Origin: Phytophthora quininea
Taxonomy: Eukaryota > Oomycota > Peronosporomycetes > Peronosporales > Peronosporaceae
Direction of reading: 5' to 3'
Assembly (NCBI GenBank): GCA_011947345.1
Contig: JAAVTG010000248.1
Coordinates: forward strand, 301,705-365,704
Length of the DNA: 64,000 nucleotides
Shown: piece after piece, positions 1 through 64,000 of the stretch
Layout of the letters: every line of letters begins with the position of its first letter
Numbering within the stretch: position 1 is the first letter of the stretch
Program-made: the position numbers and the translations under genes
Notes under the pieces: model-generated
Databases searched by the model: none
Told to the model about the DNA's origin: nothing
The model's input: only the letters and a program-made list of their open reading frames with translations

Positions 1-2978
1 CGCTGTTTCAGTTTGCGCGCCTTGCCTAAGCTAGTGGGTGCCGTTGCAGATGCAGGTGGAGACGACACCCTGGAGCTTGCTGGGGAAACTGGTGGGGATG
101 CGAGAACCAGAACAGGTGAGAGCTGGCGTCTGCGGCGAATCCATCGACGTCGCCGCACCGAGTCGAACTTCTTTTCTTTGTCGTGGAAATTATCCTCAAA
201 CGTTTTGGCATATTCCCACGCAGAATTTGCCTCGCCATCAGATGAATCGCCAGTGTCATGACCTGCATTTTCTAACGCCCATTCGTCCTCCCAGATCCAT
301 TCCGACGAAGGGAGCTCTTCCCACCGTTTATCGTTCGCCTTTACCCAGCCGTTAATGGGAACGTAACGTTCAGTTTCCCACACTCGTTCCAGCACACGCA
401 CCGGAGCGCCCTGCGAAGTTCGCGACCAGGATGAAAGACTCGCATCTTGGTCTACGTCGCTTTGCCTTCCCAAAAGAGTAGGTACATCGAGACAAATTGT
501 TAGCTTATCCAACAGTGATAAGCTCCCCAGCACCGATTCCATGAGCGTACTGTCGTGCATAACGGCATAGCTCTCGTAGAATAAACTCGTAACATCTTCA
601 TGAGCATACAACTCCGCGCAGAAAGTCCCCACACGACCTTGTTCCAAAGCCACCAGCACCCATTGAACCCCGCGAGTCGATACAAAAGCCTCATTTGAGT
701 TACAGTCTGGACATCGGGACGCCACAAATCTCCAAAGAGAATTCATGCTAACAGCACCAGGTCGGTCACGCGCAATATATGCCCAATAGTACTGGTCGTC
801 ATCCGAATCTGTGTCGGACTCACTCTCCTCGTCAGAGCCTACGCTGTCACGAGTTGGAGACATCGTGCCAGTTGTGTGTACAGGCACCGAAGACCGTCTC
901 CTGACATTAGGGGACAACGGTGGGGTTTGTGGCAGAAAGCCATCCTTGCTATCCTCCTCCGACGACGGCGGTTTTGAGTCGTGGTTGCGAAATCCAAGCA
1001 TAAGAGTGTCTTCAATGGCTGACAGTAGTTCGTACAGCTCGCGCGACCGTGCCGAGCTGCGCATCTCTGGGCAATCATCGTACATCTTTGTGTAATTCGC
1101 CACAGCCTTCTCCAAGTGCTGTATGACACGTTCCCGTACAGCCACGATTGTCGCACTAGCAGTCCTTGGAGTCATCTCCTCCTCCTCGTCACTCGTGGGG
1201 CTCATCAGCGGGTTCAGAGAGCCAATGGTGTGTGCGTTGCTACGACTTCGGCTATCGTCCGACATTGGAGAAATAATGCCATCATCGAATGAAGAGGTCG
1301 GCGAGGTGACACTCGACTCGCCTCGTTTCCATGCCTTTGCAAGAGCTGCCCAGGTTTTCGGATCATTCGGGCTGCAGCACCTGTGCTGATGGGGGCGTTG
1401 GTAGCGGATCCATCTGATGGCTGCCTAGCGAGCGTAAGCGGTTTTTCACTTTGCTTAAACTCGAACCGATGTTGGCCTTGGCATTCTTCAAGTCGTCCAT
1501 ATGCGCACTTATGCGACTATTTTCACCAGTAACTTTGAGCGATCCTGGAAGCAAACCACGCGGATTCATCATCTTCGCTGCCTTGGCGACGCGGTCGTCC
1601 ATCGTGAAGATCGACGGCATCGATTTCTTCTCACTAGGGCCACCGCCAACAGAGTTTGCAGCGAACACCGCGCTCCCAAATGCAAAAGGGTTGCTGCTGG
1701 GATCTGTCCAGTCGTCCCCTTCAAAAACCATTTCAGCGGCTCCCGCGGCAGCAGTCGATGCAGCACTTGCCACAGCATCAACCATTGCCTGAAAAGCTGC
1801 CTCAGCCTGCTCACCGCTGCGCTTGCTTGCCTTGTAGAGGAAACTCGACGTCACGCGAAGTTTATTCAGTGTCAAAGTCGGCATCATACCGCTTCCATTT
1901 CCATTTGACATAGCCGTTTCCTTTTCATCCACAAACTCTTGAAGGCAGGACAGCACGATCTCATTCGCATACCGCGGCTGTGCATACTCTGACAGAGGCT
2001 TTAGAATCTTGAAAGCCGTGATTTCTCGTAGTAAATTGAGAGCAACCGACACAAACATGTTGGTGTCGCACTGTTGGCCAAGCTGGGGCTTCAGTTGAGT
2101 GAGAAGTTGCGTTGCCACGTGTCGAAGATAGGCAGCTTCAGCGTTCTCGACTGTAGTCTTTTAGGACTCCCACCGGACACGATTGTTGCGTGAGGAGACA
2201 ACGGCGTGCCTGCAACCACTCCGGGATGAATGAACTGCGATCGCTGCACGAAGGCAGTGACGTACTCTTGCCGCTTGAGGCGATTCGAGTCGTTTTCGTC
2301 GCCTTCAAAGATACTCGGATGCTCCTCCGCCAGCTGCGCGTACGCCTCCCGAAACCAGCCAAGGTGCAGTCGTAGCAGCTCCAAACTCTTGGCCACCATC
2401 GTAAGCGCCTGCGACGAGTCAATCTCCAGCACTCTTGACGCCACCGCTCCCAGCAAGTCCGCGAGCAAGAACCTCACGTCGTTGGGGAACTCCTCGTTGG
2501 GCGAGACGGCCTGGAACCAGTAGCTGATGTAGTCCTTCACAATGCACTGCACCAGCGTCGAGATCTCGTCGCAGATCTCCTGCGGCAGGCTCCAGGACGT
2601 GCGCAAATGCGCCGCGACAGGGAGTCTCTTGAGCACTCTCAGCTGGAAACCCGCGTCCGTCATGCAGGCCGGAGCGATCTCCCCGCTGCCGGTTCTTGCG
2701 GCGCTGGCGACGCCCACCGGAGCTCGGGCCCTGTAGCGGCTGTAATATTTGAACTTGAGCAGCGCCTGGTCCAGCAGCTCCTGCTCCCGCTGCAACTGGA
2801 AGGAGCGCAGCAGCCACCAGACGCTGCCGCTGCCACAGATCAGTGCCAGGACCTGCAGCAGCCCCGCGCAGAGCCACCAGGCGCCGCGCAGCAACAGCAG
2901 CGTCGCCCCGCAGTAGCGCACGCCCAGCAGCAGCAGCGCGACCAGCGGCAGCAGACGCCGCCGCATCAGCAGCTTCAT
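1..2978 (-). CDS. PXA-RUN-dysferlin-type (peroxin/ferlin) domain membrane protein, C-terminus cut by window edge
   Basis: The start ATG at 2978 opens a Leu-rich N-terminus with two likely membrane segments (about residues 8-30 and 36-58). A PXA-type domain follows, with the conserved stretch YLRHVATQLLTQLKPQL near 2130-2080. From about 1370 to the left edge one open frame carries a RUN-like helical domain (around 1170-490, including CLDVPTLLG) and then a dysferlin/peroxin-type region: GWVKANDKRWEELP, then WEYAKTFEDNF and FDSVRRRRWIRRRR (about 330-120). PXA proteins (sorting-nexin relatives) sit on endomembranes, and RUN domains bind small GTPases or motors, so a membrane-traffic role is inferred. 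The frame breaks at the T4 run 2159-2162, where one extra base gives a continuous PXA domain, and again near 1370-1390 (short intron or indel). The order is clear from the sequence; the exact function is not known. Confidence 0.78.
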
Positions 2979-3209
2979 CCAGACGAGGGAGTGGGGTCAC
3001 CGGAGTCTGCAGTCGACAGAGAGAGCGGTAAAGGAGCCTGGCATGCACCGCAGGAAGACGCAGCTCTTTTAGCTTTGCTCGCAACAGCGAAGCCACCTTG
3101 AAAATGCTGTTTGCCAATCATATGTTGTTAAATGGGTTCCGTCTTGTGATTGGCTAAAGAGCGCGGCAATTCTGTGGCCCTCACATCCGAGACCGAACTG
3201 GAAGCGCGC

Positions 3210-4099
3210 ATGAGCATGTGGCGCGGATCGAGTGCGCTGGCGCGCAAGACGCTGGGCGCGTCGCGCTCGTCTGCTCTGTCAACGGCTGCGGCCGCCACCT
3301 CCGCCCTGCCTCCGAGATCTCTGTCGCGGCCGCTGCATGGACGCCCGAGAAAAAGCGCACAGGGCTGCTGGCCGTCAAAGTGGGCATGATGCCCGTGTGG
3401 GACCACTTTGGCTACCGCCACAACTGCACCGTGCTGCAGGTGGAGCAGTGTCAGGTCACGCAGGTCAAGACGGCTGACCGCCACGGGTTCAACGCGCTGC
3501 AGCTCGGCGTGGGGCTGCGCAAGCCCCGCAACGTGTCCAAACCCGTGATGGGCCACCTAGCCAAGGCCGGCGTGCCGCCCAAGCGCCAGTTGCAGGAGTT
3601 CCGTGTGTCCGAGGACGCATTGCTTCCGCTTGGCACCACGCTTTCGGCGCTGCACTTCAGCCCTGGCCAGTTCGTGGACGTGTGCGGCACCAGCAAGGGC
3701 AAGGGCTTCCAGGGCGTCATGAAGCTGCACAATTTCGCCGGCCAGCCGGCTTCGCACGGTAACTCCAAGACCCAGCGCCACATGGGCTCCACCGGCCAGT
3801 GCCAGGACCCAGGCAAGGTGTTCAAGGGAAAGAAGATGCCTGGCCGCATGGGCGGCAACCGCGTCACGCGCGACAACCTCTGGATCGCCAAGATCGACGT
3901 GGAGCGCAACCTCATCTACGTCAAGGGCAGTGTGCCCGGCAACAATGGCGGCATCGTGCGTGTAACGGACGCGCGCAAGAAGAAGCCCGCGGAGCCGCTC
4001 CCATACCCGACCTACGTGGCTGGTGAAGGCGCCGAACTCCTGTCGGAGATTGTGGCACCGCACGGCGACGTGGATCCGTACCACTACGACGACAATTAG
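3210..4099 (+). CDS. MRPL3: Mitochondrial large-subunit ribosomal protein uL3m
   Basis: The mature part from about 3345 is a clear L3 family protein: RTGLLAVKVGMMPVWDHFG, then GTSKGKGFQGVMKLHNF, SHGNSKTQRHMGSTGQ and GRMGGNRVTRDNLWIAKID, all conserved L3 signatures placing it near the peptidyl-transferase entrance of the large subunit. I choose the ATG at 3210 because that frame encodes MSMWRGSSALARKTLGASR, which is Arg/Ser/Ala-rich and lacks acids, like a mitochondrial presequence. That frame and the mature frame differ by one base; adding one A to the A5 run 3350-3354 joins them. An uninterrupted alternative starts at 3218 in the mature frame, but its N-terminus does not look like a presequence. 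Total length about 296 residues, between bacterial and animal mitochondrial L3. It is convergent with RIO3 on the right. Confidence 0.9.
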
Positions 4100-4188
4100 A
4101 GAAGGACAGATTGGCAACGAGTGGCTCTCTGGTAGAGCGAATAGCACGAGCTTTCCTGTCTGCGTTGTTGACTCACTTCTAGGTAGCA

Positions 4189-5558
4189 TTACTGCGTCTC
4201 AACCTGCTCAACCTGCTCTACTTCTTCGGTTCGCTCCTCCTCCTCCTCAGTCTCCTCTACCTCTGAAATATCTGTAAGCTCTTCCAACAGCGCTGCTAGA
4301 GGCGGGAACGCAGAAAGCACATCCTCAGGCGTCTCGCTGACTACGTAGTCGTACGCAAGTTCGTCCGAGAGCAGGCCAACCTCCTCAGCATCGGCCCCGA
4401 GCAGGTCGCCCCTCTGGAAAAACCGATTGATCGTGCGCAGGTCGCGGCGGAGAAACTCTTCGGTCTCGGGGTGTGAGCGGTCCACAGCTTGACCAAAGTC
4501 GATGAGCCATATGCGCTTCTCTCGGTGTGCAAACAGAATATTGTACTCGCTCAGATCGCCGTGAACCAAGTGCGCACGCTGGTACAGCGCCCGCGTCGCC
4601 TGCAGCACATCCGCGTACGCTCGAGCCTGCTGCTTCGCCGACAGTTCTGCCTGCACGTCCTTGAGTGTTGGCTCGGGCCAGCCGTCCGCACCCACAAACT
4701 GCATGACCAGCACGTGCTCTTTGCAGACGACGGGCGTTGGCGCTCGGATGTGGCACTTGGCAGCGCGGCACAGGTTGCGGTACTCCTTGTCTGTCCACGC
4801 CTTAATCTGACGTCGCAGGTCCTTCTTCTGGAAGTTGAGGTCGAACCGCCGATCCCCTGTCACGTACTCGTGTCGGTTGCCGAACTCGTTGAGCGTGGTG
4901 CGGAAGATCTTGACCGCCAACTGCACAGGCTGCATGGTAACCTCGTCCGTGCCCACTGCAAAGTACACATGGGCCTCCTTGCCACTCTGCACGCAGCCAT
5001 GGACCTCGTCCAGCCCTCCTCGGTTGATCATCTTTGCAGGATGAGGGTCGTGCGCTCGTCCATCACTCCGTCGGTCGTGGCATGGGCTTCCGCCTCTACT
5101 CTTCCTGCGCCAAAGCCCTTCTTCTCGCTCTTCTGGCGGCGCCTCTGACTCTCTCGAAGCGACGTGAAGCCCTTGCCGCTGCCTGCGCCGTGTCCGGCGT
5201 CTTGCATGGACAGCGAGCCAGCGACTCGCGCTCGTGCCAACGTTGCGGCGCCAGCAGAGGCCGCAGGCTCGCGCGTCAGTACCGAGGGAACCACGGATCC
5301 TTCCCCAGAGGCCTCTGCAGCGACGTCGAAGCTATCGGCGCCTAGCAGCTGCTTGTTGCGGTCCAGCTCGCGTCGCTCCTTGCTGCGCTGGATGTTGGTG
5401 AAGACGCTGCTTTGATACTCCGGGTTCATCTCTCGCTGCAGCGCGCGGCACTCCTCTTCGTAGAGGCTGAGCGCCAGCGCCTCGTCCATCAGGTCCTGCA
5501 TGCTGGGCTGTGGCTGGGCCGTGGGCACTCCCCATGGGCAGCCTCCGATACTCGCCAT
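4189..5558 (-). CDS. RIOK3: RIO-family atypical protein kinase, RIO3 type
   Basis: The C-terminal 280 residues are a RIO kinase domain: KEAHVYFA, LAVKIFRTTLNEF, the catalytic loop HGDLSEYNILF (about residue 333) and metal-binding IDFGQAV (about residue 353). TTLNEF and the N-terminal CPWGVP motif match RIO3 rather than RIO1 or RIO2. The tail is a Glu-rich stretch. RIO kinases act in small-ribosomal-subunit maturation; RIO3 associates with pre-40S particles in animals. The conserved segment preceding the kinase (DERTTLILQ) and its continuation (MINRGGLDEV) lie in different frames; one extra base in the 3-nt run at 5033-5035 fuses them, with no room for an intron. A longer upstream ATG at 5747 is possible, but 5558 gives the family-like N-terminus. 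It ends about 90 bp from the uL3m stop (convergent). Confidence 0.88.
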
Positions 5559-7880
5559 GCTCACCGGGCGAATCCGATTGTGAGCTCGATTTCTGTGATG
5601 ATTGATTGGGCCAGCGTGAGTGAAGGTCCAAGAAGAATCGTCGGCGAGGCTTCGGTGTGGCTCGCGGAGCTGGCGCTGTTGCTCGTCTTGAGCCGCCTCC
5701 AACGCACGCGTGGCGTGCGTCTTGTTTCTCATGGGTCTGGTGGGCAAAGAGGAGAAGGCTCACAGGCGCTGGAGCTGCATCGGACACGACGCTGACCCAC
5801 GAAAACGATGTGCAGATTGGACTTCCTGGGGACGCTTCCTCGTACAAGGCAGTTCTCGTCTGCATCAGTTTGCTTGATGTGCTTTGATGCGGCAAGCAGT
5901 GCGAATCACTTGACGGCGGCCAGTACGCTACAGCCTGGACTCGCTCGCTCGTGCCCGTCTCGGTGTGGTGCGGCGGTCGTCGCGACTGTAGCAAGCAGGG
6001 CGTATTGCGACGCGGGTGGCTTTGAGCAGGGTGGGCGTTCCAAAACGTAAACCAAGCTAGCGAAGAACAGTTCTCCACGGTTGCCGCGCCCCGATAACAG
6101 TTAGCTGGCCAAACGAGGTGGCCCTCACTGCAACTCACGATGGCATTGATCCGCTTCCATTCGAGCAGTTTGAGTCGCCATTGACGATCCGCCAAACGAC
6201 CGGGGAGTCTCACCGAGTGAGCAGCAAGGTGCTTTGTTGCCTTGAACTTGCCAAGTGCTGTGGAGCAAAAGTGAAGAGGGTCAACAGATCCCCGTTGAGA
6301 CTTGCATCAGCGTGATCAGAGAGCGCGTCGTCGTCGCGTTGCCGGGGCCTGCCTGCGCTTCTACGAAGCGATCGCGCCGTCGTCGGCATTGAAGCGGGCG
6401 CCTGCGATTTGCTCACCGGATGAGCTTGGTGGAGGCGTCTTCCCTTTGCCCAGGGCCAATGCTGCTGACGCCCTCCACGGCGGTCGCTTTGTCCTGCAAC
6501 TAGGGCAAGTCTCCGCGCGCCACACGCTCTATGCGGCGTCCAGCTCTTCGGGGCCACGTGATGCGCTGCTAACAGCGAAACAACGGGGAGGCACCGCGAT
6601 GGCAGCTTGCCCCCATGTGATCGCGATATGGAGCGAAAACCAAAAGCGTAGGTGGTGCCGCGGTATTGCACATCGGCAGCAAAATGTGTGGCCCGTGGAG
6701 GCTGGTGGTGGCTATCCACACTCGTCTACAAACTGAGAGCGGACTGTTAGTCGCCGCGCCGGACGCGAAAGATACAAGTGCGTTCGCCACCGTGACGCGT
6801 CAAATGCTGCAGCAACCATGCGATGCGATTAAAACGCGATGGCCATCCTCGCCAGCCACACACGACTTCCTTGACCAAGTGGCGAGCTTTGGCAAGTCGC
6901 AGCACCAGGGGAGGCGGTCGTGAACTTTTCGTCGAGAAGGCTGGCAGATGGCGAGCGACAAACAGCTCGCGCGCTGGGCAGTAGCAACAAATGCAACGTG
7001 GACACACACACCATTTGGTCACGTCCCTCAACTCGCGCGGCCAGAAACAGCGCGAGGTGCCAATGCAAATGGCAGTAAGCCAAGACCCGAGGGCCCGACC
7101 GAGTCATTTCGAGCCGAAGAAGCTTCTCGCCTTCAGCCGGCCGGCCAAGACCGCGTTCCTCCTCGATCGAGCGATGGCCGCCGTGTTTACTTACTCGCGC
7201 GCTCCATGCGGGCAAGACTTTCAGGGCACGTGCCTCGTCGTGATTGCACTCCGGGCGCGGATGGGGGTCGCGGCAGGGCATGCTGACACGGGCACACACG
7301 TTTCTCTCTTGCCACGCGCAGGAAAGGGAGTCTCCAGCGAAATGTGAGTGAAACCAGCACCGATAGTATCCGACGTGTTTCAACAATGTTCAAACAGCGG
7401 TAAGTCCCTCAATCTCATGTCAGCGGCACCAATACGAATCTCGTCGTCAGCTGCGGGATGCGAAAGGAGTGAAAGGCGTGTGACTGAAAGGAGTGCTCTG
7501 CAAGCCCCTCCTTCTCTTTCTGCTGCTGCTATCAAACGTCCGCCTTCCGACCGCAGCAAAAAGTCGGGCAGCCGCCAAGGAGTCTTCTTGGTCGAGCTCG
7601 TCTCACTCGGGAAGCTCTGAAGACGACGACGCCGATGGCCCCGGCAGTGTAGAGACCTCGCCCCTCTTGCGGCCCAGCTGTACGTGCGCGCGTCGTGTGG
7701 TTGTGGCCCCCGTTTGCGTCTCAATATCCAGCCGCCGACGGCGAACTGGCTCGAGCAGAGGCACGGTCCAGGCCGCTCGCCCCCCATCAATCAATTCCCA
7801 ATTTGCCTTCTCGTGTGCACGAGTCTGCAGATTACATCGCAAGGCAACTTGTACCCGCGCCCACCCCTCTTGCTGCAAGG
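5559..7880. other. Intergenic region without a supported gene
   Basis: Several open frames of 60-190 codons occur on both strands here (the longest is minus 6829-7386), but none shows a recognisable domain, credible splice structure or coding-like composition. The right part must hold the promoter of the secreted-protein gene starting at 7881. No transposon ends were recognised by eye. Confidence 0.4.
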
Positions 7881-9405
7881 ATGAAGGTCTTCTCGACCCT
7901 GGCGCTCTCGACGGCCGTGCTGTTCATCGGTGCGCGCGCGCAGTCCACCGAGTCGAGCGCCGGCACGGTCACGGCTGCGTCGGACTCAGTCTCGGGCTCC
8001 AGCACGTCCTCGACCACGTCCACGACCAAGACGACGACGTCCAGCGGCTCGTCGGCCAACGACTTCATGAGCTCGCTGTCCACCGGCAGCTCCTCGGGCG
8101 CCGCGGAGGCCGCCTCGGACTCGTACCACATGTCCCCGTGCACGTGGTGCAGGCCCGCGTGCAAAGCGACGAGCCGCTCTGGAACGACGAGCTGCAGCGC
8201 TTCGTGTCTCGCTACTATGACGACGCCACGGACGCCTTCGTGGGCCTCATGGACACGGTCAATACGGCCTCGGTCGAGGGCGCTCTCATGTACGTGCAGG
8301 CCGAGGGCATCAACTACGATACGCGCTCGACGGAAGAGCGCTGCACGCGCAAGAACGACATGACGTACGTCGTGTTCTACGAGTTTGCCATCGCCAACAC
8401 GAACGAGTCGCTGGCGCTGTACCAGGATGTAGCCAGCCAGGGCGAGTACGGCAATATGCTCGCCATGGACTCGGGCCGTTGCACGCCCAGCTCCACGACG
8501 TCGTCGGGCGGCGAAGTGTTCCCCACGGCCTGTTACTACTTCAACGGCGACGAGGAGAGCCCGAGGTCGGCCCCTTTGTGGGCGGTACCACCAAGGAGAC
8601 GGACCCGCGAGCCCCGTACCCGAACAACGTCTGGTTCTCGTTCCCTAACTCGTGTCCCCTGCAGGAGTGGAGCAGCAAGACGTCCGAGTGCCGTGCCAGC
8701 ACCCGCCAGGGACTGTGCGACGTCGGCGTCATGCCGGACGGTATCAGCTGCACGTTCAACTACCGCGTGCTGGGCTACATCCTGATTGACGACCTGGTCG
8801 GCATCACATCCATGAAGAGCAACACGACGGGCGAGCTCTACTCGAACTTCACCGAGTTCTGCGAGGACGGCGGTGTCGAGTTTGAGGCCTCGGACTCTGG
8901 CGAGTGGATCGATGGCATTGCCTTCTGGGAGAACCCACAGGACGAGGAAGCCAACACGGAGCGTGCCAACAAGTTGGTGGAGGCCTACAACAACCTGACC
9001 AACGGCCTGCTTGAGAACTCTGGTCTGGACTCGGAAACCATCGCCCACATGCTGCCGCTGCCCACCCCTGACGAGCTCGCTGCCGAGAACCCTGCGTGCT
9101 ACCTGAATGTGAAGAAGTGCAACAGCGACACTGGCTGCAAGCGCGAGTACTACGGCAGCCTGTGCCAGGTCTGCAACTCGACGTCGGACGGCTGCGAGAC
9201 CCCACCCAGCGACTGGACCTTCCCCACCCTGGAGAAGGCCGTTGGCGAGAACGGTGGCACTGGTGACGCCTCGGCTGACAGCTCCTCGACCGGCGACAGT
9301 ACGTCTTCGGGCAAGTCGGACTCGAGCTCGTCCGCTGCCAGCGTGAGCGTGCCGGCGGTGTTCACCACGACGCTGCTGGCTCTGGCCACCGTGCTTTTCT
9401 TCTAG
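7881..9405 (+). CDS. Secreted, Ser/Thr-rich, probably GPI-anchored cell-surface protein
   Basis: The ATG at 7881 begins a signal peptide (MKVFSTLALSTAVLFIGARA) followed by a Ser/Thr-rich linker suited to O-glycosylation. The central domain, spread over three frames, contains paired cysteines, Asn-X-Ser/Thr sites, and motifs such as RRYDD-like VSRYYDDATDAF, WFSFPNSCPL and CTFNYRVLGYI. The last 60 residues are a Ser/Gly/Asp-rich stalk ending in a hydrophobic tail (FTTTLLALATVLFF), the usual layout of a GPI-anchor signal. Frames break at C4 (8134-8137) and C3 (8560-8562); one extra C in each restores a continuous Cys-rich protein. I do not recognise the central domain as a named family; it resembles secreted oomycete cell-wall or surface proteins only in layout. 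Confidence 0.72.
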
Positions 9406-9565
9406 ATGCGCAACTCTGATGTGGACGCTCCTCTGCTGGCAATGGATGAGGCGGGAGCATGAGGAATGAAGCTTGGATTTGTTTGTTATTTTGAATTCGA
9501 TAGAGGTCTCCATGTTGTATTTGCAGGCTTCCGTGCTGCTGCAGTGAATGACTTCATCTACGCAT

Positions 9566-12500
9566 TTACGCATTTTCGTCCGTGACGATCTGAGCGGGTG
9601 TCCTTGTCATGACCCAAGCACTGACGCTGTTGCTGCGCTCGTGCGGGAACTCGTCCAAGATGGCCTCGAACCGAGCACTTGTAAGAACGAAGAGACTCGT
9701 CACACACAGCGATACGCACGTAGCATTGCGCGGAGTGCCAAATAGCAGCGAACGCTCGCCAAAATAATCGAACGGCCCCTTGTAAATCTTCTCCTCGCGC
9801 TCTGTGGTTTTGTTGATGTCGGACACCGTTCTAGTGGGGGACATCAGCGCCACCAGGCTGCGCTGTCGTTGTTTTGGTGCCCTTTTCGACGCGTCGGCTT
9901 TGCTGGCCTTCTTCAAACGCACCGATGCTCGCACGCTAACAGCCACCCACTCGTTAACGGAGGGCGATAACGAATTGTCGTCGTCAGCAGGAGGTTCGTC
10001 AGCCTCGCCTTCGGCTCGTGCACCTTGAGGGGCCTCAACATTTCGCATGCGCACAGCTGAAATGAGAACAATGCCGCTTTCGACGATATACAGGCTTCGC
10101 TCCATGTCCCCGCGCTGGATGATGACATCGTTGCGCACGAAAAACTCGTGCTGTAGCGCTGCGATAATCGCACGCGCAAATTTCGGGTCGCAGCGTGTGA
10201 AGAGAGCCACATTTTTGAGCAGGTTGGCGTGCACGTGCTGCGCCAGGTCCTGCCGAACGGAAGGAGGCAGACCCGCAGCAATTCCCGCTCGCGACGACCA
10301 CGACTTTCACACCACGACAGGGCAAAGTAGACTTGCATCTGCCGCCACGTATCGCTTGGGAAACGGTGGAAACGCAGGAAATGGCCGACTTGCGCTACTT
10401 TTTCCTCATATTCAGCTCGCCGCCCCAACTCCATGTCGAAGTACTTGTAAAAGCCACCAGATAGCATGCTGAAAATGACCACCGAGATAAAGATCACAGC
10501 CATCGTGGCGAGAGTCTCCTGGGCGTTCATAGGGATAATATCGCCGTAGCATACAGTGGTGATAGCTCCGATGCTGAAGTGATAGGTCCGCAGGTAGGAC
10601 TGAACCAGTGGCACTTGCCGGATCTCTGCCAAGTTTTGCACGTTGTCGCCAAACGACAGCATACCGGGCGTGGTGAGCCACGATTGTTCACCGTCGGCAT
10701 AAGCCAAGTACGAAATGCCGTAAAACAAGCACGAAAGCCAATGCGTTCCCATGGAAAAATCGAGAGCCAGCCGAAACAGATAGCAAATACTTGGGGTCAA
10801 CCCGTGCACGTGCCTGTCATACAGCAGGAAATGCTGAAGCCTGTCGCTAAGTGGGTGGAAGTGCACCACGCGAAGAAAGCGGTTAATGCGCAAGAAAGCA
10901 AATGTGTGCCAGTTAACCAATCCCCCGATGGAGAGAACAGCAGTGGCCAGTTTGATGTCATCGCAGAAGGAGGCGCATAACCAGCTTGACGTAGGCCGAC
11001 TATAAATGAAAACATGACGAGTTCCAGTGGCAGTATTGACAACACATCCACTAGATACCAACCGTGGTTCCAGTAATGATGAGCAATGCGCTTCGGGTCG
11101 GTCACAGGCTCGCCACTGTGGGTAAGGTAGACGAAGTAGCGGCGGTGCAGTACGAAGTCGACGATACATGCTGCATCAGCGAGCAGGTACTCAACAGCAA
11201 ACCAAACCATCACAAAAGTCTCGTAGGCGGCGTCGTTCAATGGCCCGTCCAAAAATCCAACCTGCAACGGAATAAACAGCAAGTAATACACCGTCACAGT
11301 CAGCATGACAGCGGCCCACACATCCCGGAAGCGAGCACTTGGGTCGAACCACGTCGTTCGCGAGCCTTCTTCCACCCAAATGGAGTACGGCGAACTTCGA
11401 TGCGAGAGATGCTCGCCTATGGATTTTGACGATATAGCCGGGGAAATTTTTTTGCTGGTAAAGCTACTTTCGCGTAACCATCGTTTCCACCACGAGTTTG
11501 ACCCCTGCTTCGCTCGTGCTCGTGGGGGTCCGTTTTGGGTTAAGATACCGGCAGTGGGAAATGAGGGCGAGTCTTGTCATCGACAGACAAAAACGTCATG
11601 CGCTGCTCAAGAGTGCGCACTTCGGACGGTGACAAATTGAATTTGGACCGCATGTTGACGGGGTCTGTCTGGATAGAGTGGCGTCTTCCAACATCTTGGC
11701 GAAATGCTTGATCTCGTTGAGCATCTCGCGCCTCGGTGAACGAAGGTGGCACGCAAATGGAAACTCGTCGTCGCGTGATTCGTCCCGTTGTTCCTGGCTC
11801 TCCAACGTTGCGAAGATCCTCCTGAACATGGCCCCAGGCTACGTGGAAAAGCTGTATAGCTCGAAGACGTTTCTCGTGCCGCTTCCATCGCAATTCGGTA
11901 CTTGCTGACAGGCGAGCAAGCGGTTGTATAGTGGCGGTAATGGGCTTCGCCCACAACCCAGACCTCCTTGGTTGCTGGCCACTAATTCCTGTCGCCGTGG
12001 CTGTGGGCCCAATTGGCTCCACTGGAGTTTGGAACACAACATCCTTCTGAGTTTCGACTGCCACATCGCGACTGCAATATTCCTCCAAGACATCCAGGTT
12101 GGTCGACACATCGAATGCTGCTTCACGACCACTCCGGTATGACTCGAGATCTACGCACTCAGAAATGCTGGACATGTCAGACGCTGACATTTTTTGCCAA
12201 CGATGTATTTGATAATCGCAAACCATCCACCCCACCGCCGATATTGCGGCTGGTGATTACGTGCCTCGGTATCCGTTTTGGGCCGATGGTCGGCCCTCCC
12301 GTTTCTTGTGCTTTCGCACTCCTCCGAGGTGATACAGAGAGCTGTTGTTTCACTCGAACAGCAGGTACTGGCGAATCATTCTTGATGTAAAAGTTTTTCG
12401 CGATGTTCAGGAAACCCCAGGCCGTGTCTTTGTATTTGCGTGTCACCACAGCAAGCACGACTTGCTCCACTTGAGCACGCACGTTCGGCGGCCATAGGCG

Positions 12501-15500
12501 GTCCCAGATGCGGCGGTGAACCTGTAGGACTTGACAGGTCCGCACAGCCCGTACTGAGAATAGTCGCTTGGCACCAGGAAGGAAGAATGCAAACTCGCCA
12601 AAAAGTGACCCATCCGAGAGCGCACCATATACCAGGCCAGTACGAGGCGCAATTCGCTCTGCGCAGCCACTTTTCAGTAAGTATAGTCTAGTTCCAACAC
12701 GATTGGCCTCACATATGAGGTCCCCAGGAAGGTAAATCTCGAGAGCCAACGCCCGTGCAATCGCCTCCAGCTGGGGAAGACTTAAGCCAGCAAATTCCGG
12801 CAATGGCTGGAGTAGCGCGCTATACATTTCTACGGCAAGGCCAGCATGTAGAGACGCAGGTAAATCCCGTAGCGTCGAGTGCAACTCCAACTCCAGCTGG
12901 CAGCGAGCCTTGATTGCAAGGCCTTTCATAGCTCGCAGTCGCAAGTGCTTTGGTAAGGCTCGCTGCTTTGCGTACTGCTGAAAATCCTCCACACGATCGT
13001 TTCGTTGCTTCTGAGTTTTGTCAAGTGTAATCATCAGCGCGTTAATACGCCCAATAACCTGCCCAATGAAAATCCACCCGAGAACACACGTGAAGAGTTC
13101 GTAGCACGTCTCAAGGAAATTTCGCGCTAGAATGTCGCCAAAACAGTCTACAGTGAACTGCACACATATTCTCTTAGTAAGGTGGCGGTGGGTTAAAACA
13201 AAATATCGCACTAGCACTTACCGCTGATAGGCACCAGTACATAGTGCGCATGTAGTGAGAAAATGGGTCGTTTGGGTTTTGATTGAGCACAAGATCAACA
13301 GATACCCAGCTCGTTTTAGCTAGACCAGTCTTGAGCTGCCCCCACCCCAACAAATAGTACACACTGCCGATATAGTGGGCTGTTGAAATGAAAATCAGAA
13401 AAACTTGACGAGTTCAAACGCGCTTAGCAGCACGGCATTCCCACGCAGAAAACGTTCTTGGATCTCGGTGTGGACTTCCTGCAGCAGCTCACCTATCTGT
13501 AGGCAACGCAAAAGACGTGGTAATCGAGCTGCAGTCATGCCAAATGGGTCACCACGGTAGTACAGCGGAAGCATCCCAAGCACATCTTGCCATCTGTGAC
13601 CGCTTTCACGATAGTGGTCTTTGATGGCCTCTGGATCGAGTACAACTTCACCAAATTCTATATAACCCAGATGTCCAAACTTTAAGAATAAGTCAATGAA
13701 CAGAAAAACATCCAGGATATAGTCGATTCCCGTAAGCCATGCCAGCATATCGGCATCAGGAAAAGGAAGAAACGCCAGACGAAAAATAATCACATAGAAG
13801 TTGTACACAAGTATCGCTCCAACTCCACGGTGCCACCAGCGCCAAAGGTTGATGTCGGATCTAACACATGTGCACCGCGTTTCTCCAGCTTTGATTTACT
13901 GCTGTCCACGTAAAGTGAAGTACACGTCCCCAGAACCCGCACGAGCTTTTGTTACTCCTTCCTTGAAAATTATTGCGATGAGCAGCCACTAACCGCTCAG
14001 TGCTCTCTCTGAGCTCTTTTTTCTCGCTCGGAGCCGTGAGACATAGTGCGGGAAGCGTGACGCCAAAATCAAAAAATCCCGACGGCGAATAATTGCTACA
14101 CGAGCGCTCGATACTACACGTATACTTACCTCGTAGACCTTTGTGATATCGGACAAGCTTTCTTGGCCAAAGAAATCGTGCTGTTTCAGAATACAGATCG
14201 GAACCGGAGCGGCTTTAGCACCCGCGCCGTCCCGCAGCGCATCAACCACCAATTTCAGACTCCCATAGCGCACTAGCCTCGGACGACGCGCACCAAGCGA
14301 TTCTACCAGTAACCGTTCGACATGAGGATCATTCGGTGTCGAGAAACATTCTTCTTCTTCTGAAGGCTGCAGCTGTAGAGGCTGGGTATGGGAGCCCATC
14401 TCTTGAACGGTATTCTGCATTTTACTCGGCGAATGGCTTCCGTTGAAAGAGGACGCCGTAAACTTTCTTGCCAACGCTGCTGTAGCCGCAACATGAATCG
14501 AGTTCCTTGTCCTTCGCGCTGCGGAGGCAACCTTAGATTGAATTTCGATTTCCATAGGAACCGGTGGCAACAGGCATTCAACTTCGCCACTGAGGATCAC
14601 AAAAACTCAGTGGCCAAATGACCTTCCCTGGTAACGGTCACATTTCTAAGGAAGTGATCGCAGGTAACAACTAGCGTCAGTTGCTGCATGAAGAGTGCAG
14701 CATCGCTATTTAAACCAGACCCACGGAGTCCCGATCCTTCAATGAAAAGAGTGCAGTGCCGCAAGTCAGCTTCATACAATTGGGTAGTCACAGCACGACG
14801 GAGAGAGCGTGGTAAATGATCCAGTAACTCGAGGTCGCCAACTGCGCTGCCGTTCAGTTTCCATTTGGCCTCGTAGTAGCTTCGAACAGTTCGCTTGGTC
14901 GCGTCGGACACAGAAGTCATGCTACGACACATCAACAGCACGTTAATTCCTTCTGCACGGTCACCGCGGATTGTCGACAGCACATTCAGTTGAGCAAGCA
15001 CACTTGACAAGGCACAACTTGTAATATAGCAAATATTAGCACCGAAGAAAATCCACAGCGCGTCCACTAAGCATTCGCGCGTTGAAAATGCGACGATGTC
15101 GCCAAATCCAACCGTGGAGAGAACCACAATGCTCCACAGCATTGAACGAAGATATGGAGCATCGATGTCAAAGCTGCTGCGGTCGTACATGTACCACGTG
15201 CAGTTATCAAATCGGCTCGCATTGTCGAGGCATTCAGGAAGAGAAACTGAGTTGGGCGCCACGCCACTGACTGGCAAACCACCTTCAAATGATGTTCTGT
15301 CCGCGACTGCGAAGAAGATGCAGGCTGCCGCATGAGCCATCGCGGTGCAAAACACCACTACATCTGCGAGAAGCCGAAACGCTGGACCATAGCCACGCCT
15401 TGCTAGCACCTCGTGCATTTTCCCACGTAATTTTCGCACACGAAATAAACGAAACAAGCGCAATCCCCTCAAGATGTATACGTAGCGCCTGCTAAAGAGC

Positions 15501-17905
15501 TCTTTGGGCAGGACGTCCCAAATCAGTGCAGCAGGTACGAGCGCGAAGATCTCAAGAACAAGACTCTCATGCTGCAAATACAGTTGAAAAATCTGTGGAC
15601 TTCGCATCGCTAGGACGGAGCGAGGCGTATCCACGTGTCCAATTGATGCGTGCACATCACCTGTTCGAGCTGCTGCACTTAGGAATTCACAATTATTTTC
15701 GACAACAGGATACGGCCGAACGAAATATCGCGCCCTTAGCCATAGATCAGCGTAGAAAAACATCTCCACGATTAGTGCGGCCAGGAAAATAGCGATTTGA
15801 AAGTCGCTTGGCGTTGTTTCGTCACTTGTAGCTCTCGCAAAGCCGTTTGAAAGACCGAAACTACGTTGAAAGGCGATGTGGTAGGGCACCTCAGCGAGTA
15901 GGTACAGCATCAGAATGCACTCAGCTAGTGCCCAATCTCGTCTGAACTTCGAGCCGGGCATCCTCCATGCCGGAACCGTTGACATTAAAACCAAGGTGGA
16001 CGACAAGCTCTGTTCAGAGGCGGCGACGGAAGCGGCGGCAGAAATAGCGGCGGCAGCAGTACGCAACTTGCGAGCCTCGATCGCTTGAAGAAGGAGACTG
16101 CCGTGACCAAAAACCTTAGAATGCCGCGCTTGCTTCTTCATCGACGTCACCGAATCCACACGGGCTTCAGACTCGTTCTTAATAGTGTTTGTTCTGTCAT
16201 CAACAGTCGTACTACTAGTAGTCTTGGTACCGAACTGCTGTAGCAGCAATGACGCATAAACTAACTTGGAAAAGTGTTTTGCTAATGCAGCTTTGAATGA
16301 CTTAGTGGGCAAGTACCACACCTCGCAAAACGTTGCCGCTTCAAGCCGACTTCGAGCGACATGGCGTTCAAACAATGCGTACTCAGCGTAGGCATCTCCG
16401 GCCATAATTCGACCAATGACTGCTTCACGGACGTCGATCAATCTTACTTCACCACTGGCGACGATAAACATTTCATCAGTTTCTCCAGGTTGCAGTAATA
16501 CCTGCCCTGGCGCATATACGTCTCGTACCAAGGCCCCCATTACGGTGCGCAAGAAGGCGCCTTTTCTGCGTTTGAACATTGTCAATTGGCCAAGCGACTT
16601 GTAGCGCACGTAGTGCGAGCACTGTGTGCGATAATGGGGCGGCAAAGCGGCTAAGATGAGTTGTTCTTCGACCCCATTCCGCGTTTGTTGCATGTACTGA
16701 AAATATGTGTCCACCGACGCCACAAGTGCGGATGGGGCATTTCGAGCTTCCAGAAACTGCACAATAACGGCGGGTCCATTATAAGGCAAGCATCCTCCAA
16801 AGCCAAAGTCTCAAGCAAACTCACCTGAAGTGCCTGGGCCAAACGTGTGCTGATATTGCTCGTAAGGTTGGCATCTTTGTGTGTGAAGTAAAAGTATAAG
16901 CCGTCAAAATTGCCGTGACCCAAAGCCCAGCAAAAATTGGACAAAAACCCTGTAGCCTGTCTCGACAAGCGTGACGGGTATGAGATCTCCTTGGCCCAGA
17001 GTTACTACTGTCTTGCAAGCCCAATACAGTGTGCGAACATACTGCCGCAAATGTGAGCCGTTTTCTAGATGATCTCGCAGCACCCAGCAACCAGGAGAAG
17101 CCATCGAATGTGCTGCACATTTTGTAAATTCCAATCCGCACTCTACATGTGCTATCAGCATATATCCTGCAGCCGCAAAATGGCAAAAATACATTCCATA
17201 CAGAAACAGTATCGTGATGTTGGCGACCGTGCCCGATGCCAAATTTTGTGGTATGCCTCCAGCTGTAACAGCTAGCTGCCCACCCACCCGGCCCCTTGCA
17301 GATACTAAACGGAAGAGTCCGAATATATGGAGGAGATTAAGGTGCCGCCCACTAAATGCCACGAGAAACAGGATCTCCCACGGTATACAGTAGCTCGCCG
17401 AAATTGTCCACGTGAAGAGGCTAGCAGAGCGTGAAGATCTCTTGTCGCTGCTTCCTTTAGGGTGTTGGGGACTCTCGTTGAATGTTCCGAGTTCATCCTG
17501 TTGTTTTTGTTGCAGTAGGAGGGGTGGAGATAGTTCCGATTTACTTGTTTCGCGACTTAACAAGCGTCTTGTCCCCTCTATCAGTTCTTCACGCGAGCTC
17601 CAAATGCGTAATACGCTGGCGGCCACATCCGCAATTGTAAACATCACCAGCCCCGTGTACCATTGATCACGACCATCTTGGTACGGATCGAAAAAGAATC
17701 CTACGCGGAGTGGGGTGCTCAATAAGACGTAAACCAAATCCAGGAAACTTGCGAGTGCTAATACATTTCCACGAGTAAACCACTTCAGTCGAACCAGAAA
17801 CCATCGGCTCAACCGCTGTCCGACAACCACCGCTGGTCTCGGCCGCCGTCGCTGTTTGCGCTCACTTTGCAAGCCAACATTTCTAACCGCGTTGCTATCA
17901 AACAT
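9566..17905 (-). CDS. Giant four-repeat voltage-gated-like channel with four cyclic-nucleotide-binding domains (tetra-CNG/CNGK-like)
   Basis: One minus-strand gene encodes four successive units of six membrane segments plus a C-linker and a cyclic-nucleotide-binding domain (CNBD), about 2,700 residues. Pores: repeat 1 TLGQGDLIP (about 16995-16970), repeat 2 STVGFGDI, repeat 3 TVDCFGDI (spliced), repeat 4 TTVCYGDII. Repeat 2 has an Arg-rich S4 (RGLRLFRLFRVRKLRGK). CNBD1 and all of repeat 2 share one 730-codon frame, so fusion is certain there. Introns seen: 16824-16757 and 13221-13158, both GT-AG and both restoring a conserved domain; a third of about 105 nt near 13993-13889 is likely. Remaining breaks sit at homopolymers (16932-16936, 14601-14605, 13399-13403, 11556-11558, 10270-10272). 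No ATG suits a separate start before repeat 3. The 5' end may extend to an upstream exon near 18117. It resembles the single-chain four-repeat CNGK channels of animal sperm; K+ conduction is inferred. Confidence 0.85.
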
Positions 17906-18336
17906 CTTGGGTAGTACTTGAGAAGCACGAGACCAACCCTGAGGAAGAGTGAACAGCGAAGTCCGTCGGGGGCAGAAAGATTCGACAACCCCAGTTGCTC
18001 AGCATTCCGTACGATCGCCTGCTCCTTGACGTCCTGTCCTGGGAGGCGCGGTAAGATAACGCCACTGACTGCATGATCTCGAAACTCCGACAACCGGGGC
18101 CACTCTCGTTTCACCATCGCAACATCCAGCACCTAGATGCTTCCGTAATGAAGGCCTGGCTACGGAGGTAGGGAGAAAGAGCACACCAGGATGGCCGCAA
18201 GCAGTCGTCAACCGCAGAGGAGACCGCTATTTTAAATGTGAATCCAGTCCGTTTCGCCTTCTCGTTTGCCGCTTCAACAACAAAAACTTGTTTGGAGCCT
18301 TTTAAAGCAAAGTAGTTGCTCCAGGTGCAGTACGTG

Positions 18337-19678
18337 TTAGAAGTAGACGAGAGCTGCGGTGATATCATCAACCACATCCTCTTCAGCATCCCACCGATCA
18401 CATGCTTCTTCTACTAGTGCTGTGCACGCCGCCTGCGCTGACATCCCCGACTTGGCGATACACTTGGCCACAAACTCAATGCATTCGTCGGTCGTCATAA
18501 ACTCCCAAATGCCGTCACTAGCAAGCACCGCGAATGCCGACGGGCGGGATCCGTTTTTCCTGTCGATACTGTCGCTGAAGGGCAGCTTGTCTACAATCGT
18601 CACGTCCGGCTCTGCTGTTACCCCCACCGTCTTGGCGACAGAATCGCCAAAAGAACGCGACATCGCCAGCCCTGGCATATCTACGTCCTGCAGCCAAACT
18701 CGATATGACCCCCATTCAAACACGCGGCCATTGTTCCGCTCGATCCGAGAGCGTTCCTCCTCCACATCCGGCTTGTGGTCTCTCGTCTCGCAGTGCAAGA
18801 CGTAGGTTTGATCATCGTCCGAATATCGCGCGACGATAGCGCGACTGTCCCCAATATTGGCAATAAATACATCCTTCTCTCGCACCAGCATGCCCACCGC
18901 CGTCGTGCCGCTCACACTGATGTCGATGCTCTCTGCAGTCAGTCTGTCCACCATAGCGCGCGCTGCCTTCTGAAACATCTCCGATATGCCATCGCACGTG
19001 ACGCTGGCTCTCCTCGTCATTCCATTGCTACCTCCACGGACGGCTCTTGGGATCAGCTCGGAATACGCCTCTGCCAGAGCGCAATGGTATTGTTCTCTGA
19101 CAAAATGACTCACAAAAGCCCCCTGCGGACCGTGTCCATCAAACACCGAGAAGAAGGTGGCGTTCTTGTCCTCTGCCAGTGCATCGCAAATGCAGAAGCT
19201 GTCCTGGTTCTCTTTCCGTCGCCGCAGCGGGTCGTTGCCAGCTCTACAATGGGCCCCCACTCCAGCCGTCCGTTGAGGGACCTGTAGCCTCCTTCTCGCA
19301 CTCCTGTAAATTCTGGCAGCTCCACTCGCTCGTTGTCCAGCGCTTCACCCGGGACGCCTCCCCGTAGACCAGCAGCGGGTCTGTGCGGCCTTCGCAGTGG
19401 GCCTGGTCGCCTCTGCACTGATCTCCTTGGCCGATAAAGGCTGCAACGCAACGACGGAAGGGACGTCGCTCGGATCCAGCAGCAGCGCGTCTTGGTGCGC
19501 GAGAGGCGGCGCGCGTCTGAGGGTGGAGGCGCGTCCTGGCCGGGCAGCAGCAGGTCTGCGGGGCGCATATTAAAGACTGCGTCAGCAACGATCGAGGATT
19601 ACGGGTGCCAGAGAGCGAGTTGCCGGGCGAGAGAAGCGTACCGTCGTCGAGACAGACTTTGGTGAGAATGCAGCCCAT
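18337..19678 (-). CDS. PP2C-family serine/threonine phosphatase with MGC N-terminus
   Basis: The catalytic part (19260-18337) has the PP2C motifs in order: RKENQDSF, SVFDGHGPQG, SGTTAVGMLV, VFIANIGDSRAIV, LAMSRSFGDSVAK and AVLASDGIWEFM, then DDITAALVYF. The Asp residues of DGHG, SDG and DDIT are the metal ligands, so an active Mg/Mn phosphatase is expected. The ATG at 19678 gives MGCILTKVCL, a typical N-myristoylation plus palmitoylation start, suggesting membrane attachment. A GT-AG intron beginning GTACGC follows almost at once. The linker around 19560-19260 jumps frames; the last break is at the C5 run 19254-19258, where one extra base fuses LNGRLEWG to the catalytic core. Upstream splice details are uncertain. 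Confidence 0.85.
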
Positions 19679-19915
19679 GCGAGCGGAGCGGATGCGACCT
19701 GCGCTGCCGTCGAGAGCGCGCGAGAAGTGCTCGAGTCGTGTGTCGAATTTGCTCCTGAAACGACTTGGCACAAAATAGTCGCGCTTTTTTTTGAAGCCTG
19801 CTGGATATTGACGCAGCGAGCTCCTGCCATTTCACTTTACTTACAGACGCATGTACACTGCCGAGACCCTCGTGGGCAGAGTGGCTATACCGGACTACAC
19901 CCTACCTGCCCGGTT

Positions 19916-20715
19916 TTAAATGTTGGAAGGCACGAACTCGAAGCACTTGCGCGTGTTGACGGCGCTCATCGGGAACGGCGCAACGGCGGCTGGCGGGTAC
20001 ATGCTCGTGTAGGTCTCATCGGTGGGCGGCAGCAGGCAGTCGATCCAGTCCAGCGGCTCGGCCTGGTCACCGCCGTTGCCGTGACTGGGCTCGTAGCTCC
20101 TGCCGTAGACGTCTAGCGGCGCAGTCAAGCCGCCGTAGAAGCGCCTCGGCTGGCGGAGATCGCCGTCCTTGAGCATCAGCAGGTCGGAGGGGTCCGTGGG
20201 CGACGGGAACGGCAGTCGGCGAGCAGGGTCACCCAGCAGCATCGGCGGAGGGCTCGCCATCGGGTGCGGGGCCGGCAGCATCATCCCGCGCGGCCTCTTC
20301 CAGTAAGGCATGGCCGACGCCCGCGCGGCGCGCGGCGGCGACAGGGTCGAGCGGTAGCGAGGCGGGCTCGAGTGCAGCGACTTTTTGCGCGTGATTTGCC
20401 AGGCCAGCTCCGGCCGGTCCCGCAGGAAGAAGTCGTTCGAGAAGGTGCAGACGACAGCCTTGGACTTGGTCCACTTGCGGAAGTTGAAGTAGTTGAGCTG
20501 CCGCTGGAAGCTCGTGTACTTGCAGTGCTTGAAGTACTTGGGCAGCACGGAGGCCATCATCTCGTCCATGTCGTGAATCTCGAAGGCGCAGCCGTTGGGC
20601 GTCCAGCGCAGCACGGCGGCGTCCTCGTCCTCGAGCATGCGGCGCAGGCTCTGAGGAACGGCGCCACCTCTCGCGGCGCGGCGTCCTTGCTGGCGGTGGC
20701 GGGATTGGTCTTCAT
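19916..20715 (-). CDS. Heat-shock-factor-type DNA-binding transcription factor
   Basis: An HSF-type winged helix spans about residues 15-115: LRRMLEDED, RWTPNGCAFEIHDMDEM, VLPKYFKHCKYTSFQRQLN, YFNFRKWTKSKAVVCTF and FLRDRPELAWQITRKKS. The recognition helix SFQRQLNYFNF is intact. The rest is Pro-rich with Trp/acidic patches and no obvious HR-A/B coiled coil, as in many oomycete HSF-like proteins. I prefer the ATG at 20715 because that frame gives MKTNPATASKDAAPREVAPF, which matches the usual VPxFLxKL entry to the fold; one base is missing near 20650. The unbroken alternative starts at 20803. It lies between PP2C and an unassigned short ORF. Confidence 0.85.
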
Positions 20716-21112
20716 GGCGGGCGCTGCGTTGAGCGGTGGTGGTGGTGGTGTGGTGTGGCGTCGACTGCGTGACAATGTCGGCGACTTGCCCTGGACGGCG
20801 CAAAAGTAAAGCTGAGCCGCGCCTCCGAGCCAGGATCGTCGCTCTGGGGAGCCTGGATGCCCTCCACTGCGCTGGCTACACTCGCTCTCGGCTTAAGCCC
20901 ATCAGCGCGCTGCTGACTCGCACGCTGGCTGGAGTGGCACGAGGGTCTGCGGGCTGGCGCCGGCGCCCCAAGAGCGGTGGGGGGATGCAGGTCAGGTATT
21001 GCCGTGGAAGGCCCGCTTCAACTTGCAGCTCCAGTCCCACCTCACCGCTGGCTTGCTAGCGAGGCGTCCCGCGCGCTGATGCCCAGCGGCGCTACCGCGG
21101 GAGCTGCGAGGC
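20716..21112. other. Intergenic, no supported gene
   Basis: Probable promoter of the HSF-type gene. Nothing further is recognised here. Confidence 0.35.
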
Positions 21113-21538
21113 CTAGTAGCAGAGCTCGAACGCCGGGTTCCGCTTATTTCGCGCATTCGACGTTCCAGAAAGCCAGAGACGAGGAAGCAAGCGGTCGAGG
21201 CGGTCACCCCTCGCTATGGCTCGCGTTGATTGCCCGACATTCGGTCCGCAGCGAGTCATCCGCGGTCGTGGCATCGTAGGAACATCGAACGTTGGCGTCT
21301 TATTCGTCTGGGGCTCAGCGGCGCTGTTGGCGCTTCTTACACCGGGCAGGCAACATGCAGCTCGGAGGGAGAATCCCTTCCCGCGTGCCTGATCGCCGCT
21401 AGTGGCCGCAGCCTGCTCGCACCGAGCATTCTCGCCACCCACAACGCTCTCTCGGGACAAATCAAGCGCGGCCCGGACACCGGCGACGGCGTCAAACAGC
21501 AGGTTGAAGTCCACTTCAACTTCAGATTCGGTCATCAT
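21113..21538 (-). CDS. Hypothetical protein, possibly a first exon
   Basis: An ATG-ATG pair at 21538/21535 opens a 141-codon frame starting MMTESEVEVDFNLLFDAVAG, which is acidic and amphipathic and looks coding for its first 35 residues; the remainder is compositionally unremarkable and may be intron or untranslated. It begins 9 bp beyond the stop of the BAT2-like gene and in the same frame, so it could instead be part of that gene's 3' region if the stop is an indel artefact. No family recognised. Confidence 0.3.
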   Translation of the reverse strand: MMTESEVEVDFNLLFDAVAGVRAALDLSRESVVGGENARCEQAAATSGDQARGKGFSLRAACCLPGVRSANSAAEPQTNKTPTFDVPTMPRPRMTRCGPNVGQSTRAIARGDRLDRLLPRLWLSGTSNARNKRNPAFELCY

Positions 21539-21547
21539 GGCTTTATA

Positions 21548-24492
21548 TTATACTGATTTTGATACAGCCCAAAGCGAACTACGCAGCCGTCGATGTCGAT
21601 CTCGCGCCGCTGCGGGCGGCGCAGGCGTCTTCACCATATACACTTGCTTGACCTGCTTGGGCCTCGTTTTTGTAGAGGCGGCCGGTGTCGCTGTCTCCTT
21701 CGTCGTAGCTACTGCAGCATCGCCGACCCCGGTCCTCTCCACGGTGCGATTGAACCGCTTGGGGGTTGCCTGCTTTCTCCTCTCGACCCCGGATCGTCGC
21801 TCCACCCAGGCTTTCCGCTTCGTGTCGGCTGGAGATACCGTCGACTTTGACGACTGTGGACGCTTCTTCGACATTGGCGACTCCACAGCAGGCTCCCCAG
21901 CGACTTGCTCCGTGGGCTTCGTAGGGCTGGTAGTGGAGTTGCTTCCCAACAACTTGTCCATCTTGTCGACCGCCCCGCCAGTCTTCTTGCCAGTATCGCC
22001 AGCTCGGTCCTCACGAACCTTTGGGGCCTTTTGTTTTCTAACGCGAGCCTTCCTGACAGCAGTATCACCATCGAATGAAGCATATGCCGTATGACTCTCC
22101 GGCACAACGTTCTCGATTGTGGGCTTTAACACGCTCTTCGCGACCGAACGAGGCTTCTTCATCGGACCATGCCCTGCTCGCCCTATCAGGTCGGTGGTAC
22201 TAGCTATTACGTTCGCGTTCGCCGCAGCATTCGGAGCAACCGTTTTTGTCGGAAAGTGAGAGGAATCGACATTCTCCTGCGCCCCTTCTCCTTTGCTCTG
22301 CTCATTACACCGTGGTCTCCATTTACCCTTCGCGGCTTGCTGCTTCTGCGGTTGTGCAACCTCTTCTGACTTCAGCCGCTGCTGGAGGTGTTTCTTCTCC
22401 GACAACACAGCACGCCGCGACCTGGCAGCCTCAAAAGCAACACCCTCAGACCCTTCCTGCTCACCATCGACGACTACGACACCTGCAGCAGCTCCACCCG
22501 CACGCGCGTTAAGGCGTGCGACTTCAGTCGTGGCCAGTTTGGGTTGGTGCACACCACGCTCACAATTTGCTTGGCTTTCAGATGCAGGTCGATCTTGTGC
22601 GTCTTTCGCGTGTTCGTCTTCACGTTTTCTCTCCCTATAAGCTCGTTTGTCGCGTCCCGTATTGCTTGTTGTCTCCATCGTTCGCAGGAAGTCGCGTTTG
22701 GTTGTGGTATTCTTTGCTTTCGCTGAAGAACCTTTAACAGACTTTTTCCCCATGGGGTTTTGACGCCGCTTTTGTCGCGGATGGGTATCAGGTTGAGCAC
22801 CATTCCACGTAGAGTTTTCATCGGCATTGCCTTGCTTTGATGTGACAGCTTCGTTACGCCTGGACGATGTTTCTTTGAACATTGTAGTATCCTCACCTGC
22901 GTGTCCAGAATTGTCCATTGTCTCCTCGAGTTTTGCATTCTCCACTCGCGTGTCTGACGCATTTTCCGCACCGATAGATGCACGAGCCTGTGCTCGTGTC
23001 CGACCTGAAGCCGGCTTGTCTTGTCGATCACTTGCCGATCGCTTGACTGGTGGGGTAATTTCCTCAGCGTTAATCATTCCACCGGTCTTAGGGTCGAACA
23101 GCAATTTTGGCCGTTTCAACAATTGAACTTGCTGCTCAGGGCTGGGACCGCTATTGGCGGATGAGCTTGACAACGGCTCCCTGTTGCTCGCGGCTGCTGG
23201 AGCAACCGGCGCTGACGGGACCTTTTGTTCAGTCTTGAACCACGCCAGACTGGTTGGAGATGCCGGTTCTTGAGCCCATCCAAACCTGTGACCAATTGGG
23301 GACACATTTCGCCAGCCCGGTTCGGCCGCTGCTGGACTTGCCGACGGTGGAGAAAGCAACCTCCGCGGTGAAAGCACAGAATCAAGGACTTCCGGGCCAC
23401 ACGACGATACCGGCGACGACGATCGTGCATCATGACGAAGCTTTGGGCTTCTGCTCCAGTCCATTCGGTGCGAAGTGTGACTCAGTACGTGATCTCCCGC
23501 CGTGATCATGTCAAACCGCACATCACTGCTGCTAAAGTGCGTGTGATTGTCGTTGGGAATCGGTGACACCGTGCGATTGTGGCCGAACGAGCACAATCGA
23601 GGTGCACGTTCATTCCCACCGTCGTTTTGGGGGAGCAGGGCCACCGTTCATCGCCATCCCGACCATAACGATTACTAGACCAATAATCATTTTCACCTCT
23701 CGCGTAGCGGTCCCTCGACCACCGATCATCATCCCTCGGGCAGCGATCGCGAGCCCAACGATCGTTATTGTCCTTCGGGTAGCGGTCGTGGGACCAGCGG
23801 TCGTCATGCATTCGCCGACGCATCTCTTCGTGCTCGTTGAAATGAGCCCATCGCCCCGTCGCCCTTCCGGGGTGCTGCTGCTGTGGCCCTATCGATGGTG
23901 ACGGCCTCTCGCCAGCGGGGGCGTGACCGTGATGCAGTTGAGCCTCCTCGGCTGCTTCCTTGAGGTCGGGGAACTCGCGCTCCTTCTGTCGCTGACATCG
24001 AATGGCACTCTGCACGATCTCATGCTCCACTTCATCGTCTCCCCAGCGTCCAGAACTCTGGGCAGCAACTGCGGTAGCAGCAACGGCACTCGTGTGCAAA
24101 TGCTCCGCCACACTCTCAGGCGTCCACGCCTGATCGGGCGCTGGTTCTGCTATGTCCACATCTGCGGCATGGTCGTTACATTCACTCTTGTCGGCTTTCT
24201 GCTCTTCGGCAGGCTTCTCCGTCAAAACGGCGGCGTTCGTGGCCCAGTTGGAGCACGTGGGCACGAGACTCACGTGGACGTCGGCCGCCAGGTTCTCCTT
24301 GCGCAGGCTGGTCGTGTTGACGGGCGCAGGCGGCGCTGCGGTCGTGCGGCCGAGCACGAGCAGACGCCCGTTGTTGCGGGGCAGCGGTCCGGTGGCATTG
24401 TCAGGCAGAGGCTTGGTCCGCAGCGGCGCCTTGAAGACGGCGCTGAGGTTGCGACTGGAGAACTTGGGCTTGGGCTTGGCCGTGCTGGTCAT
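21548..24492 (-). CDS. BAT2/PRRC2 N-terminal-domain protein, largely disordered
   Basis: The first 95 residues match the BAT2_N pattern: KPKFSSRNLSAVFKAPL, LLVLGRTTAAPPAPVN, TSLRKENLAADVHVSLVP, then a W. This module is found in animal PRRC2A-C and in plant MOS1, linked to RNA-granule biology and translation or immune-gene expression respectively. After an acidic segment come tandem Arg/Asp repeats (DDRWSHDRYPKDNNDRW and similar, about 23830-23650), then about 650 residues of Lys/Ser/Pro-rich disorder with basic clusters. The two halves lie in different frames; an extra base in the run 23638-23640 gives a smooth join at DERWPLLPQNDGG. Total about 980 residues. Role in RNA binding is inferred. 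Confidence 0.75.
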
Positions 24493-24762
24493 TCAGGTGT
24501 CGAGGCTTGAGGCGGTGGGTGCGCGAGATCGGGCAGGTCTCGGGCGGCGATGCGGCGTGGGGAACACTACCAGTATTTGGCGACTCCTTGCTGCTTTTCG
24601 GTTTATGATTCTTCTTCCGTTTCTCTACACATTCGTCTCGTGCTACAAGCCGTCTCCTGCGACAACAAGCGGTCCGCTGCAATACACAAATGTAACAAGA
24701 GCGGCGACTGCGCATTGATCATCTAGTTAGGAGAAGCAATCGATCCCTGCGTGTCCGATAGC

Positions 24763-26021
24763 TCAGCAGATGAGCTGCACCTGGTTGTAGCTGGACGCGT
24801 TCGTCTTGAGCAGTCTTCGGGACTCCTCGCCGCCCTCAGCGTCGTCCAGCTCGTTCACGGCCTCGTCCGTCACGTCCATGCTGAAGCGCTTCTGCCACTG
24901 CGAGCCGTACATCCGCTGCAGATCTGCCAGCGGCAGTAGCCCGTGCGGCACCTGGAAGCACAGTGGTGTCCAGCTGTGCTCAAAGTGGAAGAACACCAGC
25001 GTCGAGATGATCCATCCCAGCACCATGTCCACCGTGTAGTGCTTGCGACCGGCGATGCACAGCACCGCGAGAATCAGCACGTACGCCATGCCGCACGCCC
25101 AGCGCATTTTCGAGGCCGCGCGTCCAGGGAAGTTGCGGTCCATCGTCCGCAGGTACAGCAGCACGGCCGAGTTGGTGAAGCACATGTGCCCCGAGAAGAT
25201 AAGGTCGCCGCACGAGTTGTAATTGCCGTAGATGGGACCGACGCGCGTGATGATGTCGATCCACGTGGTCGGCGGGAAGTAATCCGGGCTGCCGGCGCGG
25301 CAGTGCGGCGCCGGACCGGGCAACGACGTCACGGACACTGTGAGCATGCGCAGGAAGTAGCAGATCGTGACATACCGGAAGAAGGACGAGACGATGCGGC
25401 ATCGGTTGGGCCTGGTCATGAACACTGTCTGCAGCAGGAAGATCACGGGCACGCCGGCAGTCAGGATGTCGCTTACGGGCCGCCACTTGGAGTTGATTCC
25501 CTGCTCGGGGATGAGCATGAAGCCCAGGTCTTTCAGGGGCGTGGTCGTGGGCACGTGCAGGTAGAAGGCGATGTTGACAGAGAAGACCATGACAAGCGAC
25601 ATGCCGACGTAGATCTCGGCGTGGTCCATCATGCCGCGCATGTGCCGTCGGTGCGGCAGCGCACGATGCGCCGCACGTAAAAGAAAGTGGAGGCGAAGAG
25701 CAGCCAGATGCCGCCCCAAGTGGCTCGCGAGCGGTGCTCGTCGGGCTCGACGATGAATTTGAAGAAGGTGACCCAGACCATGACGCCGAGCCCGACGTCG
25801 GCCACCATGAAGAGCGCGAACAGCACGAAGCCCAGCACCTCTCGGTAGTCGACGGCGTCGCACCAGTGGCGCGGGCTGCGGCCGCCGCCCACTTGGATGG
25901 GGCTGTCCTCAGGCCAGGCCAGCGAGCTGTTGTCGTCGAGGCCCCAGGCGCCCACGGGGCCCGACATCTTGCGCTTGGTGCGGAACGGGTTGGACTGCGC
26001 GAACGGCAGGTACGACGCCAT
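24763..26021 (-). CDS. Sphingomyelin-synthase-like PAP2-fold membrane enzyme
   Basis: A polytopic membrane protein of about 419 residues. The catalytic signature of the sphingomyelin synthase/PAP2_C family is present: CGDLIFSGHMCFT (first catalytic His) and GRKHYTVDMVLGW (second His and Asp), completing the His-His-Asp triad. At least six hydrophobic segments are visible, and the tail is acidic and cytosolic-looking. Such enzymes transfer phospho-headgroups to ceramide in the Golgi or plasma membrane; whether this one makes sphingomyelin, inositol-phosphorylceramide or phosphoethanolamine-ceramide cannot be told. The first 123 residues are in another frame; a one-base loss near 25645-25655 separates FYVRRIVRCRTDG from MRGMMDHAEIYVGM. 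Confidence 0.82.
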
Positions 26022-27407
26022 GCTAGGAGCCTGCTCTCGGAGCCTGGAGACCTGGAGGCGACGGGCTTACTACTCGGCGCGGAGGCAGAGTCAGAGTATG
26101 GCGAATGCGGGAATGGCGAAGCCGTTGGGGGTCAGCTTGGTATAAATATAGCGCGCGGATTCATTGGCTGAAATTGCTGATTACGGCCTGCGAATTAGTG
26201 GTCTCCAGTCTCAGATTTACTAATTCGTTTCCGGTGGTTATTGACACCTTCTTTTTTGGTGAGTCGTTGTCCATGGGATTTTCTGTGTTAAGAGTGTAGC
26301 CATCAAAATGGATACAGGAATTAGCTCGGCCTAACCTCTGATTTACGGCTGTATCAGTTGGCCCCGTGATGGCTTCATCAACCTGCTTGGCGGCCTGATA
26401 TTAACACCCGCTACCAACACCACCTTCTGGTACACAGTGCCACGAACTTGGTACTACTCGAAGTTTTTAAATACTGGTTGTGCTCCAGGAATGCAATGGT
26501 TGAGCAACCGTTCCTGCATCGTTTTGGACTCTGCTTCATGGCTTGAGAGCACCGCCTCATTCTGCAGCTTACCTTCGTCTTCGCCAATCGATAGCAGACC
26601 CCTCCCAAAGAAACCTGGCCTACTGTGTGGCAGATTGACGTGCACCCTGAATCAACTTTCGCTGCACGGCGAGATGCCCAACGCACGGCAAACACGTTTG
26701 CTCGAGGAAGAGGATGGTGAAAAGATCTCATCAGGACACAGCAAACTCCACACGCAGGGCGTTGTTCGCATGTGATCGCCATGGGAGCCGAAGGACACAC
26801 AACCAACAACAGCACACTAGTGGTAAGTGCAGTGGTGTTTACACCAAGACAACTGGCCAACCGTGCTATCGCGAGTTGCTCGAAATTGATATGCCACAAC
26901 TGCTTGGGAGGTCTGTCGATGCTGGCGCTGCTTGTGGTTTACTAGAAGAAGTGCTGGACAGTGTCGGCTGCGAAAGTCGGTGTTTGGTTTGGCAAGAGCA
27001 AGGGCTTTGCAAACCCTTTCCGAGGCAAGTTGGAAGACGAATCGCAGAGTGCTTGGCGGTCAGCAGCAGCAAAGCGTCTGCAACTCCTCGGCTTGGGATT
27101 TTGTAGCATATGCGAACTCCACAGAAGACAAGAAATACACACGTCCTGGGGTTTCCAGCCTGCAGATACAGAGCACTTCTGTAAAGCGATGCAGGTTCGA
27201 CCCAGTGGCTGCAGCGACGAAGCAAGGACCATAGTGACGTGACTGACATCCACGCACGGAGAGCTGCATCTCCCTCTCGTCGCCGCAAACGTCCGCACGA
27301 ACAACTTGCGGGGCCCAGCAAATTGCCTTTTATGCCCAACCGAGGGCCTGTGTTTGGAATATCAATCGTGCGGCCGATAGACAGGTACAAAGCGAAGTGA
27401 AGCAGAC
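26022..27407. other. Intergenic region without a supported gene
   Basis: Between the divergently transcribed SMS-like and COA3-like genes. Short frames on both strands show no domain or plausible splice pattern. Both promoters should lie here. Confidence 0.4.
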
Positions 27408-27737
27408 ATGGTTCTGTCAGTGCGCGCCAAGAACTTCATCCTGGGCGGCAGCCTCGCGGCCTTCGCGTCGTCGATCTTCGCTTACACGTTCTACCAGATG
27501 AGTCGGGTACGCGCCGAGCTGCCTGCGGTGATGCGAGACTCGCCCTTTTGACCTGTGTTCTTTTTGCTGCCGATGCAGGACGACTTTAAGGACCTGGACA
27601 CCGTCAAGGTGAACGTGCATCAGAGCGGCATGAAGGTCGACGAGACCCCAAGTCCAAGTAAGAGCTGCAGAGGGTCGCTAAGCGCAGAACGAGGATTCTT
27701 ACCGCCGGCAGGCTCCCAGGCCAAGGATGGCAAATAA
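27408..27737 (+). CDS. COA3: COA3-like mitochondrial cytochrome c oxidase assembly factor (three small exons)
   Basis: Exon 1 (27408-27506) encodes MVLSVRAKNFILGGSLAAFA and ends with IFAYTFYQMSR; a 72-nt GT-AG intron (27507-27578) follows, then DDFKDLDTVKVNV. The single hydrophobic segment directly followed by YTFYQMSR-DDF matches the COA3/CCDC56 core, in which a conserved YTFY-type motif leaves the membrane before an acidic helix. A second intron of about 56 nt (GTAAGA to GGCAG, around 27656-27711) probably removes a stretch of weak coding character, giving a protein of roughly 68 residues. COA3 proteins of the inner membrane act in early COX1 assembly. The family call rests on one short motif plus layout, so it is moderately sure. 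Confidence 0.68.
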
Positions 27738-27918
27738 GTTTCCATTCCCAGCAGAATTCAATAATTGAGGCACAAGAGATTGACTGAAAGGAGTCTGCCG
27801 TCTCGGCAAGCCGTCTGGGCTTCTAGTCGCAGCGATCTCATTGCAGCGTTATTTCTAAGCAGAGACTGCGCTCGTTACCTCGGTCCTTGACCCTCTTGTG
27901 CGGTTGCTGCATCTACAT

Positions 27919-28338
27919 TCACCGGAATGCAGCCGTCCTTTGCTCAAGGGCCTGGACACGACAGACGCAACAAGAATCGCCATTAGCACAGACAGCACTA
28001 TTCGCAACGCACACTCGTTCCTTTGTCCATACCTTGGCCATCATCCGTTGCGACTTGGCTGACGTCTTGTTCTTCAGCTTCCGTAGATTCTCTTGCGTGC
28101 GGTCAGCTTGCTGCAGCTCACGCCGGGCGACGTCCAGCACGCGCTCTGCGGCCTTGTTCTTCTTGCCCGAGATTTTGGCCGACATCTGCCGCACTTTTCT
28201 CCGTGCGTTCTTGGCCGGCGGAGTCGCCTTGGACTCGGACGAGCGACGCTTGGAGCGCTTGGACAAGCTTGCGGCGGAGTCCTTCCTGGGCGCCGGCGCG
28301 CAGTTCTGCAAGAAGAGCTTGGTCACGCGGGCTGCCAT
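27919..28338 (-). CDS. Small basic protein of unknown function with one intron
   Basis: Start ATG at 28338. The protein is rich in Lys/Arg/Ser with a predicted long helix (KAAERVLDVARRELQQADR). A convincing intron is visible at 28032-27952 (81 nt): GTATGG donor, TGCTAATG branch-like sequence and CCAG acceptor. Splicing replaces a Cys-rich tail by KALEQRTAAFR and stop, giving about 112 residues. The start MAARVTKLFLQN is weakly presequence-like, and the middle is nuclear/nucleolar-like; I do not recognise a family. Confidence 0.6.
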   Translation of the reverse strand: MAARVTKLFLQNCAPAPRKDSAASLSKRSKRRSSESKATPPAKNARRKVRQMSAKISGKKNKAAERVLDVARRELQQADRTQENLRKLKNKTSAKSQRMMAKVWTKERVCVANSAVCANGDSCCVCRVQALEQRTAAFR

Positions 28339-28642
28339 CGTCGAGCGCTTTTGTGCGATTGAGGCGGTCCAGTCATATTTCTAGTCCGAATTGTGTCGAC
28401 ACTATTGCATGTGGATAATCAAGATGGACGTCTTGGTCTCGCCTAAAACGTTGCAAGGACGCTCCAGGACGTAACGCGGCACTGGCCCGGGTACAACACA
28501 ATAGGATTAGAATTTCGCCTTTATTCTCCATCGTCTTAGAAACAAGCACTCGCTCCAGCACGGCTGGAGCTCAGCGTCTCATTTCGCCAACAACAAAACC
28601 ATGCCCAACTGAGTCGCCAAGAGCTGTCAAGCCACTGGACGC

Positions 28643-29799
28643 TTACAGGCGGCCACCGGCGCCAGCCATCGACTCGACGAGCTGGTCCTCCTCGCGAGCG
28701 ACCTTGGCGCCCTTCTCCTCCGCGCCGCCCTCGTGGAGCTCCATCAGACGCACCAGGTCGAACTTGGGCTTCTTAAGGATCTTGCACTTGCGGATGTACA
28801 CGTTCTGCAGCGGGTAGATGCCCTGGGTGGCCTTCTCGATCTCCTTGCCGATGATCTCCGGCACGAACTTGAGGAACAGATCCTTGATGTCGCACTTGCT
28901 GGCCTCCTCCGTCATAATCGACGTCATCTTCTTACGGATGGCGCGGATCTGGGCCGACTTGGCGTACGTCGTCTTCTTGATCTGGTTCGGGCGCTTCTTG
29001 GTGAAGGCGATGCAGAAGAGACGCACCAGGTAGCCGTCCGTGGTCTTGACGTCCACGAAGGCCTCGATCAGCGTCTGCCACTTGCGAATGAGCGAGCACA
29101 GCTTGTCGCGGGTGAAGTCCATGCCGTGGAAGCCCGTCACTACCTGATTGCCCTGGATCTCCTCGGCGCAGAGGCGGATCTTGCGGAACGACTGGTCCTC
29201 GTCCTTGTTCAGGTCGGCCAGGCAGACTTCGAACACACGGCCGCGCAGGCCCTCCGACGCGATCTTGGTGCCGGCCGTACGGTTCACCAGGGTCTTGCCG
29301 CAGTTGCGCTCCGAGAAGATGGCCGGTGCCTTGACATCGTACCAGTCCTTGCGCGAGAACGGGTCAACGCTGCAGTGCACGCAGACAACACACCATCAGG
29401 CTGCTGTTCACCCCCTGTCTACTATTCCGGACGTACACTTTCTTCTTGCCGCCCTTCTTGCCCTTAGTCAGGCGTTTGTTCTTTCCTGGTTGCACGCACG
29501 CACACACGACACGACCGTCGACGTTAGCAATCCGAGCCCCTGTACATTAGTCGAGGCTAGGCCGGCGATGTGTCCAGCAGTGGCTCGATTGGCGCCGTCT
29601 CGTGCTCTCTGATGCTCCCTTCTTTAGGCCGCTCCCCCACCGGAAAGCAATCCCTGCGCTGTTACTCGGTTGTCCTGTAGCTGTCCAAGCGCCTGCTTTT
29701 TGGTGCGGCGGGAGGCTGAAGCAGAGAAGAGCAGAGAGACGACACTCGCCACCGCCGGGGACTCCACCCACGCACAGACGGGCACTCACCGACAGCCAT
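28643..29799 (-). CDS. RPS3A: Cytosolic 40S ribosomal protein eS1 (S3a), three exons with a 10-nt first exon
   Basis: Exon 3 (29369-28643) encodes [35 protein letters not shown], then RLCAEEIQG and [19 protein letters not shown], all eS1 signatures. Exon 2 (29485-29437) supplies [16 protein letters not shown]. Exon 1 is 29799-29790: ATGGCTGTCG, followed by GTGAGT. Joining the three gives [12 protein letters not shown] and 261 residues, the normal length of the family, with phases that close perfectly. The long first intron (29789-29486, 304 nt) next to the ATG is a common place for regulatory elements in ribosomal-protein genes. Just upstream of the ATG is a pyrimidine-rich CCATTTCGCCTTT-like stretch that may be the core promoter. 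Confidence 0.95.
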
Positions 29800-29995
29800 G
29801 GTTGGTTTGCTTTACTTAAAGGCGAAATGGAAGCAGCAACACTGTGGAGCGTCGAATGGCTGGTGACGCCCGGAGCCGCTGGCCGCCAATCATTGAGATT
29901 AAATTCGCTGCACTTGGTCCCACTATTCAAATAAAAACCTTTTCCTAGATCCAGAAAAACCGGTTTTTACGCACCGCCATGGCAAGCGCGCGAGG

Positions 29996-30289
29996 ATGGC
30001 GTTCGGGATGGCGCTTCGAGGGTCCCACAAGCACGCCGCAGTCTCTCAAGCGCCGGTAGGAGGCAGCACAGAGACGAAATGGCGTCGCATTGAACTTCGC
30101 AGCTTCTTGGGTGTTTATTTCCTACAGCGCGAGCAGCATCCTGGGAACGACATCAGTGACGAAGACGCGACGTTCCTGTGCATCGACATCGAGTACTGCC
30201 TGTACGGCGAACGCCTGTGCTACCAGCTGCTGCGGTTTCCGGTGTTTACAAGAGAAGAGCGCGAGGCGTGCATCGAGTGGATGAGATAG
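29996..30289 (+). pseudogene. Decayed partial duplicate of the PH-ankyrin gene N-terminus
   Basis: Around 30000-30130 the translation (ALRGSHKHAAVSQAPVGG, then TKWRRIELRSFLGVYF) aligns closely with ALRGPYEQAAASQTPAGG and TRWRRKDLRSFLSAYF in the complete gene starting at 31372. After LQREQHPGN the similarity stops. It has no PH or ankyrin part. I read it as a truncated tandem copy; whether the remaining 97-codon frame is expressed is unknown. Confidence 0.7.
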
Positions 30290-31371
30290 TTGCTGCTGCT
30301 CGAGATCAGTGAGAGCTGGTTGCGGCAGCGATGAAGGTTGTGAGTGGTGTTCAAACGTTTCAATAAGCAACAGGATAAACTCATCAGCGCTGCACTGCGC
30401 GTGCTGCAGCCCGCTACGACAGGACTCCTGGGGGGCAAGATGGACCAATCTAAAACTACAACAATCAGACTTAACACCGAGTGTAGGAAGCAGCCAGCGG
30501 TGGCCTGGTTTGCCGCTGGTTGATGGAGGTCCGGAAGATGAAGCTCCTCGGCGTCGAGAAGCATGCATACCGGCTAGCTGAAATCAAAGGAGTCCGCTGG
30601 TACTGCAATTTCAATGAGACGGGCCACGGTGAAATGACCGATACACGAGCGACTCATGTAGTGGCTCGCCGTGCGCAACTGTCGCCGCATGTAGCTTTCC
30701 GTTGCATGCTGTCTGGCTTCGATCTGACTGGCAATCGTGGTGAACGCGGCGATTACCGGTGCTATGGGTCAGGAATTTGCAAACTGCTGCCACCGGGCGA
30801 GGGATGAGCCAGGGAGCTCACGCAGAACTTCTCTGAAACAGCCCTCGCAGGACATTGCTGCTTTTGCCTCCCAGAACAGGCCTCGGCTGGTGCCGCAGTC
30901 CAGAACATGCATGTTCGCTAGCATGACACACAAGGAGGTTGGCAGTTGAAATGAATGGCGGCGAACCTACGCTTGATGCGGAGCACTTCTCGGAACATGG
31001 ACCCCCCCCCGGAGATCGTATATGCGGCAGTGGAACGATCGAGCCCGCGTCTTGGCTGCGCCCGATATGCAAGCGCGTGTTGGTGGCGGGTGTCCACAGA
31101 AGTGGAAGAGGACGAGCTTCACGCCGCGGGTAGCAACAGCATGTCAGCACGTGACACAGGCAGCGCTGCGGATTTTCCTATGGGCAGAATTCACGACTTC
31201 ATCGGCCTGGGTACGTGCTCTCCTGCTTAGAGTGGGCGATGCGAGATCGCGCGCCAGCCTCAGGCATGTGCCTCTCAAGTGAACAAGCTGTCGTTGTGCA
31301 TATCTGTTAGTTCGCTATTCAGCAGTGTAGTACAGAGCCTGCGGGTGCCAACGCTGACGAGGCAGCAGATC
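30290..31371. other. Intergenic region between duplicate fragment and PH-ankyrin gene
   Basis: No supported gene. Possible further decayed sequence from the same duplication. A C8 run lies near 31002-31010. Frames on both strands are short and unconvincing. Confidence 0.35.
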
Positions 31372-34300
31372 ATGACGGCGCCGCTGGACGTGGCACTGGC
31401 GACAGCCCGTGCAGAGCTGCTGCAGGCGCGCGAGGAGCTGGCGCAGCAGCCCGCGAGATCCTTTCAGGACGCATTCCTAGAGGCGCTTCGAGGGCCCTAC
31501 GAGCAAGCCGCAGCCTCCCAAACGCCGGCAGGAGGCAGAGCAGAGACGAGGTGGCGTCGAAAGGACCTTCGCAGCTTCTTAAGCGCCTATTTCCCGCAGT
31601 ATGCGCAGCACCATGAAGCCTTCGCCGCGCTCTGCGCCTCTCTAGCTCTAGGAGCTGACTCGGACGTCGTGGTGGCGACGTTCGACGCCTTGAAGCGTGT
31701 GCTGGCGCGGCAGTTCTGCAGCACCAGATTGGCGGCCAAGGACCCCTTCCCGCTGGAGCCTTGTGCGGAGAATAGACCGGCGGAGAGCCGCCCCACTGGG
31801 CCTCCGGTACCAACAGGTCCCAGCGTCCATGATAACGGCTCGAATGCTGCCGCCACACTGCCGGAGACGCGCGAATTCCAGGCCGACGTGCTCAAGAAGT
31901 CGCAGAGCTGGTTGGGACGATGGAGGACGCGCCACTTGGTGCTGCGCTGGGGGCTCCTGGAGATGCACAAGCGCACTCTGGCCGTGAGGTCTTTCCGCCA
32001 CGCGCATTCATCGGCGAGCAGCGCTAGCACCACAGCGAACAGCGAAGACTCTGTTTCGACTCTTTCTGCGGCGGCGAACGCAGGAACCAAAACGTACGAC
32101 CTCGGTGATTTGGTGGCCATAAAGCTGGAGAAACTCAACGACGGAGACTCGACGCGCAAGACAGCGCTCACGCTGCAGTTTAAGACGCCACTTGCGCAGC
32201 CGTCTAACAGCCTCAGCAACCCTACGCCGACGGCGAGCCATGATATTAGGACGCTAGTCCTCGGAGGTGGAGGAGGCAATGAAGCGCCCGATTTGCTGGT
32301 TTCCGTTCGAAACCACGTCGCCACGTTTGCACTCTTCCTGGAGCTCTCGCGACGCGATCGTACGCCATCAATGACCCAAGTGCGACGGTTTGTGGAAGCT
32401 GGTGCACAAGTTAACGCTCGTGTTCACATACCCCGAGGATCTATGTCCCGCGATTCGAGTGGAGGTATGCGTCGACAAAGTTCGTCAAGCAAACAGGTAT
32501 TAATGGGGACGGTGACAGCGCTACAGCTTGCATTCCTACAAGACCCTGGAGCACCTGGCTTCGAGAGTTTGATAGTGCTGCTTTTGAACGCCGGAGCCAA
32601 CCCACGCAGCCTTTTACACTGGGAATATGCGACTCATGTGTTCTTTCCGCCGCTACCAGCCTCTTCGACATCTAGGAGTGGCAAGAATGACAACGGCGAC
32701 CATCGGCAAAGACAAATGTTACGCAAAGGTTCTTGCTTCGAGGCACACTCGAAAGTGACGAAGGCGTCACCGCTGCGTTCTCATGTGCCAACGTTCAGGC
32801 TGAAGATGGAGTACGCTGGAATCTTCTGATGTTTTACAGCTGGCACGCAGACGTTGAAAGTGTGCAGCGCCTTATCAACCTGACGGGAATCGGTAGTTCC
32901 CAGGGCATCCAAGGAAGAATGTCCAATAGGCAAATGCTGACATGCCTAGACGACGTGAATGCTGCAGGTGATACGGCGCTACATATTGCTATAAAAGGTA
33001 ATTCGGAGCCCGTGGCGCTGCTGATTGTGGAGACAGCACTAGCAACAAGCGCTCAGGCTGTACACCAATGTGATGCGCGTGGCGAACCGGTGGTTCATTT
33101 AGCGTTAACAGCTCGGCAGTGGCGCGTTGTGGATGCTCTGATAGCTGGTGGTGCTGTTGATCCTCGTTCGTATGATGCGTCAGGGAACTCTGCGTTACAT
33201 TTGGCGATTCAATTACGCGCGCCCGTGGCCTTGATCGCTCGGCTTATTCAAATTTATCGACACTCTCCGCCGAAAGGAGGCCTCGATGGTCGTGCAGGGC
33301 GTCGTGGGAGCAACGACACGCCGCTGTCACTGGCACTCAAGAGCGGCCAGCAAGAAGTCGTGGCTCTCCTGCTTGCTTCCGGTGCATCGCCTGCCGGTTC
33401 GGACTGTCACTGGAGCACAGCTTTCAAAAGCAAGCACGAAGATCAAAGCAATCAGGACGCCGAAGGAAAATGCATAATCGGCGATGATGATAGTGCTCTC
33501 CATGTGTCTATCAAGGCAGGGATGGAACTTGCAGCCGCAGCTCTCATTGCTCACAAAGCGGATATTTATTCAAACGACTCACGTGGCGCATCGACACTGG
33601 CCTTGGCAATTCGTCACGGTTTGTACACACTTGCTGCAGAGCTTGCAGAGCAGCATAGCAAAAGCAGCACAAGCAACCGCCGAGCAAGCTTTGGTGGGTG
33701 GATGGCGAAACAGGAAGACCTGTGGTAATGCTAGCTGCCCAGGCTGGGCAGCTCGAGTTGGCTGCCCTGCTGCTGGACTATAGTAGCCAAGACAAGCAAG
33801 ACGATCCCTGGGTGGACCACTCGATGAATACGTCGCGGACTCTTTCTCTTCTCACACACATTATAGTCTGGCTAGATGCGAATCCAAGTAGCAGCTCTCG
33901 ATCGAATTTGTCGACACGCAGCTCTGGTCAAGATCACCAAGAAGAGGAAACGGAATCTGCTAAAACCAAGAAGATCTGGTCATCAAGCTCGACCTGGACA
34001 AGAGACCGCAGTAAATCTCGAAGTGATGGAGACTGGAAGAATTTGCGTCGGGATCACGGCGGCTCAGTCTCGTATTCTCGGGGCCGTGAAGACCCAATTG
34101 TCTCCAAACAAGAGAGGACCGCGTGCAGCTTCCTTCTCTACGGAATCCAAGGACTTGTGCTGCGATTTCTTCAACTCAGCCCAAACCATGCAGCTGCAGT
34201 TGCAGATTCTGCGGTATCGCAGTCGACATTGCCACTTCAAGTTCGATTGCCGACCATTGCCATCACTAGTGCGATTCCGCCAAAAGCTCGCAATGTCGAC

Positions 34301-36192
34301 GAGAAAACGACACCGCTTCACGTGGCCGCATCAGGCGGTCATGGGACCTCGAAGGTGCTGCAACTACTCTTGGCGTTTCTCTTGGGGGTGGATCCCAGTG
34401 CTGCGGCGCAAGTGTTGATGCGTCCAATGGGGCCCGGTGCAGAGACCCGTTGCACGTGGCACTTGCAGCCGGAGCTGGCCAGAATGCATTGTTGCTGCTG
34501 TATTCGTCGCGCGAGCTTGAAGCACGTAGTCCTGCTACAAGCAGGATATGCTCACATCTCTACGAGATGCCTAATCTAATGGGCGACTCTGCACTGCACT
34601 TAGCGAGTGCACAGCCTCGAAATGCTGCGATTCTCCTGGTTGTTGAGCTGCTTCTAGAACAGAACGTGGATGCTGGTGTTTGGAACAACTCCGGACTAGC
34701 TCCACTTCACGTTGCACTGCAGCAAGGTTGTGACGGTACCCTTATTGAACTGTTCCTGCGGTACGGGCAAGATTTAAATCTATGGACTGAAGGCAGCGCG
34801 ACCAGGTGCTCCGGGGTCAGCGACAGCGGGCCGAACGCAATAACACTTGCGCCATATCCACAAAATGCTTTAATGCTTGCTGTTGAGTCCGAGAATGCCG
34901 TCGCATTTCGTGCGTTGGTACGAGGCGGTGCGCGAACCAGAGCTTTGATGCCGCACGCGCGTATTGGGTTGCTGCAGCTAGCGGTGCATTGTGGTGTACG
35001 CAACCCAGAACTACTTGCTTGCATGCTGGACGACTTGGAGCTCGAACGCTCGGCTCAATCCGAGATTATGGATCAGTGGGGAGTTAGCCCTCGTGATGCA
35101 CGTTCAAGACTGACCGAAATATGGAGAAGAGAACGGAGTCGAGCTAATAATGAGGAACTGCCAGAGAATTGTTGTCTGCCGAGTGAGGACCGCAATGACA
35201 ACGACAAATCGCAAGTGGGCAATCGACCACCCCCACTTCATCTCGCGCCTGCACATGACGACCAAGTGCTCAGCAAAGCATCGTTCGGCAATAATGCTGG
35301 CTTTACAGTTCAACCAGGTACGTCTCGAGTACCACCACCACTTCGAATAACGGGGCCGCAGCCCGCCCTGACCCAAATTCCGTTGGAGACTGCTCAATAT
35401 TTGCGAGCTCTTCCTCATCCGCCCGCTTTGTCGCCACTAACTCTGGAATATCTTCGCGAAGAAGAGCGAGCGACGCTGACACTTGTTGCACATGAGGCGC
35501 GCAGCGAGGCGCAGACCTGGCTGGCGAAGCGAATTGGCCAGAAAAATTGTTATCGGATGCTCACGCTCACCTACAGCACGCGAAAAAGCACCGACGCTCA
35601 GCAAGCGGAAGCAGTGTGAGCAGCGCTAAGGACGATGTCGTAACGACAACTTCTGAAAATCGCGAGCGCTTTGAGTTTGCTCAGAATGACCAGCAATTGC
35701 TGGAGGCACTGAAGGCCACGGCCGCTAAGATATTCGTGGACAAGCATGTGGCGGAGGTGGTGGCAGAAGTTCGACTTGCTATCGAGCGAGAGAAGCAGAC
35801 CATATTTCAAGAAACGGGTTTGTATCCTGGGGCACCTTCAAAGAAGAGCAATAAGACGAGCAGCAGCCGACATCGATCGTTGCTGGTGCGCGCAGCGAGT
35901 TCGACCACGGGGTCGATGCTGCTTCCAGCTTTGTCGGCGTCGGTGACGTCAATGTCTAGCGAGGAAGGAACCACGTACCAGCCCAGTGAAGACGGCAACG
36001 GAGGAGCCAGCTTTTGGTGGTCTGAACGCGGCACAACATTTTTGAGCGACGATAACCTTACTTGGCTGTCAACAAGTGGCCCTCGAGGGGCACTATGCTA
36101 AGCGACTCGGGTGCCATCAGTGGAGGAGGGTCGCTAGATTCCAGAGACGATCGACATCTGTGGAGCTTTATAGAAAGTGAGAAAGCATGAGA
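31372..36192 (+). CDS. PH-domain and ankyrin-repeat protein
   Basis: ATG at 31372 (MTAPLDVALATARAELLQAR). A PH domain begins near residue 170 (DVLKKSQSWLGRWRTRHLVL) and runs through DLGDLVAIKLEKL. From about 32400 there are at least eight ankyrin-type repeats, e.g. GDTALHIAIKGNSEP, GNSALHLAIQL, DDSALHVSIKAGMELAAAAL, TTPLHVAASGGHG, GDSALHLASAQPRN and LAPLHVALQQGCDG. The C-terminal 200 residues are charged and helical (VAEVVAEVRLAIEREKQ), then Ser-rich. About 1,600 residues. PH domains bind phosphoinositides and ankyrin repeats bind proteins, so a membrane-linked scaffold is inferred. The frame breaks near 32725, 33695, 34400, 35541 and 36090; four of these sit in G or A runs where one added base gives continuous repeats. 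The last shift moves the stop to 36192. Confidence 0.82.
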
Positions 36193-36840
36193 AAAACCAT
36201 TCCGAGCGACAGCTCTGAATACGTGGCGGACAACGTTATAGGCATCAAGCCTCCGCATCTTTTAATCAGGTGATCCCAGAGGCTGGAGACGTTCGACAGT
36301 CATGCGAGTGCCCAATCGCTCGACTCGTCGTGCAGATGGAGGTGGTTTTGCTGATGAAGACAATTTACCGCTGGTTATCTGTTTTATATGCAGTCCATGG
36401 GGTCCAATCGTGCACGCAGCAGCGGAAGGAGCCACGATAAACACAATGAAGACCGTGGCAGCTTTGATGATGGAGACCTTTCGGAGCAGCTTACTGCTTT
36501 CTACTGAAAGACATTTCAGCCAAACGTTGACCCAGCAGCGGCAGGATTGTGGCACTACCGATTGCAAACAATGACATTCTTTTCAATATGTAGGCTGGTA
36601 GTTCAAACAACATCTAGTGGTGGTCAATGCCATGGACAGCATGCGAGGCCGGCACCTCTCTCGCCCTCGACAATGTCCAAACGAAGTCTGCAGAGCCTGC
36701 TGGAGAGACAAGTTAACGCAAAATCATACGAGCCTGGAGCCGAGGACGCCGCAGTTTGTGCGCCAAATTTGCAATCGTGCAGTCGCAAACGCAGGTCCGA
36801 TAGATGTCCAAACGTAAGTATTAATGACTGCCTTCTAGTA
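36193..36840. other. Intergenic, convergent gene ends
   Basis: Lies between the 3' ends of the PH-ankyrin gene (plus) and the TOG-CAP-Gly gene (minus). No gene supported; only short, domain-free frames. Confidence 0.4.
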
Positions 36841-38426
36841 TTAGGACTCCCTCGCAGCTTGCTGCGCTTGTATGACCTGCTGGATAAACTCGTCCGAGAG
36901 AACGATCTTGTCCTGTGCGCTGTTTTGAAGCTGCTGCAGGTATTGGACGGCGTCGGCAGAACTTGCGGTGGCGCCATAATTGTCAAAACGTTCATGCTCT
37001 TCTAGTTCCGCGCGCACGTGCATTAGCAGGCGGTTCAGATACCGACGATGTGCGACAGAGGCGCGATGAAGCACCAAACTCAGCTTTGAGGGCTCTGGAG
37101 TATCCGTTGGAGTGGGCAGGTTCAACGATGACGCAGGAACAGGAGCCCGGGGCGGCGTATTGGGAGGCGGTATTGATTCCTTTGGTGTGGTCGGGGCTGG
37201 TTCCGATGTATCGCCCCGTTCAATGTCTTCTCCTCGCGCAGTCGTGTCCACTGAAAGAGTCTGAAAACTATCGTCCATGCCATCCTGGACCTGTTGCTGC
37301 TGCTGAAGCTGATGCTCTTGCACCTTGGAGCCAGACATGGTGAGGAAGACTTGATGAGGACGAGCGAAGACACCATGCTTCGGCTTACAGCGGAAGTAGT
37401 AGCGGCCTTTGACGCTGCCGTCATTCTTGCCGTACGCCTCGTCCAATTCGATGCCCACCCATACACCCTTTACGCCAATAATTTCGCCCAGGAAGCGCAC
37501 AAAGCCAAACAATTCCTTGTCAGGGATACACACACGGTCGCCAACGTTCAGGCTGAAGCCAGCTAGGGCTTGGACTTGCTGCGTCGGCGCGATGCTCTCG
37601 TCTACACTGGCATTTGACGCCGACCCAGGGCCCTTGACGAATTCGCCGATGTCCATCGACACAAGCCCCTCCAGCCGCTTCTGTATCTTGTAGTCGACCA
37701 TGCTCATGACGACTAGCGCTCGCTTTGGGAACAGCGCGTGGAATGCCACGAACAGCTCGTGGGCCTGCGCTCGACATGACGAGCTGGCATCGTACAGAGC
37801 GTGCTGCAGCCCTTTCTCCAACTGCTGCACGTCATTTTTGTCCATAACCGAGCTCCAGGTGGCGAGTACTCGACGCAGACACGAGATGCAGCAGAGGCGG
37901 ATGAGCTTGCTCTTGCTGTCCAGTAGGATGTCCACGAAGAGTCTGAGCGTGGCGCCCTTGACCATCGTCTGGGCCACGATGGCCTCCAGACACTCGCCGC
38001 AGTAGGTGCCGCAAACTTTGTTTCCGCTGCCGCGCACCTCCACGAGCGTGGGCAGGATGTCCCGGAGGAACGGCGCCATGGCGTCCCGCGTGACGCGCGA
38101 GATGGTGGTGAGCAGCGCGCAGACCTCCTTGACAATCTGCGACCGCAGGTCCTGCACCATTCCCTTGAGCGGCCGAAGCGTCTTCCACACGTCGGTGCTG
38201 AGCATGGCGGCCACGCTGCCGGCGGGCGGGTCTAGCTCAAGCTGCTCGAAGGCCTTGTTCATCTCGTTCAACGCGGCGCTGCGCTCTTGCCAGTTCTCGG
38301 TGTTGCGCGCCACGCGGTCCATCTCGCGCGCCAGTGCCGTCACCAGCGCCTCCTGTCAGGGGCAGCACGAGCGGCGTTAGTGAGGAGATCCATGGGCATA
38401 CATTCGACACACGTCACCTTGCTCAT
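36841..38426 (-). CDS. TOG/CLASP-type domain plus CAP-Gly microtubule-binding protein
   Basis: Exon 1 is only 9 nt (38426-38418, Met-Ser-Lys), followed by a 65-nt GT-AG intron (38417-38353). Exon 2 starts EALVTALAREMDRVARN and encodes HEAT/TOG helices of the CLASP_N kind (NWQERSAALNEMNKAFEQL, QIVKEVCALLTTISRVTRD, CCISCLRRVLATWSSVM). Residues about 270-345 are a CAP-Gly domain with its hallmark GKNDGSVKGRYYFRCKPKHG. After a Pro-rich linker a Gln-rich coiled coil ends the protein (about 506 residues). CAP-Gly binds EEY/F tails of tubulin or EB proteins and TOG binds tubulin, so a plus-end-tracking factor is inferred. The small start exon explains why a simple ORF search would miss the ATG. A Fanzor remnant ends at its start codon. 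Confidence 0.85.
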
Positions 38427-39745
38427 GGTGCAGGATAGCTGCTCACTGATGGCTCAGGTTTTGGAGCGAATTGTTTTTGACTTTTTGACCAATGCGATGA
38501 CTCGTGATGCAAATTGTCTGGCCTTTGCTGTCCGCCACTTGGTGTCCCTGTCTGCGCCGCAGTGCGACGCCTGAATGCTCTCAGCCGTTTTGCACGATGC
38601 TTGCCCTTCAGCCCACTGCGTTGAAGTTGCAGCATGTTCCTCGCGGCATTAACGTTTCGATCCCAGAAGTTGGCTCGGCAGCGGCTGTTCACACAGTGCA
38701 GACGTTCCTAGTGCATTTGAGCACGATCTTCTTGTCTGCGAGCTTGGGACTACGAAATTAATTTCTGCATCTCTGTAATCGCCTTTGCCTCCTTCTTGGA
38801 CGGGTTTGCTTTCGCCTGAATGTCCTCTTCGTCCTCCTTCCGCTTCACCGTTGTGAACAGTCTGGCTTGCTTCAGGCGTTGGTGGCAACATGAGCACGTA
38901 ATGCTGGTCCGGTACTCGTCCATTAGTAGCACGGTCGCCCGTTTCTTGAGCACCTTGACAAACCCTTTGGCCGGGCCCATGGGATGCCCCTTAATGCCAT
39001 TTCGCCGACCCCAGTCACCATAGGCGATGCAGACTTGCTTGCTGGCTCTTAGCACAAGTCCAGCGCCATCGCGTCCACGGCCTTCATCTTAGCGCGGTGA
39101 ACCTCCACTTCAGAAATGCTTGCTCCGCGGAGAACACGAGCAAGAATCTCAATTGCGACCACACGATCTGCAACCTAGATAAGTAAGTCTTGTAGCTGGC
39201 CGTCTTAAACGAGGGCATGGCACGCAGCACGCCCGCACACCAGGGTTCGCTCTTCTTCAGGTTTTCGTAGTCAGCTTGAAAGTCGTTCATGTGAGCCATG
39301 TGTTAGTATTCGTGAGTTAAGATTTGGATGACTCTTTCGTGGCAGTTTTCGAAATTTGCGCAGCTCAAGCTTGAAAGGATCTACTATTTAGTCTCATTCG
39401 ATCCACAGCTTGACCATGTTGCCATTCGGGTCGCCCTCGTCGTCGAGCTCCGGCGCCGTTCTAACCCGATAACAATTATCCACAAGCTTCGTGGTCTGGC
39501 GATACGTGAACTTGACTTTTGGAGAGTGTCGGAACTGCACGTATTGGTGTAGACGATGGCGGTAGTTGAGAACAATCATGTTGAATGCATTGGGCGACAT
39601 GAGACGAGCCATCTCGCTTACCATACGTGACCCGTCGATTATCGTTTCGGCGTCGTATGTCGGGACTCGTACCCTGGCGGCCCAGTAGCGACAGCACCTA
39701 ATGTGGAATGTTGAGGGTACTTACCATCAAATGTAGGGAACTTAG
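38423..39745 (-). pseudogene. Fanzor (eukaryotic TnpB-like) transposon protein, larger C-terminal part, decayed
   Basis: Minus-strand translation shows, in order, VSEMARLMSPNAFNMIVLNY, VRTAPELDDEGDPNGNMVKL, AMPSFKTASYKTYLSRL, AYGDWGRRNGIKGHPMGP, then the TnpB-type block MDEYRTSITCSCCHQRL, a second Cys pair (VNSRCRANF) and WDRNVNAARNML. The EYRTSxxCSxC zinc-ribbon and the DRxVNAARN motif (RuvC-III-like) are diagnostic of TnpB/Fanzor RNA-guided nucleases. The reading frame is broken many times by stops and shifts, more than homopolymer errors would explain, so this copy is inactive. Its N-terminal part continues beyond the Mutator-like insertion at 46167-46484. The 3' end abuts the start codon of the TOG-CAP-Gly gene. 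Confidence 0.82.
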
Positions 39746-39754
39746 CCGTCGAGG
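39746..39754. repeat. Left 9-bp target-site duplication of the Mutator-like element
   Basis: CCGTCGAGG directly precedes the left terminal inverted repeat and is repeated exactly at 46158-46166 after the right one. Mutator-like elements usually make 9-bp duplications. Confidence 0.85.
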
Positions 39755-39833
39755 GGATATTTATCATGACAAGCCACAGACTCAGTGGACATTTTCGAGC
39801 CAAGCCACAAAGTGGCCATATTGCCACAAAGTC
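39755..39833. repeat. Left terminal inverted repeat of the MULE
   Basis: 79 bp, perfect inverted match to 46079-46157. Including two ambiguous G/C bases the match is 81 bp. Confidence 0.92.
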
Positions 39834-39855
39834 TCGTCACTCAGTATTCGAATTA

Positions 39856-40131
39856 TTATCTCAGTACTTTTGAACGAGGTTCTACATAAAGTAATTGTAT
39901 TTCGATATAACAAAAACTAGAAACAACAGAGATTGTCGCCGAAACGTTGGCATTATCTTGGAGTTTGTATGCTTTCGTAGGAAATTCAGCGGAGAAAACA
40001 ACAACATTGCCAATGTTTGTACATTCTTCGCAGTTTGGTTTGTATACACGTTTTGATGAGATGCACATGAGCACGTTTTCGTCGTCGAAGATACCGACAC
40101 AAAGCCAGTTCACATGATTGGCTAAAAATGT
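39856..40131 (-). CDS. Unassigned open frame inside the MULE
   Basis: The frame reads NHVNWLCVGIFDDENVLMC, then KPNCEECTNIGNVVVFSAEF, and has the look of real protein (aromatic, alternating hydrophobic). It begins next to the left inverted repeat and is antisense to the Crypton-like ORF side. It could be a second MULE gene, a captured host fragment or chance. No family recognised. Confidence 0.35.
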   Translation of the reverse strand, partial: TFLANHVNWLCVGIFDDENVLMCISSKRVYKPNCEECTNIGNVVVFSAEFPTKAYKLQDNANVSATISVVSSFCYIEIQLLYVEPRSKVLR

Positions 40132-40179
40132 TAACTTTGCCAACCACAACTCAAGAACCACGCCCTCCTCTCGTAGCAA

Positions 40180-42067
40180 ATGAAGCCCTCCGCCTCCCCT
40201 ACGAAGAGCTGCCATCCGCATCTCTCAGTCACGAGCACGACCGTCACGACAAGAAGCCGCACCAAGAGCTCGTCATGCTCGGAGGCCGCCACGACAAGAA
40301 GCGGCTCGTCACGCACGACGGCCACTATGACCAGAAGGCGCACCAAGCGCTCGTCTTCTGCGGCAGCTGCCACGACCAGAAGCCACACCAAACGCTCATC
40401 CTCCGCGGAGACCACCACGGGGCCCAATAGCAGCAAGAGCTCGTCCTGCACAACTACCATGATGCCCTCGATCGCGCCAAGTATGTACAGATCCTCGTCC
40501 CCGACAAGACGAGCAAAGACAACAACCACGGGCATGGGCATGGACGACAGCAGCTTGGTCTTGGTGGACCAGGAAACCAGCGCCGGCGACTTGGCTACGA
40601 TGCATCCGGATATGGATCACAGGAACCGCGCCACGGACATGGAGGTCGAGGGAGCGATGCAATTAAGCACGGACAGCAATAATTTGGGCAGCATACCGGT
40701 TGATGTCAGCGCCACGTCGTCAGCGGAAGAGCCTGGCCAGACACAAGTCGACTGTGATCGAGTTGTTACTGCGCAAGATGTCAGGGATGCATGCGTATCC
40801 TCCAAGACGCAGAGCGCCTACCGTGGCAGCTTGCGAGTGATATCGCGATGGATCAAGAAGCAAAAGCAGGAAGCTGCTGCGGAGTTCTTTGACGGTAAGG
40901 GGCAAATTAACCTGGACAAGTTCACGGCCGCTGACTTCGAGGAGTTTTTGTTGGAGAAAAGGAAATCTGTCAGCGTTGGTACCTTGAGTGGGTATCGAAG
41001 CGCGATGAAAGATTTATATCGCAGGAAGGAGGCGCCTTTAACTGCCGCCTACGAAAAAGGTTAGCCACTTTCTTTTCGGGTTTGAAGCGCATGGAAGCAT
41101 TGAAGTTTCAATCAGGCTCGCCAAAAGAGTCTGGTAAAGACCCGCTGCCGTTCTCATTGTATCGTGAGCTGTGTAGATCTACTTTGACGCGTCAGGATGG
41201 TGGATTCGCGCATCTTTTCCTTACGACTCAATGGAATTTGATGTGCAGGTCCGAATCGGTCCAGACACTCTACACGGAGCACCTCAGCATCCATGATGAC
41301 AGTATCGGTTGCATGCTGTACAAAGCGAAAACGAACCAGGAAGGCAACGGACCAAAAGACCCTCGTCACATGTACGCTAACGCTCTTAGCCCAGAAACGT
41401 GTTGGATTACATCGCTAGCCATCTACCTGGCATGCAGACCTACTCAACCGCCGGGACCATTTTTTCCTGGCTCTGAGCAAAAGTCTCGGTTCGGCAGGAT
41501 TTGTCGCCAACTGGTAAGTCAGTACGATCACCAAACACACTACGGAACGAACTCGATTTGCAAAGGTGTTGCCACGTTCGCGTGCAGTGGATCTACGGGA
41601 GGCCCGTCTATTGCGAGCGTTTGTTTACGAGTGGGGTGGTCACTTGGCGGTGTTCAAGACCGCTATATCCGATACGAATCTGCTGGGGACCAGTAACTCG
41701 ACCGAGTCGTGACTGGCCTGCCATTAAACCGTGCAGAATTTCCGCTATTGCCACCCCATTTTGCAGACAACCATAACCCGGTGATTTGTGCGTGTGTCCG
41801 TCAAATGTATCCATCGCTGTACACAGTTAGCAGTCTTGGGGACATTCTGAAGCTGTGTGTAGCTACACTAGTCATACACTCGGTCTACCTGTGGGAGACC
41901 TTACCACCATCACACCCACTCTTAGCCACATCCGTGCATGGCAGAAGGCCCTCTCCCTCGGCTACTTAGCTGTAGCAACTTGGACAGGATCTAGGAGAAC
42001 CTTGATCAGAATAGGTAACCCCTTCAGCGGCGACTCCGAAGCAACGATGCCAGAGGGTTGGTGTTAA
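40180..42067 (+). mobile_element. Crypton-like tyrosine recombinase element, damaged
   Basis: A first frame (40180-41064) has a Ser/Thr/Arg-rich N-terminus and a core-binding region ending LSGYRSAMKDLYRR. The catalytic frame (41082-41696) has FLTTQWNLMCRSESV (catalytic Arg), then GTNSICKGVATFACSGST and VGWSLGGVQDRYIRYE (Trp/His position and Tyr nucleophile). Cryptons normally have a His-x-x-Arg motif where this copy shows Asn and Cys (TNSICKG), so it is likely inactive. A third frame continues to ETLPPSHPLL near 41925. Cryptons insert as circles through a tyrosine recombinase and lack inverted repeats; I could not define its exact ends. It is nested in the MULE. Confidence 0.75.
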
Positions 42068-42219
42068 AAGTTAATTAGTTTCATGTGTAGGAATCCACTG
42101 AACTATCGCTAAGGTAGCAGCGACTCAACTCTCACATTCCCGTGGGGTGCCAGAGTATACCTCCGGCTGGAAGTCACGTTGGAATGACTGTGCAGAACTC
42201 TTTATGTTTGAGTTTGAGT

Positions 42220-42221
42220 TA
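42220..42221. repeat. TA target duplication, left of pogo-like element
   Basis: TA directly before CAGACAACGACG; matched by TA at 43485-43486. Confidence 0.75.
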
Positions 42222-43484
42222 CAGACAACGACGAATTAATCCGGCAACGCAAAAGCCGGCATTGAAGCTTGCATAGACAATTTCCCGCTTTTTTGGCCAA
42301 TCAAAAACGCAGAAAATAAACATTTTGGCCAATCACTACAGCTAATATTTGACTGGTGCACAGCAAAATGCCGTGAACTCTAAGCTAACTTTTACATCAC
42401 TTTTCGAGATGCCTATCAAGCAACGAACCTTCACGATTTTGGGGATATTATGCTACTTTTTACGCTAACGTTTACTAATTGTTTTGATTTAGCAATGGTT
42501 TCTCCTCCCAAAAGCCACAGCTCGCCAAGATGAGCTCTGAAGCATTGGAGGGACCCATGTAGAGTTTGCAGTGAAGCTGTGGGAAGAGTACGAGGCGTTC
42601 GCGTGGTGGCATGTACAACGTTGATGAAACTGCCATCAATTTTGACATGCCACCAACCCGTATTTGGGCCCTCAAGGGACGTCGAGACCCAGCTCACATT
42701 GCGGACACGACCAAGCACGCAGGACGGATGACTGCTGTTCTTACAATTCGGGATGATGGTAAGCCACATTTCGTTTTTGTTAACATTTACGTGGTTTTAA
42801 ACTAATTTGTCGAACGTTGTGCTAAATTTTAGGGGAAAAGTTGCCAATTCTCTTCATTGTGCGCGGCAAGTTGGGCGGACTGATAGACCAGCGCGAGTTG
42901 TGTGAGTATCCTAAAGGCCACACCTATACGGTGCAGGAGAACGTTTGGATGGATGCCACAGGCTGGCGATTTTACGTAGAGAATGTGCTACAATTCGAAA
43001 TAGATAAACCTTCCATCCTCCTGCTTGACAACTTTGAAAGTCATGTCTCGGAGGAGAGTCAGTGAATTGTTGCTGAGCTGGCAAGTACTACGGTGGTCCC
43101 ATTACCGCCAAACAGCACTTCGGTTTGCCAACCGCTTGATGTTGGCGTTATGGGACCACTAAAAGTTAAACTGCGAGCTAAATTTAGCGGAATTACTGGT
43201 GGGACCGCAAAAGAAAAACGCATACGAGCTATTAAAGCCACCATAGCGGCCTGGGAGGACATCTCTGAGGATACAGTAATTCGTAGCTTCGAGAAAGCTA
43301 TTCCCCACTACCCAGAAGTAACAATTTGACAATACAACAGTTTTTTGTTTGCCATCTGCTTTTTGTTGCTTTTTCTCTGTGCTAAGTTAAAATTTTAACC
43401 AATCAAAGCCGTTGCCGTCTTTTTCGTTGGCAGCATTTTGTATGCAATCCGATCAAACGTGCCAGATTAATTCGTCGTTGTCTG
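42222..43484 (+). mobile_element. pogo/Tigger-like Tc1-mariner-superfamily element
   Basis: Ends are inverted repeats CAGACAACGACGAATTAATC and its complement at 43465-43484, with one mismatch just inside, and are flanked by TA on both sides, the signature of Tc1/mariner/pogo elements. Length 1,263 bp. It holds a truncated DDE transposase (42611-43329) but no recognisable N-terminal helix-turn-helix, so the copy is probably internally deleted. Confidence 0.85.
42611..43329 (+). pseudogene. pogo-like DDE transposase, N-terminally truncated and broken
   Basis: Motifs YNVDETAINFDMPP (first Asp), SILLLDNFESHVS (second Asp) and PPNSTSVCQPLDVGVMGPLK (third Asp) identify the DDE_1 (pogo/Tigger) fold. 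A clean intron is visible at 42759-42832 (GTAAGC to TTTTAG) and splices DD-G-EKLPILFIVRG. A TGA at 43063-43065 interrupts the frame before the third Asp. The DNA-binding N-terminus is missing. Confidence 0.82.
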
Positions 43485-43832
43485 TAGACAAAATCCTCGT
43501 ATAGAGCGATCCTCTACTGTCATATCATCAACTACACGAAAGCTCAGCTTCTAACTCCATCATGTATCAGCTGGGGGTCAAAACATTTGGCTAATATTTG
43601 GTAGCAGATCCCTTGATAGAGGCAGATTCAACATGCCCTTTTCTAAGCCAATCAGAGACGCTCAATCCTGGGATTCCACCAATTACAGCACAGTATTTAC
43701 AACCGCAACATAGTCGTTATTCAAGTAGGAATAGTATTTATAGATGTCCGTTTCGAGGGAGGGTGACTTTCGGCATAAAAAGATTTCTTACTAAACGCTC
43801 CAGTTGCGTTCGCTCTCTACAGACAAGTGAGA

Positions 43833-46049
43833 ATGGATCTTGTTGATCTGCAAGCTCGGCATGGTCACGATCGACTAGCGATAGGTGATGTCTTCAGAAC
43901 CTGTGCTTTGTTCTCTGACTTTCTCAAAGATTACGCGTTTAATAACTACAAAGTTGTGGAAGAAGAAGGTAATTGCGGCAATCTTAAGAAGTGGCGTTGT
44001 GTCACTTCAGGGTGCGAATGGCATGTCTGGATTTCTCTGAAACGGGGGTCTGGAAAGCTGAAATCGAAATATGGGCACGTTCCGGTGGGTGACTGGTATG
44101 TTAGCCGGCTTTATGATGAGCACAAACAAGATTGTGGATGCTTCCGAAAACCATCTGCTGAACAAGTCTCTAAACTGAAGGGACTTCAGAGTGCATTCGT
44201 TGGTGGATGCCCCTCTTCACGAAGGAGAGTTTCGAATTCTCTAAAAGTAACAAGCAATGTGAATATGGACCAGAGAGCAGCGACGCTGTATCGAGCTATG
44301 AATATTTTTATGGCAGATACTGCGTTCTTGGATACATACAGCTACCTTACGAGCTATTTAACATCGTTCAGTGAAAAAATCCTGGGTCCCGTGTGTGTTG
44401 TCAATTAGACAAGCAAGGTCGTTTTTTTCGGTGCTTTATTTCAATTGGAGACGTGGTAAAAACGCAGCCCATGTGGATTCCGGTATTGCTGTGCGATGGT
44501 ACGCATATGCAGGGTGACAAATACAATGGTGTTTGCCTGTGTTTAATCGCACTCGACGGCGACGGGAAGAACATACCTGTAGCGGTGGGATTTATTCCTT
44601 CAGAAACAGCAGATAATTTTGTTTGGTTTCTTGCTAACTGTATTGCCGGAGGTGTTAAATTCGACGATCGGGCTTTGTTTGTTGACCGAGGGAAGCAGCG
44701 AGAAGCACAACAGCGTCTGGGCAAGCTTGGTTTTGGTATCAATTTAAAATTTTGTGCTTTTCATATTTCACTCAACGTGAAGGATCACTTCCGGGCTGTA
44801 GATAAGGAGATCGAGCGGGATGAGGCGTACGTTATGGATCTACAAAAAGCTTCCACCATAGCTGACTTTGAAAAAATTCTGAAAGGTATCGACAAAGAAT
44901 TCCCTTCCAGACGAGTAGTCCGGGACCAGCAAGGCAAAACGACAGAGCAGTCCGTGGCAGATTATTTGAGATCAATTCACCCGATCAGCTGGACACGCTT
45001 CGGAAATTATCCTCATTCAGAACCAGAACAGATATATCTAGAGGAGAATTGGCCCGTCGAGAAAGCGTTTGGTCGTCCTACACCTCTGTTTGGTCTTCGA
45101 TCAACAAGTGCTATCGAAGGCGAAAACAATGCCATGATCTGGGATAACATTAGAGACCAGGAGGTTCTTTTGGCTTGCATCGCCTTTCTCGAACGTGCAA
45201 CAGATACAATGATGAAGAAGCAAAAACCTTTCTCGGAGTGGACAAACAAAAAATATAATATGACGCCTACTGCCAGCGCTCGATTCCAAAACCAGGTTAG
45301 AAGAGCTCAAGCATGCACTGTTCGTGGAGGTTGCAATGGTCTTTATCAAGTTCATGAGCCCGTGAAAGTAGCAGGTCGCGAATCGGGTGGTGCACCAACA
45401 AACGTGATTGATGAAACGTTTCTGGTTGACATTTTAAAAGCATCATGTACACGATGCCCAACGCGAGAGCACAAGCAATATCCCTGTCGACATCTTCTTG
45501 CTGCATATAACCATTGACGATCGTGCGATATGGCGATGGAGCCACTATTTCATCCGTGCTACAAGATAGAGACCACCAAAAACTCGTTAGCGTCTGTACG
45601 GGTACTGTTGCCGTCCCGAAGTGATCTCTCCAGCACAAACTGCATGACTCCACCACCATTGTACCGTCAAAGTGGGTCTTCGCATACCAAAAGAAGAAAA
45701 GGGATCGAAAAAGGCGAACGCCTCGAATTCCAAGCGGCGGCGAAGTCCCCCGTGCCGCGAAGCCACTCTCAAAACCGCCAACACCAGCGTACGAGACAAC
45801 ACAAGGCGATTCAGCATTGGATATTGCGCTAACTACCTTTAGTGATCAAATCCGGGAGTCCCAACAGTAAAGCGAAAGCCGTACAAATGCGGCATCTGCG
45901 GAAAATCCGACGGTCACAACGCTTTAACCTGTCCCAAACGGATCAACGTCGATGCTCCAAGAGGAAGTGATATTGAAGGAGGTGCGTATGTCGTGGGAGA
46001 ATGTCCGCTGGCAATAATTGGCGACATTGTCGAATCCGCCATTGTTTAA
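43833..46049 (+). CDS. MULE transposase with SWIM zinc finger and C-terminal zinc knuckle
   Basis: The first frame (ATG 43833) is an N-terminal Cys/His/Trp DNA-binding region (WRCVTSGCEWHVWISL, HKQDCGC). The second (44396-45517) is the MULE catalytic core: IPVLLCDGTHMQGDKYNG (first Asp), VAVGFIPSETADNFVWFL, ALFVDRGKQ (second Asp), then a SWIM finger CTRCPTREHKQYPCRHLLAA. About 110 codons further on, in another frame, a CCHC knuckle appears: KCGICGKSDGHNALTCPKR (about 45877-45933). Breaks occur near 44395 and between 45520 and 45850; the first is within GTGTGTG. It acts on the 79-bp inverted repeats of its element. Confidence 0.85.
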
Positions 46050-46078
46050 TCCATCTAGCTTACACTTCTGCACTGATT

Positions 46079-46157
46079 GACTTTGTGGCAATATGGCCAC
46101 TTTGTGGCTTGGCTCGAAAATGTCCACTGAGTCTGTGGCTTGTCATGATAAATATCC
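46079..46157. repeat. Right terminal inverted repeat of the MULE
   Basis: Perfect inverted copy of 39755-39833. Confidence 0.92.
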
Positions 46158-46166
46158 CCGTCGAGG
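46158..46166. repeat. Right 9-bp target-site duplication of the MULE
   Basis: CCGTCGAGG, identical to 39746-39754. Confidence 0.85.
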
Positions 46167-46484
46167 TACTGCAGCAGCGGTAGAACATCATCTGCTAGAT
46201 CTTAGGCATCTCGTTGACCTCTTCCAAACAGCGAAGAACGTGGAGGTTTGCGCGATACCAGCCTTTTAGTTGGATCTGCTTCATCACGATACACAATCGA
46301 TATATTTGAGGGAGAAGTTCGGAGAAGAATCCGCGACAGCTTGCAGATGACACTTGAGTGCTGGTCTTTAGTGTAAACTCCTTGATACGGTAGCGTGGCG
46401 CGAGTCTAGAGTGTTTGAATTGTTCGGGTCGTCCCTTTTCTTGCGCTTTCAGCTCATGGCAGATACCTTGGAGTGGAGGTGCCT
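46167..46484 (-). pseudogene. Fanzor N-terminal part, separated from the rest by the MULE
   Basis: Minus-strand translation in one frame reads ELKAQEKGRPEQFKHS, RYRIKEFTLKTSTQVSSASC, FFSELLPQIYRLCIVMKQIQ and NLHVLRCLEEVNEMPKI, then a TAG, then QMMFYRCCSTST, which continues across the MULE site into AKFPTFDG at 39745. The order and frame fit one interrupted gene. The upstream end is lost at the inverted-repeat tip at 46485, so the start of the protein is missing. Confidence 0.72.
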
Positions 46485-46551
46485 AGAGTTGGGTAACAAA
46501 TAATCCAATCGATTAATCTATCGGATCTGATCCGATCACAATCGTTTCTAG
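46485..46551. repeat. Left hAT-type terminal inverted repeat
   Basis: 67 bp, inverted match to 53931-53997 with two differences. A second tip-like copy (TAGAGTTGGGTAATCG) starts inside at about 46549. Confidence 0.75.
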
Positions 46552-46879
46552 AGTTGGGTAATCGACCAGATCGGATTGATCGATCTGTACCTTCTGACCG
46601 ATTCGATTGGTCCATACCGATTATCGATTTTTATCGATTGAATCCGATCGGATCCGATTCGATCGGATCGACTCGATATAAAAAATCTAACTGATCCTGC
46701 AGAAACAGATTCAGTGTTGCATTTGAATACGAAGGATAACAGGTGTGGACTACAACGACAGCGAGTTCATCCTTCTATTTCTAATATAATTTTAAACGAG
46801 CTTCCGCATTCAAAACAAAAGGTTCTAGTCATCTGACTCGGACCTTCGACAAAGTTTCTGCCCGTGGGCAGGCAGTGTC

Positions 46880-49430
46880 GATGGACCCGGCAGCAAGCGT
46901 CGCTCGAGTGGGAGGGAGGGGAGGCACTTCAGGTGGCCCGAACGCGGGTGATGTGGAGTCTGGTGTGACGCTAGCGTCGCGCGGGCACGTCTGCTGCGGA
47001 TGCGAATTAGCCTGGTGTAGTCAGTGGTGCGTCGGTCAACGGCGCGTCTGGCAGTGTGACGATGGGAAGCGGTGGCTCTGCAAGCAGCGCGTCTGGGTCC
47101 GTGGCTGTGGTCGGCGGCTCCAGCGCTGCAGACAGCGGCGGCTCTGTGTCGGTGCATGGTGGCCACAGTGGCGGTGATTCTGTGGGCGACTCTGTGACGT
47201 TGCAGAGTGGCTCGAGTGCCGCAGACGCTGCCAGTGGTTTTATCGATATTGGGAGCGGGGCTGCGGCAAGGTCAGGCGCTAGTGGCAACATCAGTGTTTG
47301 CAAGGGCAGCGCGGTGTACGGCGCGTCAGGGACGCTGTCGGTGGTGTCTGGGGACAGCTCCAGCGCTTCAAGCGGCGACGTACTCGTCGCGAGCGGTCTT
47401 TCGACATCGTGCATCCGCGGCGACTCAACCGGCAGCGCGAATGCACGCGGAGGCTTCGTGTCATCCGGCCCGGATGGCGTGGTGAGCCTGGTGAGTGGTG
47501 TTCGTCGCAGTGCTGGCGGCGGGGTAGTGGACATAGCTGCCGGTGGCAGCACTAGTGAGAGTGTGGGTGGCGGCAACGGAACGTGCGCGGCGGGCCTTTG
47601 AGTGGATCCTCGGGCGAAGCTGGCGGCGTCTCTCTGTCTGGCGGCGTGGGTTCGTCTGGCCCGACCATCGGGGGAGGTGTTTCTCTCGACGGCGGCATGA
47701 GTGGCGCTGGTGTGGGCGGCCGTGTAACTATATCTTCTAGCGCCGGTTTGCTCGGAAGTGGTTCCGTGCGTGTTGCGACCGGTGTGAGTTTGACGGGGAT
47801 AGTCCGAGCGGCGCCGTGTCGGTCAGTAGCGGTGGGTCCGCGGACGCGGCTTCGGGCGACGTGAGTGTGTCGTCGGGGTCTTCTTCGTCGAGCTTCAGTG
47901 GAAATGTGTCTGTGGCGTCTGGCTCTGCAGGCGGAACGGCCGGCAACGTGTCGGTGTCGGGAGGCTCTAGCAGCTCGTCGACGGGAGGTGTCGTGTCCGT
48001 GGTGAGCGGCGGCGGCGGCGTCTCGAGCGGCGCTGTGTCTGTTGGTAGCGCTGCGTCGAGTGGCGCGTCGGTTTCTGGCGCGGTGTCGTTGGTGTCTGGG
48101 GAAACTGTGGCTGGCGCGTCCGGCGCTGTGAGTGTGGCGAGCGGGTCTAGCGCCAGCTCGAACGGCGGCGCGCTGGATGTGGTCGGCGGGTCTAGTGGTG
48201 GTGCTGGGGATGGAGGCACCATCACAGTGGCCGGTGGCAACACGTTGACGGGAGATGCTGGCTCCGTTAAGGTGAGCGGCGGATTATCTTAGTCAAGCGG
48301 CTTGGGAGGCTCGGTCAGTGTGTCTGGCGGGTCGTCGACGGACGGCTCCGGAGGTGACGTGACAATCGCTAGTGGTGCTTCCGGGAGTGGTGTTGCCGGA
48401 AGCAGTGTGGCCGTCCGTAGCGGCTCCGGCGGTGGCCTGCGCATCATCAAGGCGACAGCGTCGCGGTTAGCAGCGATGTGGAGCTACGCGGCGGCGCTGT
48501 GAGGAGCTCGTCTCCTGCACAGAAAGTGAAGATCGTGGGGTCTCCGAATGCGCTAGGCGACGGAGGCGATGTGTCGGTTGAGGCCGGGTCGTCTGATGCG
48601 AGTGCCGGTGGGTCTGTGTCTGTGACCAGCGGCGTCGGCGCCTCGACTAGTGGCAACGTGATCGTGTCGACCGGCGTGGTGTCGGGTGGATCGAGTGGCG
48701 ATGTCGCTGTGAGCACGAGTGCTAGTAGTGTCTCGAGTGGGTCTGTCGGAATCGCGAGCGGGTCCGGCGAGATTCGTGCTGGGTCCATCGACATGTCCGG
48801 GGGTTCGTCTGGAAGCGGAGAAGGCCCTGACATTTCTGTGGTTGGCGGTGCGTCCAACGCGTCGACCGGTGGCAACGTGACGATCGTCAGCGGCGAGGGC
48901 GCATCGACCGAGAGCGGCACGGTGGTGGTGCGTTCTCACGCCGGCACAGGCAGCACCGTCAGTGGTCCGTGTCGCTGTCGAGCGGTCGGACGGAGGACGG
49001 TTCCGGCGCGTCTGGGTCCGGCGGTGTGACCGGTTTGAGTGGAGGTGCCAGTGCAACGGGCGGCACCGTGACGGTGGCTGCTGGTTTGAGCTCGGCTGGC
49101 GACTGGGCTTCGCTATCTCTGACGAGTGGAGAAGGGTCCGCCGGCAGGACTGGACCTGTGGCTGCAGACAGCGGTGGCTCTGTATCGGTGCACACGCGAC
49201 TGCACGCGGAGGCTCGGTGCCTGTGTCGTCCGGCCCGGATGGCGTGGTGAGCCTGGTGAGCCTGGTGAGTGGTGTTCGTCGAAGTGCTGGCGGCGGGGTA
49301 GTGGACATAGCTGCCGGTGGCAGCACTAGAGAGAGTGTGGGTGCGGCAACGTGAACGTGCGCGGCGTCTGGAAAGGTGACCGGCAGCGCTGGTGGTACGG
49401 CTTGTGCAGTCGTAAGGTGGTTTGAGAGAT
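46880..49430 (+). pseudogene. Gly/Ser/Val-rich tandem-repeat protein region, broken
   Basis: Three plus-strand frames (47056-47601, 47816-48292, 48478-49029 and flanking pieces) encode many copies of a roughly 14-18-residue unit of the type GNVSVSGGSSSSSTGG or SGAVSVASGSSASSNGG, alternating Val-x-Val with Ser/Gly turns. That periodicity suggests a beta-solenoid surface or adhesin-like protein. Two blocks near 47455-47595 and 49215-49370 are near-identical direct copies, consistent with internal duplication. Frame breaks are frequent. No start or signal peptide is evident. It may be a captured host gene fragment inside the hAT-like unit. Confidence 0.55.
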
Positions 49431-49738
49431 GGAATCGTAACATTCGTGGTGCGGTGACGTCTACTGGCCGCTGATACGACGTTATTGGTGGTGAAAGGAG
49501 GAAGCAGAGCACAATTTTGATCGGCATCAGCGAGTTGTCTGTCGTTTGGCCTTTCATACGTTTAACGGAGCCCAGCGACGAGATGAAATACGGCGCATCC
49601 AATCGGATCCGATCCGATCCGATCAGACTCGGGCTTCATATTCCCGCTGGCGGCGATCAAAATCATTTTCGCATTTGCGAGCTAGTGCGAAGCCGTTCAC
49701 CCCCCTCTCTCTCTCTCCTGGAGCTATCACTTCACAAC

Positions 49739-51784
49739 ATGGAAGAGCAAGAGAACTCAAACACAAACATGTCTTCTAGCACCTCGCAGGGATCGCAAAC
49801 ACAAAAAGATCTGATGTCTGGACATATATCCACGAAAACAACAAGGGATCATATACCTGTCTACTCTGTTCTGCTGACTCAGGGCCTCACTGGAGTACTT
49901 GCGCGCACTCTACATTTCGTCGCCATCTCAGACAGAAGCACCCAGAAATTTATGGCGGCGTCAATAAGAAATCCTGACAGCCCGACTTACTGGACTTTGG
50001 CTTCGAGCGCTTCGTGAAGCAGCGAACTTTGGACAAGGATGCTGTCGATGCTGAGTTGGTAGCTTTAATCGTGAAATCTTCACTCCCATTAAACTTGGTT
50101 GAGAAGGATGAGTTTCGCTCCTTCTGCGAGTCACTCAATCCGGACTACACGCCACCGACGCGCAAGACTGTGCGTAAAAAGATTATGGAGCGTTGGGCGT
50201 GTGAGAAGGCACTCGTGAGACGTGAATTACTGCAAGGAGTTGCAAACTGCCGTGCTGCACTTACCACCGATATGTGGACTTCGGCGGCTAACAAAGGGTA
50301 CATGGTTATCACCATGCATTTTATTGACGACGACTGGAATATCCGATCTGTTATGGTCGGCTTTACGAGAGTGGAATACCCTCACTCCGGCAATAGGCTC
50401 GCGCAGCACCTGCTCGACACCGTCCGTGCGATGGATCAGTCCCTCGTTACAAAATTGTGGACAATCACAACGGACAACGCTAGCAACAATGGCACAATGG
50501 TTACCGCAATTAACAAGGAACTGGAAGGCGAAGTTGCTAGCAATGAAGGTTTGAGGATTTCTGATCCGCCATCAGGGCCTGGACAGACCCCTACGCATCC
50601 TTTAAAAGTCGTTCAAGTGCGCTGCCTGGCTCATGTGTTTCAACTGGCAGTCAAAGAAGGTCTCAAACAATGTCCAATAATGGACGACGGCGTGGGTATA
50701 ATCCGTGACATCCTGAAGAAGATATCGGACTCGCCGTCACTTCTAGAGGCGCTACAAAAAGTGTGCACATCTATAGATGTAGCGTTTGTAGCACCAGCAC
50801 TAGACTGTGTGACGCGATGGAACAGCACGCTAACGATGCTAGCTTCAGCACGCTCTTTAAAGGAGGCAATTCAAGAGTTTCAACGCAGAATTCGGGGAAA
50901 CACGAAGGTTACAAAGAATTCATCATTGGGCCAAGCGATCGGCTCGCTGAGTCGATACCAGAGGCAACATGGGGGTACTTGGCGGAGCTCGCAAGGTTCC
51001 TCAGACCAATTAAGGCTGCAACTACAATGATGTCTGGCAAAAACTACCCCACCTTTGGCGTCGCGTTATTGGTTTTTGACCTCGTCTCGAAACACGCGGC
51101 CAAGACGAAAGATACTGCTGCCTCTTGGTATACGAAAGACTTTGCGCGCGCTTCAAACAGAAGCTTGACGAGTACATACCGCACGTCAAGACTAGAGAGG
51201 CACAGATTGCTGCCGTCCTTGATCCACGGGTTAAGTCCCACCTAGTCAAGATTGACATTGAAATCGCCGACGCGAAGCGTATCGTCGAAGCAGAGTTCGA
51301 ATCCCAGTATCGGTATGAGTACGAGAGAAGAGAAGCAAGCCCTAGAGCGATGATGCAAACGCAAGAACAAGACGAAGAAGTCGAAGACGAGGAAGCTTTG
51401 GGCTCACTTATGGATGAACACCTTGGCTTGGTTACGCCTGAACGCGATATTGGTGAATCTTTCGCAAGTGAGTTAAGCAGGTGGCTTGACCATAAAGACA
51501 CGACTATGGCCATGAAAACACCAAGCAGAAACGTATGCCGATGGATGAGAGATGAAGCGTCGTTGTTCCCGCGTGTACAGATGATGGCACGAGATTATCT
51601 TGCTGTAATGGCAACCTCAGTGCCTAGCGAACAAGCATTTTCTGCATCAGGAACTACAATCACCAAACGACGCGCTCGACTTAAGGACGATGCCATCTCA
51701 GCCATGTTGGAGTTGCAAGCATTTTTTGGATTCAATGCAACCTCCGGTGATGTCCATGCTGATCCTGTCGACCTTCGCTGGTAA
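49739..51784 (+). CDS. hAT-family transposase
   Basis: ATG at 49739 gives MEEQENSNTNMSSSTSQGSQ. From about 50000 a second frame has ALTTDMWTSAANKGYMVITM and LWTITTDNASNNGTMV (catalytic Asp positions), RCLAHVFQLAVKEGL and CVTRWNSTLTML. The third frame (51125-51784) holds the C-terminal dimerisation domain: LFPRVQMMARDYLAVMATSV, PSEQAFSASGTTITKRRARL. The BED-finger region at about 49850-50010 is out of frame and unclear. Breaks occur near 50010 and 50950-51130, so the copy may be inactive or may suffer from the indel errors seen elsewhere. Confidence 0.85.
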
Positions 51785-51862
51785 TACAGAAGCAGAAGCT
51801 CCTTCCATCATTCATTTTCAATTACTAGCAGCGGTTCACTTCATTATGATGCTGTTTAGCTA

Positions 51863-53740
51863 GTCATTGGTCCAGTAGCAGATGTGCCGTTTTCGCGGCC
51901 GTCGGCGATCTTCGCCCGTCAGCATCTTGATCATCGTAGACTTACTGGCACCGTTCGGGCCGAGCACGGCGATACGGCTCGTCATAGCGCACGTCACAGA
52001 GATGTTGCTGATCGACGGCTTGTCCGTGCTAGGGTACTTGTACAAGCAGTTCGTCAGACGAATGATGGGCGTACCCTCGTTCTTGATGTCGGCAAGGAAA
52101 CTCGGCTCTGGGAACGTGAACTTGAACGTCGCAGCCTCCAGCTCGTAGTATGTCTTGACCTCCAGCTTCATCTCCAACGAACTTCGACAAGTTGCCCTTG
52201 TAGATCTTCAGCTTGCGCGTTCGTAGTGAATGATGTTCGTGCACACCGTGCCCAGGAAACCAGAGTACACCATGATGCTCGCCACGTACGGCAGTTCAGC
52301 AGGTAGTTCTCCAGCCACGCAACGTTTTTCACGTCCAAGTGGTTCGTCGGCTCATCAAGCAGCAGGATGTCGGCCTTCTGAAGCATAGCGCAGGCCAGCT
52401 CCAGTTTCATCTTGCAACCACCCGACAGCGTGGCCACGGCCTGGGCCTGCATCTCCGGCGTGAAGCCGACGCTCGACAGCGAGTTCACGACCTCCTGGCG
52501 CGGGGTCACCTTCAGGTCCTCATCCGCAAGGATGAAGTCCACTACCGACAGCTCGACCTCCGACTCCTGCACGTTGTGCTCCACGAACACTGCCTTCAGC
52601 TCGTCCTTCGCAGGAAGCCGTCAAGCTGGCCGTTGGCAATGGCGCGCATTAGCGTAGACTTACCGCAACCGTTAGGGCCGCACAAACCGTAGCGGTGGCC
52701 GCGCTTCAGGCGGAGACGGGCGTTGTTGAGCAGGTCATACCACCGTAGGCGAGCAAGAACTCGCAGATGCACAGGCCCGGGATGTCCTCGTCGCAGTCCA
52801 CGTCCTCGATGAAGATGCTCTTGTTCTCCTTGAAGCAGCGGTCGCGGATCTCGTTGACCAGCGGCTTGATGTCGTCCGCCTTCATGACCGCCTTGAAGTA
52901 GCCGTCATCTGCTTCTCGAAGATCGTCTTGTTAAAGTTGCGAGCAGTCACCAGGAAGAAGCAGACGCGCGTCACGAAGTCCACCGTGAACGAGTCGATGC
53001 CAGCCCTCACGGCGGCGGGGGCGGCCGCGATCGACTCCACCACCACCTTGTGGACGTTGGCGTAGTCCACCTTCAGCTCGTCCTCCGACACCTCCATGGA
53101 ACCACCAGCCACGAACAGCGTTTTGTGGGCGCGGGTGGCGATCTCACAGCACTCCAGGTCGGCCTGGGTCTCGATCACCTTCTTCAGGCCCGGCAGCAGC
53201 TTCGGGATGAACAGCTGCGCCTCGGCGGGTCGTCCATCAGCTTGCACATGTTGTCGATGATGACGGCGGCCTGGCGCTTCACAGCCGTCTTGCCCTCCTT
53301 CAGCGCGCTGCAGCAGCGGCTCCATGATGGCTAGGGCGGGCGCCTCCACCGTCTTGACGAACGTCGTCGACGCCAGCTTGTGCGTGCACTCGGGCACCTC
53401 CGTCGGGTTCGCCAGGCAGCTCACCAGCGCCGGGATGCAGGACTCAATGTCCTGGTTGCCCACCACGTTGCAAACCTTGGTCATCGTCTCCTTGGCGGCC
53501 TCCTTGATCTCCTTGCAGGTGTCTCACATGCAGTCCGTTACCTGAGGGATGATGTCCGGCAGGCATGGTTCGGGCACTCGACGATCAGGTCCAGCGCACC
53601 CTTCTCCATCTGCCACTTCTTGGAGCGGTCCAGGCCGTCGAACAGAATCGGCAGCACGTGGGTCGTGTAGTTCTTGTGGGCGGCGTGCACAGCCGTCGGC
53701 ACCACGGGGCTCACCGTCGTCTTCTAGTCGGCCAACAGGT
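51863..53740 (-). pseudogene. Truncated copy of translation elongation factor 3 (EF3)
   Basis: Minus-strand pieces follow EF3 order: HEAT repeats (KNYTTHVLPILFDGLDRSKK, KEIKEAAKETMTKVCNVVG, LFIPKLLPGLKKVIETQAD), four-helix region (FVTRVCFFLVTARNFNKTIF), ABC1 with Walker [19 protein letters not shown], signature ATLSGGCKMKLELACAML and Walker B DILLLDEPTNHLD, then ABC2 only to its Walker A, IAVLGPNGASKSTMIKML. The second Walker A has Ser where Gly is invariant, and the copy stops soon after, so ABC2 is missing; the N-terminus is missing too, and several frames are broken. EF3 is an essential cytosolic ATPase clearing deacyl-tRNA from the ribosomal E site in fungi and oomycetes. This copy is a captured or decayed fragment inside the hAT-like unit. 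Confidence 0.88.
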
Positions 53741-53764
53741 AGCAGCAGATGCTCCCGCGTTGGC

Positions 53765-53814
53765 GATATCGCTCAAGACAGAATATCATCGAGATCGAGT
53801 CTCTAGCGGCCTCG
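53765..53814. repeat. Left arm of a ~50-bp imperfect inverted repeat around the hAT tip
   Basis: GATATCGCTCAAGACAGAAT and onward is repeated in inverse at 54001-54052 with a few small indels. It lies just upstream of the EF3 fragment. Confidence 0.75.
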
Positions 53815-53930
53815 GAGACATTTTAACTGGTAGAAATTGCTATGTTTTACCCAATAACATCGCTATCGACCTCCAATCCGATCGGATTGATCGATCGGAT
53901 CGACTTTGACCCGATTCAAACACAATCCGA

Positions 53931-53997
53931 CTAGAAACGATTGTGATCGGATCAGATCCGATAGATAAATCGATTGGATTATTTGCTACCCAACTCT
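53931..53997. repeat. Right hAT-type terminal inverted repeat
   Basis: Inverted match to 46485-46551, ends ...CCCAACTCT. Confidence 0.75.
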
Positions 53998-54000
53998 CCG

Positions 54001-54052
54001 GAGGCTGCTAGAGGACTCGATCTCTCGATGATATTCTGTCTTGAGCGATATC
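54001..54052. repeat. Right arm of the ~50-bp inverted repeat
   Basis: Inverse of 53765-53814; similarity weakly continues as CAACGCGGG(G)AG up to the candidate LTR start at 54074. Confidence 0.72.
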
Positions 54053-54073
54053 CCTATCGTACAACGCGGGGAG

Positions 54074-55669
54074 TGTGGTGATGCTGATTTGGATTTTCTA
54101 TGGGTAGCAATCCCCGCGTTGTGATTGGTTGGATTTTAACTTAGTGGATGAGTGGTTGTGGAGACGTGTGACCAGTTGGGACAAGGCTGTGGCGGGAGTC
54201 CTACCAAGGATGGTCCCTAGGTTTCGGAAGACTGCGTCGGGAGTATGTAAATCCCGAAACGCACTGGAGGCTCGGTCCGAAGCCGCACCTCGTCCGTCAG
54301 CAAGTGTCCAAGAGTGGGCGGAAATCACATTGAGGGAACGTATCCCCTCTGTGACTTGTGTAGCCTTGGCCCCAAAGCGCACGATGAGTGTGACGCTAAG
54401 GGCTCCCAAGACCTAGTCTCTCCCCCAACAAAGCACGTGTTACACAACACACTACGTTTCCAAGAAGTTGCTACGCTCGATGGAAGTGGATTTCCCGATA
54501 CGCTAGGACTCTGGAACCGGATTCGGCATCCTGGACGCAGATTGGCGTTCCAGGATGACCAATCCCTGAACCGTGATTCTGGATGTATGAGGTTGTGGAA
54601 GTCCCTTTACAAACATCAAGTGAAGAATCAATCCCCAGTGCGAGTGATGTGGAGCACCTGGAGTTGAAGTTGCGAGAGGTCACCCCGTTTGGGAAACTTG
54701 ACCCCCATTGAGCAATGGAGATGCTCCAGGATTGCGCACCCAGTGATTACTCCATAGTCGGACCAAGTCACTTACGCCGTCCATATTCAAGTCAAGATAT
54801 TGTCAGAAGATTGTTCAAGATTCGTACTTAGTATTGCATAGCTAGTTTGTATGAGATTTTAACAGAGTTCGATTTCCCAAGTGCTCAAGTGCTCCGAGGA
54901 AGCGGAGGCCGCATTGGGCGTTAAGGGCACCTTGGCTTAGGGACTAGCCTCGCGTGGAACTCCCCGTGTTCAAGTCCAGTTGGGAAGGGGAGTTCTAGGG
55001 CGTGACGCTCCTGGATTGACCCCGACCCATTCCATATCCTAGTTGGGCCGTCGGTACATCCGGGCGTCACCCATTTTATATTGACCTGACCGTCTTGTGT
55101 GGCTAGCAGTGACCACCAGGGCGTTGACACTAACTGCGTTGTGAATCGACTGACCTAGGCTTTGTAACCGAGTGCTGTATCTGTTGCTCCACGAGGAGCT
55201 GGTGCGCGAACGTCGGGGTGTTCGAGACCTTCCAGGTGTCCCGAACCGCATACGCCCCATCGATCCTGGACGAGGACCCACCACCCGAGGGTCCAAAAGA
55301 ATAAGTGGTGGCTGCATATCGGTATCGAACTCTATATTGTTAATTGTTATCTTGTACAAGGTTTGGCTGTGTGGTCCTGGAGTGCGACCACAAGCTACCT
55401 TCTAACTCTTCTAACCCGCTCTCTATAGCAAGCGCGTTCGGGGAACTCCCGAACCGCAGTACTAACCTACCCGTTACCTGTATCCTGAGCAGGTGTCCTC
55501 CCTGGTCGTCGAGTCCAGCGATTCGAACCCTTAGGATTGCACACAAGGTACACGCCAACGGTTCCAGGTTGCTCAAGGGCCTTCTGGAACCGCTACCCCG
55601 CAGACCAGTTCATTCGGGTCGCGCCACTGTACACCCCTGGGCGCAAGTTTTTCACCGAGCTTCGCCACA
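54074..55669 (+). repeat. Candidate 5' long terminal repeat
   Basis: Begins TGTGG at 54074 and ends CCACA at 55669, a matching short inverted terminal pair, two bases before the primer-binding site. The right end is well fixed by that site; the left end is less sure because another TGTGG occurs near 54156 and no second LTR is in the window for comparison. Confidence 0.5.
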
Positions 55670-55671
55670 GC

Positions 55672-55690
55672 TGGTGCGCGTGCCCGGATT
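55672..55690 (+). other. tRNA primer-binding site of the Gypsy element
   Basis: TGGTGCGCGTGCCCGGATTC starts with TGG (complement of tRNA CCA). The complementarity to a tRNA-like sequence runs further, to GAACC, i.e. through the T-loop B-box consensus. I cannot name the tRNA. Confidence 0.75.
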
Positions 55691-55774
55691 CGAACCAGGA
55701 TTTCACCGCTTTAGGAATCTATGCTGGTTCCGGGTTTCAAGTACTGCAGTTGCTAGCCTCCTAACGATCTAGTT

Positions 55775-58700
55775 ATGGTGGGCGCAACGGAAGAGAAGAA
55801 GGAGGGACGTGACGAAGGTCGCGGTGAGGCGACACGTCAGTCACGTCGAGTTCAAGGCCAAGCGCCGGAGGAAGTCAAGGACCTCGATCAGCTGATGAGG
55901 GACAACCGAAGGCGGAAGGCAAGTCTGAGGACTCAGAAGTCCGAGGCTCAGGATCAAGGCGATCCAGAACCCGAAGATCCGGACGCACCTGGTGTGTCGT
56001 TTGGAGGGAGGGTCTGGATGTGCCGCATCCAGAGCTGGAGGCAGAGAGTGCTCGGACGGAGCAGGCCGAGGGCGAGAGTCCAAAGCCAGCTGAGGCGTCA
56101 CAGGAACGCGTCGTCATGGCAGAGTCCCCGACGGGGTTAGGGTTCCGACCTCCTCCGACGGGAACGGGAGCTGATACGTCGATTTCGACGTTGGCTCTCG
56201 AAGAGAAGTCTCGGTTCCAGGATGCACAGCCGTCTCGGAACCGCAGCCGCGTCCGGAACCGGTTTCAGAACCGATGGAGTCGACCCTAAGTCAGACTCCG
56301 GCGCGTCGCGAAATCGGGTCAGTTCAGATTCTAAGTCCAAGTCAGCTCTCGCGCTGAGGAAGACGTGGAGATGACGCACGCCAACCTGGAGGAGGACTCC
56401 GAACAGATCTATGTCGGTGATCAAGTCAAGTACTGGGAGCTCTATGCCCCCGGCGTAGTGACCCCGCAACGTGGCCTTCACTTGGCCAAATCCCCGACCG
56501 GATTCAACTCCGTGGTTGGAACAAGCGCTGGCTACCCAGAGTTTCCTGACGTCCAAGATGCAGGGAAGGCCCGGGCGTTACGTGGCTTCGCGCTCTGAAC
56601 CCGCATCGTTGGAGCATGGGTCTGGCTGAGGATGTCGCGGGTGTGCAGGTTGACCTGGACCGGTTTACGGCTCGAGAGTGTACTGCCGTGCTACAGACTT
56701 TGCTCTTCGGAGCTGGTTTCAGATTCGTCAATCTGGTTCCGGAGGTCAGAGACAAGCAGCCGCACCCGGAGCCGGCAGTGAAGAGTCTCGCCCGGGTCGT
56801 CCTGAATCATCTCGCGACGGAACTCATCGAGTGGAGGAAGCTGATTGCAGGTGTCCAGCATCGGATTGTTCCCATCTTGGAAGCGTCTTCGACGCACGCC
56901 AAGACTGAGGAAGCACTTGCACCAGCAACTGAAAACACGTGGGACGAGGAGATGGCTGAGGCTATGGACGTTGAAGATGCTGAGACTCGGGTTTCGAGTT
57001 CGCAACGAGGTTTGCCTTCAGCGGCCTTCAAGCGAGGCGAAGCAAGGAGCCCTCAGACGCTGAGACTCAATCGTCCGCCAACCCGTCCCAGACGGCGTTG
57101 ACTCAGGCGTCGCCGATGTCGGCTGACCCGTCGACAGGGGCGTCCAGCCTAGTTACAGGAATTGCCCGTCTGGGGATACGCGAGGGTGCTCAAAAGGCGC
57201 TGACTCCGAGGGCATATCCAGTCCCGAGCTCGGTAGGCCCGACGGGAGATTCCGAGTCGTGGCCCAGCTCCCGGACTCCTGGGGATAGTTCCGGATCGTC
57301 GTCCTTGATGTCGACAGGTCACGATGCGGGAGCACATATGTCGTACTCTGTCCCAGCCGGCCGGGCGTTGACCGCTCGGGGTATTGCTGGACCGGATGGG
57401 AGCGATATGGGAGGTGTCTTCACTCGTACTGTGTATCACGACACACGGCCCTTGCACGCTCCGGTTCACAATGCTCCAGAGGACCCAACCCATGCAGGCG
57501 TTACGGGTCCGGGATCCAGCCCCGGCGGAGAGAGGGCAGATGAACAAGATAGGCCTCGCCGAGATTACCCGGAGAGCACTAGAGGTGACGCACGTTCTGA
57601 GCGCACTCATCGGTCTCGGAGGTCTACTCATTCAGGGACCTCCCGCCATGGCTCAGAGACTTCGTGCCTCGGGGCCGTCCCAGATCGCACTGAATCTGAT
57701 GCGGCAGGAGCAGGAGAAGATGGAGCAGATGCGGAAGGACGCAGAGCTGGAACGTCAGCAGGCTCGTGAGAGCCAACGGCAGTTTCAGGAGGAGCAGCAA
57801 CGCCAGATGCAGCAGTTCATGAATAACTTGCTCGCATCAACAACCTGCTCCTGTTGCGATCCAGCCCGCTGCACCTCGAGGTGCGGATCCGAGGTTCTCT
57901 TGCAGCAGGAACGCGAGGCCATGCGGGTCGCGTTCGAACGGAATTGGCAGGAGCGACAGGCCCAAGCCGATGCCGAACGTGTCCGGGTGGAAGCAGAGCG
58001 TATCAAGGCTGAGACACTGGAACGTCAGAAGCTGGCCGCGCAAGCCGAACAGCGCCGTCTTCAGGACCAAGCCCGGCAACGAGAATTGGCCGAGCAGGTT
58101 CGCGCCGCTGAACAACTCGTGCGGGAGGCTCAGGAGTGGGCCAGCTCCAAACCGGAGCCGGCACCTGGAGTTCAGGATGTCGACGAGCTTCTGCAACGTG
58201 AACGCGAGCGGCTAGCCGTCCAGTTCGAAGACCAGTGGAAGAAGGCTGAGATGGCGCGGGAATCGCGTGCTGAAGCTGAGCGTGCTCAATGGGTCGAAGA
58301 GATCACACAGGGACTGTCGGCTCAGATGGCATCTGTCCAACGTGAACGCGAAGCCGAACGCGAGGCGGCGCTAACGCTCCAGAAGTTCCAGGCCAGTCAA
58401 ATCCGCGATCTTCGGGCGACGTTGTCCCAAGTTCAGGGGCTCGTGCAACTCCGACCCCTGATTCCGCAACTGGCCACGCCCAGTCGACGCACGCAACAAC
58501 CTCTGCCTCTGCGCAGGGTGCGCATGCGTCTTCAGTGATCAAGACGGAGCCAGCTGCAGTAGGGGGACATGCCCTGAAGACAGAGGCGGCGTTGAAGGCG
58601 GAGCCCACAGCTCCTGGAGGCGCGAAGAACTCGGCCTCCGCGTCGAAGAAGCAGACTGTGCACTCGTCCAAGAAGGGGGACAAAACATCTGGTACCAAGA

Positions 58701-59609
58701 AGTCCAAGAAGGGATCAGATCCTCCATCTGATTCTGATCCTGAGTCTGAGTCTGATCCCAGTTCAAGTTCTGGAGACGACTGGGCCGACGGAAACGGCCC
58801 CAGTTCTAGTGACTCGGACAGCAGCATCGATGGGAATACGGGCGTAGTGGCGTCCCAGACTGGAGGTGACCGGACAGTTTGGAGTTATCGACCTTCATCA
58901 ACTTCAATGCAGTCGAAGTGTTCAACCAGAATGCTTCCTTGGAAGACCGTGTTGGGTGGTGGGAACGTTTCAAGGACATCGCTATGCAAGGTGTATGGAA
59001 CGAGGCGATGAGGATCCGCCAACTCCGGAATCGGCTGCCAGCGACACTCAGAGACTGGTTCACTCAGCTCCCAAAACGGGTTCGCACTAGTTGGAGGGAG
59101 TTGAAGAGGCAGTTCCGGAGAAGGTATTGCCGGGCCCGGGGACGTATGCAGAACGCTATTACACGATGCGCATGAAATCTGGAGAAACGGCGTTGGAGTT
59201 CCTTTATCGTCTCAATGCAGTAGGCATTAAAGCCGGCATCCCGTTCCAGACCAAGGCCTCATCGAGAGAGCGGCACATTCGGAGATTCATCAAGAAGCTG
59301 ACAGACAAGGAAGTGAAGATTGCGCTACAAGGTCAACGCTTCAAGAGGGTCAAAGATGTGGAACATGCCATACGACGACATGAGGATGTGTGGAGTGAGG
59401 AAGGCTACGATGAAGAACCACCGCGTCCCGGGCACGATTTTCGTGGTGACAATCTCAACCGAGATCGCTACAGACCCAAGAACACGAAGCATGCCTTTGT
59501 GACTCAGAGTGCGAGTTCTGTACCCGATCTCGATGAGGAGCGTCACGTAACGTTCTCGGATCCGCCCGATGGTGATGAAGCGCCAAATCCGGACTCGGGA
59601 TCCGCCTGA
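55775..59609 (+). CDS. gag: Gypsy gag polyprotein region (several frames)
   Basis: Starts with ATG at 55775 (MVGATEEKKEGRDEGRGEAT). An acidic/basic N-terminal part is followed by a long coiled coil at about 57690-58430 (EQEKMEQMRKDAELERQQAR and similar heptads), a Ser/Lys-rich linker, and a capsid-like fold at about 58880-59430: WWERFKDIAMQGVWNEAM, LPATLRDWFTQLP, SWRELKRQFRRRYC and SGETALEFLYRLNAVG. These are retrotransposon-gag motifs. The protein is spread over at least seven overlapping frames; short overlaps suggest indels rather than large deletions. Confidence 0.78.
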
Positions 59610-59677
59610 GACCCGGGTCCGAGCGTCGGGGAGGACGAGTTCAACCAGATGGTGTACCGCGCAATGGAGAACGCAGG

Positions 59678-60064
59678 ATGGCGATCTCCGGGGAGCAGTC
59701 TAGGTTGCGTCAAGATTCCCGTCTCACCCGACAGGGCCAGACACCTCCGCGTCGGGAGAACCCATTCCGGGATGAAGTCTGCGCCAACTGTCAGGGTCGT
59801 GGACATACGACTGACAACTGCTGGCAGGATATGATATGTGACCAATGCGGATCCAAGGGACACCCAGCACGCCGCTGTTGGGTGAAGCCATGTATCGTTT
59901 GTGGACTCTATCACCGTGTCGAAGCCTGTGAAGAGCTGAAGGTGCTGAAGAACATGGGAGAGCTCGCTCGCCAAGGTGCGCTTGAAGACCTACCTGTCGA
60001 ACTCCGGAATCGCCTTTCCGGAATCGCTGAGGCCGATCCTGGGGAGACACCGTTAAACCACTAA
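59678..60064 (+). CDS. Gypsy nucleocapsid with three zinc knuckles
   Basis: Two classical CCHC knuckles, CANCQGRGHTTDNC and CDQCGSKGHPARRC, are followed by a third Cys/His cluster, CIVCGLYHRVEAC. They bind the element's RNA. The frame is probably continuous with gag in the intact element. Confidence 0.85.
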   Translation: MAISGEQSRLRQDSRLTRQGQTPPRRENPFRDEVCANCQGRGHTTDNCWQDMICDQCGSKGHPARRCWVKPCIVCGLYHRVEACEELKVLKNMGELARQGALEDLPVELRNRLSGIAEADPGETPLNH

Positions 60065-60073
60065 GCCCGCTGG

Positions 60074-61164
60074 ATGGGGATCCAGAACGCGTCGGGCTTG
60101 AGAAACCCCAAGATTGTGTGTCTTAGCGTAGGCCCCGAGCTGAGAGAACAAAACCCAATCCAAGATAACGACCCACAATGCATGAAAGTAGTTCAAGATC
60201 CGACCAACAAGTCCCGTTCCAGGGTTCTGCTAGCAAGCCCAGATGCCGAAGATTTCGGTCCGGAAGGGCCAGTTGAGTTCCTCCTGCGTCCAGGAGAACG
60301 GTACGGGTGGTGGGTCGATCATGAACCTGAAAGCAAACGGGAGGTTGCCTATGTGCATGGAGCTGTGAACGATCACCGAACCCCTATAATGCTGGATTCG
60401 TGTGCGACCGTAAGTATGTTGAGTCTCGACTTTGCGCGTAAGCTCGGACTCAAACTCCGGTCGCGGAAACCACTGAGGGTGACGGGGTTGGGAGGAATCC
60501 CGACCTATATCACAGCTTGTGCTCAGGTAAAGATAACGCTCGGTTTGAGAGTTGTCTATGTCTTGGAATTGTTGGTTGCGAATATCGGCGACGGGGTCGA
60601 CGTGCTCCTAGGAATGGACTTCATGTTCTGTGCTGGAGTGAGGCTGTCGATCCGGGAAGGGCTGGTACAACTCCCAGACGAGGAAGTGTTGGTGATGTAC
60701 AGCGACCCGGTTCGACGCCCGGGACAAGCTATTCCGGTGACTCCGTTGGAGTCTCTGTATCTGAATCCGGGTGAGTCGGCTAAAGTCCAGATCCGGTACG
60801 GGCAATCCAATCCCCAGCGCGAAGTTGTGTGGGCTGGGAGGGAAACCGGTGGGTGACTTCCATCTTATATGCAGCGAAGTCCTGGCCAGTGACCGTAAAG
60901 ATTGTGAATGTCTCGGATCGGAGGATATGGATAGATTCCCAAACTGCTGTGGCGTATATCGTAGAGTATGGATCGTTCCCGACCGGTCGATTTGTGCGGC
61001 CTGGCTCGAAACGATATGAAGAGTGGCAACACTTGATCTATGAGAATACAGTTTCAGCGCAGGCTCGGTTAAGGATCGAGAGACGGGAACAGATGGAGAG
61101 GGCCGCTCGGGAGCCGGAGCCCCGTGTGTCGAGAAGCCTGAGTATGGCTGGCCCAAGCAGATAA
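60074..61164 (+). CDS. Gypsy aspartic protease region
   Basis: TPIMLDSCATVSMLSLDFA is the active-site region of a retropepsin and VDVLLGMDFMFCAGVRL the distal conserved part. The catalytic triplet reads Asp-Ser-Cys rather than Asp-Ser/Thr-Gly. A frame change at about 60835 leads into a linker with IWIDSQTAVAYIVEYG. Confidence 0.72.
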
Positions 61165-61446
61165 TGCTACGACCGGTTTCGGGTGCATCTCAAGTACGCA
61201 TTGCTAGGCTCCATGAACCGCCTTCATCCAAGTCGAGGGAATTGGCTGATGCCTCTACCCAGACGGAGCCACCAAAGTGTGTGAGTGTGCAGTGTGGCAC
61301 AGGAGATATGAATCCAGAGGCGACCAATGTGAAGACTCTTGGATCACAGGTGGAGAACCAGGTGAAGATTCGGAGTCAAGAGATGAGGATGTTGAATGTG
61401 CCGTCTCCAATCTCGCCGAGGCCGGTTCGGAGATCGATGACTTCCC

Positions 61447-62913
61447 GTGTGTATCGGTACTCCGCTCGAGAAGCTGGAGGAAGAGTATGCTCGGTGTATG
61501 CGAGTGACTTCAGAAGAGTTGGATCTGGAACCTGCGGTTTACCTCCGAGAGGGTGGCGAACTCATGGAGCAGTTGCGAGATGAATTAGCCATGCTTCCTG
61601 AATTAGAGGATCTGAGCCCGCAGTGCGACATCAGCACTGCCGACGTAGGAGTCCCAGGATCCACTACTCCGGAAATGGAGAAGAAGCTGAGAGACATCTT
61701 GGAACGGCATCGCTCGATCTTCTTGGGTGATGGAAACGCTGCCCCCGCTCCAGCGCGAGGTGTCGTTTGTGATCTGGATGTTGGGGATGCGAAGCCGGTC
61801 GCACAACGTGCGAGGCAGATAGCACCTCATCTTCTGGTGAAGGTCTACGAACTGCTGAAGAAATTGTTGGAAACAGGGTTGATTGAGTTTTCTGAGTCTG
61901 CGTGGGCATCCCCGATCGTGATCGTCCTGAAGAAGACTGGTGTGGACATCCGGATGTGTATTGACTATCGACTGGTGAACAGCTTCATCAAGTTGATGAG
62001 TTATCCACTACCTCTAATTGACGACCTGTTGATAGGGTTTGAACATGCGATGTGGTTCATGAGTCTCGACATGGCCAGCGGTTTCTGGGCGATCCTGACT
62101 GAGAGAGCCAAGCTGATCTCGGCTTTTATCTGCCCATTCGGGCACTTCCAGTGGATCCGGATGCCGTTCGGTCTCAAGAATGCTCCGCTGATTTACCAGT
62201 GTGTGATCAACAACTGCCTTTGGGGGTTTGTTCGACTCACGCCGGATGAGGAACGGCTGGTGGATTCGGAGGTGCTAGAGTTTCTGGGCCTGAATGCAGA
62301 CTCAGAACTCACCGCATCCACAGTGCCTGCGCTGTCTGAGCAGATGACTGTGTTTCGGCGCAGCATCCCGATGCCATCCCATGTGGGCCCAGTGTTGGGA
62401 CGAAGTTCGTATATTGACGACATCGCACACGGAGCCGTGACCTGGGATGAGCTCTGCGAAGATCTGAATGCATTGCTGTTCCGACTCCGATACTGGAGCA
62501 TATCGGTCAGCCTTCCTAAGAGCGAGTTCGGGAAATTAACGATCCCGTATTTGTCTCACGAGATCAACGCAGAGGGAATTCGAGCGACTCCGAAGATCGC
62601 GAAGGGCGTCCAGGATCTGCCATTCCCGAGCACTCTGAAGGGCGTGCAATCTTTCCTGGGAAGCCTCAATTACTACAACAAGTTTATTGAGGACCTCCCG
62701 GTGATCGCTGCGGTACTTTACGAGCTGACCGATGACCAAGTGCGCTCAGGTCGAGACTTAACCCGGGCTCGGGAAGCGTTCGAGATCCTGAAGCGGAAGA
62801 TTGTGTCGACACCGCTGTTGAGGCACCCTGACCGCTCCAAGCAGTATGTGGTAATCCCGCATGCAAACCCTGGGCAGCATGCGCTGTCCTGGGTCAAGAG
62901 TATGATGGGGTGA
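61447..62913 (+). CDS. pol: Gypsy reverse transcriptase
   Basis: RT motifs in order: GLIEFSESAWASPIVIVLKK, RMCIDYRLVNSF, MSLDMASGFWAI (first catalytic Asp), FQWIRMPFGLKNAP, a ~75-residue insert, then SSYIDDIAHG (YxDD box with both Asp), ISVSLPKSEFG and GVQSFLGSLNYYNKFIEDLP. All catalytic aspartates are intact. The insert between the FGLKNAP and YIDD motifs is larger than in most Ty3/Gypsy elements. The frame ends in HANPGQHALS, where one added base would continue into the RNase H. Confidence 0.9.
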   Translation: MCIGTPLEKLEEEYARCMRVTSEELDLEPAVYLREGGELMEQLRDELAMLPELEDLSPQCDISTADVGVPGSTTPEMEKKLRDILERHRSIFLGDGNAAPAPARGVVCDLDVGDAKPVAQRARQIAPHLLVKVYELLKKLLETGLIEFSESAWASPIVIVLKKTGVDIRMCIDYRLVNSFIKLMSYPLPLIDDLLIGFEHAMWFMSLDMASGFWAILTERAKLISAFICPFGHFQWIRMPFGLKNAPLIYQCVINNCLWGFVRLTPDEERLVDSEVLEFLGLNADSELTASTVPALSEQMTVFRRSIPMPSHVGPVLGRSSYIDDIAHGAVTWDELCEDLNALLFRLRYWSISVSLPKSEFGKLTIPYLSHEINAEGIRATPKIAKGVQDLPFPSTLKGVQSFLGSLNYYNKFIEDLPVIAAVLYELTDDQVRSGRDLTRAREAFEILKRKIVSTPLLRHPDRSKQYVVIPHANPGQHALSWVKSMMG

Positions 62914-64000
62914 TCCAGCCGGTGCGGTTCACGGGGCGCGTCCTGAATGATTTCGAGACAAGGTATCACATCGCGGAGAAGGAAGTGTTGGCGATACTAC
63001 GAGTCCTGGAACTGTTCAGGCCGCTTTTGTCGGACACCCAATTTCCGGTTGTGGTCTATACCCGCTTCTCGGTTCTGAAGTGGCTGTTGAACTCTAATAC
63101 CGCAGACGGGAGATGTCTTCGGTGGGGGCTGGAGCTTTCCAAGCGCTCGTTAGAAATTCGGCGGATACAGCGAGATGAAGATGGCTTAGCGGCAATCCTC
63201 GGCGCAGGCATAACCCCACGCGAGCATCTGGATGCTGTTGCTGAAGAACTCATTCCGGTCAAGGGGCGGGTCAAGCCCCCATCCCCGATCAGCGTGGAGA
63301 TGCTGGAGTCTGATTACAGAGGGGTGGTTCTGAGTTTCGACGGAGCCGCCAAAATCTCGTCCCGGAAAGGAGTTGTGGCTGCATCTTGTGGCAACTCCCA
63401 GGCTGGAAGGCGTTGGCGGCGCGGGGATACTTGCTGGAAGACGTGACGGTGAATGATGCTGAGTATCATGGACTGCTGAGGGTCTGGATCTCGCGTTCGA
63501 AGCTGAGATCCAAGAACTGATCGTGGTTGGAGACTCTCGCCTTGTGATCCAACAAGCACAAGGTTTGATTAACTGCAATCAGCCCAATCTTCAACGCAGG
63601 CTGGCGGAATATGAGGTATCCAAGCTGAGGTTCAAGTCCCTGCGCTTGGTACACGTGAAGCGCGAATACAACCAGGCGGCAGACTATCTGACCTCGAAGA
63701 CGTTAATGTTGGATCAGACATGGAAGGTTGAGGATCCTGAGGAGCTCACACACTTGGAGGTGGTTTCCAAGATCCCAGAGAAGCTGATGAAGTCGGAGCC
63801 GAGGTCTGGGAGCCAAGATCCAAGTCCTGAGGCTCTGACTCCTGCTGCCAAGGTTTTGGTAGCTGTGATTCGTGGACGAGAACGCGAAGCGGACCCGGAT
63901 GGTGAATCTGCGTCCCCGCTCGAAACTCGAGAGGAGAGGTGGCGACGCATTCAGGTACATCAAGATGGCGATGAGCAGCTCATGCGAATCAAGAAGTACC
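62910..64000 (+). CDS. Gypsy RNase H plus second (archaeal-type) RNase H, continuing off the window
   Basis: The classical RNase H end is visible as GRVLNDFETRYHIAEKEVLA and VVVYTRFSVLKWLL. A second RNase H fold follows: VVLSFDGAAKISSRKG (first Asp), NDAEYHGLLR (Glu), LIVVGDSRLVIQQAQGL (Asp) and LVHVKREYNQAADYLTSKTL (His/Asp). This second domain resembles the RVT_3/archaeal RNase H that some plant and oomycete Gypsy elements acquired. Frame breaks occur near 63415 and 63475. The last codons lead toward the integrase zinc-binding region. Confidence 0.82.

Follow-up and report, generated by a model that had tools for sequence, protein, structure and literature searches.

The minus strand of the window, the 64,000-nucleotide stretch analysed here of DNA from Phytophthora quininea, an oomycete and thus a water mould related to algae, carries four six-helix channel units in order from 17.9 to 9.57 kb, each followed by a C-linker and a cyclic-nucleotide-binding domain (CNBD). 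The locus appears to be a gene that strings four channel and cyclic-nucleotide-sensor units into a single protein. We consider it probable that this one gene encodes a single pseudo-tetrameric chain of ~2,700 residues, with four 6TM–C-linker–CNBD repeats, that works as a CNBD-gated cation channel. The features of the locus are as follows.

16825–17903, minus strand: repeat 1, S1–S6 and start of the C-linker, filter GQGD (Ion_trans_2 E = 4.7e-4, below cut-off; TM profile); first ATG of the frame at 17903, alternative upstream ATG at ~18117 in another frame; two frame changes in S6, ~16.93–16.88 kb
16757–16824, minus strand: likely intron, 68 bp, GTGAGT...CAG
16250–16756, minus strand: C-linker 1 and CNBD1 (PF00027 E = 7.2e-15; CNBD profile)
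14600–16249, minus strand: linker 1–2, repeat 2 S1–S6 and C-linker, in the frame shared with CNBD1; filter GFGD, Arg-rich S4
14010–14690, minus strand: CNBD2, degenerate and carrying an insertion; frame change near 14.60 kb
13840–14009, minus strand: linker 2–3, ~170 bp; two frame changes
12790–13839, minus strand: repeat 3, S1–S6 and C-linker, filter CFGD (Ion_trans E = 3.6e-6; TM profile); frame change near 13.40 kb
13158–13221, minus strand: likely intron, 64 bp, GTAAGT...CAG, lying within the repeat 3 pore loop
12492–12789, minus strand: CNBD3, phosphate-binding-cassette Arg present (PF00027 E = 5.1e-10)
11390–12491, minus strand: linker 3–4, ~1.1 kb, open except for frame changes at ~12.19 and ~11.55 kb
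10270–11389, minus strand: repeat 4, S1–S6 and C-linker, filter CYGD (Ion_trans_2 E = 1.1e-5; TM profile); frame changes near 10.96 and 10.27 kb
9566–10269, minus strand: CNBD4, long insertion, cassette Arg present (PF00027 E = 9.1e-12); stop codon at the 9566 end

The units were placed with TM and CNBD profiles trained on paralogues from the same genome. The TM profile located units at 17434–16571, 15607–14744, 13640–12801, and 11102–10273, and the CNBD profile matched CNBD1, CNBD3, and CNBD4 at 16516–16286, 12737–12492, and 9898–9656 (all minus strand). Pfam models (PF00520/PF07885 or PF00027) scored above the cut-off for these three CNBDs and for repeats 2, 3, and 4, and below it for repeat 1 and CNBD2. 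CNBD2 of the window (~14690–14010) gave no match to the family CNBD profile and fell under the cut-off with PF00027 (E = 0.0058), and it was read by eye. Apart from that by-eye placement, profiles and Pfam agree with the sequence-only reading of four 6TM and CNBD units in order on one strand. The combination of 6TM with a pore loop, C-linker, and CNBD is that of the CNBD-channel superfamily. Each single repeat has the fold and domain order of KCNH (EAG/hERG), CNG/HCN, plant AKT1/SKOR, and bacterial SthK channels, which differ in being tetramers of one-repeat subunits; the best solved-structure match of CNBD1 is SthK (5.7e-16), and the nearest solved structures to repeat 4 are KCNH2/hERG (E = 1.2e-13). 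An AlphaFold2 model of repeat 2 with six paralogues reached a pLDDT of 41.1.

A single frame of 737 codons comprises CNBD1, the linker, the 6TM part of repeat 2, and its C-linker, and ends inside CNBD2; 500 dinucleotide shuffles of the region produced no same-strand frame longer than 333 codons. This frame had been described as one of 730 codons containing CNBD1 and the whole of repeat 2; it is indeed single, but CNBD2 lies only partly within it. The earlier statement that repeats 2, 3, and 4 have no suitable start ATG is correct for repeats 3 and 4, with no Met before S1 in their own frames (23 and 85 residues); repeat 2 has eight Met upstream, though there the frame continues unbroken from CNBD1. 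The linker between repeats 3 and 4, said to open throughout after one added base, contains two frame changes and is otherwise open.

In a repeat tree of 62 tips (support given as SH-aLRT/UFBoot), whose columns include frame-broken loci and one type-B repeat 1 (B866a) that is incomplete at the end of its stretch, repeats 1, 2, 3, and 4 of the window are each sister to the same-numbered repeat of type B, a set of four-repeat loci in the same genome (97.8/100, 99.9/100, 100/100, and 99.9/100, respectively). Because each repeat pairs with its own counterpart, the order of the repeats has been inherited as a unit. Kinship of repeat 1 with repeat 3 and of repeat 2 with repeat 4 was not recovered for the window and type-B repeats in this tree. 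A second kind of four-repeat locus, type A, does recover it (R1+R3 95/96, R2+R4 97.7/99).

The paralogues were surveyed in 21 stretches of the same genome, and the loci were picked from clustered matches, so that family counts are lower bounds. Besides the window, at least 15 loci have four such repeats (at least 13 after the removal of two allelic copies), giving at least 14 distinct four-repeat loci of two phylogenetic kinds, type A and window/type B. At the locus C573:319.9–327.3 kb, stop-free single frames of 652, 645, and 775 codons cross the three inter-repeat junctions, and the last of them (C573:323615–325939) spans the long 3–4 linker. Of 16 loci, 7 (one of them that of the window) have junction 1–2 in a single stop-free frame, and 4 have junction 2–3 in one; for junction 3–4 this is so in 2 of 15 loci and in the sixteenth, C573. 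The case for one chain at the window locus comes mainly from these paralogues, as read from their sequences; together, the open junctions and the repeat-by-repeat phylogeny support the proposal that an oomycete joins four CNBD-channel repeats in one chain. In the literature searched, we found no four-repeat CNBD channel from oomycetes. As to the genome itself, it has 114 matches to the elicitin family PF00964, and 14 control genomes have none; to our knowledge, elicitins are confined to oomycetes.

The row of repeats could instead belong to two adjoining two-repeat genes (repeats 1–2 and 3–4), or be split in some other way, which we regard as very unlikely. Tandem CNBD channels of two repeats have been published from oomycetes (PMC7576140), and the genome studied here has one too (C3:1360306–1363007); like the probable product of the window gene, these oomycete channels fuse 6TM-CNBD repeats into a single chain, and they differ in having two repeats and not four, with TVGYG or close variants as described filters against the mixed filters of the window. 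The two units of the C3 gene stand apart from the window repeats in the tree, grouping neither with repeats 1–2 nor with repeats 3–4 (a placement without support). The two frame changes at the window's own 2–3 junction speak for a split there, but its linker is only ~170 bp long, repeat 3 has no Met of its own frame ahead of S1, and a single frame crosses the same junction in the 4 loci counted above. Likewise, none of 8 type-B loci has one frame across the 3–4 spacing of 1.65–1.8 kb (in the 15-locus count, C573 apart), against the 775-codon frame that crosses this long linker in C573. The count of none in 8 also suggested that type B might be a three-repeat gene beside a separate single repeat. 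This reading was ruled out by that frame and by conserved blocks of the type-B 3–4 linker, whose protein sequence is conserved between paralogues among the matches listed.

Reading through the window locus takes ten frame changes in 8.3 kb of the current assembly, with two in the stretch from CNBD3 to repeat 4 and another two in that from CNBD2 to repeat 3. In the HSP70 control (~21.6 kb in total), 10 complete copies were unbroken and two further, otherwise complete copies had 4 breaks, a rate that the window far exceeds (Poisson P of 10 or more = 5e-6). The domains of the four-repeat family also lie far above this control, with 49 shifts over 59.7 kb when breaks are assigned roughly by spare length. 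Frame-breaking differences specific to one haplotype number 8 in 11.6 kb of domains versus 36 in 17.4 kb elsewhere; they account for no more than part of the breaks, and some breaks of the family are common to both haplotigs. Uniform assembly noise as the source of the breaks was not fully borne out by the HSP70 control and the allelic comparison. A gene-finder model that bridged the breaks with introns removed conserved parts (the pore loop of repeat 1, the end of CNBD2) to dodge frame changes, and therefore only the 68- and 64-bp introns were kept as likely.

A decayed copy, that is, a former four-repeat channel gene whose frame breaks are real, would account for a break density above both the HSP70 control and the prediction from haplotype-specific noise; the G+C content of the locus is also lower than that of its flanks, and an allelic copy for comparison was looked for in the same genome and not found. 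We nevertheless think a pseudogene unlikely. The 737-codon frame is unbroken, and apart from the frame changes the read-through has no in-frame stop, whereas decay calibrated on haplotigs predicts 4.7–5.7 nonsense codons alongside 10 neutral indels (P(0) = 0.009–0.004, for frames chosen by homology, such that a stop could hide at a frame switch). In break density, the window locus and 15 paralogues show no significant difference (P = 0.15), and haplotig pairs at two type-B loci have dN/dS values of ~0.17 and ~0.09.

The sequence-only reading had likened the gene to CNGK, whose channels are described from marine invertebrates, fish, and choanoflagellates with four 6TM-CNBD repeats per chain (PMC4749565, PMC6259924). 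Compared with the published descriptions, the probable four-repeat chain is alike in outline, and its best-kept ligand site is CNBD3, which recalls the gating of sea-urchin CNGK through CNBD3 (PMC4749565). However, CNGK is described with a canonical GYG or GFG filter (PMC4749565), and the window has GQG, GFG, CFG, and CYG in repeats 1 to 4; CNGK cytoplasmic linkers are described as short and equal (PMC6259924), and the 3–4 linker of the window is ~1.1 kb of coding sequence against ~170 bp for linker 2–3; in CNGK, repeat 1 is reported nearest to repeat 3 and repeat 2 to repeat 4 (PMC7576140), a grouping absent from the window and type B and present in type A of the same genome. On account of the filters, the long 3–4 linker, and the absent kinship, we do not class the window gene as CNGK, and true orthology with CNGK, whether it arose through descent or transfer, seems to us extremely improbable.

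Under the reading that we prefer, one gene would be transcribed from ~18 kb down to 9.57 kb, and its product would fold around one pore as a pseudo-tetramer; each channel at the cell surface would therefore be one molecule. Repeat 2, with its Arg-rich S4 and GFG filter, may do most of the voltage sensing and contribute the filter quarter that most resembles a K+ channel, to which repeats 4, 3, and 1 would add CYG, CFG, and GQG quarters; with such a mixture, the expected product is a cation channel of reduced selectivity for K+. In the window, the cyclic-nucleotide cassette Arg is present in CNBD3 and CNBD4. Across the loci it occurs in repeat 3 of 16/16, in repeat 4 of the window and of 8/8 type-B but 0/6 type-A loci, and in repeat 1 of 6/6 type-A and 1/9 type-B loci; CNBD2 was undetected by the family profile in 7 of 16 loci. 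Cyclic nucleotides would probably gate the channel by binding to CNBD3, and perhaps also to CNBD4, CNBD2 presumably being no longer a ligand site, and channel opening would turn a rise in cAMP or cGMP into a change of membrane potential. We infer the single transcript, assembly, ion selectivity, ligand, and stage of action; the last would most plausibly be sporangia or zoospores, and a role in zoospores is favoured only by the published spore-stage expression of CNG genes in P. infestans (PMC5322657).

Elsewhere, the four-repeat layout has been described from animals and from the single-celled organisms most closely related to them. It is possible, and we suggest it tentatively, that oomycetes built four-repeat CNBD channels independently and more than once, type A losing any K+ signature (none of the 24 filters of its 6 genes is GYG or GFG) and all of them keeping CNBD3. 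The window/type-B line and type A differ in repeat kinship; the asymmetric acidic/basic filter ring of type A recalls Nav- or NALCN-like pores; and CNBD3 is kept by every four-repeat gene, as in sea-urchin CNGK. In a four-in-one chain, genetics determines how four unequal subunits are ordered around the pore, and therefore the roles of CNBDs, sensors, and filter quarters can be separated without sorting mixed tetramers. If these channels evolved apart from those of animals, they would be a second natural experiment alongside those of CNGK and the Nav/Cav line, with the common retention of CNBD3 as a testable rule. Spores of this group are reported to express CNG genes (PMC5322657, as described), and the family, with its at least 14 distinct loci, may supply candidates for switches of membrane potential that act downstream of cyclic nucleotides.

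Domain and profile matches bear out the arrangement proposed in the sequence-only reading, four channel units in order on one strand: between about 17.9 and 9.57 kb, the minus strand carries four six-helix units (repeats 1–4, R1–R4), and behind every one of them come a C-linker and a cyclic-nucleotide-binding domain (CNBD). CNBD1 (7.2e-15), CNBD3 (5.1e-10) and CNBD4 (9.1e-12) are above the Pfam cut-off, as are the channel domains of repeats 2, 3 and 4, and CNBD2 (0.0058) and the channel domain of repeat 1 are below it. One 737-codon frame, against a maximum of 333 in 500 shuffles, is common to CNBD1, the linker and the repeat-2 channel unit; the single frame suggested for CNBD1 and the whole of repeat 2 stands for the 6TM unit and C-linker of that repeat, the frame ending inside CNBD2. 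The chain as read requires ten frame changes and two likely short introns, and its neighbors leave no room for a fifth repeat because of where they end.

Features of the channel locus and its neighbors
ends at ~18.34 kb, minus strand (same as the channel): PP2C gene, upstream neighbor
16824–16757, minus strand: likely short intron, read in the chain
13221–13158, minus strand: likely short intron, read in the chain
ends at ~9.4 kb, plus strand (opposite): gene beyond the 9.57-kb end

MULE transposase and reverse-transcriptase domains occur elsewhere in the window (44375–45514 and 61441–62910, plus strand).

The window's own genome (G000; 87 Mb, 993 contigs) gave at least 153 CNBD and at least 152 Ion_trans matches. 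Loci were drawn from 20 stretches with clustered matches and one later stretch completing a locus, the family counts being lower bounds, and profiles trained on the fetched stretches were used to locate transmembrane (TM) units and CNBDs. Besides the window, at least 15 loci have four consecutive TM units, all on the same strand and most of them accompanied by their CNBDs; the profile missed CNBD2 in 7/16 loci.

Four-repeat loci other than the window, by phylogenetic type
type A, six loci: four on contig C264, one on C507, one on C669
type B, nine loci: five on C573, one on C664, one on C718, two on C866

The two C866 loci are allelic copies (97.6 and 97.5% identical) of two C573 loci, and without allelic copies at least 13 other loci remain, or at least 14 with the window. 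These two contigs, kept separate in the assembly at ~97.5% identity, show single-base differences, many of them adjoining homopolymers. Single-repeat genes and one two-repeat gene are likewise present. The latter (L041, C3:1360306–1363007) is a tandem CNBD channel like those already published from oomycetes, and its repeat 1 has the filter GYGD; at C573:654.0–658.6 kb, two single units (L025, L026) are divergently placed, their pore region poorly matched by the profile.

The single-chain reading is supported by both the phylogeny and the paralogues. Maximum-likelihood phylogeny of 62 TM units places each window repeat as sister to the same-numbered type-B repeat (SH-aLRT/UFBoot: R1 97.8/100, R2 99.9/100, R3 100/100, R4 99.9/100), and a second tree with the allelic copies added gives the same result. 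The four-repeat row is therefore older than the window/type-B split and has retained its order. Single stop-free frames span junction 1–2 in 7/16 loci, 2–3 in 4/16 and 3–4 in 2/15. The long type-B junction 3–4 was spanned in 0/8 loci in a first survey, from which repeat 4 could be taken as a separate gene; this is countered by the linker, conserved protein between paralogues in the part compared, and by the locus at C573:319.9–327.3 kb, where frames of 652, 645 and 775 codons span junctions 1–2, 2–3 and 3–4, respectively; the 775-codon frame begins ahead of CNBD3 and extends over the entire linker to S1 of repeat 4. The type-B linker (e.g., C573:323615–325939) contains two conserved cytoplasmic blocks, ending in a Cys-Gln-Arg-Pro-like motif, possibly a new regulatory module. 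In the window, the 2–3 linker measures ~170 bp, and no Met precedes S1 of repeat 3 or of repeat 4 in its own frame, confirming the absence of start codons claimed for these two. Continuity of the four-repeat chain is well supported through the paralogues; for the window copy, with its ten frame changes, a single chain is probable.

Reading the gene as intact is made least secure by its frame breaks. No stops were seen within the chosen frames apart from the frame changes; as frames were picked by homology, one could be concealed at a switch. The 15 other loci have 58 breaks within domains over 59.7 kb, 49 of them lacking intron room, and the frame is kept at 2/62 breaks (window counted), both with extra length of intron size. 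An ankyrin-repeat gene (31231–35616, plus strand of the window), read in four overlapping frames, indicates that breaks or introns occur outside the channel gene too.

That the window locus is a real pseudogene seems unlikely to us. The family's break rate does exceed that of HSP70 genes (P = 1e-4), of which ten copies are complete in a single frame and two more have four breaks between them, over ~21.6 kb, several HSP70 copies being near-identical duplicates; however, the window shows no excess over its paralogues (P = 0.15), and neutral decay yielding its indels would leave ~5 nonsense codons, against 0 observed (P = 0.004–0.009). Among those paralogues, allelic pairs have dN/dS of 0.17 and 0.09 and are therefore under purifying selection, though their assembled frames are broken. 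The pairs also show real assembly noise: 8 frame-breaking differences fall within domains (11.6 kb) and 36 outside them (17.4 kb).

The window filters are GQG (R1), GFG (R2), CFG (R3, read across the intron) and CYG (R4), and repeat 2 holds both the GFG filter and an Arg-rich S4. All loci (16/16) have the ligand-cassette Arg in R3; in R4 it occurs in the window and 8/8 type-B loci (one R4 not assessed) and in 0/6 type-A loci, in R1 in 6/6 type-A and 1/9 type-B loci, the window being ambiguous, and in R2 in 0/9 loci with a profile-detected CNBD2. Given this pattern and the filters, gating via CNBD3, perhaps with CNBD4 too, and modest K+ selectivity would be expected.

PMC7576140 describes CNBD channels with two repeats from oomycetes and dinoflagellates. 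It gives animals and choanoflagellates as the groups with the four-repeat CNGK, in which R1 is kin to R3 and R2 to R4. Type A is nearer CNGK in repeat kinship (R1+R3 95/96, R2+R4 97.7/99, tree of 62 TM units) but unlike it in filters, with GYG or GFG in 0/24 (six genes). Type-A filters (C264 L031–L034, L037, L038) have two adjacent basic residues (KK or KR) in R4 and GK in R2 in 6/6, and an acidic residue in R3 in 6/6 and in R1 in 5/6; the pore is asymmetric and possibly non-K+. The proposed likeness of the window gene to CNGK holds for four 6TM–CNBD repeats in a row and does not appear to extend to membership in CNGK. According to PMC4749565, one cGMP at CNBD3 gates sea-urchin CNGK, which, if CNBD3 gating holds in both, would be a likeness in mechanism rather than demonstrated common descent.

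In P. infestans, expression of cyclic-nucleotide genes, including CNG channels, falls mainly in sporangia and zoospores (PMC5322657), and zoospore membrane proteins including ion-channel/cyclase fusions are described (PMC12223298). We found no report of four-repeat CNBD channels in oomycetes in the openly accessible literature searched. The window gene probably encodes a CNBD channel of four repeats that lies outside the animal lineage, and it is a member of a sizeable family.
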